Origin: Caballeronia sp. SBC1
GTDB lineage: Bacteria; Pseudomonadota; Gammaproteobacteria; Burkholderiales; Burkholderiaceae
DNA length: 64,000 nucleotides
NCBI RefSeq assembly: GCF_011493005.1
Contig: NZ_CP049156.1
Span: 2,542,001-2,606,000, forward strand
Direction: 5' to 3'
Numbering within the stretch: position 1 is the stretch's first letter; each line of letters starts with the position of its first letter. Made by a program: the position numbers and the translations under genes. The notes under the pieces were generated by a model. The model saw only the letters and a list, made by a program, of their open reading frames with translations. It did not search any database and was not told where the DNA came from. Positions 1 through 64,000 of the stretch are shown here, one piece after another.

Positions 1-1
1 C

Positions 2-400
2 GAGCGAGCGTTTCTCAGCGTATTCGATGGCATCGTGCCTGAAACAACGTCGTTTCTGGGTGGCGAGACTATCGGCGAGTTGCTTGATCGCGTGTTGCCG
101 CCGCTGCAAAACCTGCGCGACGATGCATCGTGGGACACGGTGCTGCTCGTGCTCCACGGCGGCGTCAATCGTGCGCTGTTATCGCACGCGATCACCAGCG
201 GGGGCCGCACGTTTTTCGGCCATCTCTCGCAGACCACGGGCTGCATCAATGCGCTCGATGTCGGCTCTAAACCCGGCGACTGGGTGATCCGCGCGCTGAA
301 TCATTCGCCGCCCTCGCCGCTTCACGCCGCGGTACGCAACACAACCATGGAATTGCTGTACGCGCAGTTCGTGCGCTTTAAGTCGATCATGAAGTCATAG
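2..400 (+). CDS. Histidine phosphatase family protein (5' truncated)
   Basis: C-terminal 132 residues of a phosphoglycerate-mutase-like histidine phosphatase; the start and the N-terminal RHG motif lie outside the window. The segment VLLVLHGGVNRALLSHAI carries the second catalytic histidine in the usual LHGGV(I/N)R context of the family, followed by a region ending in a basic tail. These enzymes remove phosphate from sugars, cofactors or phosphoproteins through a phosphohistidine intermediate. The gene is co-directional with, and 91 bp ahead of, the APH kinase, so an operon with a kinase and an acyl-CoA dehydrogenase is likely. The substrate cannot be read from the fragment. Confidence 0.8.
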   Translation, partial: ERAFLSVFDGIVPETTSFLGGETIGELLDRVLPPLQNLRDDASWDTVLLVLHGGVNRALLSHAITSGGRTFFGHLSQTTGCINALDVGSKPGDWVIRALNHSPPSPLHAAVRNTTMELLYAQFVRFKSIMKS

Positions 401-491
401 CGGGCACGCGGCCTGCACGCCGAACTACTGCGCCGTGAACGGCGCGACGCCGCGTGATGCCTCAACAATCGCAAGACCGGAGGAGACAACG

Positions 492-1601
492 ATGGCTGCA
501 CACGATACCCCCGCCCCACAGGATTTTTCAGCATTCGAGGGAACACGCCCGGTCAACGAGCGGCAACAATTCGATGTTCCGGCGTTATCAGCGTGGCTCG
601 AAACGCACGTTGAAGGCTTTGCCGGACCGCTTAGTGTCGAGCAGTTTGCCGGCGGCCAGTCGAATCCCACCTTCAAGCTGATCACGCCCGCGCGCAGTTA
701 CGTGATGCGATCGAAGCCCGGGCCGTCGGCGAAGTTATTGCCATCCGCGCACGCAATCGAACGTGAATATCGCGTGATGGATGCACTCGCCAGCACTGAC
801 GTTCCCGTCGCGAAAATGTTCGCGTTATGCGAGGACGAGAGCGTGATCGGACGCGCGTTCTATGTGATGGAGTTCATCGAAGGCCGCGTGTTGTGGGATC
901 AGGCGCTGCCGGGCATGGCACCGTCCGAACGCGGGGCGATCTACAACGAGATGAATCGCGTGATTGCGGCTCTCCATTCTGTGGATATTGCACAAGTAGG
1001 CCTCGATACCTACGGCAAGCCTGGCAACTATTTCGAGCGTCAGATTGGTCGCTGGAGCAAGCAATATGTTGCGTCGGAAACCGAGCCTATCGAAGCGATG
1101 ACCAAGTTGATCGCATGGCTGCCGAAGCATATTCCACGCAGCGAGGAAGGCGCGCCGGCGGAACGGGTGTCGATCGTCCACGGCGACTTCCGGCTCGACA
1201 ACCTGATCTTCCATCCAACCGAACCGCGTGTGCTTGCCGTGCTCGACTGGGAGCTTTCCACGCTTGGCGATCCTCTCGCCGATTTCGCTTACCACTGCAT
1301 GGCGTGGCATGTGGATCCTACTCAATTTCGCGGTATCGGCGGCCTCGACTGGGCGGCGCTGGGTATTCCCGATGAGGACGATTACGTCGCGAAATACCTC
1401 GCTCGAACGGGCCTTGCGATTCAGGGTGACTGGAATTTCTACCTCGCCTACAACATGTTCCGCATTGCCGCGATCCTGCAAGGAATCATGAAGCGGGTGA
1501 GCGAAGGCACGGCGGCAAGCGCACAGGCTGTTGATGCCGGAAAGCGCGCGAAACCCATGGCCGAACTCGCGTGGTCGTATGCGCAGAAGGTCAGTGAATA
1601 G
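492..1601 (+). CDS. APH-type phosphotransferase (ACAD10/11 kinase-like)
   Basis: 369-residue kinase-fold protein of the aminoglycoside phosphotransferase/choline kinase superfamily. Visible motifs are the catalytic loop HGDFRLDN (about residue 234) and the downstream metal-binding LDWE followed by STLGDPLAD. The ATG at 492 was preferred to an upstream in-frame start because AGGAGACAAC sits just before it. In ACAD11 and in the Lva system of Pseudomonas putida a kinase of this type phosphorylates 4-hydroxyacyl-CoA, and a partner acyl-CoA dehydrogenase-fold protein then removes the phosphate. An acyl-CoA dehydrogenase with matching features follows 74 bp downstream, so I infer a split ACAD11 system; substrate untested. 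Confidence 0.85.
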   Translation: MAAHDTPAPQDFSAFEGTRPVNERQQFDVPALSAWLETHVEGFAGPLSVEQFAGGQSNPTFKLITPARSYVMRSKPGPSAKLLPSAHAIEREYRVMDALASTDVPVAKMFALCEDESVIGRAFYVMEFIEGRVLWDQALPGMAPSERGAIYNEMNRVIAALHSVDIAQVGLDTYGKPGNYFERQIGRWSKQYVASETEPIEAMTKLIAWLPKHIPRSEEGAPAERVSIVHGDFRLDNLIFHPTEPRVLAVLDWELSTLGDPLADFAYHCMAWHVDPTQFRGIGGLDWAALGIPDEDDYVAKYLARTGLAIQGDWNFYLAYNMFRIAAILQGIMKRVSEGTAASAQAVDAGKRAKPMAELAWSYAQKVSE

Positions 1602-1675
1602 AGTAGCAATCAGCAACATCTTTCATGGGACCAGAGTAAGCGCTGAAGCGCCAACTCTGGTCGACAGGAGACGCT

Positions 1676-2890
1676 ATGAATTTCGATTACACGCCGAAAG
1701 TGCAGGAACTGCGCCAAAAGCTAAGCCATTTCTTCGATGAACACATCTACCCGAACGAGCGCGCGTTCAACAGTGAAGTCGCCGCTAATCGCGCAAACGG
1801 CAACGCATGGGTTCCAACGAAGTTGATCGAAGAACTGAAGCAACAAGCCCGCGATGCCGGTCTATGGAATCTGTTCCTGCCAGAGTCCGAACGCGGTGCC
1901 GGTCTGAGTAATCTGGAATACGCGCCACTCTGCGAGATCATGGGCCGCGTGCCATGGGCGCCGGAAGTCTTCAATTGCGGCGCGCCGGACACGGGCAACA
2001 TGGAGACCATCGAACGTTATGGCAGCGAGCAGCAGAAGCTGCAATGGCTCGAACCGCTGCTTCAAGGCGAAATCCGTTCCGCATTCCTGATGACCGAACC
2101 GGACGTGGCTTCGTCGGACGCGACGAATATTCAGTGCAGCATTGTGCGCGATGGCGACAGCTACGTGATCAACGGCCACAAGTGGTGGTCGTCGGGTGCC
2201 GGCGATCCGCGCTGCAAGGTGTACATCGTGATGGGCAAGACCGATCCCGATGCGCCGAAACATCAGCAGCAATCGATGATTCTCGTTCCTTCGGACGCGA
2301 CTGGCATTACCGTGCATCGACCGCTCTCGGTGTTTGGCTACGACGACGCACCGCACGGCCACATGGATATCACGCTCGATAACGTGCGCGTGCCAGTATC
2401 GAACATGTTGCTCGGTGAAGGGCGCGGCTTTGAAATCGCACAGGGACGTCTTGGACCGGGCCGCATTCATCACTGCATGCGGCTGATTGGACTGGCTGAA
2501 CGCGCGCTCGAACTGATGTCGAAACGCACGCTGCAACGGGTGGCTTTCGGCAAGCCTATCGCTGCGCACGGCGTAACGCTGGAGCGTATTGCCGAGGCAC
2601 GCATCATGATCGAACAGGCGCGCCTGCTCACCCTGAAAGCGGCTTACATGATGGATACCGTCGGCAATAAGGGCGCACGTGGCGAGATCGCGATGATCAA
2701 GGTGGTGGCGCCGAATATCGCGTGCCAGATCATCGACTGGGCGATTCAGGCGCACGGCGGGGCCGGCGTGTCCGATGATTTTCCGCTGGCTTACGCCTAC
2801 GCGCATGCCCGGACGTTGAGACTTGCCGATGGGCCCGATGAAGTGCATCGGAACGCGATCGCCAAGCTGGAGCTTTCACGGTACGCGTGA
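1676..2890 (+). CDS. Acyl-CoA dehydrogenase family protein (ACAD11/LvaC-like)
   Basis: 404-residue flavoprotein with the three-part acyl-CoA dehydrogenase layout: N-terminal helices, a beta domain with the [12 protein letters not shown] flavin/acyl loop, and a C-terminal helical domain with [15 protein letters not shown]. The C-terminal motif is [10 protein letters not shown] rather than the YEGTxQIQ of classical beta-oxidation enzymes; ADGPDEVH is characteristic of ACAD10/11-type proteins. The start has a good ribosome site (AGGAGACGCT). It follows the APH kinase, in line with the kinase/ACAD pair that converts 4-hydroxyacyl-CoA to an ordinary beta-oxidation substrate. Assignment to the family is firm; the 4-hydroxy acid role is inference. 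Confidence 0.9.
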
Positions 2891-3004
2891 ACCGGTGTTC
2901 AGCGTCTTTCTGCGAACTATGGTCTAATTTTCGGCAGCGTTTTTGGGCGGCGATCCATGATTGCACAGGTCGCCGCTTTCCCGTATTCAGGACCTGGAGC
3001 GAAA

Positions 3005-3697
3005 ATGATCGACGTATATAGCTGGGCCACGCCGAACGGCCACAAGATTCATATCATGCTGGAAGAAGTCGGACTCGAGTACAAAGCGATTCCCATCGAT
3101 ATTGGCGCGGGCGATCAATTCACGCCCGAGTTCCTGGCTATCAGCCCGAATAACAAGATTCCCGCGATTGTCGATAGCGATGGCCCTGGCGGCAAGCCGC
3201 TAGCGCTCTTTGAATCTGGCGCGATCCTGCTTTATCTCGCCGAGAAAACGGGAAAGTTTCTGCCCCTGGATCCTGTTGGCCGATACACGACCATGCAGTG
3301 GTTGATGTTTCAGATGGGCGGTATTGGACCCATGCTCGGCCAGGCGCATCATTTCCGAATTTACGCGCCTGAAAAGATCGAATACGCGGTTAATCGCTAT
3401 TCGAATGAAGCCAAGCGCTTGTATGGCGTGATGGACAAGCAATTGGGTGTGACGCGGTTTCTCGCCGGAAATGACTATTCCATCGCTGATATCGCGACGT
3501 TTCCATGGACGCGATCCTGGAAAAACCAGGGGATTGAGCTGGACGAATTCCCGAACGTGAAGCGGTGGTTTGATGAGATCGCTTCACGGCCTGCGGTTAT
3601 TCGCGGCGTTGAAGTACTTGCGTCAGCTCGCAAGGATTTGAACACCGATAAACAACGTGAAGTGCTGTTTGGCGCACAGCAGTACGCGAGACGCTAA
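3005..3697 (+). CDS. Glutathione S-transferase family protein (YfcG/YghU-like)
   Basis: 230-residue two-domain GST. The N-terminal thioredoxin-like domain begins MIDVYSWATPNGHKI and contains the glutathione-binding NNKIPAIVDSDGPGG and FESGAILLYLAEKTG segments; the C-terminal half is helical. The TPNGxK motif is typical of the Nu-class YfcG/YghU proteins, which show disulfide reductase activity with glutathione. The ATG at 3005 was chosen over one 48 bases upstream because CTGGAGCG precedes it and the protein then starts as family members do. It faces the convergent MaoC gene; a short inverted repeat (3711-3734) lies between them. Confidence 0.88.
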   Translation: MIDVYSWATPNGHKIHIMLEEVGLEYKAIPIDIGAGDQFTPEFLAISPNNKIPAIVDSDGPGGKPLALFESGAILLYLAEKTGKFLPLDPVGRYTTMQWLMFQMGGIGPMLGQAHHFRIYAPEKIEYAVNRYSNEAKRLYGVMDKQLGVTRFLAGNDYSIADIATFPWTRSWKNQGIELDEFPNVKRWFDEIASRPAVIRGVEVLASARKDLNTDKQREVLFGAQQYARR

Positions 3698-3710
3698 GCG
3701 TTTGATGCGA

Positions 3711-3734
3711 CAGGTTCCTTACTAGGGGAACCTG
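3711..3734. repeat. Inverted repeat between convergent genes
   Basis: CAGGTTCC and GGAACCTG form an 8-bp stem with an 8-base loop, between the ends of the convergent GST and MaoC genes. No T-run follows on either strand, so it is at best a weak or factor-dependent terminator. Confidence 0.4.
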
Positions 3735-3770
3735 CCTGATGACGGCATAACGCCGCGCACACACGGACTT

Positions 3771-4223
3771 TCAAAAGTAATGCCGGGTGATGAACTCCGC
3801 GACGCATACCGGTTTCTCATCGCCCTCTTTCTGCACGGTCACGCGCCAGATTACCTGCACCCCGCCTTCTTCCACATCACTCACCGTTTCCGCTACGAAC
3901 CTCGCCCTGAGCCTCGTCCCGACGCGTACCGGCGACATGAACCGCACCTTGTTCATGCCGTAGTTCACGCCCAATTTCTGCTGCAGCGGCACGCACTGAT
4001 CAAGCCACATCGGGACCAACGCCAAGGTTAAAAACCCATGCGCAATCGGTCCGCCAAACGGTGATTCTTTTTTCGCTCGCTCTACGTCAACGTGGATCCA
4101 CTGGCGATCGTCGGTGGCGTCGGCGAATCGGTTCACGCGTGATTGATCTATTTCCAACCACTCGCTCACATACTCGTCCCGGCGCTCCGCGGCTTTGACC
4201 TCGGCTGCGCTGGTCAACTTCAT
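3771..4223 (-). CDS. MaoC family dehydratase
   Basis: 150-residue single hot-dog-fold protein. The hydratase 2 signature is visible as D(x)4QWIHVDVERAKKESPFGGPIAHGFLTLAL, with the catalytic Asp and His of R-specific enoyl-CoA hydratases. Such enzymes add water to trans-2-enoyl-CoA. Its ATG overlaps the TGA of the upstream MaoC gene (ATGA, 4 bp), so the two are translationally coupled. The pairing of two small MaoC proteins with two acyl-CoA dehydrogenases resembles steroid or branched side-chain degradation modules, where paired subunits form heteromers. The exact substrate is unknown. Confidence 0.88.
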   Translation of the reverse strand: MKLTSAAEVKAAERRDEYVSEWLEIDQSRVNRFADATDDRQWIHVDVERAKKESPFGGPIAHGFLTLALVPMWLDQCVPLQQKLGVNYGMNKVRFMSPVRVGTRLRARFVAETVSDVEEGGVQVIWRVTVQKEGDEKPVCVAEFITRHYF

Positions 4224-4678
4224 TGCGAGTTTCCCGGGTAACGAAGCCCGAAGATTGCCGCCGAATCCACGGTCAATACCAGTTCGTCACGCTGGTTATA
4301 AGCTTCCCAACGCGTGGCGACAATTCCACGATCCGGCTTGCTCTCCGATACCCGCTTGCTCAACACACGTACCGTCAACCTGACTGTATCGTTCACCCGA
4401 ACCGGCTTGAGCCAGCGGATATTATCGAGACCGGGGGAGCCCATTGACGTGGAATCCGCTAGCATGTCGCGCACCAGGATGCCCATCATCGCCGAGCAGG
4501 TATTCCAGCCGCTTGCGACCAATCCGCCAAACGGCGATGCCTCGCCGCCCGCCTCGCTCAAATGAAAAGGCTGCGGATCATAACGTCCGGCGAATTCGAT
4601 AATCTCTTCTTTCAGAAACGTATGACCGCCCAATTGCGCCACCGCTCCAACTTCGAAATCCTCATAGCTGAACGCCAT
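4220..4678 (-). CDS. MaoC family dehydratase (second subunit)
   Basis: 152-residue hot-dog-fold protein beginning MAFSYEDFEVG, with the segment FAGRYDPQPFHLSEAGGEASPFGGLVASGWNT corresponding to the hydratase 2 motif. AAGGAG lies 7 bases before the ATG at 4678, which decides this start over an in-frame one 24 bases upstream. It lies 31 bp downstream of the smaller acyl-CoA dehydrogenase and overlaps the next MaoC gene by 4 bp. The two MaoC proteins may work as a heteromer or on successive substrates of one pathway. Function by family only. Confidence 0.86.
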   Translation of the reverse strand: MAFSYEDFEVGAVAQLGGHTFLKEEIIEFAGRYDPQPFHLSEAGGEASPFGGLVASGWNTCSAMMGILVRDMLADSTSMGSPGLDNIRWLKPVRVNDTVRLTVRVLSKRVSESKPDRGIVATRWEAYNQRDELVLTVDSAAIFGLRYPGNSQ

Positions 4679-4709
4679 CCCCGCTCTCCTTTTTAAATAC
4701 ATCGATTAT

Positions 4710-5831
4710 TTAAACCTCAGTGTCGGCGAATCCGGGCAACGACGCAAACCGTGCCAGATGATGATCGACATCGCCTAACGTCGTCTCGATGATCGACAAG
4801 CGTTTGAACCAGTGCGCCGCCGCGACTTCGTTCGTCACGCCCATTCCGCCATGCAGTTGGACCGCTTGCTGCCCGACGAAACGCGCTGCCTGACCAACCC
4901 TCGCCTTGGCCGCGGAAATTGCGCGACGGCGCTCATTGGCGTCCTCACTTGTGTACCGCGCAGCAGCAAGATACGTGATGGAACGCGCCTGCTCCGCGTG
5001 AATCAGCATCTCCACCATACGATGCTGCAGCGCCTGGAAACGCGCGATGGGCGTGCCGAATTGCTTACGCTCCTTCGTGTACTCGACTGTCGCGTGATTC
5101 AGCGCGTCGAGTACGCCAACGGCTTCGGCGCACAGCAGGAACGTGGCGTAATCGGCAATGCGTTCAAGCGTGGCGGCGCCTGTGTTGGCCTGGCCGAGAC
5201 GGGCGGCCGGCGTGGCCGTGAACGTGAGCGTCGCGGCGCGCTGACCATCGATCGTCCGATACTCAGTGACCTGCGCATTAGCCGCGTCACGCGCGACAAC
5301 GAACAACGCAATTTCGCCAGCCAGCCGCGCGGGCACGATCCAGTAGTCGGCCTGTGCGCCATGAAGGACCAAGGACTTCTGGCCGCTCAGCACGAAACCA
5401 TCGCTTTTCTCTTGCGCGGCGGTTTCCACCGAGAACAGGTCGTAGCGGGCATGCGGTTCGTGAAACGCCACCGCAAGCTTGATCTCGCCGCCGGCCGCGC
5501 GTTCGAGCAACGCGTTCGCGTAGTCATCGCCCACCAGCCGCAAAGCTTCGATACCCACCGCCGTCGCCCAATACGGCTCAACTACCAGTGCACGTCCCAG
5601 TTCCTGCATGACGACCAGCATGTCGGCCGGACCGCCATCGAAACCACCCTGCGCTTCAGGCGCCGGCAAGGCCGTCAAGCCTAGCTCGGTGAATGCGGTC
5701 CAATGTTTTTCATCGACACCGTCCTTCGACGCCACGATCTTCTGCCGAGCATCGAACGTGTACTCGTTGTCGAGATACCGGCGCAATGCGTCCCTGAACT
5801 GCTGCTGCTCATCGGTGAAATTGAAGTCCAT
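4710..5831 (-). CDS. Acyl-CoA dehydrogenase family protein (beta-type partner)
   Basis: 373-residue acyl-CoA dehydrogenase homologue starting MDFNFTDEQQQFRDALRRYL. The C-terminal domain contains QLHGGMGVTNEVAAAHWFKRL, but the usual catalytic YEGTxQIQ position reads ETTLGDVDHHL, a form common in partner subunits of heteromeric acyl-CoA dehydrogenases such as those of steroid side-chain degradation. It starts 10 bp after the end of the larger acyl-CoA dehydrogenase gene and is followed by two MaoC genes, so an alpha/beta enzyme feeding a hydratase is a reasonable model. Family certain, partnership inferred. Confidence 0.88.
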   Translation of the reverse strand: MDFNFTDEQQQFRDALRRYLDNEYTFDARQKIVASKDGVDEKHWTAFTELGLTALPAPEAQGGFDGGPADMLVVMQELGRALVVEPYWATAVGIEALRLVGDDYANALLERAAGGEIKLAVAFHEPHARYDLFSVETAAQEKSDGFVLSGQKSLVLHGAQADYWIVPARLAGEIALFVVARDAANAQVTEYRTIDGQRAATLTFTATPAARLGQANTGAATLERIADYATFLLCAEAVGVLDALNHATVEYTKERKQFGTPIARFQALQHRMVEMLIHAEQARSITYLAAARYTSEDANERRRAISAAKARVGQAARFVGQQAVQLHGGMGVTNEVAAAHWFKRLSIIETTLGDVDHHLARFASLPGFADTEV

Positions 5832-5841
5832 GTGCCGCTCC

Positions 5842-7038
5842 TCACAAGCCCAGAATCATCTGCGCGATGATGTTTTTTTGAATTTCGTTCGAGCCGCCGT
5901 AGATCGACGTCTTGCGGAAGTTGAAGTAGTACGCGGCTAGCGGTGCGGCGTCGTCGTCGCCGGCAAGGCTGTGTTCACGTTCGCCTTCCAGATACGCGGG
6001 ATCGAACGCGGCAGCTTGCGGACCGATAGCTTCGACCATGAGTTCGGTCAGCGCCTGCTGGACTTCGGTGCCCTTGATCTTGAGCATTGATGCCTCCGGC
6101 CCCGGGCCGCGCCCGTTCGCTTCGCTCGCCACCACGCGTTGCACGGTGACCTCGAGCGCCATCATCTCGATCTCGAGCGCTGCGATCTTCGAGGAAAACA
6201 CAGGATCACTGAGCAACGAACCACCGCCCTTCTTCTGATTGGCGGCAAGCCGCTTCAGGAACACCAGTTCCCGCTTCGATTGCCCGACGCGCGCAATGCC
6301 CGTACGTTCATGCCCGAGCAAATACTTCGCATAAGTCCAGCCGCGATTTTCTTCGCCGACCAGATTCTCGAGCGGCACCTTCACGTCTTCCAGGAACACT
6401 TCGTTGACTTCGTGATCTTCGTCGAGCGTGATGATCGGACGCACCGTGATGCCGGGCGTCTTCATGTCGATGAGAAGGAACGAAATGCCTTCCTGTTTCT
6501 TCGCACCGGTATCGGTGCGCACGAGGCAGAACATCATGTCGGCGAATTGGCCGAGCGTGGTCCAGGTTTTCTGGCCGTTGACCACGTAGTGATCGCCCTG
6601 GCGTTCGGCGCGGGTTCTCAGCGACGCCAGATCGGAACCCGAGCCGGGTTCCGAATATCCCTGGCACCACCAATCGGTGCCATCGAGAATACGCGGGAGG
6701 TAGTGGGCTTTTTGCACGTCGCTGCCATATTTCATCAGGACGGGCGCGACCATCGATACCCCGAACGGCAACACGCCCGGCGCACCAATGCGAGCACATT
6801 CTTCGTCCCAGATATGGCGCTGCGTTGCGTTCCAGCCCGGGCCGCCGTATTCCTTCGGCCAGGCGACAACGGACCAGCCACGCGTGCCGAGCAGCTTGTG
6901 CCAGCTCGCGTAGTCGTCGCGGTTCAGACGTTTGTGTTCGAGTACCTTGGTCCGCAGAGTTTGCGGCAGGTTGGCGTCGAGCCAGGCGCGGATGTCGGCG
7001 CGAAATGCGTCGTCGGCGGGGGAATAATTCAGGTCCAT
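5842..7038 (-). CDS. Acyl-CoA dehydrogenase family protein (alpha-type partner)
   Basis: 398-residue flavoenzyme with a complete core: WCQGYSEPGSGSDLASL (flavin and substrate loop), VVNGQKTWTTLGQFAD, and the C-terminal YGGSNEIQKNIIAQ. Glycine stands where medium-chain enzymes have the catalytic Glu of YEGT; a glutamate in GHERTG occupies the alternative position used by isovaleryl- and long-chain enzymes. It is the first gene of the - strand acyl-CoA cluster; the DUF1178 gene ends 70 bp upstream. Likely oxidises an acyl-CoA with the adjacent smaller homologue; FAD-dependent, electrons passing to ETF. Confidence 0.9.
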   Translation of the reverse strand: MDLNYSPADDAFRADIRAWLDANLPQTLRTKVLEHKRLNRDDYASWHKLLGTRGWSVVAWPKEYGGPGWNATQRHIWDEECARIGAPGVLPFGVSMVAPVLMKYGSDVQKAHYLPRILDGTDWWCQGYSEPGSGSDLASLRTRAERQGDHYVVNGQKTWTTLGQFADMMFCLVRTDTGAKKQEGISFLLIDMKTPGITVRPIITLDEDHEVNEVFLEDVKVPLENLVGEENRGWTYAKYLLGHERTGIARVGQSKRELVFLKRLAANQKKGGGSLLSDPVFSSKIAALEIEMMALEVTVQRVVASEANGRGPGPEASMLKIKGTEVQQALTELMVEAIGPQAAAFDPAYLEGEREHSLAGDDDAAPLAAYYFNFRKTSIYGGSNEIQKNIIAQMILGL

Positions 7039-7107
7039 GCGCTGTGTCTCCTGTCATGACCCGGGTCGGCCATGAGGAGACGCGCGCCAAGCTGAACCTG
7101 ATTCAGC

Positions 7108-7605
7108 TTATTGCAGCGGCTCTTTCAGTGCGGCCGGCACGGGCAACGGCATCACGTCGATGCCTTCTTCCATCAATGCGTGCGCATCTTCCGGCGTTGC
7201 GACGCCGCGAATATTGCGCGCCGGCGCTTCGTCGTAATGCATGCGCCGCGCCTCTTCAGCAAAACGGTCGCCCACGTTCTCCGTCTTCGCGAGAATTTCC
7301 CGCATGAAATGCAGCGCTCGCGCCTGAAGCGCTTGATCGGCGTCCTGCGGCGGCTGAGCCGCTTGCGTAGCGTTCGATCCGGCGGCCTCTTTTCCGCCCT
7401 GGTCGGAACTGCTCGACGAGCGATTCTCCGAACGATTCGCCGACAAATTCAGGCGCGGCGCCGACGGCATGCGGCTCACCTCCGTTGTCGAGCACACCGG
7501 GCAAGCCACGAGCTTGCGCGACAACTGGGATTCGAACTCATCGGTCGAAGCAAACCAGCCTTCGAAACGATGGTCGTGTGAGCACTTCAAGTCGAGAACC
7601 TTCAT
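7108..7605 (-). CDS. DUF1178 family protein
   Basis: 165-residue protein of unknown function. The N-terminal half has a zinc-ribbon arrangement: MKVLDLKCSHDHRFEGWF, then VACPVCST about 35 residues later, giving one Cys early and a CPxC pair; FASTDEFESQ lies between. The middle is low-complexity and rich in Ser, Gln and Ala; the C-terminal half (RALHFMREILAKTENVGDRFAEEARRMHY) is the conserved DUF1178 core. It is separated from the NUDIX gene by a terminator and has its own promoter, so it appears to be an independent unit downstream of the nuo operon. Confidence 0.85.
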   Translation of the reverse strand: MKVLDLKCSHDHRFEGWFASTDEFESQLSRKLVACPVCSTTEVSRMPSAPRLNLSANRSENRSSSSSDQGGKEAAGSNATQAAQPPQDADQALQARALHFMREILAKTENVGDRFAEEARRMHYDEAPARNIRGVATPEDAHALMEEGIDVMPLPVPAALKEPLQ

Positions 7606-7626
7606 GCTAATCGGGGCTTGCCAGAA

Positions 7627-7655
7627 AGTTTAATCGCAAAAACGCGTTTTGTGAA
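7627..7655 (-). promoter_or_regulatory. Candidate promoter of the DUF1178 gene
   Basis: On the - strand, TTCACA (7655-7650), a 17-bp spacer and TAAACT (7632-7627) form a sigma-70-like promoter. It would start transcription about 15 bases before the ATG at 7605. The spacing is ideal; the -10 match is moderate. Confidence 0.5.
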
Positions 7656-7775
7656 CGACCGTTCGCAAAAAATGACATTGCGACGGTTTGATGGAATGTG
7701 GAAACACACGTTCGATTCTAGCCCGGCGCTGGAGCGCGTGCCGAACGGCGCGCAGTCTTGATTGAACACACAAAT

Positions 7776-7802
7776 AAAAAGCGGCCTTCAAGGCCGCTTT
7801 TT
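7776..7802 (-). terminator. Terminator after the NUDIX gene
   Basis: AAAAAGCGGCC, loop TTCAA, GGCCGCTTTTT. The GC stem is flanked by A and T runs, so it can work on both strands. It lies 34 bp after the NUDIX stop and likely marks the end of the nuo-DUF2818-NUDIX transcript. Confidence 0.9.
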
Positions 7803-7835
7803 CATGCGAATGCATCGGGCCGCTCAGTCGCTTTT

Positions 7836-8438
7836 TCAGTCACTGACCGGATCGCCCAACGCCCACTCGCCCGACATCACTTTCTCCAGCCAGAAGCTGC
7901 CGATGATCGTCTTGACGTCGCTGATATGCCCGCTCCTGATCCACTCGAAAATCTGCGACCGGTCTGCGATGAACGTCTCGAGAAACTCGCCCTCGTCGAG
8001 CTTGCTCTCGCCGGCCGTCAAACCGCGGGCCAAATACAGATCGATGAATTCGGTCGAATAGGAAATCACCGGATGAATTCGCGTCAGGAAAAACCATTCG
8101 CGTGCCGTGTAACCGGTTTCTTCGAGGAGCTCGCGTTTTGCGCACGCGAGTTCGCTCTCGTTCGGATCGAGCTTGCCGGCGGGATATTCGAGCAGAACCT
8201 TGGCAATCGGGTATCGATACTGCCGTTCAAGCAGCACGCGGCCGTCATCGAACAGCGGCAGGATCATCACAGCACCCGGATGTTCGACGAACTCGCGCGT
8301 GGCGTGCTTGCCATCCGGCAACTCGACTGTATCGATCTTGAGCGTGAGGAACTTGCCCTGATGCAGCAACTTGCTCTCGACCGTCTTCTCGATCAAGCCA
8401 TCGTCGGAATCGGGGAAATCGAGAGATTGGTCAGCCAT
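7836..8438 (-). CDS. NUDIX hydrolase (ADP-ribose pyrophosphatase type)
   Basis: 200-residue NUDIX protein. The full NUDIX box GX5EX7REUXEEXGU is present as GKLDPNE, seven residues, then RELLEETGY (about residues 108-130), preceded by the ADP-sugar pyrophosphatase-type strand LLERQYRYPIAKVLLEYPAG. Such enzymes split ADP-ribose or other ADP-sugars to AMP and sugar phosphate using Mg2+. The gene lies 71 bp after DUF2818 at the end of the complex I operon, a plausible location for clearing ADP-ribose formed from NAD(H). Specificity not shown. Confidence 0.9.
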   Translation of the reverse strand: MADQSLDFPDSDDGLIEKTVESKLLHQGKFLTLKIDTVELPDGKHATREFVEHPGAVMILPLFDDGRVLLERQYRYPIAKVLLEYPAGKLDPNESELACAKRELLEETGYTAREWFFLTRIHPVISYSTEFIDLYLARGLTAGESKLDEGEFLETFIADRSQIFEWIRSGHISDVKTIIGSFWLEKVMSGEWALGDPVSD

Positions 8439-8509
8439 CGTGCACCTTGAAAGAAACGCGTTAAGTTAAACGGCTAAACGCGAGGATCAAGCCACGACGG
8501 CCGTCGCCA

Positions 8510-8806
8510 TCAGCGGCGCTTGACGAGATACTGGAACGTGAAGCCGGGAAACGCGAGCACCAGGAACAAGCTGAAGGTCACGGCGTAAAACTGCCAGCCC
8601 TGCTCGAAGCGGTTACCCGCACGCGCTTCGAGCATAAAGCCGAGTGCGCCCACGACAAAATAAAGCACGATCAATTCCGCGATGCGAATCCAGCCGTTTT
8701 TCTTCGTCGTCTTGAGCGAAACGACGGAGAAAAGGCGCTGATTCACGAACGGGAGGTTGGCGCCGACCAGCGCCAACAACACGATAAACCAGCCCGCAGC
8801 CGACAT
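8510..8806 (-). CDS. DUF2818 small membrane protein
   Basis: 98-residue integral membrane protein beginning MSAAGWFIVLLALVGANLPF, with three predicted hydrophobic segments (about 5-22, 42-60, 75-92) and a basic end (YLVKRR). Its ATG overlaps the nuoN stop codon in the - strand sequence TAATG, so it is translationally coupled to nuoN. DUF2818 proteins are found after nuoN in betaproteobacteria; their role is not known, but position suggests an accessory or assembly factor of complex I. A longer upstream in-frame start exists but would run deep into nuoN. Confidence 0.85.
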   Translation of the reverse strand: MSAAGWFIVLLALVGANLPFVNQRLFSVVSLKTTKKNGWIRIAELIVLYFVVGALGFMLEARAGNRFEQGWQFYAVTFSLFLVLAFPGFTFQYLVKRR

Positions 8807-10284
8807 TACAGCTGGAACGGCAAGGTATGCGTGATCGCTGCCAGACAGGCGTTCATCAGCGGTCCGGGGACAATGCCAAGCACCAGCACTGCCAGGCCGT
8901 TGAAGGCGAGCAGCGCACGCTTGAGGTTGTCCGCAACGATCGGCGATGCATCGGTCGGTGCATCGAAGTACATCAGCTTGACGATACGCAGGTAGTAGAA
9001 CGCACCCACCAGCGACGACAACACTGCCAGCACCGCAAGCCACGTCAGGCCGGCGTTCATGGTGGCCTCGAGCACGGCGAGCTTCGCGTAGAAGCCGACC
9101 ATCGGCGGAATGCCGGCGAGCGAGAACATCATGATCATCATCACGAATGCGAACACCGGGCTGCGTTGGTTCAGGCCCTTGAAGTCGTCGAGCGTTTCGG
9201 CTTCGAAGTCCTTACGTGCCAACAGCATGACTACGCCGAAGGTACCAAGCGTGGTCATCAAATAGATGATGCTGTAGAACATAGCCGAGCTGTACGCGTT
9301 CGCTGCACCGTCGGCCTTGCCTTCGACCACGCCCGCGAGCATACCGAGCAGCACGAAGCCCATGTTCGAGATAGCCGAGTACGCCAGCATCCGCTTGATG
9401 TTCTTCTGCACGATACCCGTGACGTTACCCACGATCAGCGACAACGCAGCCAGGATCACCAGCATCTCTTGCCAATCCACCGCCAGCGGCAACAGCGCCA
9501 TGACCAGGAAACGCAGACCCCACGCAAACGCCGCAGCCTTCGGGCCACCGCCGGTGAGCAGCGTCATCGCGGTCGGTGCGCCTTGGTACACGTCAGGCAC
9601 CCACATATGGAACGGCACCGCGCCCATCTTGAACGCCACGCCTGCCACCACGAAGATCACGCCAAACAACAGGACTGCGTCGTTGATGCGGCCCGTTGCG
9701 ATCGCCTTCGCCACTTCATTCAGTTCGAGCGAGCCGGTCGCGCCGTACAGCATCGAGATACCGTAGAGCAGGAAACCCGAAGCCAGCGCGCCCAGTACGT
9801 AGTACTTCATCGCGGATTCGTTCGCTTGCGGCGAGTCCTTACGCAACGCGATCACTGCGTACAACGACAGCGACATCAATTCCAGACCGAGATACAGCGT
9901 CAGGAAGTTATTGCCGGAAATCATCACGCACTGGCCGAGCAGCGAGAACAAACCAAGCAGGAAGAAGTCACCGCGGAACAGGTCGCGATCTTCAAGATAC
10001 TTGCGCGAATAGATGATCGATACCGCGAAGCCGAGCGTCACGACCGCTTTCATCGCGCTCGCAAACGGGTCGACCACGTACATGCGCGTGAAGTAGTAAT
10101 GCGGCGTGGGATCGAGCGCCTGGAAGGCGAACCACACACCGACCACAATGGTCGACACAACCGAAATCAGGTAGGTCGAGTGACGGCTCTTCTCGCCGAA
10201 GATGGTGTCGTTCAACCAGGCCACGACGACCATCAGCATCAACAGTCCATCGGGTAACAGGGCACTCATGGGGGCGTTTTGCAT
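8806..10284 (-). CDS. nuoN: NADH-quinone oxidoreductase subunit N
   Basis: 492-residue antiporter-like subunit of the complex I membrane arm, with about 14 hydrophobic segments. Family landmarks include the lysine/helix-break region around GVAFKMGAVPFHMWVPDVYQGAPT and LAYSAISNMGFVLLG. It takes part in proton translocation coupled to NADH oxidation and quinone reduction. The start ATG has CGGAGGAAATAAAAGATC upstream. It lies 24 bp after nuoM and overlaps DUF2818 by one base, as the last nuo gene of the operon. Confidence 0.97.
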   Translation of the reverse strand: MQNAPMSALLPDGLLMLMVVVAWLNDTIFGEKSRHSTYLISVVSTIVVGVWFAFQALDPTPHYYFTRMYVVDPFASAMKAVVTLGFAVSIIYSRKYLEDRDLFRGDFFLLGLFSLLGQCVMISGNNFLTLYLGLELMSLSLYAVIALRKDSPQANESAMKYYVLGALASGFLLYGISMLYGATGSLELNEVAKAIATGRINDAVLLFGVIFVVAGVAFKMGAVPFHMWVPDVYQGAPTAMTLLTGGGPKAAAFAWGLRFLVMALLPLAVDWQEMLVILAALSLIVGNVTGIVQKNIKRMLAYSAISNMGFVLLGMLAGVVEGKADGAANAYSSAMFYSIIYLMTTLGTFGVVMLLARKDFEAETLDDFKGLNQRSPVFAFVMMIMMFSLAGIPPMVGFYAKLAVLEATMNAGLTWLAVLAVLSSLVGAFYYLRIVKLMYFDAPTDASPIVADNLKRALLAFNGLAVLVLGIVPGPLMNACLAAITHTLPFQL

Positions 10285-10308
10285 GATCTTTTATTTCCTC
10301 CGCACGCG

Positions 10309-11799
10309 TTACTGGGCCAGCGGCAGTTTGGACTGCGCGACGTGGGAGAGGAGATTTTCTACGGATGCGTGCATCACGTCGGTGAACGGCTTCGGATACA
10401 GGCCCATGTACAGCGTAAATACAGCGAGCACGGCAAGCATGAAGAATTCGCGCTTGTTGATATCTTTCAGCTTCGCCACATGTTCATTCGCTACCGCGCC
10501 GAAGTGCACGCGCTTGTACATCCACAGCGTGTAAGCCGCGCCGAGAACCAGCGTAAAGGTGGCCAGGAAACCGATCCAGAAGTTGAACTTCACGGCAGCC
10601 AGGATGACCATGAACTCACCGACGAAACCCGAGGTACCCGGCAAACCGCAGTTGGCCATCGCGAACAACATGGCGAACGCGGCGAACTTCGGCATCACGT
10701 TCACCACACCACCGTAGTCGGCGATCCGGCGCGAATGCATGCGGTCATAGAGCACCCCGATGCACAGGAACATGGCGCCCGAGACAAAGCCGTGCGAGAT
10801 CATCTGGATGATCGCGCCTTCCATGCCGAGCGTGCTGAAGATGAAGAAACCGAGCGTGACGAAGCCCATGTGCGCAATCGACGAATACGCAACCAGCTTC
10901 TTCATGTCTTCCTGCACCAGCGCCACGAAGCCAATGTAGATCACCGCGATCAGGGACAACGTGATCACCACCGGCGCCAGGAAATGGCTGGCATCCGGAG
11001 CGATAGGCAGCGAGAAGCGGATAAAACCGTACGCACCCAGCTTCAGCATGATCGCAGCCAGCACGACCGAGCCGCCTGTTGGCGCTTCCACGTGGGCGTC
11101 AGGCAACCACGTGTGGACCGGCCACATTGGCACCTTCACCGCGAAGGCCAGGAAGAATGCGATAAACAGCAGGATCTGCGGCGTGAAACCGATCTTCAAT
11201 GCATGCCACGTAGCAATGTCGAACGTATGCGTCTGCGTGTACAGGTACAGCAACGCAATCAGCATCAGCAGCGAACCCATCAGCGTGTACAGGAAGAACT
11301 TGAACGCGGCATACACCCGGTTCGCGCCACCCCACACGCCGATGATGATGTACATCGGGATCAGCGTTGCTTCGAAGAAGACGTAGAACAACATGCCGTC
11401 GGCGGTCGAGAACACGCCGATCATGAGGCCCGACAAGATCAGGAACGCGGCCATGTACTGCGCCACGCGCACCGTGATGACTTCCCACGCACTGATGACC
11501 GTGATCACCGTGATCAATGCGGTCAACACGACGAACCACATGGACAGGCCGTCGACACCCAGGTGATACGAGATGTTGAAGCGTTCGATCCAGACCGACT
11601 TCTCTTCGAACTGCAACGCGGCCGAAGAGTTGTCGAAGCCGGTAATCAGGGGAATGGTGACGATCAGTCCAAGAATCGAGCCGATCAGCGCAAGCCAGCG
11701 CGACGGGCCAGGATTGCTGTCATTGCCTATTGCCAGTACAAGGATGCCGACAATGATCGGCAACCAGATCGCGAGACTAAGAATTGGTAAAGAGTGCAT
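10309..11799 (-). CDS. nuoM: NADH-quinone oxidoreductase subunit M
   Basis: 496-residue polytopic subunit with about 14 membrane spans. The antiporter-like signature is clear in FFLAFAVKVPMWPVHTWLPDAHVEAPT and KKLVAYSSIAHMGFVTLG, including the conserved lysine and glutamate of the proton channel. It belongs to the distal membrane arm between NuoL and NuoN. It lies 17 bp after nuoL and 24 bp before nuoN. Length is normal for the family. Confidence 0.97.
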   Translation of the reverse strand: MHSLPILSLAIWLPIIVGILVLAIGNDSNPGPSRWLALIGSILGLIVTIPLITGFDNSSAALQFEEKSVWIERFNISYHLGVDGLSMWFVVLTALITVITVISAWEVITVRVAQYMAAFLILSGLMIGVFSTADGMLFYVFFEATLIPMYIIIGVWGGANRVYAAFKFFLYTLMGSLLMLIALLYLYTQTHTFDIATWHALKIGFTPQILLFIAFFLAFAVKVPMWPVHTWLPDAHVEAPTGGSVVLAAIMLKLGAYGFIRFSLPIAPDASHFLAPVVITLSLIAVIYIGFVALVQEDMKKLVAYSSIAHMGFVTLGFFIFSTLGMEGAIIQMISHGFVSGAMFLCIGVLYDRMHSRRIADYGGVVNVMPKFAAFAMLFAMANCGLPGTSGFVGEFMVILAAVKFNFWIGFLATFTLVLGAAYTLWMYKRVHFGAVANEHVAKLKDINKREFFMLAVLAVFTLYMGLYPKPFTDVMHASVENLLSHVAQSKLPLAQ

Positions 11800-11816
11800 A
11801 GATAGGTGTCCCCGCC

Positions 11817-13892
11817 TTATTTGCCGCCGAGCGTTACAAACAGGGTCAAGAGCCCCAACATGCCAATAATCATGGCGAACGCGTAGTGATAGATGTAACC
11901 GGATTGAAGGAAGCGAATCACACCGGCAAACCAGCCGACGAACTTGGCGAGGCCGTTGACAATACCGTCGATAACGGCGACATCGCCCTCTTTCCAGAGT
12001 CCGCGGCCAATGGCGACCGCGCCCTTTGCAAATACGACGTCGTTGATCTTGTCGAGGTAGTACTTGTTGTCAAGCAAGGTCCAGATCGGCAGAAAGCGTT
12101 GCTTGATCACGCCCGGCAGATCCGTGCGCTTCCAGTACAGGAACCACGACACAACCACGCCCGCGAACGCCAGCCAAACCGGCAAGCCCTCCACTGAACT
12201 CAGGCCCATTGCAAACCAGCCGTGGAATTCCTCAGCCATCTCGTGCAGCGCCGGATGGTTCGCGCCAATGGCGATCACCTGGTCGAACACCACGCCGTGC
12301 GCGAAGAAGTCGCCAAACAGCATTGGGCCGATCGCAATCGCACCAATGATCACCGACGGAATCGCCAGCAGGATCAACGGAAGAGTAATGACCCACGGCG
12401 TTTCGTGCGGAACGTGCGCGTGGCCATGGCCGTGATCGTCATGGTCATGTGAATCGTGACCATGCGAATCGTGCGCATGCGCCGCGGCTTCGATAGCCAT
12501 CGGGCTTTCCGGATGCTTCGGACCACGGAAGCGCTCCTTGCCGTGGAAGACCATGAAGTACATACGGAAGGAATACAGCGCGGTGACGAAGACACTCGCC
12601 ACCACCGCAAAATACGCGAAACCCGAGCCCGGCAGATGCGAAAACTTCACCGCGTCGATGATCGAATCCTTCGAATAGAAACCCGCGAAGAACGGCGTAC
12701 CAATCAACGCCAGCGAACCAATCAGCGACGTGATCCACGTGATTGGCATGTACTTACGCAGGCCGCCCATGTTGCGCATGTCCTGATCGTGGTGCATGCC
12801 GATGATCACCGAACCCGCGCCGAGGAACAGCAGTGCCTTGAAGAATGCGTGCGTAGCCAGGTGAAACACTGCTACCGGGTAAGCGGAGACGCCCAGCGCC
12901 ACCGTCATGTAACCGAGTTGCGAGAGCGTGGAGTAAGCCACCACGCGCTTGATGTCGTTTTGCACCACGCCAAGAAAGCCCATGAACAGCGCAGTGATCG
13001 CGCCGATCACCGTCACGAACGACAACGCCGTATCCGAGAGTTCGAACAGCGGCGACATCCGCGTGACCATGAAAATACCGGCCGTCACCATGGTTGCCGC
13101 GTGGATCAGCGCCGAGATAGGCGTCGGGCCTTCCATGGAGTCCGGCAGCCACACGTGCAACGGGAATTGCGCCGACTTACCCATCGCGCCGATGAACAGG
13201 CAGATACAGGCAACGGTCAGCAAACCCCAGTCCGTGCCCGGGAACGTCATGGCGGCCAGCTCGGTACGGTGAGCGAAGACATCGCCGTAATTGAGCGAAC
13301 CCGCAAACGCCAGCAACAAGCCAATACCGAGCAAGAATCCGAAGTCGCCCACGCGGTTCACGATGAACGCCTTCATGTTCGCGTAGATGGCTGTCGGACG
13401 CGTGAAGTAGAAGCCGATCAGCAGATACGACACCAAGCCCACCGCTTCCCAGCCGAAGAACAGCTGCAGGAAGTTGTTGCTCATCACGAGCATCAGCATG
13501 GAGAACGTGAAGAGCGAGATGTACGAGAAGAAGCGCTCGTAGCCCACCTTTTCGTCAGCCATGTAGCCGATCGTGTAGATGTGCACCATCAGCGAGACGA
13601 AGGTGACGATCACCATCATCATCGCCGTGAGCGAGTCGACCAGGAAGCCGATCTCCATCTTCAGCGGACCGACCGTCATCCATTCGTAAATGGTCGCGTT
13701 GAAACTCGCGCCCTGCACCACGTCGAAGAAGACGATGCAGGAGAGTGCGAACGAGATCATCACGCCGAGGATCGTGATGCGGTGCGAAGCCTTGCGCCCG
13801 ATCTTCCAGCCGAACAGGCCAGCGATCAGCGAACCGGCAAGTGGCGCCAGCGCAATCGTGAGCAGAAGGTTTTCATTGAGTGTCGTGGACAT
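11817..13892 (-). CDS. nuoL: NADH-quinone oxidoreductase subunit L, with a histidine-rich loop
   Basis: 691-residue distal antiporter-like subunit of complex I. Conserved segments include GKSAQFPLHVWLPDSMEGPTPISALIHAATMV and KRVVAYSTLSQLGYM; the C-terminal part supplies the lateral amphipathic helix. An unusual feature lies around residues 470-492 (about 12415-12486), where some ten histidines alternate with Asp, Gly and Ser (HDSHDHDDHGHGHAH) in a loop between membrane helices. Such stretches bind divalent metals in other proteins; a role here is unproven. It lies 17 bp after nuoK. Confidence 0.97.
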   Translation of the reverse strand: MSTTLNENLLLTIALAPLAGSLIAGLFGWKIGRKASHRITILGVMISFALSCIVFFDVVQGASFNATIYEWMTVGPLKMEIGFLVDSLTAMMMVIVTFVSLMVHIYTIGYMADEKVGYERFFSYISLFTFSMLMLVMSNNFLQLFFGWEAVGLVSYLLIGFYFTRPTAIYANMKAFIVNRVGDFGFLLGIGLLLAFAGSLNYGDVFAHRTELAAMTFPGTDWGLLTVACICLFIGAMGKSAQFPLHVWLPDSMEGPTPISALIHAATMVTAGIFMVTRMSPLFELSDTALSFVTVIGAITALFMGFLGVVQNDIKRVVAYSTLSQLGYMTVALGVSAYPVAVFHLATHAFFKALLFLGAGSVIIGMHHDQDMRNMGGLRKYMPITWITSLIGSLALIGTPFFAGFYSKDSIIDAVKFSHLPGSGFAYFAVVASVFVTALYSFRMYFMVFHGKERFRGPKHPESPMAIEAAAHAHDSHGHDSHDHDDHGHGHAHVPHETPWVITLPLILLAIPSVIIGAIAIGPMLFGDFFAHGVVFDQVIAIGANHPALHEMAEEFHGWFAMGLSSVEGLPVWLAFAGVVVSWFLYWKRTDLPGVIKQRFLPIWTLLDNKYYLDKINDVVFAKGAVAIGRGLWKEGDVAVIDGIVNGLAKFVGWFAGVIRFLQSGYIYHYAFAMIIGMLGLLTLFVTLGGK

Positions 13893-13909
13893 ATCTGTCT
13901 TGCCTGAAA

Positions 13910-14215
13910 TTAACCTTTGAGCTGATCGAGGTCTTCGACGTTGATCGTGTCGAGACTGCGGAACAATGTGACCAGGATAGCGAGGCCGATTGCGGCTTCA
14001 GCCGCCGCGACCGTCAGCACGAAGAACACGAAGATCTGTCCGTGGATGTCGCCGAGATAGTGCGAGAAGGCGACGAAGTTCGTGTTGACCGCCAACAGCA
14101 TCAGTTCGATTGCCATCAGGATGATGATCACGTTACGTCGATTCAGAAAAATGCCGACGATGCTGATCGCGAACAGGATCGCGCCAAGCACAAGGTAATG
14201 GGCAAGACTCAACAT
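13910..14215 (-). CDS. nuoK: NADH-quinone oxidoreductase subunit K
   Basis: 101-residue membrane subunit with three transmembrane helices, beginning [28 protein letters not shown]. The two glutamates of helices II and III important for proton transfer are visible in [12 protein letters not shown] and [12 protein letters not shown]. Full length for the family. It lies 14 bp after nuoJ and 17 bp before nuoL. Confidence 0.97.
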
Positions 14216-14229
14216 GGTTATTTATCTCC

Positions 14230-14931
14230 TCAGCCTTTGTTGTCGACCGTGCCGGCACCGGCATTGCCGGTCACGGGCGGATTGGTCGTGGCGTCCGGCG
14301 CTTCTTTCTCGGACTTCATCTTGACGATCCGCACGCGATCCTGCGCGCGCACCTTGACCTGTTCGCTCACGCGCTGACGCTTGTTGTCCTTCTTTTCACG
14401 CAGGGTCAGCGAGATGGCCGCGATGATCGCTACCAGCAGGATCAGGCCGGCGATTTCAAACGCGAAGATGTAGTCGGTGTAGATGACCTTGCCGATCAGT
14501 TGCGAATTCGACATCACGTCGTTCGGGCCCACGCCGGAACCGACTCCGTTGACCAACATCGCGTCGCGCACCGGCGTAACCGTCGCGCCGTAACCGTGCC
14601 AAAGAATCAGCGCGGTTTCTATGATGATGATCGCGCCCACGATACTGGCTATAGGCACGAACTTCTTGAAGTCGCCATGCAGCACGTCGAGGTTGATGTC
14701 CAGCATCATCACCACGAACAGGAACAGCACCATCACCGCGCCGACGTAGACGAGAACCAGCAGAATGGCGAGGAATTCGGCTTGAAGCAGCATCCAGATC
14801 GCGGCCGCGTTGAAGAACGCGAGCACGAGGAACAAGGCGGACGCCACCGGATTGCGCGAAGTGATCACCTTCAGCGCCGAGACAACCAGCAGCAGCGCGA
14901 AGATGTAAAACAGTACGGTCGTGAATTCCAT
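14230..14931 (-). CDS. nuoJ: NADH-quinone oxidoreductase subunit J
   Basis: 233-residue membrane subunit starting MEFTTVLFYIFALLLVVSALKV, with five hydrophobic segments including the conserved VLVYVGAVMVLFLFVVMML helix that carries the pi-bulge in complex I. I start at 14931 rather than at an in-frame codon 108 bases upstream because the N-terminus then matches the family. The C-terminal 55 residues after the last helix are charged and low-complexity (REKKDNKRQRVSEQVK), a longer tail than in enterobacterial NuoJ. 208 bp separate it from nuoI, the longest gap in the operon. Confidence 0.95.
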   Translation of the reverse strand: MEFTTVLFYIFALLLVVSALKVITSRNPVASALFLVLAFFNAAAIWMLLQAEFLAILLVLVYVGAVMVLFLFVVMMLDINLDVLHGDFKKFVPIASIVGAIIIIETALILWHGYGATVTPVRDAMLVNGVGSGVGPNDVMSNSQLIGKVIYTDYIFAFEIAGLILLVAIIAAISLTLREKKDNKRQRVSEQVKVRAQDRVRIVKMKSEKEAPDATTNPPVTGNAGAGTVDNKG

Positions 14932-15139
14932 GATTACCGGTTCATCGTTAGGCTTTGTGTTTTGACACAAGCACGCCGAATCGCGTTTTTTGAGAACGCA
15001 ACCTACAACCTTGGCGCGCGGGCCGGAACAGCAGGTCAATTCAAATGCAGGAACAGCAAGGGGCGCGGCGATGTTCAGCTTGCTCTGCCCCGCTCCGCTT
15101 TACCGCGAGTTACCACGCTTCACCGCGTCTTACCGCGTA

Positions 15140-15628
15140 TTAGCGATAAGGCGCATCAGCCGCCTTCGCAGCAGCAATTTCCGTTTCATAACGGTCGCCC
15201 ACTGCGAGCAACATGTCTTTCGTGAAATACAGGTCGCCGCGCTTCTCGCCGTGATACTCGAGGATGTGCGTTTCGACGATCGAATCAACCGGGCAGCTCT
15301 CTTCGCAAAAACCGCAGAAGATGCACTTGGTCAGGTCGATGTCATAGCGCGTGGTACGGCGTGTGTTGTCAGCGCGCGTTTCCGATTCAATCGTGATTGC
15401 AAGCGCGGGGCACACTGCCTCGCACAGCTTGCACGCGATGCAGCGCTCTTCGCCATTTTCGTATCGGCGCAATGCATGCAGGCCACGGAAACGCGGGGAA
15501 ATAGGCGTCTTCTCTTCCGGGAACTGAACAGTGATCTTGCGCTGGAACAGATAACCGCCTGTCAACGCCAGACCCTTCAGCAACTCGGTCAGGAAAAACG
15601 TTTTGAAGAAATTCTGTAATGCGTTCAT
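15140..15628 (-). CDS. nuoI: NADH-quinone oxidoreductase subunit I
   Basis: 162-residue ferredoxin-like subunit of the complex I Q-module. Two classical [4Fe-4S] motifs are present, [12 protein letters not shown] (about residue 63) and [12 protein letters not shown] (about residue 102), the ligands of clusters N6a and N6b that pass electrons toward N2 and quinone. The N-terminal amphipathic helix ([23 protein letters not shown]) anchors it at the membrane. It starts 18 bp after nuoH. Confidence 0.97.
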
Positions 15629-15646
15629 GGTTTTTTCATCCGCCCA

Positions 15647-16711
15647 TTATTTCCAGATGTTCAGCGGCGACATGATCCAGAACCCGACCACGACCACCCA
15701 CACCACCGACACCGGCAGAAAGATTTTCCAGCCGAGACGCATGATCTGGTCGTAGCGATAACGCGGGAATGTCGCACGGGCCCAGATAAACACCGACAGC
15801 AGGAAGAAGATCTTCAGCACGAACCAGAAAATGCCCGGGATGAAGGACAGGAAACCGAACGGCGCGCTCCAGCCACCGAGGAACAACGTGGTTGCGATCG
15901 CCGAGATCACGATCATGTTGATGTATTCGGCGAGGAAGAACAGCGCGAACGCCATGCCCGAATAATCGATCATGTGGCCCGCGACAATCTCCGACTCACC
16001 TTCCACCACGTCGAACGGGTGACGGTTCGTTTCAGCAATGCCCGAGACGAAATACACAACGAACATGGGCAGCAGCGGCAGCCAGTTCCACGACAGGAAG
16101 TTGATACCCCAGCCTGCGAAGATGCCATGTTCCTGCGACACCACGATGGCCGACATATTCAGGCTGCCCGTGACCATCAGCACGACGACGAGCGCGAAGC
16201 CCATCGAAATTTCGTACGAGACCATTTGGGCAGCCGCGCGCATCGCACCGAGGAACGCGTACTTCGAGTTCGACGCCCAGCCGGCCAGAATCACGCCATA
16301 CACGCCGACGGACGAAATTGCCATCACGTAGAGCAAGCCCGCGTTGACGTCGCCGAGCACGGCCTTCGCCTGGAACGGAATCACCGCCCACACCGCGAAC
16401 GCCGGCACCACCGTCATGATTGGCGCGATCAGGTAGATCCAGCGGCTTGCTTGCGTCGGCTGAATCACTTCCTTCAGCAACAGCTTCAGCACGTCGGCGA
16501 TCGGCTGCAACAGACCGAGCGGACCCACGCGATTCGGGCCGAGACGCACGTGCATCCAGCCGATGAGCTTGCGTTCCCACAGAATCAGGTACGCCACGCA
16601 CAGCAGGATCACTACCGAGACCACGAGAATGCGGACTAACGCCCACACCGTCGGCCAGGCGACGCCGAGAATCTGCGTCCCGCCTGCGTTGATCGTATCG
16701 AACAAGCCCAT
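15647..16711 (-). CDS. nuoH: NADH-quinone oxidoreductase subunit H
   Basis: 354-residue membrane subunit forming the quinone-binding junction with the peripheral arm; eight to nine transmembrane helices. Signature segments are [32 protein letters not shown] and [32 protein letters not shown], with the acidic loop that couples quinone chemistry to proton pumping. Its ATG follows directly on the nuoG stop codon (no spacer), indicating translational coupling. Confidence 0.97.
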
Positions 16712-19051
16712 TTACGCCTTCTCCACTACCAGTTCACCGAACAGAGCCCCGAGCGCTGCACCGGCCGACGTTCCCGTCGATACACGCACCACGCTTTCCG
16801 CCAGGTTCGCGTCGCGAACTGCCGGCAGGACCACCGCGAGATCACCTTGGGCGACACGCACAGCGTCGCCGTTCTTCAGACCGAGTTTCTCGAACAGCGA
16901 CGTCGGCAACGCAACCACGTTTGCGTCGCGCGCAGCAGCCGTCAGATGCAACGATTCAGCGCGACGCGACAATGCATCGGCGTGATAGATCGGCGTGTCA
17001 GCGAGGCGTTCGTAGCTGCCTTCATTGCTTGCAGCCGTTTTCGAAACAGCCTTGATCGCCACGCTCGTCTTGTTCGACAGACGCGCCGTCAGATCGCCCG
17101 TGCCCAAAGCGGCGTCGCGAACTTCTTCGGCGGTATCGAATTCAAAACCCTTCAGGCCGAGGATGCTGCCCAGCACGCGCAGCACCTTCCAGCCCGGACG
17201 CGTTTCGCCCAGCGGACGCACCACGCCGTTGAACGTCTGCGCGGTACCTTCGGCGTTGACGAACGTGCCCGATGTTTCCGTGAACGGCGCGATCGGCAGC
17301 AGCACGTCGGCGTAGTCGGCGCCATGCTTGAATGCCGACAAGGCAACGACCATTTCTGCCTGCTTCAATGCGGCGAGCGCTTGCGCGGGGTTTGCGGTAT
17401 CGAATGCGGGTTCGACGTTGAACAGCACATAACCCTTGCGCGGCTGCTCGAAGACTTCACGTGCGTTCAGACCGCCCTCGCCCGGCAATGCATCGACCAG
17501 ATGCGCGCCAACCGTATTGGCCGCTTCCGTCAGATAACCGAGCGTAGCGCCCGTGTTGTCCGCGATCCACTGGCACACGGCCTGGATCTGCGCAAACTGC
17601 GGATGCTGAACCGCGCTGTTGCCGAGCAACACCACGCGGTTATCACCCGCCGACAACGACGCTGCGATGTCCTTCGCCGCAGCGGACGCTTCATGCCCGG
17701 CGAACGCTTCCGGCACTGCGACGCCTCGCGCTTCGGCCACTGCAGCAGCCAGACTGCCGAGGCGGTCGAGCCATTCCGACGGCGCCGCGACGACGCGATG
17801 TGCAGCCGGGATCAGCGAGTCGTCATTGGTCGCGTTCAGGAACGTGAGCTTTGCGCCGCCCTTGGCTGCCTGACGCAGGCGTGCCGCAAACAGCGGATGA
17901 TCGCGACGCAGGAACGAACCGACGACAAACGCTGTGTCGATATTCGTCAGGTCTGCGATCTTCATGCCAAGCCACGGTGCGCTGTCCGAAACCGGCGCCG
18001 AGAAATCGCTTTGACGCAGACGGAAGTCGACGTTCGGCGATCCCACGCCTTCAGCGAATTGCTTCAGCAAATACAGTTCTTCGACCGTGCTATGCGGCGT
18101 AGCCAGGGCAGCGATCTGATTCGCGCCGTGATCGGCCGTAATGCCCTTGATACCCTTCGCCACGTATTCCAGCGCTGTCTGCCAGTCGGTCTCGATCCAC
18201 TTGCCGCCCTGCTTGAGCATGGGCTGTGTGAGACGTTCGTCGCTGTTCAGCGCTTCATACGAGAAACGATCCTTGTCCGAGATCCAGCATTCGTTGATGG
18301 CTTCGTTTTCCATCGGCAGAACGCGCATCACGCGGTTGTTCTTGACCTGCACGACCAGGTTCGCGCCGACGGAATCGTGCGGGCTGATCGACTTGCGGCG
18401 CGACAACTCCCACGTGCGGGCGCTGTAGCGGAACGGCTTGCTCGTCAACGCACCAACCGGGCACAGGTCGATCATGTTGCCCGACAGTTCGGAGTCCACC
18501 GTCTTGCCGACAAACGACGTGATTTCCGAGTGCTCGCCACGACCTAGCATGCCGAGTTCCATCACGCCGGCCACTTCCTGACCGAAACGGACGCAACGCG
18601 TGCAATGAATGCAACGCGTCATCTCTTCCATCGAGATCAGCGGTCCGACGTTCTTGTGGAACACCACGCGCTTTTCTTCGTTGTAGCGCGATTGCGATTT
18701 GCCGTAACCCACGGCCAAGTCTTGCAACTGACATTCGCCGCCCTGATCGCAAATCGGGCAATCGAGCGGGTGGTTGATCAGCAGGAATTCCATCACGGAC
18801 TGCTGCGCCTTCACAGCCTTGTCCGATTTCGTGCGCACGATCATGCCCGCCGACACCGGCGTGGCACAGGCGGGAACCGCCTTTGGCATTTTCTCGACTT
18901 CGACCAGGCACATCCGGCAGTTCGCCGCGATCGACAGTTTCTTGTGATAGCAAAAGTGCGGAATGTATGTATCAACCTTATGCGCAGCCTGGATCACCAT
19001 GCTGCCTTCAGGCACTTCTACACTTTTGCCGTCGATTTCTAATTCAACCAT
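16712..19051 (-). CDS. nuoG: NADH-quinone oxidoreductase subunit G
   Basis: 779-residue iron-sulfur subunit of the NADH module. The N-terminal [2Fe-2S] domain has the ligands in [17 protein letters not shown] and a following CATPV (N1b); [15 protein letters not shown] supplies cluster N5 and CIHCTRC with a later CPVGAL supplies N4. The rest resembles molybdopterin oxidoreductases without retaining the cofactor. The start [16 protein letters not shown] at 19051 fits the family and sits 31 bp after nuoF. Longer than mitochondrial-type subunits by normal betaproteobacterial margins. Confidence 0.96.
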
Positions 19052-19082
19052 GATGGGGAATGGTCCTTGGCCTGATGCCTGA

Positions 19083-20408
19083 TCACGCGGTAAGCGCTTC
19101 GGACGTGTGCGCGTGATGCGCATGTCCGTCGACGAGACAATGTTTGTGCTCGACGTGATATTCGAATTCGTCCCAGAAGTGCTTCAGCATGCCGCGCACC
19201 GGCATGGCCGCCGCGTCGCCGAGTGCACAAATGGTGCGTCCCATGATGTTTTCCGCGACCGAGTTCAGCAGATCCAGGTCTTCCTTGCGCCCGAGTCCGT
19301 GTTCGATCCGATGCACCACGCGATACAGCCAGCCCGTACCTTCACGGCAAGGCGTGCATTGACCGCACGACTCTTCGTAATAGAAGTAAGACAGGCGCAG
19401 CAGCGAGCGCACCATGCAGCGTGTTTCGTTCATCACGATCACGGCGCCCGAACCGAGCATTGACCCGGCTTTCGCGATGGAGTCGTAGTCCATGTCGGTA
19501 TTCAACATGATCTCGCCCGGAATCACCGGTGCCGACGATCCACCGGGGATCACCGCTTTCACCGACTTGCCGCGCACACCGCCGGCCAGATCGAGCAAGG
19601 TTGCGAACGACGTACCGAGCGGCACTTCGAAGTTGCCCGGACGATTGACGTCGCCGGCGACCGAGAAGATCTTCGTGCCGCCGTTGTTCGGCCGACCGAT
19701 CTCGAGATACTTCTGCGGGCCAATAGCCAGCAAGAACGGGACGGCTGCGAACGTTTCGGTGTTGTTGATCGTGGTCGGCTTGCCGTACACGCCGAAGCTC
19801 GCCGGGAACGGCGGCTTGAAGCGCGGTTGGCCCTTCTTGCCTTCCAACGACTCGAGCAACGCAGTTTCTTCGCCGCAGATATACGCGCCGTAACCATGGT
19901 GCGCATGCAGTTCGAACGAGAAGCCTGAACCGAGAATATTCGCACCGAGATAACCGGCCGCACGCGCTTCTTCAAGCGCCTGCTCGAAGATCTTGTAGAC
20001 CTCGAAAATCTCGCCGTGAATATAGTTGTAGCCGACCGTGATGCCCATGGCATACGCGCCAATAGCCATGCCTTCGATCAGCGAATGCGGATTCCAGCGC
20101 AGGATGTCGCGGTCTTTGAACGTGCCCGGCTCCCCTTCGTCCGAATTGCAGACGAGATACTTCTGCCCCGGAAACTGACGGGGCATGAAGCTCCACTTGA
20201 GACCGGTCGGGAAACCCGCACCGCCGCGCCCGCGCAGGCCCGACGCCTTGACGTCGGCAATGACCTGCTCTTGCGGGATTTTTTCTTCGAGAATGCGGCG
20301 CAGCTGGGCGTAACCGCCGCGCGCGACATAGTCTTCAAGGTGCCAGTTTTCGCCGTTGAGGCCGGCGAGAATCAGGGGCTGGATGTGGCGATCGTGAAGA
20401 GACGTCAT
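19083..20408 (-). CDS. nuoF: NADH-quinone oxidoreductase subunit F
   Basis: 441-residue flavoprotein holding FMN, the NADH site and cluster N3. Visible motifs: [18 protein letters not shown] (NADH/FMN glycine-rich loop, about residue 60), [18 protein letters not shown] (FMN), and [12 protein letters not shown] with a later Cys (N3 [4Fe-4S]). It accepts hydride from NADH and passes electrons into the iron-sulfur chain. The ATG at 20408 overlaps the nuoE stop (ATGA), which settles the start against a longer frame reaching into nuoE. Confidence 0.97.
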
Positions 20409-20890
20409 TTCGATAGTTCCTCGAGGAGCGTGTCGATCCGCTCGCGGCTCATGAAACTGCACATACGATGATTGTTCACGAGCAACACGGGTGCATCGCC
20501 GCACGCGCCGAAACATTCGCCTTCTTTCAAGGTGAATTTACCGTCAGCGGTGGTTTCGCCAAAGTCGATGCCGAGCTTTTGCTTCAGGTATTCAGCCGCG
20601 CTTTCCGAACCGCCGTCCGGACCGAGTTGGCACGGCAGGTTCGTACAGAGCGTGATCTTGTGTTTGCCGACCGGCGCGGTCTCGTACATGGTGTAGAACG
20701 TCGCCACTTCCTGCACGGCCACGGCGGGCATGCTGAGGTAATCGGCGACAAACTGCATGAGTTCCGGCGACAGCCAGCCGTGCTCTTCCTGAGCAACGGT
20801 CAACGCCGACATCACCGCGGACTGTTTCTGGTCCACGGGATATTTCGCGATCGCGCGATCGATTTCTTTCAGGCCTTCAGCTGAGATCAT
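20405..20890 (-). CDS. nuoE: NADH-quinone oxidoreductase subunit E
   Basis: 161-residue thioredoxin-like [2Fe-2S] subunit (cluster N1a). The ligands appear as CTNLPC and, 36 residues later, [13 protein letters not shown]. It packs against NuoF in the NADH module. The start [18 protein letters not shown] matches family length; an in-frame GTG nine bases earlier is possible since the ribosome site (AAAGAG) is weak for either. It overlaps nuoF by 4 bp and is preceded by a 158-bp gap containing an inverted repeat. Confidence 0.95.
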
Positions 20891-20979
20891 TTCAGACACG
20901 ACTCTTTCAGTTCCTACCGAACGAAAACCCACCGCGCGCTTCTTTTGCGGCAGACCTGGCGTCCTGCTGTTGTTGGTTC

Positions 20980-21016
20980 GCCGGCATGCTCAGCGCTGTT
21001 GCGCGTGCATGCCGGC
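20980..21016 (-). repeat. Inverted repeat between nuoD and nuoE
   Basis: GCCGGCATGC (20980-20989) and GCATGCCGGC (21007-21016) form a perfect 10-bp stem with a 17-base loop. It lies in the transcribed gap between nuoD and nuoE without a T-run, so it is more likely an RNA-stability, processing or attenuation element than a full terminator. Confidence 0.65.
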
Positions 21017-21048
21017 GTGGTGCGGCGCAGTTTCCTGGCGACGTCATG

Positions 21049-22302
21049 TCAGCGATCGATCTCGCCGAACACGATGTCCTGCGTGCCGATGATCGTCACC
21101 GCGTCCGCAATCATGTGACCGCGAGCCATTTCGTCGAGTGAAGCAAGATGCGCATAACCCGGAGCACGAATCTTCAGTCGATACGGCTTGTTCGCACCAT
21201 CCGAAATCAGATAAATGCCAAACTCGCCCTTCGGATGCTCGACCGCCGCATACGTTTCACCTTCGGGAACGTGAAAACCTTCCGTAAAGAGCTTGAAGTG
21301 GTGAATCAGCTCTTCCATGTTGGTCTTCATGCCCACGCGCGAAGGCGGTGCAATCTTGTGATTGTCGACCATCACCGGGCCTGGATTCTTACGAAGCCAG
21401 TCAATACATTGTTTCGCGATGCGGGTGGACTGGCGCATTTCTTCCACACGCACGAGATAGCGGTCATAGCAGTCGCCGTTCACGCCAACCGGAATATCAA
21501 AGTCCAGTTGATCGTAGACTTCATACGGCTGCTTCTTGCGCAGATCCCATTCAATGCCCGAGCCGCGCAGCATCGCGCCGGTCATGCCGAGCTGCAGTGC
21601 GCGCTCAGGACTGACCACGCCGATACCCACCAGCCGCTGCTTCCAGATACGGTTATCGGTCAGCAGCGTCTCGTACTCATCGACACATTTCGGAAAGCGG
21701 TTAAAGAAGTCTTCGATGAAATCGAGCAACGAACCCTGACGGGTTTCGTTCATCCGCGACAACGCCTTCGCATTGCGGATTTTCGACGCCTTGTATTGCG
21801 GCATTGCGTCAGGCAGATCGCGATACACGCCGCCCGGACGGTAATACGCCGCGTGCATCCGTGCGCCGGATACCGCTTCGTACACGTCCATCAGGTCTTC
21901 GCGTTCGCGGAACGCGTACAAAAACACCGCCATTGCGCCGACGTCGAGCGCGTGCGAGCCGATCCACATCAGGTGGTTCAGCACACGCGTGATTTCGTCG
22001 AACAGCACGCGGATATATTTCGCGCGAACCGGGATGTCAATGCCGAGCAGCTTCTCGATCGCCATTACGTAGCCGTGCTCGTTGACCATCATCGACACGT
22101 AGTCGAGACGGTCCATGTACGGCACGGACTGAATGAAGGTCTTCGATTCCGCGAGCTTTTCAGTCGCGCGATGCAACAGGCCGATATGCGGATCGGCGCG
22201 CTGAATTACTTCGCCGTCCAGTTCCAGCACGAGGCGCAGCACACCGTGCGCGGCCGGGTGTTGCGGGCCGAAATTGAGCGTGTAGTTCTTGATCTCTGCC
22301 AT
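21049..22302 (-). CDS. nuoD: NADH-quinone oxidoreductase subunit D
   Basis: 417-residue subunit of the Q-module (49-kDa homologue), starting [20 protein letters not shown], with the conserved HxxHG-type GPQHPAAHG loop at the quinone pocket, [13 protein letters not shown], and [19 protein letters not shown] near the C-terminus. It lines the quinone-binding cavity with NuoB. It starts 9 bp after nuoC as a separate gene, unlike the fused nuoCD of Escherichia coli. Confidence 0.97.
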
Positions 22303-22311
22303 GGCGTTCTC

Positions 22312-22914
22312 TTAGTGTTTCAGACCGCCATAGCGGTCCTCGCGGATCACGCGCGGCGTGATTTCGCGCGGCTCGATCGTCACTGGCTGGTACACAACGC
22401 GCTTCTCTTCGGCGTCGTAACGCATTTCGACATAACCCGACACCGGGAAGTCCTTGCGGAACGGATGGCCGATAAAACCGTAGTCGGTGAGAATGCGGCG
22501 CAGGTCCGGGTGACCTTCGAAGACGATACCGAACAGGTCGAATGCTTCCCGTTCGTACCAGTTCGCCGACGACCAGACATCGACAGCCGACGGAACGATC
22601 GGCACTTCGTCGTCCGGTGCGAACACGCGCACGCGCAGACGCCAGTTGTTCGCGATCGAAAGAAGATGGAGGACGGCCGCGAAACGCGGGCCTTCGTAGG
22701 CGCCTTCGCCGTACGTGGAGTAGTCGACGCCGCACAGGTCGACGAGTTGTTCGAAGCCGAGCGAACGGTCGTCGCGCAGCTTGAGCAGCACGTCGGCGTA
22801 GTTCGCAGCTTTGACGACAATAGTCAGTTGCCCGAGCGACTCGGTGATGCTTTGCAGGCGGTCGCCGAACGCCGCCTCGAGGTTCGCTTTCAGGGTCTCG
22901 AGTTTGCTTGCCAT
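22312..22914 (-). CDS. nuoC: NADH-quinone oxidoreductase subunit C
   Basis: 200-residue 30-kDa-type subunit. The family signature is visible in [40 protein letters not shown] (about residues 117-156). It is structural in the connecting module of complex I. Separate from nuoD, as expected outside the enterobacteria. A 123-bp gap with a perfect inverted repeat separates it from nuoB upstream. Confidence 0.97.
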
Positions 22915-22998
22915 ATTGGGAGGCTCTGGCCTTGGTGACGCTTAATGGGACTTCAGGGACTTCAATGCCGTGACTTCAACAGCGCTGACTGACGTGCT

Positions 22999-23027
22999 TA
23001 TGTGCGCCATGACAGACGGCGCACATA
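22999..23027 (-). repeat. Inverted repeat between nuoB and nuoC
   Basis: TATGTGCGCC (22999-23008) and GGCGCACATA (23018-23027) form a perfect 10-bp stem with a 9-base loop, located just after the nuoB stop inside the nuo operon. No T-run follows. It may protect or process the mRNA or lower downstream expression. Confidence 0.65.
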
Positions 23028-23037
23028 CTAACGACAA

Positions 23038-23517
23038 TTACTGGCGAGCGATGGTGCTGGTGCGGCGAATTTTCGCCTGCAACTGAATCACGCCATACAC
23101 CAGCGCTTCAGCCGTCGGCGGGCACCCGGGCACGTAGACGTCGACCGGTACGATCCGGTCACATCCGCGCACGACGGAATACGAATAGTGGTAGTAACCA
23201 CCGCCGTTGGCGCACGAACCCATGGAAATGACCCAGCGCGGCTCGGCCATCTGGTCATAGACCTTGCGCAGCGCCGGCGCCATCTTGTTGCACAGCGTGC
23301 CAGCGACGATCATCACGTCCGACTGCCGCGGACTCGGACGAAACACGACGCCGAAACGATCCAGATCGTAGCGAGCAGCACCCGCATGCATCATCTCGAC
23401 CGCGCAACACGCCAGACCGAACGTCATGGGCCACAGCGAACCCGTGCGCGTCCAGTTGATAAGCTTGTCAGCCGTGGTGGTGACAAACCCTTCCTTCAAG
23501 ACCCCTTCGATACTCAT
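23038..23517 (-). CDS. nuoB: NADH-quinone oxidoreductase subunit B
   Basis: 159-residue subunit carrying the terminal [4Fe-4S] cluster N2 next to the quinone site. The ligands are visible in [11 protein letters not shown] (tandem Cys, about residue 35), [23 protein letters not shown] and [12 protein letters not shown]. The amphipathic N-terminus and length are normal. It lies 88 bp after nuoA. Confidence 0.97.
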
Positions 23518-23605
23518 TTGCTTTCACTCCAGATGAGCAGCCAGCCAAAGCCGCCCAGCAATCCGGTGATCAGGTGAACCTCAACCCGCCGCGCCCGTTA
23601 CACCG

Positions 23606-23965
23606 TCACTCCCAGTCCAGCCCACCCTTTCTCCAGATGTAGGCGAAACCAAGAAGAAACTCGAGCAGAAAAACCATCATTGACAGGAAACCAGGCCAGC
23701 CGATGTCGCGCAGGGCGACGCCCCACGGAAACAGGAACGCGGTTTCGAGGTCGAAAATAATGAACAGAATAGCGACGAGATAGTAACGCACATCGAACTT
23801 CATCCGCGCGTCTTCGAATGCCTCGAAGCCGCACTCGTAAGGCGCGTTCTTTTCTGTGTCAGGCTTATGGGGACCGAGAACCTTACCGATGCTGACTAGA
23901 GCGATGCCTAAACCGGTGCCCACGACGAGAAACAGCAAGACGGGATAATAGGCTGAGAGATTCAC
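23606..23965 (-). CDS. nuoA: NADH-quinone oxidoreductase subunit A
   Basis: 119-residue membrane subunit with three helices and the conserved loop [32 protein letters not shown], which contains the quinone-channel cysteine. I use a GTG start at 23965: it gives the family N-terminus ([11 protein letters not shown]), and GAGGATAGTC precedes it. A longer in-frame start 63 bases upstream has no support. It is the first gene of the 14-gene nuo operon, 165 bp downstream of the tRNA-Leu gene. Confidence 0.95.
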
Positions 23966-24085
23966 GACTATCCTCAAATCGGTTTGATCTGGTGTGCCGG
24001 CCGGGACGACTGCCCAACCGATTTTCAACTAAAGACAAGAAACATGCACAAGAGACTTTGAGCAAATTCACTCGCCAGAAGCGAC

Positions 24086-24119
24086 AATGCCAGCCGAAGC
24101 AATGCATGCGGCTGGCATT
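24086..24119 (-). repeat. Stem-loop between tRNA-Leu and nuoA
   Basis: AATGCCAGCCG (24086-24096) and CGGCTGGCATT (24109-24119) make a perfect 11-bp stem with a 12-base loop, 11 bases after the tRNA 3' end. No T-run follows on the - strand, so read-through into nuoA is possible; it may assist tRNA 3' processing or partly terminate. Confidence 0.7.
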
Positions 24120-24130
24120 GGATAACTTTT

Positions 24131-24215
24131 TGGTGCCGACGGCGAGACTCGAACTCGCACAGCTTTCGCCACTACCCCCTCAAGATAGCGTGTCTACCAA
24201 TTTCACCACGTCGGC
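24131..24215 (-). tRNA. tRNA-Leu (GAG)
   Basis: 85 bases including an encoded CCA end. The acceptor stem GCCGACG pairs with CGTCGGC. The anticodon stem CTATC/GGTAG encloses loop TTGAGGG, giving anticodon GAG. The long variable arm of class II tRNAs is present, and the T-arm contains GTTCGAGTC. It reads CUC and CUU leucine codons. It lies between secG and nuoA on the same strand. Confidence 0.95.
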
Positions 24216-24329
24216 ACTGTCTTGCAATCCGGAAAAACAACTTCTTATTGCCGGGAATCGCTTCAAGAACAAAATTATAACCGGGTTAACCAGTTTGTTC
24301 AACGCACAAAAAGCGATCCACGCGAAAAA

Positions 24330-24707
24330 TTATTTCGGAACGTCAGAACCAGGACCCGACGATGCGACCGGCGCTGAAGCACCTGCTGAAGCCGAAGCAC
24401 CAATAGCCGGATGCACCGCGGGCGCGGTCACTGCTGCCCCGCCCAGCAAGCCTGCAGAGGCTGCCGGCTTGTAGCTGCCGAGATACGTCAGCGTCAATGT
24501 CGAGATGAAAAACACGGCAGCGAGCACGGCCGTTGTACGCGACAGGAAGTTGGCCGAGCCAGTTGCCCCGAACAGACTTCCCGACGCACCACTACCGAAG
24601 GCCGCGCCCATGTCTGCGCCTTTACCGTGCTGCAACAATACCAGCCCGATAACACCAAACGCCGACAACAACTGGACGACGATAATCAAAGTCTTTAAAT
24701 ACAGCAT
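24330..24707 (-). CDS. secG: Preprotein translocase subunit SecG
   Basis: 125-residue SecYEG accessory subunit. It has two membrane helices, residues 5-22 (LKTLIIVVQLLSAFGVIG) and about 55-75, separated by the conserved cytoplasmic loop LLQHGKGADMGAAFGSGASGSLFG. The tail after the second helix is rich in Ala, Ser and Pro. It stimulates protein translocation with SecA. The start at ATG 24707 is the family form; a GTG nine bases upstream is the alternative. It lies 86 bp after tpiA and is followed by tRNA-Leu. Confidence 0.95.
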   Translation of the reverse strand: MLYLKTLIIVVQLLSAFGVIGLVLLQHGKGADMGAAFGSGASGSLFGATGSANFLSRTTAVLAAVFFISTLTLTYLGSYKPAASAGLLGGAAVTAPAVHPAIGASASAGASAPVASSGPGSDVPK

Positions 24708-24793
24708 TGCGTTCACCCGACTCTTTAATGTTCACATGACACTGTTGCGTCACGCTTTTAATGCTTACACATTCGAAAGCTTAAACTCGGTGA

Positions 24794-25576
24794 TTAAACC
24801 GAAACGTTTTGTGCCGCCCGGCAAATCGCAAGAAAATCGTTCGACTTCAGCGATGCACCGCCAATCAATCCGCCGTCGATGTCCTGTTGAGCGAATAATT
24901 CTTCCGCATTCTCCGGCTTGACGCTGCCGCCGTACAACACTGGGACGTCTGCCACTGCCGCGCCCTTGCCCGCCAGTCGCGCCCGCAGGAATGCGTGAAC
25001 CTGTTGCGCCTGCGCCGTCGTTGCGCTTTTTCCCGTGCCGATCGCCCAGACCGGCTCATAGGCCACGACGATCTTCGACGCTTGGGCTTCGCTCAACACC
25101 AGCAACACCGCTTCCAGTTGCGTGCTGACCACTTGTTCTGTCAAACCGTTGTCACGCTGCTCCAGCGTTTCGCCCACGCACACAATGGGTGTCAGCCCCG
25201 CTTCCAGGGCTCGTTGCGCCTTCACCGCGACCAGGTCCGAATGCTCGCCATGATAGGCGCGCCGCTCCGAGTGACCGACGATTGCGAACGTTGCATCAAA
25301 ATCCGCCGCCATGTCTGCGGCGACTTCGCCGGTGTAAGCGCCCTGTGTGTGGGCTGACACGTCCTGGACACCCCACGCGACCACCGATCCGCCCAGCAGC
25401 GCCTGCGCCTGCGCCAGATACGGCGCGGGCACGCAAACCGCTGCGCGCACACCGTTCTGCAACGTCGCGGCGCCCGCGGCCACCGCTTGCATCAAGACCG
25501 CGTTCTCAGCCAGACGGCCGTGCATCTTCCAGTTACCGACCACCAGCTTTGCACGTTTGGCTTGTTCTTTCGGCAT
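24794..25576 (-). CDS. tpiA: Triosephosphate isomerase
   Basis: 260-residue TIM barrel interconverting dihydroxyacetone phosphate and glyceraldehyde 3-phosphate. Catalytic residues are visible: Lys in VVGNWKMHG, His in IVGHSERR, and Glu with the flexible lid loop in [17 protein letters not shown]; the phosphate-binding YGGSV and GGASL are near the end. The ATG at 25576 is chosen because CGAGACAA precedes it and the N-terminus matches the family; an in-frame codon 78 bases upstream is less likely. Confidence 0.97.
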
Positions 25577-25733
25577 TTGTCTCGTAGCAGCGAGGCTGCC
25601 GATCATTGAAATAGAAAAAATGGAACTTTTGGACGCAACGCGCCAGCACAACATGCGATTTTACTGTGCCCAGCCGAAAACGGTCAAACGACGAAACCTG
25701 ATACGCCGTTCATTTCAACTTCGCGACCCGGAA

Positions 25734-26750
25734 TCAGGCGACCTGACTCCAGTCCAGCATGATCTTGCCAATGTGCGTACCGCCTTCCATCAACGCGTGA
25801 GCAGCGGCAGCCTGATCGGCGGGGAAAACCTGATGAATGACAGGCTTGATCCGCCCGGCTTCAATTTCCGGCCACACCTGCGTCTTCAGCTGTACCGCAA
25901 CCCTGCCTTTGAACGCGACTGAACGCGGCCGCAATGTGGACCCGGTAATCACTAAACGACGGCGCAGCACTTCGTTGAGGTTGATCTCGGCCTTCGAACC
26001 ACCCAGCGTTGCGATCACCACCACCCGTCCACCGTCGGCCAGCGCCTTCAGTTCACGCGGAAGATAGTCGCCGGCGACCATGTCGAGGATCACATCCACG
26101 CCGCGATCGTTCGTCAGCGACTTCACGACATCGACGAAATCTTCCGTGTTGTAGTTAATCGCGCGTTCTGCGCCCAGTTTTTCACACGCCTGACACTTCT
26201 CGTCGTTTCCGGCCGTCACGAACACGCGATGCCCCAGCGCCTTTGCAATCTGAATGGCCGTCACGCCGATACCGCTCGATCCGCCCTGGATCAGCAGCGT
26301 TTCTTCCGCACCGTTCTCACCCTTGCCCAGATGCGCGCGTTCGAATACGTTGCTCCAGACCGTGAAGAACGTTTCCGGCAGCGATGCCGCCTCAATGTCC
26401 GTCAACCCCTTCGGCACCGGCAAGCATTGATCGAGCGGCGCGCACGCGTATTCGGCATAACCGCCGCCCGCGAGCAGCGCACAGACACGATCGCCAACCT
26501 TCAAACCGAACGGATTGTGCTTCGGATCGAAGTCGCCCCGCACGATCTCGCCTGCCACTTCCAGCCCCGGCAGATCCGACGCACCCGGCGGCGGAGCATA
26601 GCCGCCCTTGCGCTGGAACACGTCCGGGCGATTCACGCCCGACGCCGCGACCTTGATCAGCACTTCGCCGGCTTTCGGCTCCGGCATGGAACGCTCGCCC
26701 AGCTTCAATACATCGGGCGCGCCGAACTCGGTGATTTCGATGGCTTTCAT
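25734..26750 (-). CDS. NAD(P)H:quinone oxidoreductase, zinc-free MDR family (PIG3-like)
   Basis: 338-residue medium-chain dehydrogenase/reductase without zinc ligands. Domain order: a GroES-like N-terminal part with ASGVNRPDVFQRKGGYAPPPGASD, then the Rossmann nucleotide-binding segment LIQGGSSGIGVTAIQIAKALG (about residues 145-165), then VDVILDMVAGDYLPRELKAL. PIG3/TP53I3-type enzymes reduce quinones with NADPH. GGGAATAAGCAG precedes the ATG. It lies between pnp and tpiA, all on the - strand. Confidence 0.92.
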   Translation of the reverse strand: MKAIEITEFGAPDVLKLGERSMPEPKAGEVLIKVAASGVNRPDVFQRKGGYAPPPGASDLPGLEVAGEIVRGDFDPKHNPFGLKVGDRVCALLAGGGYAEYACAPLDQCLPVPKGLTDIEAASLPETFFTVWSNVFERAHLGKGENGAEETLLIQGGSSGIGVTAIQIAKALGHRVFVTAGNDEKCQACEKLGAERAINYNTEDFVDVVKSLTNDRGVDVILDMVAGDYLPRELKALADGGRVVVIATLGGSKAEINLNEVLRRRLVITGSTLRPRSVAFKGRVAVQLKTQVWPEIEAGRIKPVIHQVFPADQAAAAHALMEGGTHIGKIMLDWSQVA

Positions 26751-26867
26751 CTGCTTATTCCCTTCAAGTCACACTCGCGTAACACCGATGCATAACCCCA
26801 TGGCATTGCGGGCTCATTACCCCGAAACCCGCAATAACATCGAATCACATTCGAACCATCAGATTCG

Positions 26868-26901
26868 AAAACGGCCGGCGCGCGAACTTCACGCGCCGGC
26901 C
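26868..26901 (-). terminator. Terminator after pnp
   Basis: On the - strand GGCCGGCGCG, a 9-base loop and CGCGCCGGCC form a 10-bp stem followed by GTTTTCG. It starts 16 bp after the pnp stop codon. Confidence 0.8.
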
Positions 26902-26917
26902 CTCCGAACTTACCGCA

Positions 26918-29059
26918 TTACTGCTGCGTCGGCTGGATCGGTTCGATAGGCGCGCCGCCTTCGTTCAACAAAGCCTTCGCTGACAAACGAACACGACCCT
27001 TTTCGTCTGTCTGGATGACCTTGACCTTCACGATCTGGCCTTCCTTCAGGTAGTCGTTGATGTCCTTGATGCGCTCGTTGACGATTTCCGAGATGTGCAG
27101 CAGACCATCCTTACCCGGAAGAATATTCACGATCGCGCCGAAGTCCAGCAATTTGAGTACCGGGCCTTCGTAGACCTGGCCCACTTCCACTTCAGCCGTG
27201 ATGTTCTCAATGCGCTTCTTCGCTTCCGCCATGCCTTCGCTGCTCGTGCTAGCGATAGTCACCACGCCGTCGTCCGAAATGTCGATGGTCGTGTTGGTTT
27301 CTTCGGTCAACGCACGGATTACCGAACCGCCCTTGCCGATCACGTCGCGGATCTTCTCCGGATTGATCTTCATGGTGATCATGCGCGGCGCATAGTCCGA
27401 CAGGTTCGTGTTCGTACCCGGAACAGCGGTCGTCATCTTGCCGAGGATATGCATGCGGCCTTCCTTCGCCTGCGCGAGCGCGACCTGCATGATTTCCTTC
27501 GTGATGCCCTGGATCTTGATGTCCATCTGAAGCGCCGTCACGCCTTGCGCCGTGCCCGCCACCTTGAAGTCCATGTCGCCGAGGTGATCTTCGTCGCCCA
27601 GGATGTCGGTCAATACTGCAAACTTGTTGCCTTCCAGAATCAGGCCCATCGCAATACCCGCGACGTGCGCCTTCATGGGCACCCCAGCGTCCATCAGCGC
27701 GAGACAGCCGCCGCAGACCGAAGCCATGGACGACGAACCGTTCGATTCCGTGATTTCCGACACAACGCGGATGGAGTAGCCGAATTCGTCGGCGCTTGGC
27801 AGGCAAGCCGCCAATGCGCGCTTGGCCAGACGGCCGTGACCGATTTCGCGGCGCTTCGGCGAACCGACGCGACCCGTTTCGCCGGTCGCGAAAGGAGGCA
27901 TGTTGTAGTGAAGCATGAAGCGTTCGCGATACTCGCCTTCGAGCGCGTCGATGTTCTGTTCGTCGCCCTTCGTGCCCAGCGTCGCGATCACGAGCGCTTG
28001 CGTTTCTCCGCGCGTGAACAAAGCCGAACCGTGCGTACGCGGCAGCACGCCGGTACGGATTTCGATCGGACGGACGGTGCGCGTGTCGCGGCCGTCAATA
28101 CGCGGTTCGCCGTTCAGGATCTGCGTACGGACGATCTTTGCTTCGATGTCGAACATCACGTTGCCGATGCTCGCCTTGTCAGCCGGCGTCTCACCCTTGG
28201 CAACAGCTTCTTCGGTCAGCTTTGCGGTCGTTGCTGCGTAGACTTCCTTCAGCTTCGCGGTGCGAGCCGATTTGTCGCGGATCTGGTACACGGCGTTCAG
28301 TTCGGCTTGCGCCAGTTCCGTCACGCGTGCGATCAGCGGCTCGTTCTTCGGCGCCGGCGTCCAATCCCATTCCGGCTTGCCACCTTCGGCGACCAGTTCG
28401 TGGATTGCGTCGATAGCCACTTGCATCTGGTCATGACCAAACACCACAGCGGCCAGCATGACTTCTTCGGTCAGTTGCTGCGCTTCCGATTCCACCATCA
28501 ACACCGCGCGCTCCGTACCGGCGACGATCAAATCGAGTGCCGATTCCTTCATCTGCGGACGGGTCGGATTCAGCACGAATTCGTTGTTGATGTACGCGAC
28601 GCGAGCGGCGCCCACCGGGCCGTTGAACGGCAAGCCGGAGATAGCCAGGGCCGCCGATGCGCCGATCAGCGCAGGAATGTCAGCGGGCACATCCGGATTC
28701 AGCGACAACACGTGAATCACAACCTGGACTTCGTTGTAGAAGCCTTCGGGGAACAGCGGACGCAACGGACGGTCGATCAAACGCGAGATCAGCGTCTCAC
28801 CTTCCGACGGACGGCCTTCGCGACGGAAGAAACCACCCGGGATCTTGCCGGCTGCGTAGGTCTTTTCCAGATAGTCGACGGTCAGCGGGAAGAAGTCTTG
28901 ACCCGGCTTTGCCGTTTTCGCGCCGACAACCGTCGCGAGCACCACGGTATCTTCGATATCAACGATGACCGCGCCGCCAGCCTGGCGCGCGATTTCACCT
29001 GTTTCCAGGCGAACGTTGTGTTGTCCCCACTTGAATTCCTTGACGATCTTTTTAAACAT
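26918..29059 (-). CDS. pnp: Polyribonucleotide nucleotidyltransferase (PNPase)
   Basis: 713-residue 3'-to-5' phosphorolytic exoribonuclease and degradosome component. Order: first RNase PH domain from [12 protein letters not shown], an alpha-helical linker, second RNase PH domain with [16 protein letters not shown] and the catalytic region [19 protein letters not shown], then KH ([18 protein letters not shown]) and S1 ([33 protein letters not shown]) domains. AAGGAGTGAGA precedes the ATG at 29059, which decides that start. rpsO lies upstream, with a terminator between them; the pnp leader contains a long stem-loop. Confidence 0.97.
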
Positions 29060-29377
29060 TCTCACTCCTTCTTCGTTATGCCTCGCGTGTTTCCTGACGT
29101 GTTGTCGTGGATTCCGGAGCATCCGGAGTCCGTGCACACGGTAAAAAAACGGCGAAGCCAAGCGATGACCGGAACCGCGCGAAAAGAGAGGTATATGTCA
29201 TTCCAACGCAACACGACACGCGATGCGCATGACGCGCTGGAATGACACAAAACTCTTCTGCTAAGCCCGGTCCTGTAGTCGAATCGGTTTCCGATCCGGG
29301 GTTGGCTTTAATGCAAGCCTTCGATAATTCCCGCTACTTTCCCTTCTCCGCCCATTACGAGCGCGCCGTTCAAAAAC
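29060..29377 (-). promoter_or_regulatory. pnp leader with long stem-loop
   Basis: The 318 bases between the rpsO terminator and pnp hold no gene. On the - strand, 29246-29234 (GTCATTCCAGCGC) pairs with 29209-29197 (GCGTTGGAATGAC) to give a 13-bp stem, with one G-U pair and a 24-base loop. A smaller hairpin (ATCGG-AAA-CCGAT) lies near 29282-29296. In Escherichia coli PNPase represses its own synthesis after RNase III cuts a leader stem; this stem is a plausible equivalent. No promoter could be placed with confidence. Confidence 0.6.
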
Positions 29378-29413
29378 AAAATGCCTGTATCAGCAGACTG
29401 ACACAGGCATTTC
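29378..29413 (-). terminator. Terminator after rpsO
   Basis: On the - strand AAATGCCTGTGTCAG, loop TCTG and CTGATACAGGCATTT form a 15-bp stem with one G-U pair, followed by a T-rich run. It lies 18 bp after the rpsO stop and separates rpsO from pnp transcription at least partly. Confidence 0.92.
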
Positions 29414-29431
29414 GTTGTGAACGCTAGCCGC

Positions 29432-29710
29432 TTACTTGCGCAGACCCAGCTTCTCGATCAGCGAGCGATAACGGTCAGCGTCTTTGCCCTTGAGGTAATC
29501 GAGCAGCTTACGACGGCGGCTCACCATGCGCAGCAGGCCGCGGCGGCTGTGGTGATCCTTCGTGTGAGCCTTGAAGTGAACGGTCAGTTCGTTGATACGG
29601 GTGGTCAGCAGTGCAACCTGCACTTCTGGCGATCCGGTATCGTTAGCGGCGCGCGCATATTCTGCGACAACGTCGGACTTCTTTGCATGAGCAACTGCTA
29701 CGGTAGACAT
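29432..29710 (-). CDS. rpsO: 30S ribosomal protein S15
   Basis: 92-residue ribosomal protein binding 16S rRNA central domain helices. Conserved stretch: [43 protein letters not shown], and the C-terminal IEKLGLRK. The protein is about three residues longer than the usual 89, with an altered N-terminus ([15 protein letters not shown]). AAAGGAAAATTAA precedes the ATG. The gene has its own promoter and a leader of about 200 bases. Confidence 0.97.
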
Positions 29711-30010
29711 TTAATTTTCCTTTGAAACGGACAGGCGGTCACGGAAGAAGGGCCGTGCCGTGGGCTTTCTACATCTTTCCTCAGCCGATTTTCAGCCCGA
29801 CTTACAGTCGATACCTAACTGATCACTCGACGTTGGACTTCCTTGCCGGACGGGTCTGAGGAACGTTTTTAGCGGGCTTTGCAACCTACCACTCCACCAA
29901 CCCTGAGTACGGCAAGTCGCGAATTATAGCACAGCGGCTTTTGCCGTCGACCGGGTTGCGGACAGCAGCGGAAATTGCGCAATAGGCGTGGGGCCCAAGC
30001 TTGGCCGCAT
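29711..30010 (-). promoter_or_regulatory. rpsO promoter and long leader
   Basis: On the - strand TCGACG (29950-29945), a 16-bp spacer and TATAAT (29928-29923) form a strong promoter. Transcription should begin near 29916, leaving a leader of about 205 bases before rpsO. The leader can fold (for example CACGG/CCGTG around 29740-29765). S15 represses its own translation in several bacteria by binding leader structures, so this leader is a candidate for such control. Nothing else is seen in the rest of the gap. Confidence 0.7.
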
Positions 30011-31411
30011 TCACGACGCCGGGCGCTTCATCTGGCACGTGGTCGGCATGGCGGTCTGGGCTGACGGAATTTTGAGCAGCGTCCGAAAGCCAAAGCCGGA
30101 ACCTTCGTTGTCAAAACGCACACCAGGTGAGCCCGCCTTATCCATTTCCATCACGTAAAGGGGCTGGATCAGTTGATGGTCGGTGGCGCGCATTTCCGTC
30201 GCCTGGAAGCCTTCGTCCAGCTTCATGCCCTCCAGCGCGTGAGCGACCGCGGTCGGGTCGGCGCTGTGTGCTTTCTCCATGGCCTGCGCGAGCATCTCGA
30301 TCATAAGCGGCATGCGCAGGAAGAGGTAATCGTCGGCGGGTGCGGGGAAACGGGTGCGGAACGCCTCGTAATAGGCATCCGACGCCGTGGCGCCTGCGTT
30401 CGGATGCCAGTCAGCCACCGCCACGACGTGTTTTACGCCGGCGTCGCCGAGAGCGGCAGGCGCGCCCAGGCTGTTGCCGTAGAACGTATAGAAATGCGTG
30501 TCCAGCCCTTGTTCGCGAGCGGCTTTGACGAGCAGCGTAAGGTCGTTGCCCCAGTTGCCGGTGATCACCGCGTCGGCGCCGCTTGCGCGGATCTTGGCAA
30601 TGTACGGCGCGAAGTCCTTCACGCGGCCGGCGGGGATGAATTCATCGGCGACGATCGCAATGTCCGGGCGGCGCTCCTTCAGCGCGCGCTGGGCTTCAAG
30701 GCTGACGTCGTGGCCAAAGCTGTAGTCCTGGTTGACCAAATAGACTTTTTTCACCGATTTATCTTGCTGGATGACATCGGCGAGCGCGTTCATGCGCATG
30801 CCGGCGTGGGCATCAAAGCGAAAATGCCAGAAGCTGCAATCCGCGTTGGTGAGCGCGGGGTCGTCGGCGGAATAATTGAGGAACACCACGCGGTGTTGAG
30901 GATCGCGTGAGTTTTGTTTATTGATGGCGTCGATGAGCGCCGCGGCAACCGCCGAGCTATTGCCCTGCATGACAAAGCCAATATTCTGGTCGATGGCGGC
31001 ACGCAACTGGACGAGGCTGGCTTCGCTGCTGCCCTTGCCATCGAGAACCACGAGTTGCAGCGGGTGTTTGCCATCGGGCAAGGTTACGCCGCCGTTCGCG
31101 TTCACACGCTCCACGCCAAAGTGCAGATTGCGCTCGACGGCCGCGCCCGCGTTCGCGAACGGACCGGACATGCCTTCGATCATCGCGATGCGGATGGGAG
31201 ACAAACCAGGAGCGGCGTCCGCCGCAAACGCAGGAGTAACCACCGCGCTGCCAACACATGACGCCACCAGCAACGAACCACCCAGGCGCTTACCAGCTCG
31301 CGATGCGCGGCCGAGCAACCTGGACCACCCTGCCGGCAGGAACCGAACACTTGCCCTGAGAGAAACCACGCGCGACAAGCCGGGGCCAAGGCCGGGACCC
31401 ATACAGTTCAT
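30011..31411 (-). CDS. ABC transporter substrate-binding protein (branched-chain amino acid/amide type)
   Basis: 466 residues in the longest form. A signal peptide is seen around residues 40-62 (GGSLLVASCVGSAVVTPAFA then ADAAPG), followed by the periplasmic binding protein type I fold: IRIAMIEGMSGPFANAGAA, DKSVKKVYLVNQDYSFGHDV, ADAVITGNWGNDLTLLVKAAREQG. Family members bind branched-chain amino acids, amides or aromatic compounds for import. No permease or ATPase gene lies nearby, so the partner transporter is elsewhere. The N-terminal 38 residues before the signal peptide look excessive; the true start is probably downstream or at a non-ATG codon. Confidence 0.85.
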   Translation of the reverse strand: MNCMGPGLGPGLSRVVSLRASVRFLPAGWSRLLGRASRAGKRLGGSLLVASCVGSAVVTPAFAADAAPGLSPIRIAMIEGMSGPFANAGAAVERNLHFGVERVNANGGVTLPDGKHPLQLVVLDGKGSSEASLVQLRAAIDQNIGFVMQGNSSAVAAALIDAINKQNSRDPQHRVVFLNYSADDPALTNADCSFWHFRFDAHAGMRMNALADVIQQDKSVKKVYLVNQDYSFGHDVSLEAQRALKERRPDIAIVADEFIPAGRVKDFAPYIAKIRASGADAVITGNWGNDLTLLVKAAREQGLDTHFYTFYGNSLGAPAALGDAGVKHVVAVADWHPNAGATASDAYYEAFRTRFPAPADDYLFLRMPLMIEMLAQAMEKAHSADPTAVAHALEGMKLDEGFQATEMRATDHQLIQPLYVMEMDKAGSPGVRFDNEGSGFGFRTLLKIPSAQTAMPTTCQMKRPAS

Positions 31412-31685
31412 TACAGTTCATCCATGGATAAATGACAGCGAAGCGAATCGCGGATCATAGGGCGTTCGGTACGCCGCGTGCAACCGCAGAGGAAAATGCG
31501 AACGGAAATGGAATAGCCACCCGAGCCCGCGCGTTCCACCTATATGTCATAGGCACTTCCTGACGACCGCGATCAAAACCGCCCGCCTACCCCGCATGTC
31601 AAAATGAGCGATACAGCGCAGATCAGCAGAAAAACCCACGACCGATTGTGGATACGGCGCGCAAACGAATACGAAGGAGGCTTCA

Positions 31686-32195
31686 ATGTTGAGCAAGGCA
31701 ATACGAAAACCCGCGGCAGTAATGGCACTCGCCCTTCTGCTTACGGCGTGCGCACAGCCGTGGCAGAACTACCAGGCGGGCGCGGACTCGTCCACCATCA
31801 CGGCAAAACTGGGGCCGCCGAAAGAGGTCTACGACTTGCCGAACGGTGGCAAGCGCCTGATGTGGCCGACTCAACCGCTGGGCGAGGTGACCACGGCGGC
31901 GGATATCGATGCATCGGGAAAGATCGTGAGCGTGCGCCAGGTCCTCGATGAAAACGAGTTCTTCAAAGCGCAGATCGGCACCTGGACGCGCAAGGACGTA
32001 CTGATCAACTTCGGCCGTCCGGTGGAGACATCTTACTTCCCGTTGATGAAACGCGAGGTTTGGACGTACCGGTACATGGAGGCAAACGTCTGGTACATGA
32101 TGTACAGCTTTTACTTCGACGACCAGGGCACGCTGCGCCTGACGCAAAAAACGCCCGACCCGCTTCACGATCCCGACCAACGGAATTTCTTCTGA
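31686..32195 (+). CDS. Putative outer-membrane lipoprotein, SmpA/BamE-like fold possible
   Basis: 169-residue protein with a lipoprotein signal: MLSKAIRKPAAVMALALLLTAC, lipobox LTAC with the acylated Cys at residue 22. After it the sequence has short beta-rich repeats such as ITAKLGPPKEVYDLPNGGKRLMW and DVLINFGRPVETSYFPLMKREVWTYRY, reminiscent of SmpA/BamE-type lipoproteins. An excellent ribosome site (AAGGAGGCTTCA) precedes the ATG. It is followed by a strong terminator, so it is monocistronic. The BamE-like comparison is pattern-based only. Confidence 0.75.
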   Translation: MLSKAIRKPAAVMALALLLTACAQPWQNYQAGADSSTITAKLGPPKEVYDLPNGGKRLMWPTQPLGEVTTAADIDASGKIVSVRQVLDENEFFKAQIGTWTRKDVLINFGRPVETSYFPLMKREVWTYRYMEANVWYMMYSFYFDDQGTLRLTQKTPDPLHDPDQRNFF

Positions 32196-32233
32196 TTTCG
32201 CCTGATAAGCACCGAAGAAATCTCTTGTCCACG

Positions 32234-32270
32234 AAAAAAAATGCCGCCCCGAAAGAGCGGCATTTTTTTA
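32234..32270. terminator. Bidirectional terminator after the lipoprotein gene
   Basis: A run of A, then ATGCCGC, loop CCCGAAAGA, GCGGCAT and a run of T; the stem extends through the A/T runs. It starts 38 bp after the lipoprotein stop. Confidence 0.92.
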
Positions 32271-32420
32271 TGCCTGGACTGCCGGGACCTTTTGATAGAA
32301 AGTAATTTGTAATGTTTCATTGCAGCGCGGCCATGACGCATGACGCGGGAAGCCCATTTCCAGCGATAATTTCACCGTTGCAGTGTTGCGCCTCTCATTA
32401 CGCTTTTGGAGCTGATAGCC

Positions 32421-33116
32421 ATGAATCGACCCAAACGCATGCTGGTTGAAAACGTCGGCTGGGCGGCTGAAGTTGCCGCCAGCGACCCGGATTTTTTCGA
32501 AACCCTGGCCCAGGGTCAAAGCCCAACCGTCCTGTGGCTTGGATGTTCCGACAGCCGCGTGCCGGCCGAAACCATCACGCACTCGAAGCCCGGCGATTTA
32601 TTCGTCCATCGCAACATTGCGAACCTCTTTTCACCCGACGACGACAACACCATGAGCGTCCTTGAATACGCGGTGAACGTCTTGAAAGTCGACGACGTGA
32701 TCGTGTGCGGACACTACGGGTGCGGCGGCGTGCGAGCGTCGTTGCTGCCGTTATCCGACGCACTGCCCCACGTCAACCGTCGCATTGCCCCGCTGTGTGC
32801 GCTGGCGCGTACGCACAGCAGCGAACTCGACGCCATGGGCACAATGGATTCACGCATCGACCGGCTGGCAGAACTGAGCGTGCTCGAACAAGTGAGCGCG
32901 TTACGCGATACAGCCATCGTGCGCGACGCCGAGCGTCCACCGCGCGTTCACGGGTGGATCTTCGGTCTGCGCGATGGCCGCATCAAGGTGCTTTCATCTG
33001 GAAACCCTGGCGAAGCCGAGACCGGGGGCGAGCCAATTGCCCCATCGAATGCAGTGGCAGAACCGGTACCGGCGCCTAGCGCAGCCCAACGCGTAATCGA
33101 AACCGCCCGTCACTAA
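32421..33116 (+). CDS. can: Beta-class carbonic anhydrase
   Basis: 231-residue zinc enzyme interconverting CO2 and bicarbonate. The zinc ligands and catalytic dyad are visible in WLGCSDSRVPAE (Cys, Asp, Arg) and VCGHYGCGGV (His and Cys). NRPKRMLVENVGWAAEV precedes as the N-terminal helix. The C-terminal 40 residues are an Ala/Pro-rich tail beyond the normal fold. The ATG at 32421 has GGAG nine bases upstream. It is followed, 96 bp later, by a SulP transporter gene, suggesting a bicarbonate uptake and hydration pair. Confidence 0.94.
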   Translation: MNRPKRMLVENVGWAAEVAASDPDFFETLAQGQSPTVLWLGCSDSRVPAETITHSKPGDLFVHRNIANLFSPDDDNTMSVLEYAVNVLKVDDVIVCGHYGCGGVRASLLPLSDALPHVNRRIAPLCALARTHSSELDAMGTMDSRIDRLAELSVLEQVSALRDTAIVRDAERPPRVHGWIFGLRDGRIKVLSSGNPGEAETGGEPIAPSNAVAEPVPAPSAAQRVIETARH

Positions 33117-33212
33117 CAAGCCGCACTCGCTACCCAATCTCACGTTGCCAACCTTCACCGTGCGATGCGTTTCCTGGCATCGCATGCTCCAACTCGCGCT
33201 CAAAAAAAGCTC

Positions 33213-34781
33213 ATGACCCTACGTGAAACGTTCGCAACCTTCCCGCGTGATCTCTTCGCGGGCACCGTCGTCTTTCTTGTCGCGATGCCGCTGTGTCTCG
33301 GCATCGCCAACGCATCCGGCGTCGAACCATTTGCCGGCTTGCTGTCGGGCATTATCGGCGGGCTGGTCGTTGCGCTGCTCAGCGGCTCGCACTTGAGCGT
33401 GAGCGGGCCGGCGGCGGGACTGGTCGTCATCGTCGTTGATGGCATTGCCAAGCTCGGCAGTTTTTCGACCTTCCTGATGGCCGTGATGCTCGCGGGCGTG
33501 ATCCAGTTCGGCTTCGGCATGCTGAGGGCCGGACGCTTCGCCGCATACGTGCCGTCGTCGGTTATCAAGGGCATGCTCGCCGCCATTGGCTTGTTGCTGA
33601 TCATCAAGCAGGTGCCGCTTGCCGCTGGTTTTGCCAACGGCGGCGCTCACATCGCCGCGCAAACCGCCGGCACACTCGACACGCCGTTCGGCGCGATGTC
33701 CCTCGCGGCGTGCGCCGTCGCCGCGCTGTCCATCGCCATTCTGGCTGGCTGGGAAACGAAGGCAATGCGCCGCTTTGCGTTGGTGCGCGCGCTGCCCGCT
33801 CCGCTCGCGGTAGTCATCCTCGGTATTGCGATTACGCTGGCGCTCGACTTCGCCGCGCCCGGCTTCGCACCGCCAGCGGAGCATCGCGTGCTGTTGCCGT
33901 CACTGGCTTCGTTCGCGGCGTTGAACGCCGCATTCGACTGGCCGGCCTTCGCGCAACTCGTCAATCCAGATGTCTGGCGGCTCGCGACGACGCTTGCCAT
34001 CGTCGCAAGCCTGGAGACCTTGCTAAGCCTCGAAGCGGTTGAACAGATCGATCCGAAGAAGCGCACCGCTCACCCGGACCGGGAACTCAAGGCGCAGGGT
34101 ATCGGCAATATGATGGCGGGCGCGATCGGTGCGTTGCCGATCACATCGGTCATTGTGCGAAGTTCCGCCAATGTGCACGCGGGCGCGCAGAGCCGCTGGT
34201 CGGCCGTCATACACGGCGTCTTGCTGCTCGCGAGCGTCTTCGCGCTGACGGCCGTGATCAATTTGATTCCGCTCGCCTGTCTCGCCGCGATCCTGATTTT
34301 CACAGGACTGAAGCTGGCGAAACCGTCGCTGTTTACAGCCGTTGCAAGGCAGGGATTCGAACGCTTTGCGCCGTTTATCGTGACAATTGTGGGCGTGCTG
34401 ACGACCGATCTGCTGATCGGCATTCTGCTGGGTATTGCATGCAGTATCGGGCTCGCGATTCACGCGAATCTGCAGCGCCCTATCACCATCGCGCAGCATG
34501 ACGACCACTTCCTGCTGTCGTTTCGCAAGGACGTGTCGTTTCTCGGCAAGGTGTCGCTCAAGCACCACCTGAGGCAAATTCCGGACAACGCAACGGTGAT
34601 CGTGGATGCGAGCCGTGCGGATTTCGTCGATCCCGACGTGCGCGAAGTAATCGATAAATTCGTCGCCGATGCCCCCGCGCGCGGCATTCATGTGGAATGC
34701 CGACAGCTTGAACGCACAGCGCGCGAACGGCCGAGTTTGCAGCAGCGCATGGCGTTTTTCAAACGGGCGCCGGTGAAATAA
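33213..34781 (+). CDS. SulP family inorganic anion transporter
   Basis: 522-residue membrane transporter with 10-12 helices and a C-terminal STAS domain (about residues 430-515, DNATVIVDASRADFVDPDVREVIDKF). Transporter landmarks include FLVAMPLCLGIANASGVEPFAGLLSGIIGG and SGPAAGLVVIVVDG. SulP proteins carry sulfate, bicarbonate or dicarboxylates; those beside or fused to carbonic anhydrases are usually bicarbonate carriers, which fits the upstream gene. The start is uncertain: ATG 33213 gives the family N-terminus (MTLRETFATFPRDLFAG), while ATG 33165 would add 16 residues; neither has a clear ribosome site. Confidence 0.9.
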   Translation: MTLRETFATFPRDLFAGTVVFLVAMPLCLGIANASGVEPFAGLLSGIIGGLVVALLSGSHLSVSGPAAGLVVIVVDGIAKLGSFSTFLMAVMLAGVIQFGFGMLRAGRFAAYVPSSVIKGMLAAIGLLLIIKQVPLAAGFANGGAHIAAQTAGTLDTPFGAMSLAACAVAALSIAILAGWETKAMRRFALVRALPAPLAVVILGIAITLALDFAAPGFAPPAEHRVLLPSLASFAALNAAFDWPAFAQLVNPDVWRLATTLAIVASLETLLSLEAVEQIDPKKRTAHPDRELKAQGIGNMMAGAIGALPITSVIVRSSANVHAGAQSRWSAVIHGVLLLASVFALTAVINLIPLACLAAILIFTGLKLAKPSLFTAVARQGFERFAPFIVTIVGVLTTDLLIGILLGIACSIGLAIHANLQRPITIAQHDDHFLLSFRKDVSFLGKVSLKHHLRQIPDNATVIVDASRADFVDPDVREVIDKFVADAPARGIHVECRQLERTARERPSLQQRMAFFKRAPVK

Positions 34782-34796
34782 AGCTGCAATGAAAAA

Positions 34797-34822
34797 CAGC
34801 CCTCGCTTTTGGCGAGGGCCGT
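34797..34822. terminator. Bidirectional terminator between SulP gene and leuA
   Basis: GCCCTCGC, loop TTTTG, GCGAGGGC, followed by CGTTTTT on the + strand and by TGTTTTT on the - strand. It lies between the two convergent genes and can serve both. Confidence 0.9.
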
Positions 34823-34892
34823 TTTTAACCGATAAAACGCCGGATATGCGCTTCGCTCAACCGAATCAACTCAATCGAATCAACTCATCGAA

Positions 34893-36443
34893 TCAAATTG
34901 AGGAAAGCTGCGGATTCAGCTTTTCAACCTTCGAATGCAGCTTGTTCAGCGCCGCGAGATACGCCTTCGCCGATGCCGCCACAATGTCCGGGTCCGTGCC
35001 CACGCCGTTCACGATCCGGCCGCTCTTCGACAAACGCACGGTCACTTCGCCCTGAGCCTGCGTGCCCGTGGTAATCGCGTTCACCGAATACAACACCAGC
35101 TCGGCGCCGCTCGTCACCTTCGATTCGATCGCGTGCAGCGTGGCATCGACCGGACCGTTACCACGCGATTCACCCTGCACTTCAATGCCGTCGACAGCGA
35201 ACACCACGCGTGCATGCGGCTGCTCGCCCGTTTCCGAGTGCTGAGCCAGCGACACGAAGCGGAACGTTTCCTTCGCCTGCATTTCCGCCGATTCTTCGGA
35301 GACGATCGCCATGATGTCTTCGTCGAAGATCTCGGATTTACGATCGGCGAGCTCCTTGAAGCGCACGAACGCGGCGTTCACATCCGTTTCCGATTCCAGC
35401 GTCACGCCGAGATCTTCCAGGCGCTGCTTGAACGCGTTACGACCCGACAACTTGCCGAGCACGATCTTGTTGGTCGACCAGCCCACGTCTTCGGCACGCA
35501 TGATTTCGTAGGTATCGCGCGCTTTGAGCACGCCATCCTGGTGAATCCCGGACGCGTGCGCAAACGCGTTCGCGCCCACAACAGCCTTGTTCGGCTGCAC
35601 GACAAAGCCGGTGATCTGCGAGACGAGCTTCGACGTTGGCACAATATGCGTTGTATCGATACCGAGTTCCAGCCCGTAGTAATCCTTGCGCGTTTTCATC
35701 GCCATCACGACTTCTTCGAGCGCCGTGTTGCCTGCGCGCTCGCCCAGACCGTTGATGGTGCATTCGATCTGACGCGCGCCGCCGATGTGCACGCCGGCCA
35801 GTGAATTCGCCACCGCCATGCCGAGGTCATCGTGGCAATGCACGGACCACACCGCCTTGTCCGAATTCGGCACGCGTTCACGGATGGTCTTGATCAGGTT
35901 GCCATAGCCTTCCGGCACGGCGTAACCGACCGTATCGGGAATATTGATGATGGTTGCGCCTTCATCGATCACCGCTTCCAAAACCCTGCACAGGAAATCG
36001 AGGTCCGAACGGCTGCCGTCTTCCGGCGAGAACTCGACGTCGTCGGTGAACTTACGCGCGAAACGCGTAGCGAGACGCGCCTGTTCGTAGACCTGATCCG
36101 CGCTCATGCGCAGCTTCTTTTCCATATGCAGCGCCGACGTGGCAATGAACGTATGGATGCGGAAGTGATCGGCGGGCTTCAGGGCATCGGCGGCGCGCTG
36201 GATGTCCTTATCGTTGGCGCGGGCAAGCGAACAGATCGTGCTGTCCTTGATCAAGCCTGCAATGGTGTGGATCGCATCGAAATCACCGTTCGAGCTGGCC
36301 GCGAAGCCTGCTTCGATCACATCGACTTTCATCCGTTCGAGCGCCTTCGCGATCCGGATCTTCTCTTCCTTTGTCATCGACGCGCCGGGGGACTGCTCGC
36401 CATCGCGCAAGGTCGTGTCGAAAATGATCAGTTTGTCTGCCAT
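34893..36443 (-). CDS. leuA: 2-isopropylmalate synthase
   Basis: 516-residue enzyme condensing acetyl-CoA with 2-oxoisovalerate, the first step committed to leucine. The catalytic TIM barrel carries [13 protein letters not shown] (residues 8-20), the metal-binding [14 protein letters not shown] and [12 protein letters not shown]; the C-terminal regulatory domain (about residues 390-510) is where leucine inhibits. It is preceded by a 216-base leader with its own promoter and a Leu-rich leader frame. It is the last gene of the ilv-psd-pss-leuA cluster but separated from pssA by a terminator. Confidence 0.97.
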
Positions 36444-36572
36444 GTCGGGCTCCAGTGGGGAGTTTTAGAGTTTTGAAAACGGTGGGGAAAAACGAAAAAC
36501 AATACGGAATCCGGGTGTTCGCGCCACCGCTGGCGTCGAAAACCACGAACGAGCAGACGGAAGGCGGGAAGC
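36444..36572 (-). promoter_or_regulatory. leuA leader RNA with alternative pairings
   Basis: This stretch lies between the leader frame and leuA. On the - strand CGCCA (36535-36531) and TGGCG (36526-36522) form a hairpin, extended outward to about 36517-36543. A T-rich stretch (about 36504-36488) follows some 12 bases later. The GGCGCG of the hairpin can instead pair with CGCGCC at the end of the leader frame, and its CGGTGG can pair with CCACCG about 40 bases downstream (followed by TTTT). These exclude one another, as in attenuators. The exact terminator is unclear. Confidence 0.45.
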
Positions 36573-36659
36573 TTAGCGCGGCAGGCGCGCTAGTAGCGGT
36601 AGCGCGCGTAGCGGCGCACCAGCTAGGAAAAACGAGAGGGGATGGGCGAAAAAAATCAT
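36573..36659 (-). CDS. Candidate leaderless leucine leader peptide for leuA
   Basis: 28-codon frame on the - strand, ATG at 36659 and TAA at 36573, ending 129 bases before leuA. Seven codons are leucine: CTC at 8, CTA at 12, 17, 20, 22 and 23, CTG at 26. CTA is rare in high-GC genomes, so five in 28 is striking. The upstream promoter places transcription start on the A of this ATG, so the mRNA would be leaderless and no ribosome site exists. An 8-bp stem (GCGCGCTA/TAGCGCGC, 36585-36607) covers the leucine codons. I infer transcription attenuation by leucyl-tRNA supply; no expression evidence is available. Confidence 0.7.
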   Translation of the reverse strand: MIFFAHPLSFFLAGAPLRALPLLARLPR

Positions 36660-36665
36660 TTGCAG

Positions 36666-36694
36666 ACTATAACGAGATTTTTGGGAGCGTGCAA
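36666..36694 (-). promoter_or_regulatory. leuA promoter
   Basis: On the - strand TTGCAC (36694-36689), a 17-bp spacer and TATAGT (36671-36666) form a near-consensus sigma-70 promoter. Six bases after the -10 comes the ATG of the candidate leader peptide, so the predicted start site and start codon coincide. Confidence 0.8.
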
Positions 36695-36756
36695 TTAGGC
36701 TTTCCGATCGGGGTTATTGACGCCACCCGCAAGGTTTGCCGCCATAACAGCCCAAA

Positions 36757-36795
36757 AGCAAAAAGCGCGCATCGGCTTCAAACCGATGCGCGCTG
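36757..36795 (-). terminator. Terminator after pssA
   Basis: On the - strand AGCGCGCATCGG, loop TTTGAAG and CCGATGCGCGCT form a 12-bp stem followed by TTTTGCTTTT. It begins 6 bp after the pssA stop. Confidence 0.93.
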
Positions 36796-36800
36796 TGCTT

Positions 36801-37667
36801 TCAATGCGCTTTTTCAGACGATCTGGCCGGATTCGGCCGGCCGCGAATGGCCATGTACCCCCACCACGCATAACCGGAAAAACCGTACAGCACGAACAAG
36901 CCGAACAACATCAAAGGCGGATCCGACGACACCAGCACAAATGCGACCACCACCAGCAACACGCCAGCGAACGGCACGCGGAACCGCACATCGAGCGCCT
37001 TGCCGCTGTAGAACGGTGCGTTTGACACCATCGTGACACCGGCATAGATGGTCAGCGCAAATGCCACCCACGGCAGCCAGACCAGCTTCAGCGGCACGCG
37101 GTTATCGGTGGCGAGCCACACGAAGCCCGCGATCAACGCCGCCGCTGCCGGGCTCGGCAGGCCCTGGAAATAACGCTTGTCCACTACGCCTACGTTCGTA
37201 TTGAAGCGCGCGAGCCGCAATGCCGCCCCCGAGCAATAGACGAACGCCGCGAGCCAGCCCCAGCGGCCCAGGTCCTTCAGGATCCATTCGTACATCACCA
37301 GCGCGGGTGCCACGCCGAACGAGACCATGTCGGAGAGGCTGTCGAACTGCTCGCCGAACGCGCTCTGCGTATGCGTCATGCGCGCGACACGGCCGTCCAT
37401 GCCGTCCAGCACCATTGCCACGAAGATCGCGATAGCCGCGATCTCGAAGCGCACGTTCATGGCCTGCACGACCGCGAAAAAGCCGCAAAACAACGCAGCC
37501 GTGGTGAACGCGTTGGGCAGCAAATAAATGCCGCGCTTCCTCAAAAACTGTTGCCGCTTCGCGCGCCGCGTTTCCAGCACGCCAATGTCCTGCGTCGCCT
37601 TATTGCGGCGAAATGCCCGCGGGGGTGTTGTCGTGCTTCGCGTCCGGCGCGGTTTGAGTGCCGCCAT
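36801..37667 (-). CDS. pssA: CDP-diacylglycerol-serine O-phosphatidyltransferase
   Basis: 288-residue membrane enzyme making phosphatidylserine from CDP-diacylglycerol and serine. The CDP-alcohol phosphotransferase motif DG(x)2AR(x)8G(x)3D(x)3D is present as DGRVAR, eight residues, GEQFDSLSD (about residues 91-113). About eight hydrophobic helices; a basic N-terminal extension of some 40 residues precedes the first. ACGGAGGACTCG precedes the ATG. It lies 47 bp after psd, so the two phosphatidylethanolamine genes are co-transcribed. Confidence 0.95.
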   Translation of the reverse strand: MAALKPRRTRSTTTPPRAFRRNKATQDIGVLETRRAKRQQFLRKRGIYLLPNAFTTAALFCGFFAVVQAMNVRFEIAAIAIFVAMVLDGMDGRVARMTHTQSAFGEQFDSLSDMVSFGVAPALVMYEWILKDLGRWGWLAAFVYCSGAALRLARFNTNVGVVDKRYFQGLPSPAAAALIAGFVWLATDNRVPLKLVWLPWVAFALTIYAGVTMVSNAPFYSGKALDVRFRVPFAGVLLVVVAFVLVSSDPPLMLFGLFVLYGFSGYAWWGYMAIRGRPNPARSSEKAH

Positions 37668-37714
37668 CGAGTCCTCCGTTGTGCAGCCTGGTTTTACCGC
37701 TTTACTTGTACTGA

Positions 37715-38359
37715 TTACTCTGCGAACTCGGCAAGAATGGTGGACGAGGCCGACACTTTCTCGCCAATCGCCACCCGCGGACGGCTGCCCACCGGCAAAT
37801 ACACGTCGACCCGCGAACCGAAGCGGATAAAGCCATAACGCTGGCCACGGTTAAGCGGCTCGCCCACGTGGACATAGCACAAAATGCGCCGTGCAATCAG
37901 TCCGGCGATCTGCACCGAGGTCACTGTATGCCCCGCCGCGGTCTGGATCACGATTGCATTGCGTTCGTTCTCGGTCGAGGCTTTGTCGACGGCGGCGTTG
38001 AGGTACGAACCTGGGAAGTACTCGACCTTGCTGATCGCGCCATCGACTGGCGAGCGCTGGGAGTGGACATTGAACACGTTCATGAACACGCTGATCTTCA
38101 GCGCTTCGCGGCCCGCGTACGGGTCGTGCGCCGTTTCCACAGCGACTACACGGCCGTCTGCGGGACACAACACGGCGTTCGCCTGAACGGGAATCGGCCG
38201 GGCCGGGTCACGGAAAAACTGGACGACGAAGATCGTCAATAGCCAGAACGGCCAGGCAAAACCAAAGCCGCCGATGGCCTGGATCAACACGGCAATGACA
38301 GCCGCAATGGCAATAAACGGCCAGCCTTCACGCGCGATGATCGGATGTGGATAGTTCAT
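37715..38359 (-). CDS. psd: Phosphatidylserine decarboxylase (short type)
   Basis: 214-residue proenzyme that self-cleaves to a pyruvoyl enzyme and converts phosphatidylserine to phosphatidylethanolamine. Family features: [37 protein letters not shown], and the processing site [11 protein letters not shown], where cleavage occurs between Gly and Ser. Two N-terminal hydrophobic stretches (residues 12-45) act as membrane anchor. At 214 residues it is the shorter PSD-like type. It is followed by pssA and preceded by the ilvC terminator. Confidence 0.94.
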
Positions 38360-38401
38360 GAACGAGTTCTATGTTTTTAGTAAAACCGTAGGATAGCAAA
38401 A

Positions 38402-38468
38402 GCCGTCCGGCACCAAGCGACACCGGACGGCTTGCGGTCTTCACTAGGACCGGCCAATGAGGCCGGTC
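38402..38468 (-). terminator. ilvC terminator with preceding hairpin
   Basis: Two stem-loops follow ilvC on the - strand. First GACCGGCC/GGCCGGTC (38448-38468, loop of 5 bases), then GCCGTCCGG/CCGGACGGC (38402-38431) followed by TTTTGC. The second is a standard terminator; together they close the ilvI-ilvH-ilvC unit before psd. Confidence 0.88.
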
Positions 38469-38479
38469 GTTCAGCTTTT

Positions 38480-39517
<1,038 letters not shown>

Positions 39518-39580
39518 TTAATAAGCTAGGTTTAACTTGTGAATTGGGTGCTAAATAACGTGCGCTTTGTTCAGCCGCTC

Positions 39581-40072
39581 TCAGACCTTCAGGATTCGCT
39601 CGCCCCGGCCAATGCCGGAGCTGCCTGTGCGCACGGTCTCGAGAATCGCCGTTGCGTCCAGCCCCTGAATAAATGCGTCGAGCTTGTCGCTCGCGCCCGT
39701 CAGTTCCATCGTGTAGCTTTTTTCGGTGACGTCAATGATGCGGCCGCGGAAGATGTCCGCCATCCGTTTCATCTCTTCCCGTTCCTTACCGACCGCTCTC
39801 ACCTTGATCAGCATCAGCTCGCGCTCAATGTGGGCGCCCTCTGTCAGGTCGACCACTTTCACCACCTCGATCAGGCGGTTCAGGTGCTTTGTGATCTGTT
39901 CGATCACGTCATCCGAGCCAATGGAAACGATGGTCAGCCGGGACAGCGAACTGTCTTCGGTCGGCGCCACCGTCAAGGTTTCAATGTTGTAGCCACGCGC
40001 TGAAAAGAGCCCGACGACGCGCGATAACGCGCCCGGTTCGTTTTCCAGCAGCACGGAAATAATGTGTCTCAT
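39581..40072 (-). CDS. ilvH: Acetolactate synthase small (regulatory) subunit
   Basis: 163-residue regulatory subunit with an N-terminal ACT domain (MRHIISVLLENEPGALSRVVGLFSARGYNIETL) and the C-terminal IlvH domain (REEMKRMADIFRGRIIDVTEKSYTMELTG). It activates the catalytic subunit and confers valine inhibition. AGGAACGCGAATATC precedes the ATG. It lies 114 bp after ilvI. The name ilvN is also used for this subunit. Confidence 0.96.
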   Translation of the reverse strand: MRHIISVLLENEPGALSRVVGLFSARGYNIETLTVAPTEDSSLSRLTIVSIGSDDVIEQITKHLNRLIEVVKVVDLTEGAHIERELMLIKVRAVGKEREEMKRMADIFRGRIIDVTEKSYTMELTGASDKLDAFIQGLDATAILETVRTGSSGIGRGERILKV

Positions 40073-40186
40073 GATATTCGCGTTCCTGATTTATCCAGTT
40101 GAATAGCGTGTTCCCGCAAAACCCGCGCGCCACGATCGTCTTTTGTGAAGACGGGCGCGCGCGAGCCGCGCTTGGGAAAACAGCCG

Positions 40187-41950
40187 TTATAGATCTTCCG
40201 ATCCGAGCAGCATTTCCGTGATGCCCTTGCCTGCCTGGACCATCGGAAATACGTTTTCGGTGGGATCTGTCTGGAAGTCGAGGAACACCGTGCGATCCTT
40301 CAGGCGCAGTGCTTCTTTCAGCGCCGGTTCAACATCGCGCGTGTGCTCGATACGCATGCCCACGTGACCATAAGCCTCAGCCAGCTTCACGAAGTCAGGC
40401 AGCGCGTCCATGTACGAACTGGAGTAGCGCTTCTTGTATTCGATCTGCTGCCACTGGCGAACCATGCCGAGATAGCGGTTGTTGAGCGAGATGATCTTGA
40501 TCGGCGTGTTGTACTGCTTGCACGTCGACAATTCCTGGATGCACATCTGGATCGAGCCTTCGCCCGTGATGCACAAGACCTCGTCGTCCGGGTGCGCCAT
40601 TTTCACGCCCATGGCCGCCGGCAGGCCGAAGCCCATCGTGCCGAGACCACCCGAATTGATCCATCTACGCGGCTTGTTGAAGCGGTAGAACTGCGCTGCC
40701 CACATTTGATGCTGGCCAACGTCCGAACAGACGAAGGCTTCGCCGTCGGTCAGTTCCCACGCCTTTTCAACCACGTACTGCGGCTTGATGATCTCGCTTT
40801 CGCGGTCGAACTTGAGGCAGTCCTTCGAACGCCATGCCTCGATGTCCTTCCACCAGTCGGCGAGCGCCGCCGTGTCCGGACCATGCTCGGCCGTCTGCAA
40901 CTGCTCGATCAATTCCTTCAGCACTTCCTTCACGTCGCCAACAATGGGGATGTCGACTTTCACGCGCTTGGAAATGGATGACGGATCGATGTCGATGTGA
41001 ATGATCTTCTTCGCATGCGACGCGAAATGTTCAGGATCGCCGATCACTCGGTCATCGAAACGCGCGCCGATCGCGATCAGCACGTCGCAGTGCTGCATGG
41101 CCATGTTGGCTTCGTACGTGCCGTGCATGCCGAGCATGCCGAGGAATTTCTTGTTGTCCGCACGATAACCGCCAAGACCCATCAGCGTATTCGTCACCGG
41201 ATAACCGAGCAGGTCGGCGAACTGGTTCAGTTCGCGCGCCGCATTCGCCAGGATGATGCCGCCGCCCGTATAAATGTACGGACGCTTCGCCGAGAGCAAC
41301 AGCTGCACGGCCTTGCGGATCTGGCCCGAATGGCCTTTGGTAACCGGATTGTACGAACGCAGCGAGACCGACTTGATCGGTTCGTACTTGCACGGCGTCT
41401 TCGACACGTCTTTCGGAATGTCGATCAGCACCGGGCCGGGACGTCCCGTACGGGCGATATAAAACGCTTTCTTGACGGTCGCGGCGAGGTCGCGCACGTC
41501 TTTAACGAGGAAGTTGTGTTTGACGCAGGGACGCGTGATGCCGACCGTGTCGCACTCCTGGAACGCATCCTGGCCGATTGCCGCGGTAGGAACCTGGCCG
41601 CTGATGATGACAAGCGGAATGGAATCCATGTAGGCAGTGGCAATACCGGTCACCGCATTGGTGACGCCGGGGCCTGAGGTCACGAGGCACACGCCAACAT
41701 TACCTGTAGAGCGCGCGTAGGCGTCGGCGGCATGAACCGCGGCCTGTTCGTGGCGCACGAGGATGTGCTGGATCTCGTCCTGCTTGTACAACTCGTCGTA
41801 GATATAGAGTACCGAGCCGCCGGGATAGCCCCAAATAAACTCGACTTTCTCGTCAGCGAGCGCGCGCATGAGCACGGTGCCGCCGATGGATTCAGCTTCG
41901 AGGGGGGGAGTCGTATCCGACGTGGAGAATTCCGCGCTGGGCATATTCAT
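40187..41950 (-). CDS. ilvI: Acetolactate synthase large (catalytic) subunit
   Basis: 587-residue thiamine-diphosphate and FAD enzyme forming acetolactate or acetohydroxybutyrate from pyruvate. The N-terminal ThDP domain holds the catalytic Glu in ILVRHEQAAVHAADAYAR; the C-terminal domain holds the GDG-type ThDP/Mg2+ motif as TGEGSIQMCIQELSTCKQYNTPIKIISLNN. A non-conserved 22-residue N-terminal stretch precedes GGTVLMRALADEKVEFIWGYPGG. AAAGGTGAATGT precedes the ATG. First gene of the ilv unit. Some annotations use ilvB. Confidence 0.96.
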   Translation of the reverse strand: MNMPSAEFSTSDTTPPLEAESIGGTVLMRALADEKVEFIWGYPGGSVLYIYDELYKQDEIQHILVRHEQAAVHAADAYARSTGNVGVCLVTSGPGVTNAVTGIATAYMDSIPLVIISGQVPTAAIGQDAFQECDTVGITRPCVKHNFLVKDVRDLAATVKKAFYIARTGRPGPVLIDIPKDVSKTPCKYEPIKSVSLRSYNPVTKGHSGQIRKAVQLLLSAKRPYIYTGGGIILANAARELNQFADLLGYPVTNTLMGLGGYRADNKKFLGMLGMHGTYEANMAMQHCDVLIAIGARFDDRVIGDPEHFASHAKKIIHIDIDPSSISKRVKVDIPIVGDVKEVLKELIEQLQTAEHGPDTAALADWWKDIEAWRSKDCLKFDRESEIIKPQYVVEKAWELTDGEAFVCSDVGQHQMWAAQFYRFNKPRRWINSGGLGTMGFGLPAAMGVKMAHPDDEVLCITGEGSIQMCIQELSTCKQYNTPIKIISLNNRYLGMVRQWQQIEYKKRYSSSYMDALPDFVKLAEAYGHVGMRIEHTRDVEPALKEALRLKDRTVFLDFQTDPTENVFPMVQAGKGITEMLLGSEDL

Positions 41951-42097
41951 ACATTCACCTTTCGAATTTTCGGCAAAAAATTGATTGGGTGCTCTCTGCC
42001 GGGCTTATGGCTCGGGTTCAAGCGGCGCGTCTAAATGGGAAGCGGGCTTCTTGGGCTCGCCTCAAAGAGACAGTTCACTTTATGATGCGAGTCGGAA

Positions 42098-42127
42098 ACA
42101 ATAGCCCGAGGCAATAAAGCTCGTCAA
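42098..42127 (-). promoter_or_regulatory. Candidate ilvI promoter
   Basis: On the - strand TTGACG (42127-42122), an 18-bp spacer and TATTGT (42103-42098) resemble a sigma-70 promoter. It would leave a leader of about 140 bases before ilvI. I found no convincing branched-chain leader peptide in it. Confidence 0.55.
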
Positions 42128-42334
42128 GGAAAAACTGCACAATACCCCCTGAAGTGCACCAGAATCGAGCCCTAAAGGCTCGGATTTATCTGAAATACTG
42201 AAGAAAACTCTTTGTTTCAGGCTGTAACGGCGGCGCATTTCCTCGCTGTTCACTCAAAAGTTTGCTAGCATCCGCAGGTTTTAAACCTCTCACCAACCCT
42301 TATCGACGCACGCTCGTTGCGCCGGGCCTCACGG
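42128..42334. other. Intergenic region upstream of the sigma factor gene
   Basis: Together with 41951-42127 this makes a 384-bp divergent gap between ilvI and the sigma factor gene. I see a -10-like TAGCAT near 42267 but no matching -35 of either sigma-70 or a clear ECF type, so the sigma factor promoter is not assigned. Confidence 0.4.
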
Positions 42335-42898
42335 ATGGCATCAGACAAGGAACTCGCCGATTTTCTGGCGGGCGTCGAAAGACGCGCGTTTAAGCAGACG
42401 GTGTACACCGTACGCGACGACGATGCGGCGCTCGACATCGTTCAGGATGCGATGATCAAGCTCGCCGAAAAATACGGCGACCGGCCTCCGCCCGAATTGC
42501 CCCTTTTGTTTCAGCGTATCCTGCAGAATGCAACGCACGACTATTTCCGGCGCCAAAAGGTCCGCAATACGTGGGTAAGCCTGTTCTCCTCGTTCGGCAA
42601 CGCCGACGACGACGAATTCGACCCCCTGGAGACCTTCGAATCGCAGGACGGGACGGTCGGTGCGGAAAGCAGCGAGAGTCGGCTCGAGCGCGAACAGGTG
42701 CTCAATCTGATCGACGCGGAGATCCAAAAACTACCAGCACGTCAACGGGAAGCGTTTCTCATGCGTTACTGGGAGGATATGGATGTCGCCGAAACCGCCG
42801 CTGCAATGGGCTGCTCTGAAGGCAGCGTAAAAACACATTGCTCGCGGGCCACGCACGCGCTGGCACACGCGCTGAAGGCGAAAGGAATCACGCTATGA
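42335..42898 (+). CDS. ECF-type RNA polymerase sigma factor
   Basis: 187-residue sigma-70 family factor with regions 2 and 4 only. Region 2 spans about residues 12-75 (TVRDDDAALDIVQDAMIKLAEKY, RILQNATHDYFRRQKVRNTW). Region 4 spans about 125-175 (IQKLPARQREAFLMRYWEDMDVAETAAAMGCSEGSVKTHCSRATHAL), a clear helix-turn-helix for the -35 element. The acidic linker (NADDDEFDPLETFESQDG) is typical. It overlaps the DUF3619 gene by 4 bp (ATGA). The downstream membrane proteins are the natural candidates for its regulators. The inducing signal is unknown. Confidence 0.9.
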   Translation: MASDKELADFLAGVERRAFKQTVYTVRDDDAALDIVQDAMIKLAEKYGDRPPPELPLLFQRILQNATHDYFRRQKVRNTWVSLFSSFGNADDDEFDPLETFESQDGTVGAESSESRLEREQVLNLIDAEIQKLPARQREAFLMRYWEDMDVAETAAAMGCSEGSVKTHCSRATHALAHALKAKGITL

Positions 42899-43341
42899 GC
42901 AACGCTCTCGATCAAAAGGAAACCGAGTTCGCGCTGAAGGTACGCCGCGCGCTCGACGAAAACATCAATTCGCTGCCTGCCGCCTCGCTCGACAAGCTGG
43001 CGGCGGCTCGCCGGACGGCGATCGCGCGCAAGAAACCGGAAAAAGTCGCCGTAGCGGCGCCGGTTTTTGCGCCTTCGCTAGCCGGGGCGGGCGCGGCCGG
43101 CTCAGGCTCTCTGGGTGGCGCCGGGTCCGGCCACGCGGGTAAACGCGGCCGCTTCTCGCGCCTCGCACTGGCATGGCCGCTGCTCGCACTCGTGATCGGA
43201 TTGGCTGGCATCGCTTATTGGGAGGACCAGCAGCGCACCGCGGAACTCGCCGATATCGACGCCGCCATGCTCAGCGACAATCTCCCGCTCGACGCTTATC
43301 TCGACCACGGTTTCAACGCGTACCTGACGCGCAATCATTAA
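42895..43341 (+). CDS. DUF3619 single-pass membrane protein (candidate anti-sigma factor)
   Basis: 148-residue protein. Residues 1-50 are a soluble helical part (QKETEFALKVRRALDENINSLPAASLDKLAAARRTAIARKK), followed by a Gly/Ala-rich linker, one membrane helix at about 97-113 (LALAWPLLALVIGLAGIAYW), and a 35-residue outer segment (ELADIDAAMLSDNLPLDAYLDHGFNAYL). This layout and the 4-bp overlap with the sigma factor gene fit an anti-sigma factor, though no characterised anti-sigma domain is recognisable. DUF3619 has no assigned function that I know of. Confidence 0.8.
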   Translation: MSNALDQKETEFALKVRRALDENINSLPAASLDKLAAARRTAIARKKPEKVAVAAPVFAPSLAGAGAAGSGSLGGAGSGHAGKRGRFSRLALAWPLLALVIGLAGIAYWEDQQRTAELADIDAAMLSDNLPLDAYLDHGFNAYLTRNH

Positions 43342-43359
43342 GACCGCAGGAGTCATCGG

Positions 43360-44103
43360 GTGAGTTACAAGCGCGGCCTCGCGATTGTCTTTGGATGCGC
43401 AATTGCGGGACTTGTCGCGTTTGCCGCCACGTATCCGCGTTTCTACTCGTCCGCTTCGGCGGTGTCCGTGGCTGCCGCCCCGGTCGGGGCGAGCGCGGGA
43501 GAAGTCTTGTCACCGCTTTCTGCGCTCTCCTCCCCGCCAAGTCCCATGGCCTGGGCCAAGCTCACCGACGCTCAAAGGGTCGCGCTCGCGCCGTTTGCTT
43601 CGGAGTGGGATCAGTTCAGTGAAGAACGTAAGCGGAATTGGATCAAGATAGCGTCGCGATATAAGAAGATGTCGCCAGATGCGCAAAAACGCCTGCATGA
43701 ACGAATGACCGAATGGGTCCACATGACGCCGGACCAGCGAAAGGTCGCCCGCGAAAATTATCAGGTTTCGAAGTCCGTCCCTGTCGAGAAACGGGAACGC
43801 GCCTGGGATGCTTATCAAAAGCTCCCGGAAGATCAGAAGAAAAAGCTCGCCGCAACCGAGCGCCCTCGTCGACCGACCGTTGTCAGCGCGCCACCCTCCG
43901 GCAAAACCGAAGTCAAGGATATCGACCGGTTGATGACCGCGCGGGAACATGCGCGTGCTTCCGAGGCTGTGGGTGAAATGGCGGCGTCGGGTTCACACGC
44001 CGCGCCAGCCGCCCCCGCTATTCCCAGCGCCGCCAGCTTTGTACCGGCTACCCCGATTCCAGTTTCGCCGCAGCAGGCGCCGTCCGTTTTCAACGGGTCA
44101 TAG
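43360..44103 (+). CDS. DUF3106 protein
   Basis: 247 residues starting at GTG with AGGAGTCATCG upstream. An N-terminal membrane or signal segment (LAIVFGCAIAGLVAFAATYP, residues 7-26) leads to an exported region. The DUF3106 core at about residues 65-165 contains repeated motifs of the form (L/M)(T/S)xxxRxxxxxF/W, for example WAKLTDAQRVALAPFASEW and WVHMTPDQRKVARENYQ, and is highly charged and helical. The C-terminal part is Ala/Pro-rich. It is 18 bp after DUF3619 and 6 bp before the RDD gene. Function unknown; an envelope sensing or chaperone-like role is only a guess. Confidence 0.8.
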   Translation: MSYKRGLAIVFGCAIAGLVAFAATYPRFYSSASAVSVAAAPVGASAGEVLSPLSALSSPPSPMAWAKLTDAQRVALAPFASEWDQFSEERKRNWIKIASRYKKMSPDAQKRLHERMTEWVHMTPDQRKVARENYQVSKSVPVEKRERAWDAYQKLPEDQKKKLAATERPRRPTVVSAPPSGKTEVKDIDRLMTAREHARASEAVGEMAASGSHAAPAAPAIPSAASFVPATPIPVSPQQAPSVFNGS

Positions 44104-44109
44104 CCGAAA

Positions 44110-44640
44110 GTGAGCGCCTCCTCTTTGGAATCCGTCGACTCTCCCCGATTCATCGCGCCCCGGCTGCGTCGCCGGCTGGCCACGATGCTCTACGAAGGCG
44201 TGATCTTGTTCGGGATCGTTTTTATCGCCGGGTACTTGTTCAGCACGCTCACCCAGCAACGCAACGGGCTCACCCACCACAATATTTTGATGGCATGGAT
44301 CGGGTTCGTGCTCGCGGTTTATTTCGTCTACTTCTGGACTCATGGCGGGCAGACCCTGCCCATGAAAACCTGGCGGCTGAAAGTGGTCAATGCGCACGGA
44401 ACGCCGGTTTCGACTGCGCGCGCCATCGCACGGTATGTGTTCGCATGGTTGTGGTTCTTGCCGCCCCTGGCGTTGCATCCGCTGCTCAAGCTTTCGGTTC
44501 CGGCCACGCTTGTAGTGACCACCGTGTGGATCGTGCTCTGGGCAGCAGCGGTATGGCTCGATCCGGCACGGCAGTTTTTGCATGACCGACTGGCCGGAAC
44601 GCGGATCGTGGGCGTAGGCCCGACCCCACCCACGGTTTGA
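44110..44640 (+). CDS. RDD family membrane protein
   Basis: 176-residue protein beginning at GTG 6 bp after the DUF3106 stop. The RDD domain spans residues 20-165: RFIAPRLRRRLATMLYEGVILFGIVFIAGYLF (Arg plus acidic residues in the first helix), then three further hydrophobic segments, with the motif GQTLPMKTWRLKVVNAHG between them. RDD proteins are polytopic and mostly uncharacterised; some act in ion transport. It closes the sigma/DUF3619/DUF3106 operon. Confidence 0.85.
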   Translation: MSASSLESVDSPRFIAPRLRRRLATMLYEGVILFGIVFIAGYLFSTLTQQRNGLTHHNILMAWIGFVLAVYFVYFWTHGGQTLPMKTWRLKVVNAHGTPVSTARAIARYVFAWLWFLPPLALHPLLKLSVPATLVVTTVWIVLWAAAVWLDPARQFLHDRLAGTRIVGVGPTPPTV

Positions 44641-44758
44641 TCCAGCCTCCGCCATGCTGAACCGCCGCGGATCACGGTAAAACAAAATATCTCAGGCATC
44701 CGAAGCGTCAGTTCAGCGCTGAAATCCAGCCTTCTCTCTGGTCCTGCTTTTGCTGGTC

Positions 44759-45511
44759 TCAGTTCAGCCAGTCTGGATCTTCCTTCAGCGCCATATGCAG
44801 GTTGTCGTTGAAGTGATGGATCCGATAACCCAATCCCGCAAACATCGTCTGCAATGATCGTCGCGTATAGAGCGTGATATGGCCGTTGCGAGGCGCGATG
44901 TACCAGTTGTCCATTCCCCGCGGCGACACGTGATCGATCGTCAAAGTAGAAAACAACAATACCCCACGCCCGTTCAGCAGTCCGAGCGCTTCCTGAACCG
45001 TCGCCAGCGGTTCGGGCGTGTGCTCCAACACCTCGAACGCGCTGATGAAATCGAATGAGCCGGACGGTGCAACCGCTTCTTCGTCCATCGGGTCCCAACT
45101 GTGTCCGTCAACCCCGCCCACGCGCAATAACGACGTCAGCTTGCCGTTGCCGCCGCCATAGTCGAGACACCGCAGCCCGTGGCCTTTCTTGATGAAATCG
45201 AGAATGAAAGCGGCATTGCCCGCGGGCCGTGAATCAATGTAGTCAGGGTCGACCAGCACGTAATCGTCGTTATAAATGTGCTGCAGGTAGTCGGCCTTGC
45301 TCCAGTGATCAAACGACGTTGTGAATATGAGTCCGCAAGCATCACATCGGTGGTAATAGACCGGCACGCCAGTGAGCGGCAGATAGCGTCCGCGCCGCTC
45401 TTCGCAACTCTTGTTGAAGTCGGTGACGCCGTAGAGAGGCGCCGGTTCGTTGCACACTTTGCACATCAGCATTCGAACGACCGGCCCAACTGTTCCACTA
45501 TGTGTTTGCAT
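44759..45511 (-). CDS. Class I SAM-dependent methyltransferase with zinc-ribbon N-terminus
   Basis: 250-residue protein. The N-terminal part has two CxxC pairs (CKVCNEPAPLYG and CDACGLIFT) 37 residues apart, a zinc-binding module seen in some sugar and small-molecule methyltransferases. The SAM-binding motif follows as GLRCLDYGGGNGKLTSLL (about residue 112), with FDFISAFEVLEHTPEP as motif II/III. The start at 45511 gives the zinc-ribbon as N-terminus; upstream in-frame codons lack support. It is divergent from the PlcP-like gene. Substrate unknown. Confidence 0.85.
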   Translation of the reverse strand: MQTHSGTVGPVVRMLMCKVCNEPAPLYGVTDFNKSCEERRGRYLPLTGVPVYYHRCDACGLIFTTSFDHWSKADYLQHIYNDDYVLVDPDYIDSRPAGNAAFILDFIKKGHGLRCLDYGGGNGKLTSLLRVGGVDGHSWDPMDEEAVAPSGSFDFISAFEVLEHTPEPLATVQEALGLLNGRGVLLFSTLTIDHVSPRGMDNWYIAPRNGHITLYTRRSLQTMFAGLGYRIHHFNDNLHMALKEDPDWLN

Positions 45512-45986
45512 AGGATTCCAACGTAAATCCGAAGTATAGGCGATGCCAACACGGCAGACGGCGCGTACGCGTTCAACCAGGCAACGTCCTTTTGCCGCGA
45601 TGGAGTACATCCGGGTAGCTGCGGTCCATGCAGGATCGGCTCGCTTGCGGCTTCGGTCCGCCTGACCGTGGCTTCGCTGCGTGCACTTCCCTCGGTTTAT
45701 TCCAACCTCGGCACGCATGGTACGACACGTCCGCTAGCGCACAAGATAGCGGCTGGCAAGCCTCGCGCAATGTGATAGAACGCGAGCGTCGGCGAGGCTC
45801 ATTGCATCTACTCAGGATGCGTCCCACAAACCTCATCATGGAGCCGCCAATCCCGGAGGTTTTCTCGTTTTTCGCCGCCGACGTACCCGCCACGCAACAC
45901 TTAGTAATAAGAAGTTTTCGTGACTGTCATGGCTTCGTCACGTCGGCGTGGCGCAATGGCCGCACTGCAACCCGTTGCGCGTGCCC
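45512..45986 (+). promoter_or_regulatory. Divergent intergenic region with candidate Pho box
   Basis: The 475-bp gap between the methyltransferase and the plcP-like gene holds no supported gene. At 45924-45941 it reads CTGTCAT, GGCT, TCGTCAC. This is the 7-4-7 layout of a PhoB box (two CTGTCAT-type repeats 11 bases apart): the first half is perfect, the second matches at the core GTCA. The box lies 46 bases before the chosen plcP start. The -10 element is not obvious. Confidence 0.55.
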
Positions 45987-46937
45987 ATGGCCACTAAATC
46001 GTCTGCGAGTCACCTCCTAGGCATCACCCTCCGCGATGCCGAAGCCATCGCGTTCCGCAACGACGTCGCGCCGCCACCGCCTCCTTCTGACGCCACCGGC
46101 GCCAGCCTCACTCCCCAAAGCATTTCCGAGCCCCCCTCCCGCCACGACGACGAACCAGCCGACCATCGCTACCGCACTATCTGGCTGTCCGATATCCATC
46201 TCGGCTCCGGCGGCTGCCAGGCGAACTATCTCCTCGATTTTCTCCGCCATAACGATTCCGAGTACTTGTACCTGGTTGGCGACATCATCGACGGATGGCA
46301 ACTGCGCAAGGGCTGGTTCTGGCCGCAAGCGCACAACGACGTGATCCAGAAAGTGCTGCGCAAAGCCCGCAAAGGCACGCAGGTGGTCTACATTCCGGGC
46401 AATCACGACGAAGCCGCGCGTCAGTTCTGCGATCTGGCTTTCGGCGACATCCACGTACGCAGCGAAGCCTTCCACACCACGCTCGCGGGCAAGCGCCTGT
46501 GGATCGTGCACGGCGATCTCTTCGACGGTGTCATCCAGCACGCCAAGTGGCTCGCTTATCTCGGCGACACGCTCTACACGCTGATCCTGTTGCTCAACCG
46601 CTGGTTCAACCGGGTGCGCAGCCGCTTCGGCCTGAACTACTGGTCGCTGTCGCAATACCTCAAGCATCAGGTCAAGAACGCGGTGAACTTCATCTCGAAG
46701 TTCGAACACGTGATGACCGATGAAGCGCGCCGCCGCGGCTGCGACGGCGTTGTCTGCGGCCACATTCATAAAGCTGAAATCCGCGATATCGACGGTGTCC
46801 TGTACTGCAACGATGGGGACTGGGTCGAGAGCCTGTCCGCGCTTGTCGAGACATTCGAAGGCGAGTTGAAGATCATCTACTGGACCGTCCTGCGCTCTCC
46901 CGAACAACATTCGCAAAAGGCCGGGGCAACTGCCTGA
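45987..46937 (+). CDS. PlcP-like metallophosphoesterase (LpxH-type fold)
   Basis: 316-residue calcineurin-like phosphoesterase. Metal-binding motifs appear in order: WLSDIHLGSGG, LVGDIIDGWQ, YIPGNHDEAA, IVHGDLFDG, VCGHIHKAEIRDIDG. The pattern RYRTIWLSDIHLGSxGCQA...YWSLSQYLKHQVKNAVNFISKFE matches PlcP phospholipase C of Sinorhizobium meliloti rather than true LpxH, although such genes are often labelled UDP-2,3-diacylglucosamine diphosphatase. PlcP cleaves phospholipids to diacylglycerol under phosphate limitation. The following glycosyltransferase and DgkA, plus the Pho box, support that role. The first 75 residues are a Pro/Ser-rich extension; the start is uncertain. Confidence 0.75.
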   Translation: MATKSSASHLLGITLRDAEAIAFRNDVAPPPPPSDATGASLTPQSISEPPSRHDDEPADHRYRTIWLSDIHLGSGGCQANYLLDFLRHNDSEYLYLVGDIIDGWQLRKGWFWPQAHNDVIQKVLRKARKGTQVVYIPGNHDEAARQFCDLAFGDIHVRSEAFHTTLAGKRLWIVHGDLFDGVIQHAKWLAYLGDTLYTLILLLNRWFNRVRSRFGLNYWSLSQYLKHQVKNAVNFISKFEHVMTDEARRRGCDGVVCGHIHKAEIRDIDGVLYCNDGDWVESLSALVETFEGELKIIYWTVLRSPEQHSQKAGATA

Positions 46938-46988
46938 GCATCTGCTTGAGCAACGTCCTGAGCGCTTTCACATATCCGAGGCCATCGA

Positions 46989-48020
46989 ATGAAAATCATG
47001 ATCGTTACCGACGCATGGGAACCGCAAGTCAACGGCGTCGTGCGCACATTGAAAAGCACCAGCCGCGAACTGATTGCGCTGGGACATCGCGTTGAATTGC
47101 TGACGCCGCTCGAATTCAGGACCATCGCCTGCCCGACTTATCCCGAGATTCGCCTGTCGCTGCTGCCGCGCCGCCGTGTCGCGCAACGCATAGAGGAGTT
47201 TGCGCCGGATGCGCTGCATATCGCGACGGAAGGTCCGCTCGGCATGGCCGCGCGCTCGTTCGCCTTGCGCAACAAACTCCCCTTTACGACCGCGTATCAC
47301 ACGCGCTTTCCTGAATACGTGCAGGCACGGTTTCACATTCCGCTCGCTGCAACCTACAAGTTTTTGCACTGGTTCCACAAGCCTTCGCAAGCGGTCATGG
47401 CGCCCACACCGGTTGTGAAAAACGACCTCGAAAAGTTTGGTTTCACGAACGTGGTGCTGTGGACACGCGGCGTTGATCTGGATATCTTTCAACCGATGGA
47501 CTCGAAGGTTCTGAACACGACGCGGCCCATTTTTCTGTATGTCGGACGCGTTGCGGTCGAGAAGAATGTCGAGGCTTTCCTGAAGCTCGATCTGCCCGGG
47601 TCGAAGTGGGTCGCGGGCGAGGGACCGGCGCTTGCCGAACTGAAATCGCGCTATCCGAAGGCGAATTATCTGGGCGTGCTGTCGCAGGCGGAACTGGCGA
47701 AGGTCTACGCGGCTGCTGATGTATTCGTGTTCCCGAGCCGCACCGATACCTTCGGTCTCGTGCTGCTCGAAGCAATGGCATGCGGTACGCCGGTCGCGGC
47801 TTACCCGGTGACGGGCCCGATCGATGTGCTCGGCACTGATGGTCCGGGTGCGCTCGACGAAGATCTGCGCGAAGCGTGTTTGCGAGCACTGAAGATTGAA
47901 CGCGCCGATGCCCGTGCGTGGGCGGAGAAGTTCTCGTGGCGGGCGGCATCGGAGCAATTCGCGTCGAATCTGAAACCGCTTGCGACTCGCGGCGCGACGC
48001 AGAAGGAAGCAACGGCGTAA
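46989..48020 (+). CDS. GT4 glycosyltransferase (Agt/glycolipid synthase-like)
   Basis: 343-residue GT-B protein. The N-terminal acceptor domain begins KIMIVTDAWEPQVNGVVRTL; the C-terminal donor domain contains YVGRVAVEKNVEAFL and the nucleotide-sugar motif DTFGLVLLEAMACGTPVAAYPVTGP (EX7E type), typical of family GT4. It starts 51 bp after the plcP-like gene. In alphaproteobacteria Agt next to PlcP glycosylates diacylglycerol to make phosphate-free membrane lipids. I infer the same here; a mannosyltransferase of another pathway remains possible. Confidence 0.85.
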   Translation: MKIMIVTDAWEPQVNGVVRTLKSTSRELIALGHRVELLTPLEFRTIACPTYPEIRLSLLPRRRVAQRIEEFAPDALHIATEGPLGMAARSFALRNKLPFTTAYHTRFPEYVQARFHIPLAATYKFLHWFHKPSQAVMAPTPVVKNDLEKFGFTNVVLWTRGVDLDIFQPMDSKVLNTTRPIFLYVGRVAVEKNVEAFLKLDLPGSKWVAGEGPALAELKSRYPKANYLGVLSQAELAKVYAAADVFVFPSRTDTFGLVLLEAMACGTPVAAYPVTGPIDVLGTDGPGALDEDLREACLRALKIERADARAWAEKFSWRAASEQFASNLKPLATRGATQKEATA

Positions 48021-48271
48021 TCTGGCTTTCGCGAGGGCAGCGGCATGATTGAATCCGCGTTGCTCTCGGCGTAAGGTGGCGGGTGTCAAAACGCGGTGCG
48101 CGGTTCGGGACGGTTTGAGACTGTTCACATGGATCGATACCCACCGGCCAAAGAAGGCAACAATGCGATGTGACCCGCCTCTTCTGTAACAAGCCGTCAG
48201 CGGACTCGCGTTTGGTGGCTTCTGCATAGCGGTCGCCCGGGAATTCATCGGCGAGTCATGACTCATGAGTC
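48021..48271. other. Intergenic region before dgkA with short repeats
   Basis: About 250 bp without a supported gene. At its end, near 48255-48280, the heptamer ATGAGTC and its complement GACTCAT recur several times around the dgkA start codon. No promoter or terminator was recognised. Confidence 0.4.
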
Positions 48272-48919
48272 ATGAGTCATCCGCGAGTCACCCCCGCCCC
48301 GCGGACTGGCTTCGAGCTTGACTCGAAGAGTGCGTCGGAGCGTACGTCAGTACAACCACAGCAAGTTTCAAAGAAGCGCAATGTGAAAGCCAAACCTGCA
48401 GTGCAAGCGAAATCCCTGCTCTTGATCCACCGGGAACCCTTCAGCAACGAAGACGACGACATCGAGGGCTCGCAGCATCCGGCCGAACCCTTGAGCGCCG
48501 ACGATCCGCTCGCTCCGTTGCCGTTCAATCCCTACAAGGGCAACCGCGGACTGACCCGCGCCTGGCACGCGATGAAAAACTCGCTGAACGGCTTTCGCGT
48601 GGCGATCCGCGAAGAAAGTGCGTTCCGCCAGGAGCTGACGCTCGCCGCCATCCTGGTGCCGTGCGGTATCCTCGTGCCGGTCTCGCCGGTTGAACGGGCA
48701 GCGCTGCTCGCGTCCGTGCTGCTGGTGCTGATGGTGGAATTGCTTAACTCGAGCGTGGAAGCGGCAATAGACCGGATTTCGCTGGAGCGGCACGAACTGT
48801 CCAAACGGGCGAAGGATTTCGGCAGCGCGGCGGTCATGGTCGCCCTGCTGGTGTGCGTGCTTACATGGGGCCTGATAGTCGGACCGCTGCTGTGGCAATG
48901 GGCCCTCATGCTGTTTTAA
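48272..48919 (+). CDS. dgkA: Diacylglycerol kinase with N-terminal extension
   Basis: 215 residues; the DgkA core is about residues 90-215, with NPYKGNRGLTRAWHAMKNSLNGFRVAIREESAFRQELTLA, three membrane helices, and the catalytic VELLNSSVEAAIDRISLERHELSKRAKDFGSAAV. It phosphorylates diacylglycerol to phosphatidic acid. The core alone has the normal size (about 125); the preceding 85 residues are basic then acidic and not conserved, so the true start may be downstream at an alternative codon. Next to plcP-like and GT4 genes it could recycle diacylglycerol. Confidence 0.9.
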   Translation: MSHPRVTPAPRTGFELDSKSASERTSVQPQQVSKKRNVKAKPAVQAKSLLLIHREPFSNEDDDIEGSQHPAEPLSADDPLAPLPFNPYKGNRGLTRAWHAMKNSLNGFRVAIREESAFRQELTLAAILVPCGILVPVSPVERAALLASVLLVLMVELLNSSVEAAIDRISLERHELSKRAKDFGSAAVMVALLVCVLTWGLIVGPLLWQWALMLF

Positions 48920-49128
48920 ACGCGCTCAATCACACATAAGCACACTTAAGCGCGTTGCGGCGGTTCGCCGACGCCCCCACGCGGACCCCGCCCTCTATCC
49001 AGCCGTTTATAATCGTCCGATATTCAAGATACCCACCGATTCCGGGTTCGTGACGCCGTTGCTCAGGCTGTCACGCAGGCCACCTCAGGCCGCCCTCACC
49101 CGGAGCCGGTCAACCAGGTCCGGACGAC

Positions 49129-49845
49129 ATGGAAGCCAAACCTCCCCGCCGCACCCGTGAACGGATTCTCGAACTATCGCTGAAGCTGTTCAACGATATT
49201 GGGGAACCGAACGTTACGACGACCACCATCGCCGAAGAGATGGAAATCAGTCCAGGTAACCTGTACTACCATTTCCGCAACAAAGACGACATCATCAACA
49301 GCATCTTCGCGCAATTCGAACAGCTGATCGAAAAACGGCTGCGCTTCCCCGAAGACCATCGTCCGACGATTGACGAGATGTGGTCGTACCTGCAGTACAT
49401 GGCGGATTTCCTGTGGCAGTACCGGTTTTTATATCGCGACCTGAACGACTTGCTCGCACGAAACCGCACGCTGGAAACGCATTTCAAACAGATCATCACC
49501 CACAAGGTCAACTTCGCGCAGCAACTGTGCGACGCACTGGTCGCCGATCACGAAATGGTCGCGACACCCGCGGAAATCAAGGTGATCGCGACCAACATGG
49601 GAGTGATCGCAACGTACTGGCTGTCGTACCAGTTCGTCATGAACCCGCGCAAATACAACGAGCAGGAAACCATCCGCGCGGAATTGCATCAAGCGAGCCT
49701 GCATATCATCTCGGTGATGGCGCCGTATCTTCGCGGGCGATCGCGGCAGATTTTCGACGACCTCGTGTCGGGGAAAATGCCGGAACGCGTCTTTGCCGAT
49801 TACCGCGCGCCGAAGGAAGACGGCGCCCCTAAGGAACCTATTTAA
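49129..49845 (+). CDS. TetR/AcrR family transcriptional regulator
   Basis: 238-residue regulator. The N-terminal helix-turn-helix is clear: RRTRERILELSLKLFNDIGEPNVTTTTIAEEMEISPGNLYYHFRNKDDIINSIF (residues 7-62). The C-terminal ligand domain is helical with no recognisable specificity (LWQYRFLYRDLNDLLARN). Its stop codon overlaps the ATG of the LOG gene (TAATG). The ligand and targets are unknown. Confidence 0.92.
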   Translation: MEAKPPRRTRERILELSLKLFNDIGEPNVTTTTIAEEMEISPGNLYYHFRNKDDIINSIFAQFEQLIEKRLRFPEDHRPTIDEMWSYLQYMADFLWQYRFLYRDLNDLLARNRTLETHFKQIITHKVNFAQQLCDALVADHEMVATPAEIKVIATNMGVIATYWLSYQFVMNPRKYNEQETIRAELHQASLHIISVMAPYLRGRSRQIFDDLVSGKMPERVFADYRAPKEDGAPKEPI

Positions 49846-50429
49846 TGAAAGCAGTCTGCGTATATTGCGGCTCCGCCAATGGAGCCAGACCGGTCTATGC
49901 CGAAGCGGCAAAAGCGTTCGGCCGGGCGTTGGTGGAAGCGGATCTCGCGCTGGTCTACGGCGGCGGGAGCGTCGGGCTGATGGGCATCATCGCCGATGAA
50001 GTCTTGGAGCTTGGTGGCCGCGCCATTGGGGTGATTCCCGAATTGCTGATGAACAAGGAAGTCGGCCATAAAGGTCTGACGGATCTGCATGTTGTGCCCG
50101 ACATGCATCAGCGCAAGAAGAAAATGGCCGATCTCTCCGATGCGTTTGTATCGATGCCCGGTGGCGTCGGCACGTTCGAAGAGCTGTTCGAGACCTACAC
50201 GTGGGCTCAGCTCAAGTATCACGAGAAGCCGGTCGCATTGCTGAATGTGGACGGGTATTACGATCCGCTGCTCGCCATGCTGCGCCATACCGTGGAAGAA
50301 GGATTCATGCGCGCCCCGTATCTCGACATGCTGCAAGTCAACGCCGATCCCGTGAAGCTGATCGAATCGCTCAAGGCGTATAAGCCGCCGCTGGTCGACC
50401 GCTGGCCCGAGAAACGCGACGCTGTTTGA
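49845..50429 (+). CDS. LOG family protein (TIGR00730)
   Basis: 194-residue Rossmann-fold protein. Both family motifs are present: the nucleotide loop VYGGGSVGLMG (about residue 40) and MPGGVGTFEELFE (about residue 104). LOG proteins hydrolyse nucleoside 5'-monophosphates at the N-glycosidic bond; in plants and some bacteria they release cytokinins, in others they act as general nucleotide phosphoribohydrolases. The ATG overlaps the stop of the TetR gene by one base. Substrate not determinable from sequence. Confidence 0.93.
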   Translation: MKAVCVYCGSANGARPVYAEAAKAFGRALVEADLALVYGGGSVGLMGIIADEVLELGGRAIGVIPELLMNKEVGHKGLTDLHVVPDMHQRKKKMADLSDAFVSMPGGVGTFEELFETYTWAQLKYHEKPVALLNVDGYYDPLLAMLRHTVEEGFMRAPYLDMLQVNADPVKLIESLKAYKPPLVDRWPEKRDAV

Positions 50430-50463
50430 TATCTGGTTTGATACTGAAGCGGAGAACCTGACG

Positions 50464-51210
50464 ATGTCGAAGGTAGTGTTGATCACGGGCGGCAGCCGCG
50501 GAATCGGCCGTGCCGCCGCGTTGCTATGCGCGGCGCGTGGCTGGTCGATCGGGGTGAACTACGCGACCAACCGCAACGCCGCCGATGAAACCGTTGCCCG
50601 TGTGGAAGCCGCCGGTGGCCGCGCGATCGCGATCCAGGGCGATGTCTGCGAAGAAGCCGACGTGATTGCCCTATTCGATGCAACGGTGCGCGCATTCGGC
50701 CCGATCGATGGTTTCGTGAACAATGCGGGCATTGTCGCACCCGGTTCCGCGCTCGCCGACATGGACGTCGCGCGCATGAAACGCGTGTTCGATACCAACG
50801 TGCTCGGCGCGTATCTCGGCGCGCGTGAAGCGGCTCGCCGCATGTCAACAAAACGCGGTGGACGCGGTGGATCGATCGTCAATGTGTCGTCGGCGGCCGC
50901 GCGGTTGGGGTCGCCGAACGAGTACGTGGATTACGCAGGTTCGAAAGGCGCTGTCGATACCTTGACGATCGGCCTCGCGAAAGAACTCGGCCCGGAAGGC
51001 GTGCGCGTGAATGCCGTGCGGCCCGGTTTGATCGATACCGAGATTCACGCGAGCGGTGGCAAGCCTGATCGCGCGGCGCAGTTGGGCGCGCTCGCGCCGC
51101 TGGGGCGGCCCGGCACGGCGGATGAAGTGGCGGAATCGATTGTGTGGCTGTTATCGGATGCGTCGGCGTATGTGACCGGCGCATTGCTCGACGTGGCGGG
51201 CGGCCGATAA
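50464..51210 (+). CDS. SDR family oxidoreductase
   Basis: 248-residue short-chain dehydrogenase/reductase. Cofactor loop ITGGSRGIGRAAAL (TGxxxGxG), DGFVNNAGIVAP (NNAG), and catalytic Ser, Tyr and Lys in VNVSSAAARLGSPNEYVDYAGSK, with NAVRPGLIDTEIH behind. The Asn-rich NYATNRNAADE after beta-2 suggests NADP preference. It follows the LOG gene by 34 bp. Substrate unknown. Confidence 0.93.
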   Translation: MSKVVLITGGSRGIGRAAALLCAARGWSIGVNYATNRNAADETVARVEAAGGRAIAIQGDVCEEADVIALFDATVRAFGPIDGFVNNAGIVAPGSALADMDVARMKRVFDTNVLGAYLGAREAARRMSTKRGGRGGSIVNVSSAAARLGSPNEYVDYAGSKGAVDTLTIGLAKELGPEGVRVNAVRPGLIDTEIHASGGKPDRAAQLGALAPLGRPGTADEVAESIVWLLSDASAYVTGALLDVAGGR

Positions 51211-51230
51211 AACGGTGAAACGCTGGAACG

Positions 51231-51821
51231 CTAGAAGCCGCCCTTCTTCTTGAGCCACGCGCGTTCTTCGGTCGTTGTCTCGCGACCGAGAATATCGTTA
51301 CGATGCGGAAAGCGGCCAAACCGCTCGATCACTTCAGCATGACGGAGCGCGTATTTCAGCCCGTCTTCAACGTCCTTGTCGCCGGTTTCATCGAAGAGCG
51401 CCTGGTGCAAACGCACGGCTTCGCGCTGGCTCGCCAGCGTCTCGTCGTGCTCGAACGGCATGGTCACGAACACGCGATGATGAATCGTCGGCAACGTGAG
51501 CTCGTCGCCCGTATCGACCAGCGTACGAGCCAGCTTTAGCGCTTCGGCGTCACCGGCGAATGCACGCGGCATGTTGCGAAAACAATTGCGAGTGAACTGG
51601 TCGAGCAACACGATCAACGCCAGCGCACCGAGCGGTGTAGCAGACCACGATGCAAGCCGACCTTCCAATGCATCATCGAGCAGAGCGCCGAAACGCTTGT
51701 GAAGCATGGCGTCGAACGCCGCGTCCTTCTTGAACCAGAGCTTGCGCGCGTGGCCGTACTCCGCCGAATCCGGCGCACCGAACCAAACATCGAGCACCGC
51801 TTGAGCGCGTGCGTCGAGCAT
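51231..51821 (-). CDS. DUF924 family protein
   Basis: 196-residue helical protein of unknown function. Family segments: VLDVWFGAPDSAEYGHARKLWFKKDAAFD (N-terminus), ALIVLLDQFTRNCFRNMPRAFAGD, and YALRHAEVIERFGRFPHRNDILGR. The fold is TPR-like in solved relatives. The ATG at 51821 overlaps the stop of the alanyl-tRNA editing gene by one base; a GTG three bases upstream is an alternative start. Confidence 0.92.
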   Translation of the reverse strand: MLDARAQAVLDVWFGAPDSAEYGHARKLWFKKDAAFDAMLHKRFGALLDDALEGRLASWSATPLGALALIVLLDQFTRNCFRNMPRAFAGDAEALKLARTLVDTGDELTLPTIHHRVFVTMPFEHDETLASQREAVRLHQALFDETGDKDVEDGLKYALRHAEVIERFGRFPHRNDILGRETTTEERAWLKKKGGF

Positions 51822-52552
51822 CACGCAAACTCGATCACGAGACGCCGCGTGCGTGCACTTTTCTTCTCCACCTTCGCTATGCGCAGCTCACCGATCTCAC
51901 CCGTATTGCGCACATGTGTACCGCCGCACGGTTGCAGATCGATACCCTCAATGCGCAGCAAACGCACACGCCCCATGCCAACGGGCGGCTTCACGCTCAT
52001 CGTGCGTACAAGTTCGGGACGCTCTTCCATTTCCTGATCGGTGATCCACTCGGTCGCCACCGGATGCGCGCCGCCAATCAGCTCACGCAAGCGCGTTTCC
52101 AGTTCCTCGCGTTCGATCGGTTCGACCGTCGCAAAGTCCATGCGCGCGTAGCCGCTTGTGATGCTGCAACCATCGACGGGATATGGCAGCGCCGCGCACA
52201 GCAGATGCGTGGCCGTATGCAGGCGCATGTGCCGGTAACGCCGATCCCAATCGATCTCGGCTGTCACCCGATCGCCCACTTTCAGCTTCGCGAGCAGCGC
52301 TTCCTGATCCGGTGCGGGCACGTGGACGGCGTCATCGGGCGTCGCGCCTTCGAACTTGGCCTTGCGGGTATCGGCTATTTCGATGCGGCTTCCGTCCGCC
52401 AGTGTCAGCGATCCGGCATCGCCAGCCTGACCGCCGCCCAGCGGATAAAACACGGTTTGATCGAGATGAATACCAAGCTCGTCGATAGCCGTCACCAACG
52501 CCTCGCAGCGCGTCAAATAGGCGTCTTCGCGGAACAACGCGCGTGTGCTCAT
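51821..52552 (-). CDS. Alanyl-tRNA editing protein (AlaX type)
   Basis: 243-residue free-standing editing enzyme that deacylates Ser- or Gly-tRNA(Ala). The zinc-binding editing motifs are visible as HTATHLL (about residue 111) and CGGTHV (about residue 209). The N-terminal beta-barrel domain contains VFYPLGGGQAGD, as in AlaX-II/AlaX-M proteins. It is coupled to the DUF924 gene. Full length for the family. Confidence 0.93.
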   Translation of the reverse strand: MSTRALFREDAYLTRCEALVTAIDELGIHLDQTVFYPLGGGQAGDAGSLTLADGSRIEIADTRKAKFEGATPDDAVHVPAPDQEALLAKLKVGDRVTAEIDWDRRYRHMRLHTATHLLCAALPYPVDGCSITSGYARMDFATVEPIEREELETRLRELIGGAHPVATEWITDQEMEERPELVRTMSVKPPVGMGRVRLLRIEGIDLQPCGGTHVRNTGEIGELRIAKVEKKSARTRRLVIEFA

Positions 52553-52621
52553 GGGGGAGTCTCCTGGTCTGTCGCCGGCTGAAAATGAACCCGTATTATG
52601 CCGATGCGCCGCTAAGCCTCA

Positions 52622-53032
52622 TTAGCCCGGGCGGTTGCGCATCCAGTCGGCGGTATCGAAGAAGGACGTGAGAAGGCGTTCGCGCAAGGGTGTGTCCAAT
52701 CCGATGTCTTCCATTGCCCACGCCATGCAGCGCAACCATTGATCCCGTTCCGGCGATGCAATCGCGAAGTTCATATGGCGAGCCCGCAAGCGCGGATGCC
52801 CGAAGCGGCTGATGTAATGGTCCGGCCCGCCCATCCAGCCGCACAGGAACCAGAAGAACTTATCGCGGGAATTCTCGAGCGTGGGAGGATGCAACGCGCG
52901 TAAAGCCGCGAAGTCCGGTTCAAGATCCATCAGGTCGTAGAACCGGTCGACGAGTGCACGCACCCGCTCCTCGCCGCCAACAAGTTCAAAGGCCGTGGGT
53001 TGCGGCGCTTGTTCAGTATTTGCTTCGGTCAT
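52622..53032 (-). CDS. Group II truncated hemoglobin
   Basis: 136-residue 2-on-2 globin. Landmarks are FELVGGEERVRALVDRFYDLM, FFWFLCGWMGGPDHYISRFGHP, the proximal-His region RARHMNFAI, and the group II tryptophan at G8 in RDQWLRCM. Such globins bind O2 and may handle NO or peroxide. It follows the alanyl-tRNA editing gene's start by 69 bp on the same strand. Confidence 0.93.
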   Translation of the reverse strand: MTEANTEQAPQPTAFELVGGEERVRALVDRFYDLMDLEPDFAALRALHPPTLENSRDKFFWFLCGWMGGPDHYISRFGHPRLRARHMNFAIASPERDQWLRCMAWAMEDIGLDTPLRERLLTSFFDTADWMRNRPG

Positions 53033-53128
53033 GCGTGTTCTTCAGGGTTATGGGGACATGGCGCAATGAGCGCTATGGGGTTCTTCTCGTGGGTAACCGG
53101 CGGCGCCCGTGCATTATCAGGGTATCGG

Positions 53129-55747
53129 TCAGGCATCCCGCAACGATTGCAGCGCGGGCCGCGACAACACGCGGCGCAGGCTTATCCAGCCACCCACACC
53201 CGAACACACGACACCCGCCGCGATGCCCGCGGGCACCAGCCACGGGTTGAAATCGATGTGAAATTCGAACACGTACGTCGCCAGCACCCAGCCGATTCCC
53301 TGCGCGCCGAGCGCCGCCATCAGCCCGCTCAACGCGCCCACTGCCACGAACTCCGCAGTTTGCACCGAGCGCACCTGCTTATGCGATGCCCCGAGCGCGC
53401 GCAGCAACGCGGACTCGTGCACACGCTCGTCGCGCGTGCCGGCCAGCGCCGCGTACAACACGAGCACGCCCGCCGCGAGCGTGAAGACAAACAGGAACTG
53501 CACAGCGCCAATCACCTGCTCCAGCACGCGCTGGATCTGCGCGAGAATCGGCGCGATATCGATAGCGGTCACGCTCGGATATTTGTTGATCAAGCCATCG
53601 ATCAAACTTTGCTGCCCCGGCGGCAAATGGAAACTCGTGATGAACGTGGCGGGCAGATCGCTGATGGACGGCGGCGGCATCAGCACGAAGAAGTTGACCT
53701 TGAACGAATTCCAGTCGACCTTGCGCAGACTCGTGACCGGTCCTTCCACCTGCATGCCGGCGACGTCGAAACGCAGTGTGTCGCCGAGCTTCACGTGGAT
53801 GATCTTCGCGAGCCCCTCTTCTATCGATACCTGCGCCTTCGCGTCCGTGCCGTACCAGTCGCCGCCGACCACGCGGTTATCGCTGGGTAATTCGGTGGTG
53901 TACGAGAGGTTGAACTCTCGGTCCACCAGGCGCTTTGCGTCGGCCTTCTTGTAGTTGTCGGGACTGACCGGCTTGCCGTTCACGGCGATCAGGCGACCGC
54001 GCACCATTGGCGACAACACCGCGTCACCCTGGCCATGTTGTGAGAGGTAATCGGTGACGCCGGCACGCTGGTCTGGCTGGACATCGATGAGAAATTCGTT
54101 CGGTGCGTCAGGCGGCGTCGATTGCCGCCAGCCCGCGATCAGGTCGCTGCGTGTCATTGCGATGAGGAGCAGGCACATCAGGCCAATGCCAAGCGCCGTG
54201 ATCTGCAGCGCGCTCGCGCCGCTGCGCCGTTCCAGCGACGCCAGAGCGTACCGCCAGCCCACTCCCGCCCCCACGCGTTCGCTGCGCACAAACCGAGCGG
54301 CTGCCCAGAGCGCCACGCGCGCAATGCCGCCAAACACGACCAGACCGCCCGCGAATCCGCCCGCCACGATCCCGCCCAGTTTCCATTCGCCCGCCGCGAG
54401 CACGAGCAGGCCGGCGAACAGCAGCACGCCCACGCCGTAAGCGATCCACGCTACCCGGCCGGCATCGCCTAGCTCCCGGCGAATCACGTGAACCGGCGGC
54501 ACGCGCGTAAGCGGCAACAACGGCGGCACGGCGAAACCGAGCAGCAGCACCAGTCCGGTCGCGATGCCCTGCAGCGCGGGCCAGACGCTGGGCGCTGGCA
54601 ATTCGACATCCACGAGCGTTCCGAGCCAGTCCAGCAGTACCAGATGCCCTCCGAAGCCGAGCACGACACCCACCGCGCTGCCAAGCAGCCCAACAGCCAA
54701 GAATTCGCCGATAAACAAAGCTCGCAGCGTCCCTTGGCTCACGCCGAGGCAGCGCATCGCGGCACAGCCGTCCAGATGCCGGCGCGCAAAGCGGTGCGAG
54801 GCCATCGCAATGGCAACCGCCGCGAGCAGCGCGGTGAGCAGCGAGACGAGCGTGAGGAAATGACTGGCGCGGTCGATGGTCTGACGCACTTGCGGCTGGC
54901 CGTCCTGCAACGATTCGAGCGCGACGCCGCGCAGCTTGCCATCGTCCACTTTTGCGTGGGCGAACGCGGCGAACTGCTCGACCTGCGCGTCCGGTCCCGC
55001 CACCAGCAGCCGATAGGTCACGCGGCTGCCAAAGGTGACGAGGCCGGTGGACGCGAGTTCATCGGCACGCATCATCAGGCGCGGCGAAAAGCTGACGAAC
55101 GAGAAACCGCGATCGAGTTCGCGTGTGATGACCGCCGCCACCTTGAACGCGCGGGTACCGACGCGAACGGTACCGCCGACGGGCACTTTCAGCGCATCGA
55201 GCAACGCGGGGTCGATCCAGACGGTACCAGGCGCGGGGATGGAGGTGGCGGGTCTGCCGGGTTGATCCACGGCGGTCGCAATGCGCACCGCTCCGCGCAG
55301 CGGATACCCGGGCGAAACAGCCTTCAACGCCGCCAGGCGAGCAACAGGCGGGGCGGATGCATTTCCCGAAACACCCGCGCTGATCATGCTGGGGAAGATC
55401 GCGGTGGTCGCGGTCTCGAGCTTGAGTTGAGCCGCTTGCGCGGCGAATGCGGGATCGACCGGATGATCGGCGCGTACGACGAAATCCGCAGCAATCATCT
55501 GCCGCGCATCCCGCTCCAGCCCCTGGCGCATCCGGTCACCGAGAAATCCGACGCTCGCGAGCGCGGCAACCGCCAGCACGAGCGCGAGGATGAGCATGGT
55601 CAACTCGCCCGCGCGCCAGTCGCGCGCAGTCATTCGCAGCGACTGGCGCGCGATCTGCGTGAAGCTCAGTCCTTGCCGCTTTGAATCCTGCTTGGAATCT
55701 TGCTCCGAATCCCGCTTCAACTTGCCGCCCAGGCTACTCGTACTCAA
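53129..55747 (-). CDS. ABC transporter permease (FtsX/MacB type)
   Basis: 872-residue permease with two FtsX modules: N-terminal helix at about 40-60 (GELTMLILALVLAVAALASVGFL), a periplasmic domain, three helices, a second half with the same order ending LATYVFEFHIDFNPWLVP and the last helices. YbbP-like proteins of this size work with a cognate ATPase (YbbA type). I use a TTG start at 55747: GGAG lies 8 bases upstream and TTGA overlaps the DUF4126 stop. No ATPase gene is in the window. Substrate, probably lipid-related, unknown. Confidence 0.85.
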   Translation of the reverse strand: MSTSSLGGKLKRDSEQDSKQDSKRQGLSFTQIARQSLRMTARDWRAGELTMLILALVLAVAALASVGFLGDRMRQGLERDARQMIAADFVVRADHPVDPAFAAQAAQLKLETATTAIFPSMISAGVSGNASAPPVARLAALKAVSPGYPLRGAVRIATAVDQPGRPATSIPAPGTVWIDPALLDALKVPVGGTVRVGTRAFKVAAVITRELDRGFSFVSFSPRLMMRADELASTGLVTFGSRVTYRLLVAGPDAQVEQFAAFAHAKVDDGKLRGVALESLQDGQPQVRQTIDRASHFLTLVSLLTALLAAVAIAMASHRFARRHLDGCAAMRCLGVSQGTLRALFIGEFLAVGLLGSAVGVVLGFGGHLVLLDWLGTLVDVELPAPSVWPALQGIATGLVLLLGFAVPPLLPLTRVPPVHVIRRELGDAGRVAWIAYGVGVLLFAGLLVLAAGEWKLGGIVAGGFAGGLVVFGGIARVALWAAARFVRSERVGAGVGWRYALASLERRSGASALQITALGIGLMCLLLIAMTRSDLIAGWRQSTPPDAPNEFLIDVQPDQRAGVTDYLSQHGQGDAVLSPMVRGRLIAVNGKPVSPDNYKKADAKRLVDREFNLSYTTELPSDNRVVGGDWYGTDAKAQVSIEEGLAKIIHVKLGDTLRFDVAGMQVEGPVTSLRKVDWNSFKVNFFVLMPPPSISDLPATFITSFHLPPGQQSLIDGLINKYPSVTAIDIAPILAQIQRVLEQVIGAVQFLFVFTLAAGVLVLYAALAGTRDERVHESALLRALGASHKQVRSVQTAEFVAVGALSGLMAALGAQGIGWVLATYVFEFHIDFNPWLVPAGIAAGVVCSGVGGWISLRRVLSRPALQSLRDA

Positions 55748-56385
55748 TCGTGCTTGCTCCTGAACCGGCCGACGCCCGGATTCACACGTGCACTGACGCT
55801 CGGCACCATATGCTTGGCCATCCGCCCAAAGCCGCCGCGCACGCCTCTTACGAGCCGTGGCAATGCCCAGCCGGCACACAACAGAAACGCGATGATCAGG
55901 ACGAGGCATAGCAGCGGCACGAACAACGCGAGCGTAATGCCCAGCAACGCGCCGAAATCCTCGGTCGCCGATGCCACCCAGTTCGACACCGGTTCCGGCG
56001 ATAAATTGATCAGCGCACGCGTGCCAGCTTTCGCCAGATGCGCGGCACCCGCGAGCGTGCCGCCCGCGAGTGCGGCCACGGTCAGCAGCGCCGGATCGGC
56101 ATGGCCGAACGCGCCGACGGCCAGCACCGCGCCGGCAGGAATGCGAATGAAGGTATGGATGGCGTCCCAGAGGGAATCGAAGGCGGGGATTTTATCGGCG
56201 AAAAACTCGACCACCGCGAGCGCTGCAGCGACGCCGATCACCCACGGAGAACCCAGCACCGCGAGGGTGTCAGGTAGATGAACCAGTCCCATGCGCTCGA
56301 ACAGCCCCGCGACGAAGACCGTCAGGTACAGTCGCAGCCCGCTGGCCCACGAAAGACCCGCTGCCAGCGAAAGTGCTTCAAGCAT
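55744..56385 (-). CDS. DUF4126 membrane protein
   Basis: 213-residue protein with about five hydrophobic segments; SLAAGLSWASGLRLYLTVFVAGLFERMG is the conserved N-terminal part and GGTLAGAAHLAKAGTRALINLSPEPVSNW a second conserved block. DUF4126 has no known function. AAGGAGACGGTC precedes the ATG. Its stop overlaps the TTG start of the permease gene (TTGA). A -10 like TATAAT (56610-56615, - strand) about 220 bases upstream may be its promoter. Confidence 0.85.
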   Translation of the reverse strand: MLEALSLAAGLSWASGLRLYLTVFVAGLFERMGLVHLPDTLAVLGSPWVIGVAAALAVVEFFADKIPAFDSLWDAIHTFIRIPAGAVLAVGAFGHADPALLTVAALAGGTLAGAAHLAKAGTRALINLSPEPVSNWVASATEDFGALLGITLALFVPLLCLVLIIAFLLCAGWALPRLVRGVRGGFGRMAKHMVPSVSARVNPGVGRFRSKHD

Positions 56386-56822
56386 GACCGTCTCCTTGCG
56401 CGCTGCTCGCCCCGCTCCCGAGCGCCGGGCAGACTCCGGCGCCCCTGGCTGCGAATGCCTGACCCGTCGCTCAAAACGCCCAACGGGCTGGGGATAAATG
56501 GATGCGGCCCGGTTTTGACCCGGCCCACCTTATTCTGGCGCTGTTCCGGATTCATGTGACCAAACTCAGGCCGCCGAACCCGGTGAATTTTTCAAGACAA
56601 CTGAAAGTCATTATAGCCACGCGTTGCCCGTTGATGCATCGCGCCATATATGGACGTGTTCAGCATCCAACGGTCCTGATTCCGCCCTTAATCGCGAAAC
56701 CACAACGCACACGCCCTCTGCACTCTTTAACGGTCATTTTTACGATCCCTTTAATGGGCCGAGTTATGAGCTGAGAACGGGGCCGCGACAAAAGGCCGCT
56801 CCAGTGCGCTAAGCCGGCATTT
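56386..56822 (-). other. Intergenic region upstream of DUF4126
   Basis: 437 bp between sugE and DUF4126, both on the - strand. It contains a TATAAT at 56615-56610 on the - strand with a poor -35 (TGCATC, 17 bp upstream). I found no gene, no clear sugE terminator and no repeat worth naming. Confidence 0.4.
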
Positions 56823-57143
56823 TTAATGCCCCGACGATAGTTTCAATCCGATCAACCCAACCACAATCAATCCAGCACTAGCGACTCGCGCGACCGTCAG
56901 CGCTTCGCCCAGCATGACGATTCCGAACACGAACGCTCCCACCGCGCCGATACCCGTCCACACGGCGTATGCCGTACCCAGCGGCAACTGGCGCATCGCC
57001 ATTGCGAGCAGCACGAAGCTGCCGACTGCTGTAACCAGCGTGAACACCGACGGCCAGAGCCGTGTGAAACCTTCGGAGGTTTTGAGACCCGCGGCCCACG
57101 CCACTTCAAGCAGGCCGGCGATCAACAATAAAAACCAAGACAT
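56823..57143 (-). CDS. sugE: SMR-family guanidinium exporter (SugE/Gdx)
   Basis: 106-residue small multidrug resistance protein with four helices. [21 protein letters not shown] contains the essential Glu in helix 1; [22 protein letters not shown] is the second signature. SugE-type proteins export guanidinium in exchange for protons as antiparallel dimers. The ATG at 57143 fits the family; the guanidine-II riboswitch in front of it supports guanidinium over quaternary ammonium compounds as the physiological substrate. Confidence 0.94.
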
Positions 57144-57159
57144 GGAAACTCCCGTCGAA

Positions 57160-57233
57160 AAAACGGGGCCGTCCCCGATGTGACTGAGGCGCGCAAGGTC
57201 GTCCATGCGGCACGTAATAGAAGTGTAATTATA
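57160..57233 (-). promoter_or_regulatory. Guanidine-II (mini-ykkC) riboswitch and promoter -10 of sugE
   Basis: On the - strand the leader has two stem-loops with ACGR tetraloops: GCATGG-ACGA-CCTTGC (57208-57193) and CGGGG-ACGG-CCCCG (57177-57164), then TTTTTT and the ribosome site of sugE. Paired hairpins with ACGR loops are the diagnostic guanidine-II architecture, in which two guanidinium ions dock the loops and free the ribosome site. A TATAAT at 57233-57228 would start transcription near 57221, just before the first hairpin; its -35 is weak. Confidence 0.88.
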
Positions 57234-57254
57234 TCGATAGTACGAATGGGGCAC

Positions 57255-57611
57255 TTGTCTGCCGAAGAATTCACCGGCATTCGAGCCGATATCAGCCCCT
57301 GTTACATCGCTTTTCGCGCCAGAGCATAAGAAATAAGAAGAAATATGAAAAGCTGAAATAACCCGCAGCGGCCTTGCTGCGAACGCCTTTATGCGCCGCG
57401 CTAATCCGTTCGAGCAGTGAATGCATCCTCGAATGACAACACGAAATAAAAACGTCCTTTCACAAAAACCTGCTTTAATCTAAACCAGTACGCAGCGATC
57501 GATGCATGAACCACCGCCGCAACAGTCACGACACAACGCATATTCGGGCGTTCGGACATGATTGGCGCGCCGTTGAATCAACCCATTTGAAACTTCTCGC
57601 GCGGAGTGTTC
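57255..57611 (+). other. Upstream region of cydA
   Basis: About 350 bp between the divergent sugE leader and cydA. No gene is supported. A short palindrome TTGAATCAA at about 57574 recalls half of an FNR/Anr site but lacks the spacing of TTGATnnnnATCAA. No confident promoter. Confidence 0.4.
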
Positions 57612-59075
57612 ATGGAGTTCGATGCCGTTTTGCTATCGCGTTTCCAGTTTGCCTGGGTAATTGCGTTTCACATCCTGTTGCCGGCTTTCACGGTCGGGTT
57701 ATCGTGTTTCATTGCAACGCTCGAATTGCTCTGGTGGATAAGCAAGCGGGACGTGTACAGGCGGCTTTCTGCGTTCTGGCTGAAGATATTCGCGGTTTCA
57801 TTCGGCATGGGCGTGGTGTCGGGAATCGTGATGCCGTTCCAGTTCGGCACCAACTGGAGCCGGTTCACCGATGCCACCTCCAGCGTGATTGGCCCGCTAA
57901 TGGGTTACGAGGTACTGACCGCGTTCTTTCTCGAAGCCGCGTTCCTCGGCGTCCTGCTGTTTGGGCGCAAGCTCGTGCCGCAATGGGCGCACGTGCTGGC
58001 AGCTGTTTTTGTCGCATCGGGGACGGTGATTTCGTCGTTCTGGATTCTCGCGGTGAATAGCTGGATGCAGACGCCGGCCGGCTACAAGATCCTTCCCGAC
58101 GGCCGCTTCGAAGTGACGAGTTTCTTCGACGCCATCTTTACGCCCTCCTTCCCTTACCGCCTCGGCCATACGGTCAGCGCCTTCCTGGTGACGGCCGCGT
58201 TCGTGATTCTCGGCGTTGGCGCACTTTATTTGCGGCAGCGTCGCGCGCTCGAGGAAAGCCGCGTGATGACCAAGATGGCGCTGATCTTTCTTGTGATCAT
58301 GGTGCCGGTGCAGATGGTTATCGGCGATGCGCACGGTCTGAACACGCTCAAACATCAGCCGGCCAAAATCGCCGCAATGGAAGGTCTGTGGAACACCGGT
58401 TCGCGTGTACCCGCCGCCATCTTCGCAATCCCCGACCAGGCCAACGAGCGCAACGATTTCGAAATATCGATACCGGTGCTCGGCAGCATTTACCTCACGC
58501 ACGATCCGAACGGCACGGTGCAGGGCCTGAAGGACTTCCCGCGTGAGGACAGGCCGAACGTGGCGGTGGTGTTCTTCGCGTTCCGGATCATGGTCGGTAT
58601 TGCGTTGCTGATGTTCGCGCTGGTGCTCTCGGGCATTGTTCTGTTCGCACGCGGCAAGCTCGAGGCAAGTCCGCGATGGCTTCGTTGCGCCACGTATGGC
58701 ATGCCGCTCGGGTTTATCGCCGTGCTGGCGGGATGGACGACGACCGAAGCCGGCCGCCAGCCTTGGACCGTGTATGGACTGATGCGCACCCGCGACTCGG
58801 TCACGCCGTCGCTGACAGCTGGCGATGTCGGGCTCTCGTGGCTGCTCTACGTGCTCGCGTATATCGTGATCTTCGGCTCGGGATTTATCCTGCTGCGACG
58901 GCTCGTGCGAATCGGCCCCGCCGACGAACACGCCGAGACCGACAGCGACCTCCTGCAACCGGAAACACGCGCGGCGCGGCCGTTATCGGCGGCGTCGGCG
59001 AGTGCAGCGAGCGGTGCAAGTGCGGTCAAACCCGTCGGCCGGGACGACGTCGTTCCCCCTTCCAGGAGATCATGA
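57612..59075 (+). CDS. cydA: Cytochrome bd-type quinol oxidase subunit I (CIO-like)
   Basis: 487-residue membrane subunit holding the haems. The haem b595 ligand region is FAWVIAFHILLPAFTVGLSCF; MGYEVLTAFFLEAAFLGVLLFGR is the proton/haem channel; GWTTTEAGRQPWTVYGLMRTRDSVTPSL closes the core. The quinol loop between helices VI and VII is short, as in cyanide-insensitive oxidases (CioA). The C-terminal 40 residues are Ala/Ser-rich. GGAGTGTTC precedes the ATG. Oxidises quinol with O2, little proton pumping. Overlaps cydB by 4 bp. Confidence 0.95.
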   Translation: MEFDAVLLSRFQFAWVIAFHILLPAFTVGLSCFIATLELLWWISKRDVYRRLSAFWLKIFAVSFGMGVVSGIVMPFQFGTNWSRFTDATSSVIGPLMGYEVLTAFFLEAAFLGVLLFGRKLVPQWAHVLAAVFVASGTVISSFWILAVNSWMQTPAGYKILPDGRFEVTSFFDAIFTPSFPYRLGHTVSAFLVTAAFVILGVGALYLRQRRALEESRVMTKMALIFLVIMVPVQMVIGDAHGLNTLKHQPAKIAAMEGLWNTGSRVPAAIFAIPDQANERNDFEISIPVLGSIYLTHDPNGTVQGLKDFPREDRPNVAVVFFAFRIMVGIALLMFALVLSGIVLFARGKLEASPRWLRCATYGMPLGFIAVLAGWTTTEAGRQPWTVYGLMRTRDSVTPSLTAGDVGLSWLLYVLAYIVIFGSGFILLRRLVRIGPADEHAETDSDLLQPETRAARPLSAASASAASGASAVKPVGRDDVVPPSRRS

Positions 59076-60079
59076 TGCTCGACCTCGTACCAATGTGGGC
59101 CGCCATCCTGGCGCTCGCGGTATTCATGTACGTGCTGCTCGATGGCTTCGATCTCGGCGTGGGCATGGTGTTCCTGATGCGCCGCGATCCCGTTGAACGC
59201 CAATTGATGATCAACTCGGTCGCCCCCGTCTGGGACTTCAACGAAACCTGGCTGATCCTTGGCGGCGGCGGTTTGCTCGCGGTCTTTCCGCTTGCGTTCG
59301 CGATCATCGTGCCGGCGGTTTATTTTCCGATCCTGCTGATGCTGCTCGGCTTGATCTTTCGCGGCGTGGCGTTTGAATTCCGCGAGGTTGTCGGCGCGCG
59401 CAAATGGATATGGGATGGCGCGTTCGGTTATGGCTCGCTGATCGCAACGTTCTCGCAGGGCGTGGTGCTCGGCATGTTCATGCAGGGCTTTCCGATTCAC
59501 GGACGCGTGTTTTCCGGCACGAGCTGGGACTGGTTTGCACCGTTCCCGCTGCTGACAGGTGTCGGGCTGATTTTCGGCTACGCGCTGCAGGGCACGACGT
59601 GGCTCGTGCTGAAGACCGAAGGCGAGCTGCAGGAATGGGCACGTGGCATGGCGAAGAAAGTGCTGTTCGGCGTGGTCGCGTTTATCTTGCTGATCAGTAT
59701 CTGGACGCCGCTGAAGGACGCGCGCATCTCGGAACGCTGGTTCAGCTTCCCGAACAGCTTCGTGTTCGCGCCGGTGCCGGTGCTGACGGTGCTGCTAGTT
59801 TGGACGTTGTGGTCGGCGCTCGAGAAACGCAAGGAAGTGGTGCCGTTCATGTGCTCGATCGGATTGTTCTTCCTGGCCTTCACAGGTCTTGTGATCAGCC
59901 TTTGGCCTTTCATCGCGCCTCCGTCGGTGACGTTGTGGGATGCGTCCACAACACCTCTTTCGCAGCAGTTCTTGTTGATCGGCACAATGTTCCTGTTACC
60001 CGTTATCGTGCTTTATGTGGTGTGGTCGTATTGGGTATTTCGAGGCAAGGTGCGCGGCGACATGGGCTATCACATGTAG
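59072..60079 (+). CDS. cydB: Cytochrome bd-type quinol oxidase subunit II (CIO-like)
   Basis: 335-residue membrane subunit starting MMLDLVPMWAAILALAVFMYVLLDGFDLGVGM; NSVAPVWDFNETWLILGGGGLLAVFPLAFA is the family signature. About eight helices. CAGGAGATC precedes the ATG, which overlaps the cydA TGA (ATGA), so the subunits are translationally coupled. A second in-frame ATG follows immediately. No small CydX-like frame was recognised after it. Confidence 0.96.
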   Translation: MMLDLVPMWAAILALAVFMYVLLDGFDLGVGMVFLMRRDPVERQLMINSVAPVWDFNETWLILGGGGLLAVFPLAFAIIVPAVYFPILLMLLGLIFRGVAFEFREVVGARKWIWDGAFGYGSLIATFSQGVVLGMFMQGFPIHGRVFSGTSWDWFAPFPLLTGVGLIFGYALQGTTWLVLKTEGELQEWARGMAKKVLFGVVAFILLISIWTPLKDARISERWFSFPNSFVFAPVPVLTVLLVWTLWSALEKRKEVVPFMCSIGLFFLAFTGLVISLWPFIAPPSVTLWDASTTPLSQQFLLIGTMFLLPVIVLYVVWSYWVFRGKVRGDMGYHM

Positions 60080-60179
60080 CGGACCCGCGCCCTGGAATGC
60101 CCCCGGATACTGCCGACTCAGCTATGGGCCATCCGGACACCCTGGGGTCCCTGAAGCGTTGGAGCGAACAACAAATCCG

Positions 60180-60656
60180 TCACAACGTCTGGGCGGCAGC
60201 CCTGTCCAAAATCCGGCACCACTTGTGCGCCTCGCGCCGGTTTTGCATCGGCAGATTCCAGCGCGGCTGCGTCGTGTCCTTCACATTCAGCGCCACCTGC
60301 CAGGCACCCGATGTGCCCGCGCCCGCGGCCTCCATCCGTGCGCCATGCAGGTCCGCAAAAATATACATGCCGACCTGACCGCCTACCCGCACCTCGCACA
60401 ACCGCTTGGCCGCGGCGAGCCGCACGCCGCCCCAATCCCGCTTGAGTTCATGCGTCCAGTCGCCATCGTGAACATTCGGTGCGACTTCCTTCCACCGCAG
60501 CCAGAAATACACAGCAATGCTCACCACCGCCAGCGCCGCGATCACCGCCGCGCCAATCGCAACACTCACGCCGAACGCCGCCGATAACGCGTGAAACGAC
60601 CAGAACGCACCGTAGATCACGGCAACCAGGACAACAAGCGCAACAATAATCGGCAT
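60180..60656 (-). CDS. Hypothetical membrane protein
   Basis: 158 residues, no family recognised. Two hydrophobic helices at 3-28 and 30-52 are followed by a soluble C-terminal part (WKEVAPNVHDGDWTHELKRDWGGVRLAAAKRLCEVRVGG) ending MQNRREAHKWCRILDRAAAQTL. Two cysteines are spread through the soluble part. It is 28 bp after the peroxiredoxin gene on the same strand and may be co-transcribed with it. Confidence 0.65.
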   Translation of the reverse strand: MPIIVALVVLVAVIYGAFWSFHALSAAFGVSVAIGAAVIAALAVVSIAVYFWLRWKEVAPNVHDGDWTHELKRDWGGVRLAAAKRLCEVRVGGQVGMYIFADLHGARMEAAGAGTSGAWQVALNVKDTTQPRWNLPMQNRREAHKWCRILDRAAAQTL

Positions 60657-60684
60657 CGGTCAAAACCTTACAAGGCTGGTTACG

Positions 60685-61248
60685 TTATTGGGTCTTGTGC
60701 TTTTCGTTCCAGTCTTTCAACGCCTGCAGCGTGTTCGCCACATGCTTGTCCGGCGACAGGCTCGTATATTCATAGATCACGGTACCGTCCGGCGCAATCA
60801 CGTACGACACGCGGTTGGCCATGGTATTGACCAGCGGCATGGTCGCATCGTATTGCTTGATGATCTTCGCATCGGCGTCGGCGGCGACCGGGAATTTGCT
60901 CCGGCATTCGCTCACCGAAAACTTCTTCAACGTGTCAATGTTGTCGTGCGACACACCAATCACCGTGGCACCCAGGGCTTTGTATTGATCGACGGCGTCG
61001 GCGAATTCGTGCGCCTCGATCGTGCAACCCTTCGTGAACGCAGCCGGATAGAAGTACAGGACCACGGGCCCCTTCTTCAACTCGCTCGCGAGCGAGTACT
61101 CGTACACGTTGCCGCCAAGCGATGCCTGCGCTGTGAACACCGGCGCATGATCGCCGGGCTTGAGGGTTGCATAAGCCACCAGCGCGTACACCGCAAGCGC
61201 GGCGCCCAGCGACACTCCCAGCATTCTTCCAGCAAATTTTCGTTTCAT
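60685..61248 (-). CDS. Peroxiredoxin (Bcp/AhpC-TSA type) with signal or anchor
   Basis: 187-residue thioredoxin-fold peroxidase. The peroxidatic cysteine is in YPAAFTKGCTIEAHEF (PxxxTxxC, about residue 75); a second cysteine (SVSECRSKFP, about residue 115) may resolve. The N-terminus (GRMLGVSLGAALAVYALVAYA, residues 7-27) is a signal peptide or membrane anchor, placing the enzyme in the periplasm, unusual for Bcp-like proteins. It reduces hydroperoxides. Confidence 0.88.
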   Translation of the reverse strand: MKRKFAGRMLGVSLGAALAVYALVAYATLKPGDHAPVFTAQASLGGNVYEYSLASELKKGPVVLYFYPAAFTKGCTIEAHEFADAVDQYKALGATVIGVSHDNIDTLKKFSVSECRSKFPVAADADAKIIKQYDATMPLVNTMANRVSYVIAPDGTVIYEYTSLSPDKHVANTLQALKDWNEKHKTQ

Positions 61249-61374
61249 GAGACTCCTCTATTTTCGTGACGCGCGCACGACAGGACGAACAACGCCCCCC
61301 GAACACCCCGGGGACAACCGATTAACGCAGCAAACGCAATACCTACCAATACATGCCGCAGTACATTTCGATAC

Positions 61375-62718
61375 CTACTCCACCCGATGCGCACCGAACC
61401 ATGTGGCCGCCTCGAACTGGAGATCGGCAAGCACCTCCGGCGTCAACACCTTGAAATCCACGCTTGAGCCAATGCTCGAATCGAGCTCCGGCGCATCGCC
61501 TCTTTCCGCGGCCTGCGAGAGGCGCAGGAGCGCACCGAGCGGACCTTGGCCATCGACGATCGCAGCGCACATTTCTTTCGACAACTTCAGCAAATCCATG
61601 ATCTCGGCCGGAGGCAAATCGACCACCACATGCACGAGCGAAAAGATGCCGGTCATGAAGGCGGCATCGGCGAACTCCTCGCTCGATGGCGACATGGCAC
61701 GCGCCGACAGTTCCATGAAGCGTGCCCGTGTCCCGACCAGTTGCACCAGCGGGTCCGAACGCCACGGCAAGTGGCGGCCATCGGCGTAGAGCAGCAACTG
61801 GGTCCAGCGCGAAATCTGCCGTGTACCCGTCGCGACAATCGCCTCGCGCAACGACGACACCGGCCGGCTCAGTTTGAACGCGCTCGAATTGGCGAGCCGT
61901 AACAACTGCACGACCACGTTCGGATTGAGCTTCAGCTCGGCCTCGAGTTCGCTGATATCGGGCTCGCCCGACAGCACGCCCAAAAGACGCAGCAGTGCTG
62001 CGCGCGATGGATTCGAGCGGCGGGTGACCAGCACTTGCGGACGGGCGAAAAAGTAACCCTGGAAGAGGTCGAAGCCGAGCTTGCGGGCTTCTTCGAAGTC
62101 CTGGTGCGTTTCGATCTTTTCTGCGATCAACGTCTTGCCATGTTGCTTGAGCGTTGCCGCCAGTTCCGGCAGATCGGCGCGCCGCGTGGCGAGGAAGTCA
62201 ACCTTCACGTAATCCACGTAAGGCAACGCCTGGTGCAGGGGTTCGGTGAGCGACACGACGTCGTCGAGGGCGAACTGGAAGCCCGCTGCACGCAACTGGG
62301 CGCAGCGCGTGAAAAGCTTGTCGTCGAAGGTGACTGTTTCCAGAATCTCGAGCACGAAACGCTCGGGCGGCATGATGTGGACGATGTCGTCGAACAGCAG
62401 GTCGCGGTTCATGTTCACGAAGCCGCGGTGATCGCCAAGCACCGCCGACAAACCGATCTCGCCAACCGTTCGCGCGACAACGTGGGCAGTGGCCTGCACG
62501 TCGTCGAAAATGCGCGCGCGGTTGTCCGGGCTATCGCGAAACAACAGTTCGTAAGCATGCAGCGCGCCGTTGCGATCGATGATCGGCTGACGGCCGAGAT
62601 AGACGCTTTCCGGTTCGCGAAGAACGGGGCCGGTCATCTTCTCGCCGGTCTTCGCCGCGAGATTGTCCGCGGCGTTGTGCGCCGCGCGGCGGGTCGAGTT
62701 CCGATCAACCGGCGGCAT
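61375..62718 (-). CDS. EAL/HDOD two-domain signalling protein (YuxH-like)
   Basis: 447 residues. The N-terminal EAL-type domain (about residues 30-235) is degenerate: the EAL motif is replaced by YELLFR, while LIAEKIETHQDFEEARKLGFDLFQGYFFARP is kept. The C-terminal HDOD domain (about 245-440, LRLLGVLSGEPDISELEAELKLNPNVVVQLLRLANSSAF) follows. Without EAL catalytic residues it likely binds rather than cleaves c-di-GMP, or acts by protein contact. The start MPPVDRNSTRR at 62718 is tentative; MTGPVLREPE is an alternative. Confidence 0.85.
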   Translation of the reverse strand: MPPVDRNSTRRAAHNAADNLAAKTGEKMTGPVLREPESVYLGRQPIIDRNGALHAYELLFRDSPDNRARIFDDVQATAHVVARTVGEIGLSAVLGDHRGFVNMNRDLLFDDIVHIMPPERFVLEILETVTFDDKLFTRCAQLRAAGFQFALDDVVSLTEPLHQALPYVDYVKVDFLATRRADLPELAATLKQHGKTLIAEKIETHQDFEEARKLGFDLFQGYFFARPQVLVTRRSNPSRAALLRLLGVLSGEPDISELEAELKLNPNVVVQLLRLANSSAFKLSRPVSSLREAIVATGTRQISRWTQLLLYADGRHLPWRSDPLVQLVGTRARFMELSARAMSPSSEEFADAAFMTGIFSLVHVVVDLPPAEIMDLLKLSKEMCAAIVDGQGPLGALLRLSQAAERGDAPELDSSIGSSVDFKVLTPEVLADLQFEAATWFGAHRVE

Positions 62719-63431
62719 GAATGGACCTGCTGCGGGACCTGTTGCGGGACTTGCTCCGTGCACGCGGCACCAGCAATACCAGCGATACCGCGCGCTCAAT
62801 GCAATGAACGGCCGTCGCCGAAACCTCGCGCGACACGATGCGTGCGCTCAGCGCGTTCGATACGCCTAGCTTGGTGGCCGGCTCCGGCAATCGGCTTGGG
62901 GACGCAATCATGGCGTGCAGCAATGGAACGGTATTGACTGAATGGCAACCAGACAGCGGTGAGCTCGAATGGTTAGCTTGACGGGTAGGCTTAAGCGCTA
63001 GCTTAAGCATTCAACTCTCGGATTTAACTTACAGATTTACCTTACCGATTTACCTTACAAGCACGAAAGAACAATAAATGGCCGGACAGGGGCCGAACGA
63101 TAGCTCAAAACGACCCTCTACGGCGCAACTCACCGGGTTCAGAACCTGCAACTATCAAGCCGCACTCTACCCCAAATCGCGATGTCGACAAATTGCGTCA
63201 AACCCGCTGCGGTCGTGGCTTGCGAGCGCACCGCTACTCCTCTAAAGAATTTCGGGGCATAACCGTTAACTTGCAAAGAACGCGTCCGACTCGCGGTTAC
63301 CGGATCGTCTGGTGGCTTACGCCCGCATCGCCGGACCATCAACAGCCGATGCCCGATGCAGCGCGCTTGCCGGACAGCATGCGCCGCGCCGCTACCGGCC
63401 GGCGTGCAATCAGACAGGCTATAACCGAAAC
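62719..63431. other. Divergent regulatory region with repeats
   Basis: 713 bp between the EAL/HDOD gene (- strand) and the PAS gene (+ strand) without a supported gene. It holds two copies of GCTTAAGC (62989-62996, 63001-63008) and three tandem 13-bp repeats (63021-63059). No promoter was assigned with confidence. Confidence 0.5.
63021..63059. repeat. Three tandem 13-bp repeats
   Basis: GATTTAACTTACA, GATTTACCTTACC and GATTTACCTTACA follow one another without gaps; the copies differ at two positions. Candidate binding sites for a regulator of the flanking divergent signalling genes. Confidence 0.75.
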
Positions 63432-64000
63432 ATGCCAGTAAAACGGACCCCCGCCCAGCGCTTGAACGCATGGCTCGCCCTAGCCGGCCAAATCAGCGCC
63501 GCCGCGCGCGCAAGCGCCCGCGCGCTGATCGCGACAACGAGCGCGACAATATTACCTAGCTGCATCGCCAAGTTCGCCATCGCGGAAGTAACCCCCGCCA
63601 CCGTGCTGGCCACGGGTAGCCGCGATCCTCTGCCGTTCACGCTGCCCGGATCGATGCCGCACAGTGCTCGGGGGACCAAAACAGGACGGACCGCCCCAGC
63701 TTCGGCTTCGCCCGCGCCGCTTCATTTGTTACATCCGGCGGCGGTCAATGAAGCTGAACCTCGCCCAAGCATCGCCGCGGAAGCCACCCTTGCCGCCGTC
63801 GATCTCCTCGCGCAAGTGGATGCGTCGCTGCGGTTTTGCTATGTATCGGCGAGGAGCATCGAGTTCCTGGGTTATCACCGCGATTATCTGAGCTCGCTCA
63901 CGTTGCACGAACTGGTGCCCTCGGCTGAAATCGATGAACTCGATGCGCTCGTCGCGCGTGCACAACAGAGCGGCAAGCTCGAGACCGCGACGCTGCATCT
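63432..64000 (+). CDS. PAS-domain protein (3' truncated by window end)
   Basis: At least 189 residues; no stop before the window ends. Residues 1-110 form a Ala/Pro-rich region of low complexity (about 30-70 moderately hydrophobic, may include a membrane segment), then a PAS-like fold begins near residue 118: LLAQVDASLRFCYVSARSIEFLGYHRDYLSSLTLHELVPSAEIDELDALVA. The output domain, such as GGDEF, EAL or histidine kinase, lies outside. It is divergent from the EAL/HDOD gene. Identity of the full protein unknown. Confidence 0.75.
   Translation, partial: MPVKRTPAQRLNAWLALAGQISAAARASARALIATTSATILPSCIAKFAIAEVTPATVLATGSRDPLPFTLPGSMPHSARGTKTGRTAPASASPAPLHLLHPAAVNEAEPRPSIAAEATLAAVDLLAQVDASLRFCYVSARSIEFLGYHRDYLSSLTLHELVPSAEIDELDALVARAQQSGKLETATLH

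Follow-up and report, generated by a model that had tools for sequence, protein, structure and literature searches.

A conserved and probably leaderless leucine-rich leader frame upstream of leuA in Caballeronia and its relatives

Among the closest described systems to the element reported here is leuL of E. coli and Salmonella (Rfam RF00512, Leu_leader), with which it shares a leucine-rich leader upstream of leuA, rare CTA control codons and a terminator-like hairpin. The E. coli frame, in which four CTA codons stand in a row, is preceded by a 5' leader with a Shine-Dalgarno sequence, ctggag, whereas our locus has a -10 promoter box at that place and encodes a different peptide. In Salmonella, replacement of three CUA codons by CUG made the system less sensitive (Carter et al., as recounted in an excerpt of PMC1183508). 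A leader peptide beginning with the first base of the transcript, as predicted for our locus, is described for another proteobacterial attenuator, rnTrpL/peTrpL of S. meliloti, in the excerpted text of PMC10117765; that system differs in its amino acid (tryptophan), its gene (trpE) and its host (an alphaproteobacterium), and functions of its RNA and peptide beyond attenuation are reported in the same excerpt.

Leaderless leucine leaders have also been described in Actinobacteria. LeuL1 of Streptomyces lividans, as presented in part of PMC8079986, is leucine-rich and leaderless, is by context located upstream of leuA and lacks a typical Rho-independent terminator; the first three properties are shared by our locus, where leaderlessness is a prediction. 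Many betaproteobacterial relatives of our locus, unlike these actinobacterial leaders, have canonical terminators. The actinobacterial LEU element is distinguished by a predicted pseudoknot in which the Leu run pairs with the leuA Shine-Dalgarno sequence (excerpt of PMC1262725), an arrangement that we did not find here: no pairing of this type was among the 30 helices listed for our sequence. For C. diphtheriae, a leu leader with an unmapped start is given in a portion of PMC5784534.

Within the literature searched, the element is a known mechanism in a format new for its group. None of the matches listed describes a leaderless leader peptide, or an attenuator responding to leucine, from Burkholderia or other Betaproteobacteria. 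Of these matches, PMC2965389, in its excerpt, names Burkholderia for a transposon only and PMC6123439, likewise in excerpt, treats attenuators of branched-chain amino acid genes across Gram-negative species in general terms; Vitreschak et al. 2004, cited for proteobacterial attenuators in the excerpt of PMC1262725, lay outside the scope of these searches.

Here we present an analysis of a 64,000-nucleotide stretch of the Caballeronia sp. SBC1 chromosome (NZ_CP049156.1, positions 2,542,001 to 2,606,000), referred to as the window, in which a short leucine-rich frame precedes leuA. From its sequence and that of its relatives, we consider it highly probable that this frame is a leaderless leader peptide through which leucine-sensing, ribosome-mediated attenuation of leuA is exerted. 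The features of the locus are as follows, with matches as defined below.

34893..36443, minus strand: leuA, 2-isopropylmalate synthase, the presumed regulated gene (TIGR00973, 705.1 bits against a cut-off of 598.7)
36450..36454, minus strand: leuA Shine-Dalgarno sequence, TGGAG
36488..36509, minus strand: imperfect T-rich tail after the hairpin, TTCCGTATTGTTTTTCGTTTTT
36510..36549, minus strand: imperfect terminator-like hairpin, conserved, -19.8 kcal/mol (core in 86 of 90 clade sequences)
36573..36659, minus strand: leader peptide frame, 28 codons and stop, predicted to be leaderless, with conserved Leu codons 17, 20, 22, 23 and 26
36574..36592, minus strand: short hairpin spanning the final codons of the leader and its stop, TAGCGCG/CGCGCTA
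36614..36623, minus strand: conserved leader segment GCTGGTGCGC, codons 13-16
36666..36671, minus strand: -10 hexamer TATAGT, six bases ahead of the ATG, by direct reading (TATAGT in 113 of 170 matches)
36689..36694, minus strand: -35 hexamer TTGCAC, by direct reading (TTGCAC in 63 and TTGCGC in 46 of 170 matches)
36764..36794, minus strand: intrinsic terminator of the upstream gene pssA, a 14-bp stem followed by TTTTGCTTTT, from the terminator scan

The genes on the minus strand run ilvB, ilvN, ilvC, psd, pssA, leuA. NCBIfam models confirmed the identities of ilvB, pssA and leuA; the names ilvN, ilvC and psd are those we presume from gene order and length. The pssA terminator, the sole match in a terminator scan of 36400-36850, probably insulates the leuA unit. 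On direct reading, TTGCAC is followed after 17 nucleotides by TATAGT and after six further bases by the ATG at 36659, and the frame reads MIFFAHPLSFFLAGAPLRALPLLARLPR before its stop codon, with seven leucines encoded by CTC at codon 8, by CTA at codons 12, 17, 20, 22 and 23, and by CTG at codon 26. This agrees exactly with the first-pass annotation of the locus, both in the TATAGT box six bases before the ATG and in the counts of 28 codons, seven leucines and five CTA codons at those positions. The same annotation had called the promoter near-consensus, and here the boxes and their 17-nucleotide spacing stood but the epithet proved generous: TTGCAC agrees with TTGACA at three of six positions, and a scan of 36400-36850 with the promoter consensus reported no promoter. 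The pattern of promoter and ATG, with up to three mismatches allowed, occurs once in the window, with zero mismatches, against an average of 0.48 in shuffled sequences, and the window's boxes are kept by its relatives, 109 of the 170 matches having TTGCAC or TTGCGC in addition to the TATAGT counts above.

Attenuation elsewhere also targets ilvB; the long intergenic stretch before this gene (41951-42180, minus strand), read by eye, contains no leaderless frame comparable to that of leuA. A pattern search for a leaderless Trp leader in the window's genome gave one match against two for the reversed control, and hence no evidence for such a leader.

Searches of the family databases returned no name for the element. 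No Rfam family, RF00512 included, reached its gathering score over the leader; the interval 36400-36720 gave only two chance-level matches (E of at least 2), and no leader-like family emerged from eight additional relatives. At locus L081, weak hits to RF02867 and RF00512 were set aside, their deduced position being beyond the other end of leuA. NCBIfam held no family for the peptide at E 0.001, and viral contigs scanned with LeuA gave 12 pattern matches, none of them a relative. Elsewhere in the window, a Guanidine-II (mini-ykkC) riboswitch was identified at 57164-57210 (minus strand; 39.9 bits, above the gathering score) and a tRNA gene at 24134-24215 (minus strand; RF00005, 50.1 bits). A terminator-like hairpin lies at 34797-34819, between leuA and the convergent gene 33165-34781, and sub-threshold Rfam matches at that position are probably due to chance.

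For the comparison with relatives, LeuA loci were collected from named genomes (80 loci) and, for the rest, from whole genomes of the window's genus and family; of 132 places listed, 30 came as loci, and 80 more were added. At each locus the LeuA start was located and up to 420 bases upstream were taken, so that 250 loci and the window yielded 241 upstream sequences, 226 of them distinct, after four distant LeuA paralogues (L082-L085) and six stretches without a LeuA start (L130, L132, L144-L147) were left out. An upstream was counted as a match if it contained a frame beginning with ATG, 12-45 codons long and with four or more Leu codons, and a TAnnnT box ending 5-8 bases ahead of the ATG. 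This rule was satisfied by 170 of the 226 distinct upstreams, against 38 of 2260 dinucleotide-shuffled sequences; when the box had to be TATANT and frames could reach 46 codons, the counts were 138 of 226 and 0 of 2260. Two of the 170 matches (L163 and L234) lack a Leu cluster and seem to be chance matches, and 56 upstreams are without the element under the rule, among them four of 14 in genus g20 and three from named Paraburkholderia. The sample is rich in near relatives, the 90 sequences of the window's own clade having an effective number of 27. Since that clade was picked by the C-terminal residues of the leader, the C-terminus its members share is partly a matter of construction. Their leaders have 26-32 codons in one frame, and the distance from stop codon to leuA falls in all three frames.

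A lack of conservation in relatives, named by the first-pass annotation as grounds for abandoning its reading, is therefore not what we observed: a short, leucine-rich frame is retained upstream of a gene of the leucine pathway, as is characteristic of attenuators. That the frame stands by chance behind an ordinary leuA promoter can be given almost no credence. Seven leucines in 28 codons have by themselves a probability of about 0.009, so the weight is carried by codon choice and conservation, and it is the conservation of the frame, along with its use of CTA, that refutes this account. We conclude that the leuA leader is a genuine regulatory element, conserved among relatives, for which neither Rfam nor NCBIfam has a family.

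In the 170 matches, 591 of the 1086 Leu codons in leaders (54%) are CTA. By comparison, CTA accounts for four of 275 (1.5%) in eight genes of the window and for 18 of 2931 (0.6%) in the leuA genes of the 80 named-genome loci; at the local share of 1.5%, at least five CTA codons among seven would be expected with a probability of about 1e-8. The 42 distinct leaders of 28 codons allow a comparison by position. All 42 have CTA at codons 17 and 20 and a Leu codon at 22, 23 and 26; at position 23 this is CTA in 40 and CTG in two. Codon 12, which reads CTA in the window, does so in 15 of the 42 and encodes Leu in just 16, and for this reason is probably not a control codon; from the positional conservation of Leu and CTA, the control region probably comprises codons 17-26. 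The preference for CTA is not universal, since in a sample of the window's order with one genome per family CTG accounts for 83 of 145 leader Leu codons and CTA for 12.

In sigma-70 promoters, a -10 box 6-7 bases before an ATG implies that transcription begins with the A of that ATG or one base away from it. The distance in the 170 matches is six bases in 82, seven in 84 and eight in four. As the rule itself demands a box 5-8 bases away, the test was repeated with frames chosen by Leu clustering alone. This gave 158 frames in the 226 upstreams, with the nearest TATANT at six bases in 61 and at seven in 48 (109 of 158 together), at eight in two, at nine in one and elsewhere within 60 bases in seven (at 13 in four of these); the remaining 39 have no TATANT within 60 nucleotides, many of them having weaker -10 boxes. 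A Shine-Dalgarno-like 4-mer precedes the leader ATG in one of the 158 frames, against 218 of 226 leuA starts. The absence of a Shine-Dalgarno sequence before the leader AUG, a property of leaderless leaders of the rnTrpL type, is thus found here as well. Farther afield, 28 frames of the order sample have the box at 6-9 bases in 21 cases, at other distances in three and not at all in four, and 17 frames of a class sample have it at 6-7 bases in four, elsewhere in four and not at all in nine; neither sample contains a Shine-Dalgarno-like 4-mer. From this geometry, the start codon of the window's leader probably forms the first letters of the mRNA. As to published leuA 5' ends, the main texts of two B. 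cenocepacia dRNA-seq studies, to the extent available (PMC4603805, PMC5688073), mention neither leu genes nor isopropylmalate, and that of a C. metallidurans study (PMC7563307, likewise in part) does not name leuA, although entries under locus tags are possible in all three.

The first-pass annotation had placed the element in Burkholderiaceae, where it does occur, but to which it is not confined. In the window's order, 113 genomes gave a match, of which 40 were taken, one per family; a single upstream from each satisfied the strict rule in 21 of the 40 (9 of 400 shuffles) and, with the distance widened to 5-15 bases, in 28 (18 of 400 shuffles). In the class, where 84 genomes matched and 20 were taken, each from a further family, single upstreams gave eight strict matches, against six in 200 shuffles. 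Within the family, genera are denoted by g-labels, g1 including at least two Caballeronia, g11 Burkholderia and g3 Cupriavidus. Genera other than the window's own carried the element at 71 of 94 loci: g11 at 14 of 14, g25 at 11 of 11, g3 and g24 at 10 of 10 each, g13 at three of three, g5 and g7 at one of one each, g20 at 10 of 14, g12 at seven of eight, g10 at three of eight, g8 at one of eight, and g16, g17, g18 and g23 together at none of six, with the chance-like L163 counted within g20 and L234 within g10.

Several of the misses retain part of the element. The promoter is kept, with no long Leu frame, at three loci named Paraburkholderia (L003, L005, L006) and three of g20 (L162, L172, L176), and two g8 loci (L214, L217) have the promoter and, 13 bases beyond the box, an ATG frame that contains Leu codons. 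For the window's genus, the 56 first leuA copies comprise 47 matches, seven misses and two without a LeuA start in the stretch. All seven misses (L098, L134-L137, L139, L140) come from genomes of 2.8-4.2 Mb, and first-copy matches from genomes of 5.1 Mb or more, which suggests that the attenuator was lost with genome reduction. Of the four misses that were read, two have a broken frame (L098, L136), one has lost the start (L134) and one has the frame with an altered -10 box (L135). Such absences and broken frames speak against a universal need for the element, and are the pattern that relaxed selection would leave. Second, shorter copies of LeuA were seen in eight genomes of the genus (G002, G004, G008, G016, G018, G020, G023, G034; open frames of 420-446 codons, 73-78% identical), and none of these eight gave a match, four being misses and four lacking a start. 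In Variovorax and Polaromonas (L041, L053, L056, L058, L066, L072), the frame before leuA resembles by eye the C-terminal domain of another LeuA and looks like a tandem LeuA-like gene.

How the leader might act on transcription can be read most clearly in relatives outside the window's clade. The region between leader and leuA was surveyed for terminators in 23 Cupriavidus-type sequences, a mixed set of nine, 25 of 42 sequences from other named Betaproteobacteria and 26 of the 90 in the window's clade. A strong hairpin followed by a T-run was present in all 23 Cupriavidus-type sequences (Cupriavidus, g3, g24, g5), in 24 of the 25 sampled from other named Betaproteobacteria, mostly Comamonadaceae, and in seven of the mixed set, all belonging to g12, a genus of small genomes; in L022 and L034, the latter labelled Polynucleobacter, the leader frame is present and the terminator was looked for and not found. 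The 5' arm of the terminator is complementary to the last leader codons, through CACGGGC in Comamonadaceae types, CAGGTCGGG in Cupriavidus types and CTTGGGGC in g12. In these lineages with canonical terminators, at least 63 of 68 sequences have their best leader-arm duplex ending 3-12 bases short of the last base of the stop codon, and in only 29 of the 68 does the duplex outdo 95 or more of 100 shuffles (mean z -1.7). When leaders and arms were crossed among 24 Cupriavidus-type, 31 Comamonadaceae-type and six g12 sequences, four of no clear type being excluded, each type of arm paired best on average with its own leaders: -21.9 versus -16.0 and -18.1 kcal/mol for Cupriavidus arms, -13.1 versus -10.4 and -11.5 for Comamonadaceae arms, and -15.8 versus -7.7 and -9.7 for g12 arms. 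Three terminator sequences matched by three leader sequences are what a terminator/antiterminator switch predicts, and from this complementarity we infer such a switch in the three lineages. A ribosome at the stop codon would cover the leader strand; one that has stalled near the beginning of the Leu run would not necessarily do so.

The window's own clade behaves differently. Its hairpin at 36549-36510 is conserved, and in 38 of 44 distinct cases the native flanks form a more stable pairing than swapped ones do (-17.1 versus -14.4 kcal/mol; Wilcoxon P 3e-7, with no correction for relatedness). The U-tract behind it has imperfections in the window and is poor in those Burkholderia sequences that were read. 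The duplex between leader and hairpin arm is no better than in shuffles (87 sequences, mean z -0.85), two of the 87 having at most five of 100 shuffles equally good, and on the window sequence the hairpin forms wherever the ribosome is placed among the six positions modelled, so no switch emerges from the energies alone. A classical antiterminator found no support in this clade. As for the first-pass annotation's stem across the leucine codons and its mutually exclusive pairings downstream, they can be drawn, but the downstream hairpin folds at every one of the six positions.

The top covariation score among leader helices, a score without a significance test, belongs to GGTGCGC/GCGCGCT, which joins 36620-36614 to 36607-36601. 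The segment GCTGGTGCGC can pair over 7 bp with 36607-36601 or, alternatively, with the 5' arm of the downstream hairpin, the roles of the two pairings being conjectural. One consistent scheme for the clade, drawn from modelled energies, would have a ribosome stalled at codons 22-23 mask 36607-36601 and so free GCTGGTG for the 5' arm of the hairpin (-13.4 kcal/mol); a ribosome at the stop codon would let the leader helix form, and the hairpin would then terminate. In the window and some close relatives, GCGGTGG can also pair with a downstream CCACCGT before the T's (-13.9 kcal/mol in the window).

Taken as an attenuator, the element would operate as follows. Transcription would start at, or within about one base of, the leader AUG, as the promoter geometry indicates, and a ribosome would load on this 5' AUG without a Shine-Dalgarno sequence and follow the RNA polymerase. 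With ample leucine, it would pass the CTA codons to the stop, and transcription would end before reaching leuA; with too little charged leucyl-tRNA for CUA, it would stall at codons 17-23 and transcription would continue. In the Cupriavidus-type, g12 and Comamonadaceae-type lineages, the last leader codons could pair with the 5' arm of the canonical terminator. In the window's clade, the likely cut-off would be the hairpin 36549-36510 with its weak U-tract, acting either intrinsically or with help from Rho.

Help from Rho is an alternative worth weighing because the flanking RNA is pyrimidine-rich. With the leader and its leucine sensing unchanged, the cut-off in the window's clade might be Rho-dependent, a finished ribosome freeing a C-rich, purine-poor stretch for Rho and a stalled one preventing this. 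Consistent with this possibility, the Burkholderia sequences examined are without a good intrinsic terminator (L007, L008 and others scored 0), and the start of the leader is pyrimidine-rich, with means of 13.9 C and 4.0 G in 36 bases in the 90 clade sequences, against 11.4 and 6.2 in the 80 other matches. The stretch after the stop codon is pyrimidine-rich too, the corresponding means being 13.8 C, 7.7 G and 1.3 A, against 12.0, 7.7 and 9.8. On the other side, G is no lower there than in other lineages, the clade conserves a structured hairpin instead of open RNA, some of its members (L004, L159) have a U-rich tail behind it, and C-richness is no test of Rho use. On balance, we regard a Rho-dependent cut-off as rather unlikely. 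Control at the level of translation, in which a stalled ribosome would refold the RNA and expose the leuA Shine-Dalgarno sequence, as proposed for the actinobacterial LEU element, is less probable still. Pyrimidine-rich segments of the leader could pair with the GGAG of that sequence, yet these helices measure 4 bp, none of the 30 listed joins the CTA cluster to GGAG, and the relatives with clear switches have intrinsic terminators.

An action of the peptide in trans, besides or instead of attenuation, has its precedent in Sinorhizobium peTrpL, a leaderless leader peptide with such a role (excerpt of PMC10117765). For our element this seems very improbable: the amino-terminal half of the peptide varies, the peptides of different families share little beyond Leu-rich stretches, and the features that are kept correspond to Leu codons and, in some lineages, to RNA pairing. 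Attenuation of leuA by a ribosome reading the leader's leucine codons remains our preferred reading.

The findings point to a probable circuit of leucine control in a large group of bacteria, one for which literature searches listed none, and they give a name to short frames ahead of leuA. The rare-CTA rule of the enteric leu attenuator is met again in distant bacteria, with CTG dominating the one-per-family sample of the order. The lineages form a natural series in which one sensor is coupled to three different terminator sequences and one clade is without a canonical terminator. It is possible, and we propose it tentatively, that in Betaproteobacteria and in part of the Gammaproteobacteria the leucine attenuator is usually leaderless, that this format is the older one, and that the Shine-Dalgarno-led leuL of E. 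coli is the derived one. A ribosome would then load once the 5' end leaves the RNA polymerase, setting the race on which attenuation depends, and the element makes it testable whether leaderless initiation has been kept because attenuation needs prompt, synchronised ribosome loading.
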